In this document: positions 1 through 5,186 of the stretch, in pieces | Layout of the letters: every line of letters begins with the position of its first letter | How positions within the stretch are numbered: the stretch's first letter is position 1 | Assembly: GCA_030150795.1 (NCBI GenBank) | Contig: JASLFF010000382.1 | Coordinates: 1 to 5,186, forward strand | Length of the DNA stretch: 5,186 nucleotides | Direction: 5' to 3' | From: Terriglobales bacterium | Lineage (GTDB): Bacteria; Acidobacteriota; Terriglobia; Terriglobales; Gp1-AA117 | Position numbers and translations under genes: made by a program | The notes under the pieces: generated by a model | Databases searched by the model: none | What the model was told of the DNA's origin: nothing | The model's input: only the letters and a program-made list of their open reading frames with translations

Positions 1-264
1 TTCGCGAAACTCCGGCTTGCCTGAAAACTCCTGCAACATGCCGAAAGATGAATCCACTCCAACGTAGAAGTCTCCCGCCGCCAGAAAAGCCTTGCCGATC
101 CTTCCGGTCCCAGCGCCAAGATCAAGCACGCGCGCGTGATCGGGAAGGCGCGTGTCAGCCCATATTGCCGAGCGAATAGATTCCACTACGTAGGGCGGCA
201 GAGAGCGGTAGCGCTCAAAAGTGGCAGCGGTGGTGTCATAAACGGATGTTCCGATTCGCTTCAA
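1..264 (-). CDS. Class I SAM-dependent methyltransferase, N-terminal part (runs off left edge)
   Basis: The 88 visible codons encode the N-terminal half of a Rossmann-fold methyltransferase that uses S-adenosylmethionine. The opening (KRIGTSVYDTTAATFERYR) resembles the start of small cytosolic type 11/25 methyltransferases. Motif I, VLDLGAGTG, lies at residues 46-54 and forms the glycine-rich SAM loop. The next strand ends in VGVDSS with the acidic residue D71, expected to contact the SAM ribose. The start is taken as TTG at 264-262, which shares bases with the TGA stop (263-261) of the upstream ABC transporter. A GGAGG lies 7 bases before it (272-276), so the two genes are probably translationally coupled. 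The acceptor substrate cannot be told from this half, because the substrate-binding region lies outside the window. The methyltransferase class is secure; subfamily and pathway are unknown. Confidence 0.88.
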   Translation of the reverse strand, partial: MKRIGTSVYDTTAATFERYRSLPPYVVESIRSAIWADTRLPDHARVLDLGAGTGRIGKAFLAAGDFYVGVDSSFGMLQEFSGKPEFRE

Positions 265-2162
265 CGATATCCCTCCGCCTGCAGCCGGAACAGCTCCGCA
301 TATAGCCCGTTGAGCGCAAGCAGTTGATCGTGCGTTCCCTGTTCCGCGATAGCTCCCTGCCGCAGAACAACAATGCGGTCGGCCATGCGCACCGTTGAGA
401 ACCGATGCGAGATCAGAAAAGCGATCTGCCCGGCAACCAGCTCCGCAAAACGCCTAAAGACCTCATATTCGGCGCGCGCATCCAGGGCAGCAGTAGGCTC
501 GTCCAGAATAATGATCTGTGATTTGCGGATGTAGGCCCTGGCCAACGCGATCTTCTGCCACTCTCCTCCGGAAAGCTCAATGCCATGCTCAAAGCGGCGG
601 CCCAGCATTTGACGATAGCCTAAAGGAAAGCTCGCAGCCAGTGAATCAGCCTGCGATTTCCTGGCCGCATCAGCGATTGCCGGATCGGTACTGGAGTTTG
701 CATTGTGCTCCGGCCGCTCAAGGACCTGGTCCAGATACTCCTGCACCCGGCTGATTTCGCCTACGCCAATGTTTTCATCCACTGGTAGATCATAGTGAAC
801 AAAGTCCTGAAAAATCACTCCTACAGCGCTGCGCAGGGAGGCAAGTTCATATTCGCGCAAATCCACTCCATCCAGCAGGATACGGCCTTCCGTGGGATCA
901 TAAAGGCGGGCCAGCAGCTTGGCCAGTGTAGTCTTGCCTGCGCCATTTTCGCCCACCAGGGCAATTTTCTCTCCGGGCGCAATAGATAGATTCACGTGGT
1001 GAAGGGCCCAGCCGCCTTTGCCGGGATATTGAAACCCTACGTCTTCAAACGTCAATCCTTGTCTCAGCGACGAGGGAACGGTTCGTGGGCCGGTTCGTGA
1101 GCCGATGGTTGGTTGCAATTCAAAGAACTCAAAAAGATCGCGGACGTAAAGGCCCTGTTCATAGACATTGCTTACTGAGAGAAGCAGACGCTCAGTGGCG
1201 GCGCGGCAGCGCAGGAATGATGCCGCAAGAAACGTCAGGGTGCCAATGGTGATGATGCCGTAAAACGCGCGCCATAGAATAAGGATGTAGCCGGTGTAAT
1301 ATCCCGCTAGTCCCAGCCATGCCAGCAAGATTGAGGCCATCCCTTTGCGAAGGGCCAGGCGGCTGTTGGCCTCATGCAGGTGAGCAGCAAGCCTGTGATA
1401 GCGGCCCAGCAACCAGTTGGACAATCCAAACACCTGGACTTCCTTTGCGGTCTTATCACTCGCGCCCAGATAGCGCAGATAATCCAGCTGCCGGCGTTCC
1501 GGAGTCATGCGGTACAACAACAGATATTCCAGGGTGCTGAAGTGCACTTCGCCAAGAAAGCCGGGCACGATGGCCACAATCAGTAGCAAGAGCAGCCAGG
1601 GACTATAAAAGAGGATCGCCGAGGCAAGGGAAACCAGGGTCACGGAGTCCTGTCCTAAAGTCAGCAACTGCGTCAGCAGGCCGATGCGTCCGGTGGTTTG
1701 CCGCTGCGCCCTCTCCAGCCGGTCAAAAAACGCGGGGTCTTCAAAATGGTGGAGATCAAGTGAACCGGCATGGGCAATGAGTTTTTCATTGATCCGGTTG
1801 GCGCAAAGATCGCCAAAAAGAGCTTCCACGGCGGCAGAGCTCCTGTCCAACACCTCTCCCACCGCGACAATCGCGAGTTCCACAGCCACCAGGAGCCACA
1901 ATCGCGAAATGTTGGGCCGGCCCATTCGCGCGGTTACAACCGCGTCAATGATCAATTTGGCCACCCATAGCGTGGCAATAGGAACTCCAGCCCGGAGCAA
2001 GCGCAGCAACACCGTGGCCGAGGCATATCCGCGGTGCGTTTGCCATGCCAGGTGAAGGAATTGGCGAACCGGACGGAGCACGCCGAATTTTTCGCGCCAC
2101 GTGGATACACCTCCGCCTGAGGACTGGCGAGGCTTTTGCAGCGTTGGCGACAAGGATGGCAA
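261..2162 (-). CDS. ABC transporter half-exporter, fused permease and ATP-binding protein (type IV, MsbA-like)
   Basis: This inner-membrane exporter half-subunit, expected to work as a dimer, uses ATP hydrolysis to move an unknown substrate outward. Hydrophobic segments at about residues 48-75, 86-103, 163-200 (two) and 272-312 (two) give the usual six helices. The nucleotide-binding domain, from about 370, is complete: Walker A GENGAGKT at 404-411, Q-loop Q452, signature LSGGE at 530-534, Walker B IIILDEP at 550-556 with catalytic E555, D-loop ALD at 559-561, and switch H586. Residues of about 473-494 look like an extra stretch before the helical subdomain. No peptidase C39 domain is present. 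The 633-residue length is slightly long for the family. The start is uncertain: TTG at 2162-2160 is the outermost usable codon but has no clear Shine-Dalgarno, and GTG at codon 28 (2081-2079) would still keep all membrane helices. The gene is coupled to the downstream methyltransferase, and the pair is divergent from the pilus genes. Confidence 0.93.
   Translation of the reverse strand: MPSLSPTLQKPRQSSGGGVSTWREKFGVLRPVRQFLHLAWQTHRGYASATVLLRLLRAGVPIATLWVAKLIIDAVVTARMGRPNISRLWLLVAVELAIVAVGEVLDRSSAAVEALFGDLCANRINEKLIAHAGSLDLHHFEDPAFFDRLERAQRQTTGRIGLLTQLLTLGQDSVTLVSLASAILFYSPWLLLLLIVAIVPGFLGEVHFSTLEYLLLYRMTPERRQLDYLRYLGASDKTAKEVQVFGLSNWLLGRYHRLAAHLHEANSRLALRKGMASILLAWLGLAGYYTGYILILWRAFYGIITIGTLTFLAASFLRCRAATERLLLSVSNVYEQGLYVRDLFEFFELQPTIGSRTGPRTVPSSLRQGLTFEDVGFQYPGKGGWALHHVNLSIAPGEKIALVGENGAGKTTLAKLLARLYDPTEGRILLDGVDLREYELASLRSAVGVIFQDFVHYDLPVDENIGVGEISRVQEYLDQVLERPEHNANSSTDPAIADAARKSQADSLAASFPLGYRQMLGRRFEHGIELSGGEWQKIALARAYIRKSQIIILDEPTAALDARAEYEVFRRFAELVAGQIAFLISHRFSTVRMADRIVVLRQGAIAEQGTHDQLLALNGLYAELFRLQAEGYR
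271..276 (-). promoter_or_regulatory. Shine-Dalgarno deciding the methyltransferase TTG start
   Basis: On the minus strand this reads GGAGGG, inside the last codons of the ABC transporter gene. Seven bases separate GGAGG from the TTG at 264. No ATG or GTG lies nearby in frame, so this site is the main argument for a TTG start in a four-base TTGA stop/start overlap. Confidence 0.7.
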
Positions 2163-2381
2163 GGCGTTTGTATTGTAATCCTCATGCCGGACCAGATGAT
2201 TAGAGGGATTTGGAGTGGCTCAGTAGCCGCTACCGGAGCGGTTTTGTCCATCGCTCAGCAAAAACGTGTTCCAATTTTCGAATGGCGGGCGACTACTGAC
2301 TTACCCCGAGCATGTTGGTAACAACGATTACAACTTAAGTGCAAACTTTTATCCTGTCACGCTTTGGTGTGAGCTAAAAAC

Positions 2382-2396
2382 TGCAACAAGATTGCA
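2382..2396. promoter_or_regulatory. Putative operator 1, TGCAA-N5-TTGCA
   Basis: Bases 2382-2386 (TGCAA) and 2392-2396 (TTGCA) form a perfect five-base inverted repeat with spacer CAAGA. It is the outermost of three copies, centred about 227 bases upstream of the pilin start codon. The symmetry suggests binding by a dimeric regulator. The cognate protein is unknown. Confidence 0.5.
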
Positions 2397-2413
2397 AACA
2401 GTGTCAGTGAATC

Positions 2414-2428
2414 TGCAAGATTCTTGCA
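2414..2428. promoter_or_regulatory. Putative operator 2, TGCAA-N5-TTGCA (near-perfect palindrome)
   Basis: This is the most symmetric copy: TGCAAGA and TCTTGCA are exact inverse complements around a single central T at 2421, giving seven-base arms. Its centre is 32 bases, about three helical turns, from the centre of operator 1, so two dimers could bind the same face of the DNA. A second overlapping inverted repeat (GAATC-N5-GATTC) covers 2409-2423. Confidence 0.55.
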
Positions 2429-2472
2429 TGTAGTCAATCGTAATTAATGTGTGACCAATATGGGTACTTTAA

Positions 2473-2486
2473 TGCAAGCGATTGCA
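2473..2486. promoter_or_regulatory. Putative operator 3, TGCAA-N4-TTGCA
   Basis: TGCAA at 2473-2477 and TTGCA at 2482-2486 are separated by GCGA. This copy has a four-base spacer instead of five. It lies nearest the pilin, about 58 bases downstream of the centre of operator 2, and overlaps a weaker sigma-54-like match at 2461-2476. TTGCAA at 2482-2487 could also serve as a poor -35 hexamer with TCTATG at 2505-2510, so a role as a repressor site is equally possible. Confidence 0.45.
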
Positions 2487-2534
2487 AAGAATCTCAAATA
2501 TGTTTCTATGTAGATGATTCTACTAGAGTGCCTT

Positions 2535-2550
2535 TGGCAATCATCGTGCG
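2535..2550 (+). promoter_or_regulatory. Candidate sigma-54 (-24/-12) promoter for the flp pilin
   Basis: TGGCA at 2535-2539 matches the -24 element, and TGC at 2547-2549 sits at the correct spacing, with the invariant GG (2536-2537) and GC (2548-2549) separated by ten bases. The -12 element is imperfect (GTGCG instead of TTGCA/T). Transcription would start near 2561, giving a leader of about 55 bases before the pilin ATG. The three inverted repeats would then be centred near -172, -140 and -82, typical enhancer distances for sigma-54 activators. Sigma-54 control of pilins is known in other bacteria; its use here is inferred. Confidence 0.35.
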
Positions 2551-2615
2551 ATAAGACGAACGGGATGTTGAATAGACCTTTCGAAAAAACATTAAAGATA
2601 AGGGGAAATTTAGAA

Positions 2616-2798
2616 ATGACATTCACACAGTTCGTTAAGAATCTACATCGTGAAGAATCCGGTCAGGACCTGCTTGAGTACGCGTTGGTTCTGGCTGCGG
2701 TCCTCACGGCAGTCGTGGCCGGCTCAGCCAGCCTGGCAAGCGACATCAGCACCGCGCTGACCACCATCAACACAAAAATCCAAACCGCTATCGCCTAA
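2616..2798 (+). CDS. flp: Flp/Fap-type type IVb major prepilin
   Basis: The 60-residue product is the structural subunit of a Tad/Flp pilus, used by relatives for surface attachment and biofilm formation. The short leader (residues 1-16, MTFTQFVKNLHREESG) ends in glycine. The processing motif G16-QDLLEY follows, with glutamate at +5 (E21) and tyrosine at +6 (Y22) of the mature protein, the hallmark of Flp pilins. A hydrophobic helix spans about residues 19-42 and a short Ser/Thr-rich tail ends the protein. Mature length would be 44 residues, normal for Flp. The ATG at 2616 is chosen because AGGGGA (2601-2606) lies 9 bases upstream and the leader then has family length. An in-frame ATG at 2514 would add 34 unlikely residues and place the candidate promoter inside the gene. 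The prepilin peptidase encoded next is the expected processing enzyme. Confidence 0.95.
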   Translation: MTFTQFVKNLHREESGQDLLEYALVLAAVLTAVVAGSASLASDISTALTTINTKIQTAIA

Positions 2799-2802
2799 GC
2801 CC

Positions 2803-2852
2803 GAAGCTGTATGGCGCCGGGCAGCACCGGCTTGCGTGGCGCCATTTGCTTC
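2803..2852 (+). terminator. Strong hairpin after the pilin gene (partial terminator or mRNA-stabilising element)
   Basis: ATGGCGCC at 2811-2818 pairs perfectly with GGCGCCAT at 2838-2845. An outer stem GAAGC (2803-2807) with GCTTC (2848-2852) extends it across a small internal loop, giving 13 base pairs in total. Within the loop region, GCCGG (2816-2820) and CCGGC (2827-2831) offer a competing shorter stem. It begins five bases after the pilin stop. No long T tract follows, so full intrinsic termination is unlikely. A role in keeping pilin mRNA more abundant than the downstream assembly genes is plausible, since pilin is needed in large excess. Confidence 0.5.
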
Positions 2853-2933
2853 AAACCCGCGTTGGACGGTACTCAGAGATGCGCCTTCATAGGTATTGGT
2901 GTCTCTGCGGGACCGGCTATCGAGGCTCACACA

Positions 2934-3515
2934 ATGTTTCCGATTCGCAGGCTATACGCTGCGGTCCAATTTCTTGCCGTTATGAACTTGGCTCAAATCA
3001 TTCCGACTCTGGCGACTGCAGTCGCGGTGACTGCCGCCATCACTGACGTCCGTGACCGGCGTATACCAAACCGGCTCACGTATCCCGCCATGATCGCCGG
3101 TCTTGTGGTGCAAACCGCCGTCCACGGTTGGCGCGGTCTGCTCCTGAGTCTGGCTGGCAGTCTTATCTTTGGCGGTCTTTTTTTGATCTTTCACCTTGTC
3201 CGCGCCATGGGTGCGGGCGACGTGAAACTGGCTGCAGCGCTGGGTTGCATCGTTGGCCCGGCAGGTTCCTGGCAGGTGATGTTTGCCACCGCCGTGGCCG
3301 GAGGCGCGCTGGCAATAGTAGTGATGATTTTCACCGGCCGTGTGCTGAAGACGCTGCGCAGCACCCTGGCTGTTGTGGGCTTTCATGCGGCCCATGGATT
3401 GCGCACCCATCCGGAAGTCAATCTGGATAACCCCGCTGCGGTTCGTCTGCCTTACGGGCTGGCGTTTGCGGCGGGCACACTGTACTGGGCATTTTTAATG
3501 CCCATGTGGAGATAA
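2934..3515 (+). CDS. cpaA: Prepilin peptidase, A24 family (CpaA/TadV type)
   Basis: This polytopic inner-membrane aspartic protease is expected to cleave the leader from Flp and pseudopilins. The first catalytic aspartate is in TDVRDRRIPN (D38) and the second in the GxGD motif, MGAGDVKLA (D96). Both sit at the cytoplasmic ends of membrane helices, as the family requires. Hydrophobic segments lie at about residues 20-37, 52-63, 68-90, 97-110, 112-135 and 174-190. At 193 residues it lacks the N-terminal cysteine-rich methylating domain of PilD-type enzymes, as is usual for CpaA/TadV. ATG at 2934 is chosen because GAGG (2922-2925) lies 8 bases before it. ATG at 2982 would give a 177-residue protein beginning MNLAQIIP, which also fits the family but has no Shine-Dalgarno. 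The next gene starts five bases after the stop. Confidence 0.92.
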   Translation: MFPIRRLYAAVQFLAVMNLAQIIPTLATAVAVTAAITDVRDRRIPNRLTYPAMIAGLVVQTAVHGWRGLLLSLAGSLIFGGLFLIFHLVRAMGAGDVKLAAALGCIVGPAGSWQVMFATAVAGGALAIVVMIFTGRVLKTLRSTLAVVGFHAAHGLRTHPEVNLDNPAAVRLPYGLAFAAGTLYWAFLMPMWR

Positions 3516-3520
3516 CGTTT

Positions 3521-4363
3521 ATGGGAACACGACGGCTCGGTTTTGCTTTGGCTGCTGCACTGGTAATTTCAATCGCCATCACTTCAATCTTTTACGTTCG
3601 CGTTACGCGCGCGCAATCTTCCGCAACGCCCTCCACGAGGCGCGTGATTGCGGCCGCAGTCGCCGTGCAGCCGGGTGTTCCGCTTACAGCGGAAAACCTT
3701 ACAGAGATCAACTGGCCGGTAAATGTGCCGCTGGAAGGACTGATCGAGAAGAAAGAAGATGCAATAGGCCGTGTGCCGATCTATGCCCTGGAGGCCAAAG
3801 AGCCTGTGCAGAAGCATGGCCTCGCGTCCAGTGGAAGCTTCGGCCTCTCTGCCAAGATTCCTGACGGCATGCGCGCTACTTCCGTGAAGACCAATGAGGT
3901 GATGAACATTGCCGGTTTCATCTTCCCCGGCTCGCATGTAGACGTGCTGGTAACGCTGCGCGGCGAAAACAACGCATCCAGCACCACGCACACCGTGCTG
4001 CAGGACGTCCAGGTGCTGGCGACGGGAACCAAGACCGATCCCGATCCCAACGGCAAGCCGGAAAATGTGAGCGTGGTTACGCTGCTGGTCACGCCGGAGG
4101 AGTCAGAGAAACTGGCGCTGGCGCAAAGCCAGACCACACAAAACCAGGGCAGCATTCATTTCGTCCTGAGGAACGGCGGCGATGCCGCCCGTCCGAATAC
4201 GGCTCCTATAGACATGGCTGAGCTGGCCGGAATATCGAAGAAAGTTCCGCAGCCGCTGTTGCACGCAAAGTCGGCGCCTGCGCCAAAGGCGCCTGAACCT
4301 TACACAGTGGAAACGGTTTCCGGCGGCAAAGTTACGGTTGCCAAATTTCCGGCAAATGATTGA
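3521..4363 (+). CDS. cpaB: Flp pilus assembly protein CpaB/RcpC
   Basis: This 280-residue periplasmic protein of the Tad apparatus is thought to support secretin assembly or gating. One N-terminal membrane segment (about residues 6-26, GFALAAALVISIAITSIFY) anchors it. A SAF-like domain follows at about 38-102 (RRVIAAAVAVQPGVPLT to LEAKEPVQ), then the RcpC/CpaB domain at about 109-220 with GMRATSVKTNEVMNIAGFI, PGSHVDVLVT and TVLQDVQVLATG, all typical of the family. The C-terminus (about 245-262) is Pro/Ala/Lys-rich and probably unstructured. ATG at 3521 is chosen because GGAG (3508-3511) lies 9 bases upstream, overlapping the end of cpaA. A GTG at 3506 in frame would add five residues inside the cpaA end and is less likely. 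The stop overlaps the candidate TTG start of the secretin gene. Confidence 0.93.
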   Translation: MGTRRLGFALAAALVISIAITSIFYVRVTRAQSSATPSTRRVIAAAVAVQPGVPLTAENLTEINWPVNVPLEGLIEKKEDAIGRVPIYALEAKEPVQKHGLASSGSFGLSAKIPDGMRATSVKTNEVMNIAGFIFPGSHVDVLVTLRGENNASSTTHTVLQDVQVLATGTKTDPDPNGKPENVSVVTLLVTPEESEKLALAQSQTTQNQGSIHFVLRNGGDAARPNTAPIDMAELAGISKKVPQPLLHAKSAPAPKAPEPYTVETVSGGKVTVAKFPAND

Positions 4364-5186
4364 AACGGGTTCCCGCGGTTAAAAGAGGAGGAGTCATTCT
4401 GAAACTCAACGGAACAAAACGGTTTTTATCCACGCTCGGCGGAAGCATTATTCTGTCTCTCGGTCTTTGCCCGGTTGCGATGGCCCAGGGCGCTGTTCCT
4501 CCCAGTACCCAACAGCCTGCCACTGCCGGGAAACAATCCGCGGCTGTAGCACCACAAGCGGTGTCCGCCGACAACTTTGCCGGCAATCAAGTCCTTCACA
4601 TTCTGGTAGGCCACTCGGTTGTTATCCGAACTGACGTCCGCTTGCGGCGTGTGCTGGTCGGCAACCCTGCAGTCGTTACCACGGCTACAACGGCCGCAAA
4701 TGAATTGGTTGTTACCGCAATTGCATCCGGCAGCAGCAGCGTGGTGCTCTGGCAGGAAGACAACAAATCCCGCATTCTCGAGATATTTGGGGACCTGGAC
4801 GTATCTCTGCTGCGCGAAGCGGTAGCTCGCGGCTTTCCAGATGAACAGATTCAGGTGGAATCAGAGGAGAACAGGATCGTCTTGACCGGAACGGCAACGG
4901 CGGCCCCCATAGCCGACCAGATTCTCAAAATGGCCGCGCCTTTTTCCAAAGAGGTGGTGAACTCGATTCGCATTGCGCTGCCGGGCCGGCAAAAGCAGAT
5001 ATTGCTGAAAGTAAAGTTCGCCCAGGTGGACCGTGGAAAAATGAGCTCCTATGGTTTCAATCTCTTCAGCACGGGGGCTGCCAACACAATTGGCGTCATT
5101 GGCACCCAGCAGTTCGCCCCGCCGCAGCTGGTGAAAAACGACAACTCCGGCGGCGGTACCGGTACCGGCACAGGTGTGCCGAGCAG
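4360..5186 (+). CDS. cpaC: Tad pilus secretin CpaC/RcpA, N-terminal part (runs off right edge)
   Basis: The visible 275 codons encode the export signal and periplasmic domains of the outer-membrane secretin through which the Flp pilus exits. Numbering from TTG 4360, a basic stretch is followed by a hydrophobic core (about 22-39) and a signal-peptidase I site AMA-Q after residue 42. Next come a linker rich in Ala, Pro and Gln, the pilus-secretin N-domain (about 76-145, LHILVGHSVVIRTDVRLRRV to ILEIFGDLD), a BON-like domain (about 146-206, with ENRIVLTGTA) and the start of the secretin region (QILLKVKFAQVDR, 213-225, then YGFNL). A Gly/Thr-rich stretch (about 262-273) follows. The start is unusual: TTG at 4360-4362 overlaps the cpaB stop but lacks a Shine-Dalgarno. 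CTG at 4399 sits 7 bases after GGAGG and gives a more usual signal peptide. The first in-frame ATG (4480) would destroy the signal peptide. TTG is given as the outermost standard start. Confidence 0.9.
   Translation, partial: MKRVPAVKRGGVILKLNGTKRFLSTLGGSIILSLGLCPVAMAQGAVPPSTQQPATAGKQSAAVAPQAVSADNFAGNQVLHILVGHSVVIRTDVRLRRVLVGNPAVVTTATTAANELVVTAIASGSSSVVLWQEDNKSRILEIFGDLDVSLLREAVARGFPDEQIQVESEENRIVLTGTATAAPIADQILKMAAPFSKEVVNSIRIALPGRQKQILLKVKFAQVDRGKMSSYGFNLFSTGAANTIGVIGTQQFAPPQLVKNDNSGGGTGTGTGVPS
4384..4393 (+). promoter_or_regulatory. Very strong Shine-Dalgarno (AGAGGAGGAG) inside the 5' end of cpaC
   Basis: This purine run contains GGAGG at 4387-4391. The seventh base after it is 4398, so CTG at 4399-4401 is ideally placed as an initiator, with ATT at 4396-4398 as a poorer alternative. 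No ATG, GTG or TTG follows at a workable distance in the secretin frame. It is the best ribosome-binding site in the cluster, which argues that secretin translation begins here on a non-standard codon. Confidence 0.6.

Follow-up and report, generated by a model that had tools for sequence, protein, structure and literature searches.

A predicted sigma54 promoter with upstream dyad sites at a Tad pilin gene of Acidobacteriota and a site of the same form at an exopolysaccharide-cluster gene

The window analysed here, the whole stretch of 5,186 nucleotides from a Terriglobales bacterium, carries on its forward strand the beginning of a Tad pilus locus (Table 1), in which the Flp pilin gene is followed by genes for a prepilin peptidase, CpaB and an incomplete CpaC, the gene order expected of a Tad/Flp locus. 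Profile searches returned no Pfam or NCBIfam match for the Flp protein itself, for which 522 homologues were found; of the 120 listed, many are named Flp pilin by their source, and some of the close ones among the matches listed are called Acidobacteria by theirs, including Candidatus Angelobacter. In the direction divergent to the Tad locus, profile searches identified an ABC transporter as well as a fragment with weak likeness to a methyltransferase. The flp leader is AT-rich, with a GC content of 34–40% in 100-base intervals (2301–2650) versus 52–63% in the flanking intervals, and a simple scan of positions 2160–2900 revealed no terminator-like site.

Table 1 Features of the flp leader and Tad locus in the window, and of two candidate regulator genes in the closest genome compared (G281, contig C9).
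Feature	Coordinates	Strand	Basis
Lone TGCAA half-site	2340..2344		
Site 1, TGCAACAAGATTGCA (N5), predicted upstream activating site	2382..2396		
Site 2, TGCAAGATTCTTGCA (N5), predicted upstream activating site	2414..2428		
Site 3 (dyad 2473–2486, N4) with flank, TGCAAGCGATTGCA-AAGAATC-TCAAA	2473..2498	+	
Sigma54-type -24/-12 element TTTGGCAATCATCGTGC, TTTGGCA-N5-CGTGC	2533..2549	+	By eye, then pattern search
Ribosome-binding region before flp	2599..2615	+	Read from sequence; alignable with G281
flp, Flp/type IVb pilin, 60 aa	2616..2798	+	Homologue search
Prepilin peptidase	2994..3515	+	PF01478, 6.6e-19
cpaB/rcpC	3521..4363	+	TIGR03177, 182 bits (cutoff 71); PF16976
cpaC/rcpA-type secretin, cut by window end	4360..5186	+	PF13629, 3.8e-13
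Response regulator	G281 C9:188481-189905		
bEBP2	G281 C9:220900-222018		

The inverted repeat TGCAA-N4/5-TTGCA occurs three times upstream of flp. A scan of the whole window returned the three copies at exactly the coordinates given in an initial annotation, and no further match; the additional TGCAA half-site reported there was also present, starting 42 bp before the start of site 1. The stretch 2390–2406, comprising the right half of site 1 and its flank, is repeated at 2480–2496, within site 3, with 82% identity. Measured from centre to centre, sites 1 and 2 lie 32 bp apart, about three helical turns, and the helical phasing proposed for this pair holds; it does not extend to sites 2 and 3, which are separated by 58.5 bp and hence by a non-integral number of turns. 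The repeats had also been claimed to be unlikely by chance, as was borne out by shuffling. Dinucleotide shuffling of the window, repeated 200 times, gave a mean of 0.04 matches and never three, and among 20,000 dinucleotide shuffles of the intergenic region (2163–2615) 67 had a single match and all others had none. With the word left free to be any 5-mer, 5 of 5,000 leader shuffles contained three or more inverted repeats of this kind, the fair rate to use for a pattern noticed after the fact. The three repeats are real and beyond chance.

Between the dyads and flp lies a sigma54-type -24/-12 element, absent from the initial annotation, in which GG and GC are found at the fixed 10-base separation in a TGGC/TGC context. 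Its TTGGCA is located 137, 105 and 47 bp downstream of sites 1, 2 and 3, respectively, and the element ends 66 bp before the flp start; repeated dyads at 47–137 bp upstream of a sigma54 element are the arrangement of an upstream activating sequence. With a matrix made from a sigma54 consensus the element by itself scores a modest 7.9, compared with 7.6 for the 75th percentile of random best scores and 8.5 for a reverse-strand control in the same leader, and the orthologous element in G281 scores 17.0 with this matrix. Upstream of 24 flp starts, a sigma54-like score of at least 12 was found in 5 cases, and in 1 case when the reverse strand was scored; these 24 leaders remained after de-duplication of 36 starts drawn by text pattern from 46 sources, loci with no recognisable start being lost. 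TTGGCA-N5-8-TGC has one additional occurrence in the window. The form TTTGGCA-N5-CGTGC has four matches in G281 (6.4 Mb), including one each at flp and at a small gene of an exopolysaccharide cluster, and none for the backward control. Over 13 genomes there were 15 matches versus 11 for the backward control, so that the element alone is not special and the argument is one of position, not of rarity. Ten of the 15 lie neither at flp nor at the small exopolysaccharide-cluster gene described below, and no dyad was found within 200 bases upstream of those ten. A simple scan of 2160–2900 for sigma70-like promoters found none, with 0.9 expected by chance. As judged from its sequence and position, the element is likely a sigma54-type promoter for flp.

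Among the genomes compared, G281 is the closest (flp E-value 1.7e-36), and no better flp E-value was obtained from partly overlapping sets of genomes drawn at the level of class (399), family (300 and 398), order (397) and genus (9); viral contigs and plasmids gave no additional flp orthologues. The -24/-12 element is common to the window and this orthologous flp, before which TTTGGCACAAGCCGTGC ends 69 bp upstream of the start; the corresponding distance in the window is 66 bp. Otherwise the two leaders align no better than shuffled sequences (128.5 versus 96.5–134.5 in 20 shuffles). The G281 leader includes a dyad with spacer 0, TGCAATTGCA, 50 bp before TTGGCA, compared with 47 bp for site 3, and contains neither an exact TGCAA-N4/5-TTGCA nor the extended site described below (best score 1.6 with the four-site matrix). 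Conservation in related leaders, the check that accompanied the initial annotation, was thus found in part in G281, where the sigma54 element is kept and a spacer-0 dyad is present, but the exact repeat is missing. Relatives of flp on contigs L002, L003 and L013 have strong sigma54-like elements and no TGCAA dyads, and the dyad site is therefore not common to all flp relatives. In L002 and L013 the strong element starts about 140–150 bp before the first flp copy, again with no TGCAA dyads; in these two contigs and in L001 flp occurs in tandem pairs.

A dyad located 32–62 bases before TGGCA-N7-TGC was searched for in 80 genomes, namely 79 of the 111 with a match to the regulator described below plus G528. 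Nine matches in eight genomes were obtained, compared with a single one for the backward control. Four of the nine are orthologous, being at the same small gene in G281, G508, G482 and G537, where it lies among exopolysaccharide-cluster genes. All four sites read TGCAAG-N2-T-TTGCA-N7-TCAAA and are placed 49–50 bp before TTGGCA (47 bp for site 3 of the window), and site 3 reads TGCAAG-N3-TTGCA-N7-TCAAA, in the register common to the four small-gene promoters. The remaining five matches, in G534, G471, G083 (twice) and G447, were left out of the support; of their genes, one in G083 and the one in G447 start like exported proteins.

A matrix built from the four small-gene sites only gave a score of 21.4 for site 3 and of 2.6 for the runner-up place in the window, and in 1.03 Mb of loci site 3 was the top match after the four source sites themselves. 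With the same matrix, the 12 bases after the site 3 dyad were equalled at 1 of 23,882 AT-rich positions and the whole flank, with the dyad left out, at 0.07% of AT-rich positions. The extended flank is missing at sites 1 and 2, which score poorly with this matrix. The extended pattern, derived from five sites including that of the window, was also searched with up to three mismatches in 21 selected genomes, giving 36 matches (4 exact, 1 with a single mismatch and 31 with three) versus 12 for the backward control; exact extended sites were found only at the small gene and are the same four. As this pattern was drawn partly from the window site, the independent test is the matrix from the other four sites. 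In G482 a second extended site, the one with a single mismatch, lies within the intergenic region of the first, on the opposite strand and 67 bases off (C45:81456-81481, minus, and C45:81549-81574, plus; locus L147), which suggests a divergently acting enhancer pair.

The open reading frame of the small gene encodes 68–93 aa (longest starts) and ends in a hydrophobic, Arg-rich tail. In the 72-aa protein compared with profile models, the tail follows FPESA and the only match was to LPXTG_anchor (E 0.0024), with no PEP-CTERM model matched at E 0.05. Small conserved proteins with an FPESAW...RRRR-type tail are encoded among exopolysaccharide genes in L063 (1106–1324, minus strand), L122, L124 and L125; the tail resembles a sorting signal, yet no PEP-CTERM model was matched.

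The exopolysaccharide cluster on contig C9 of G281 is XrtA-type, as deduced from TIGR03013 (458 bits, cutoff 393) and TIGR03006 (362 bits, cutoff 276); the other XrtA models stayed below cutoff, and no exosortase model was matched among 16 scanned open reading frames of this stretch. It encodes a histidine kinase, an NtrC-type response regulator and a receiverless enhancer-binding protein, here designated bEBP2, the Pfam domains of the three having been read on the G003 orthologues. The response regulator of G281 is thus encoded within an XrtA-type exopolysaccharide cluster. In G003 the orthologues (response regulator 55%, kinase 42% and bEBP2 54% identity) lie 6–10 kb upstream of flp on one contig, the kinase and response regulator at 6–8 kb, and in the 33 kb examined there no further gene of the G281 cluster was matched except another bEBP2-like protein. 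The three orthologues are also grouped in G148. The flp gene and the exopolysaccharide cluster of G281 are on separate contigs; a paralogue of the response regulator (51–52%) shares a contig with flp, about 40 kb away from it (L163 8382–9830, contig C7). Identification of the regulator as PrsR was rejected, the TIGR02915 scores being 351.9 bits (G281) and 328.2 bits (G003) for a cutoff of 502.6; the AtoC model outscores TIGR02915 on this protein and is also below its own cutoff.

Exact dyads are present 18 times in the G281 genome, versus 7 for the backward pattern, and three of them fall inside the exopolysaccharide cluster on C9, in a span of 15 kb. The extended flank is missing from 17 of the 18, and three have a sigma54 score of at least 12 within 300 bases. 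That all 18 form one regulon was rejected, as the 15 with listed surroundings are scattered, some inside long open reading frames. In 24 regions around the regulator or cluster, TGCAA was the commonest of 120 dyads of the same composition (9, with a mean of 0.78 and the next at 5), and ranked second of 1,024 words, after CTGCA, relative to the product expectation. Four of the nine came from G281 and G003, and with these two left out the count was 5 versus 4 for the next best; the enrichment is weak support and partly circular, because these genomes gave rise to the idea. In 30 shorter loci TGCAA, with a count of 3, shared first place. In the 24 regions the inverted TGCAA word was as frequent with spacer 9 as with spacer 4 (7 each), and CTGCA dyads at N4/5 were likewise over-represented. 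Between the kinase-regulator operon of G281 C9 and a divergent gene (L061 1480–1720), several TGCAA/TTGCA words occur together with a sigma54-like element (12.7), and autoregulation of the operon is possible. G537 has a dyad at a distance similar to that in L061, and another lies nearby in G519.

Activated proteins of the NtrC family bind upstream sites, oligomerise, loop to the sigma54 polymerase and open the promoter via ATP hydrolysis. By analogy, we infer that the three dyads would form the upstream activating sequence for an enhancer-binding protein of this family (AAA+ plus Fis-type HTH). This protein would occupy sites 1–3, the DNA would loop toward the predicted promoter at 2533–2549, and ATP hydrolysis would lead to opening of the sigma54 polymerase at flp. 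The likeliest candidate may be an orthologue of the response regulator, or of bEBP2, from the XrtA-type cluster of related Terriglobia, the kinase and regulator being assumed to be present in the organism of the window; binding, activation, the protein's identity and the signal it answers are all put forward on this footing. The proposal of an enhancer array for a Tad regulator, made with the initial annotation, is supported in so far as the repeats can now be specified as predicted sites for a sigma54 enhancer-binding protein. The site seems, however, not to be private to Tad pili, because its extended form is found at an exopolysaccharide-cluster gene in four related genomes. If one activator serves both genes, one signal would act on the Tad pilin as well as on a small protein of surface or sorting type encoded in the exopolysaccharide cluster. 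It seems probable, at roughly two chances in three on the sequence comparisons, that a single sigma54 activator governs both this protein and the Tad pilin, the latter through the dyads and the promoter at 2533–2549.

The dyads might instead be a sigma54 enhancer array for a dedicated Tad regulator, as in Desulfovibrio vulgaris, where according to the available text the sigma54-dependent response regulator DVU2114 targets Tad-like pilin genes and a separate regulator, DVUA0057, targets PEP-CTERM genes (PMC3333781, PMC4641369). Like the activator proposed here, DVU2114 is a sigma54-dependent NtrC-type response regulator acting on an Flp/Tad-type pilin operon, but it belongs to another phylum, and in D. 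vulgaris the pilin and PEP-CTERM genes are described as being under separate regulators. The match at the exopolysaccharide gene would then have to reflect convergence between paralogous activators whose HTH helices are alike. Indeed, the response regulator and bEBP2 end in alike helices, NISYKALLYKIKQ and KISYRALLYKIRD, and G281 has the response-regulator paralogue near flp noted above. However, such convergence fits poorly with a site 3 match that extends into the non-dyad flank in fixed register, and with exact extended sites at only one small gene in the 21 genomes searched, and a dedicated Tad regulator is considered doubtful.

An ordinary dimeric repressor or activator, using the dyads as operators on a sigma70-type promoter, would also suit their shape and the spacing of about three turns between sites 1 and 2. 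This appears improbable, the scan of 2160–2900 having given no sigma70-like promoter where 0.9 was expected, and the dyads being at 47–137 bp before the -24/-12 element, which are usual enhancer distances in the available text of PMC4641369. A mere compositional effect is the remaining explanation; the low GC content of the leader compared with its flanks and the any-word rate of 5/5,000 leave some room for it, but two copies of the TGCAA word were obtained in 0/20,000 shuffles and the register of site 3 recurs in four other genomes, making chance very improbable. The common sigma54 activator is preferred to all three.

For Tad pilin genes and for PEP-CTERM genes alike, sigma54 activators are already known. 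Haft 2006 described two elements before proteobacterial PEP-CTERM genes, motif 1 and, 32–92 bases from it, the sigma54-type motif 2; in the accessible part of that work motif 1, assigned to PrsK/PrsR, is a 17-base activator site that is sometimes repeated, ends in TTTACA and is reported in Proteobacteria only, the gene lies about 71 bases beyond the -24/-12 element, and the kinase-regulator pair is usually near exopolysaccharide genes (PMC1569441). The likeness to the present case lies in an activator site before a -24/-12 element and a pair near exopolysaccharide genes, whereas the site, the phylum and the pilin target are different here and the regulator is below the PrsR cutoff. The pepA gene of Aquincola tertiaricarbonis, a PEP-CTERM gene, is exopolysaccharide-linked and RpoN-dependent (PMC9850573), and so provides demonstrated sigma54 dependence for such a gene; in the text available pilin is absent from that system and its enhancer is a predicted one. 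Two-component activation of flp/tad, as proposed here, is found for PprB in Pseudomonas and for a system encoded beside flp/tad in Pectobacterium, in which an effect of the sigma54 activator VasH on flp/tad was not upheld by qPCR; unlike in the present proposal, the available portions of these papers describe no sigma54 dependence and mention no such dyads (PMC10418997, PMC3767616). Within the parts of the literature covered by the search, neither the extended site nor its common use by pilin and exopolysaccharide genes was found, and a full-text search of a limited collection for Acidobacteria, sigma54 and enhancer-binding protein gave no paper. The fuller proposal, for which the chances are judged to be even, is that TGCAAG-N3-TTGCA-N7-TCAAA is a new acidobacterial site through which one two-component sigma54 activator would join the Tad pilin and a surface protein from an exosortase-type exopolysaccharide cluster in one regulon for attachment, a role that is divided between two separate regulators in Desulfovibrio.

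Acidobacteriota are common soil bacteria, and their regulatory sites have been little described. With a defined site and a named regulator pair, an acidobacterial switch for surface attachment would become directly testable. If the proposal is true, the motif-1/motif-2 logic of Haft 2006 would apply outside the Proteobacteria as well, and to pili in addition to sorted proteins, and the same switch may turn on both pili and slime.
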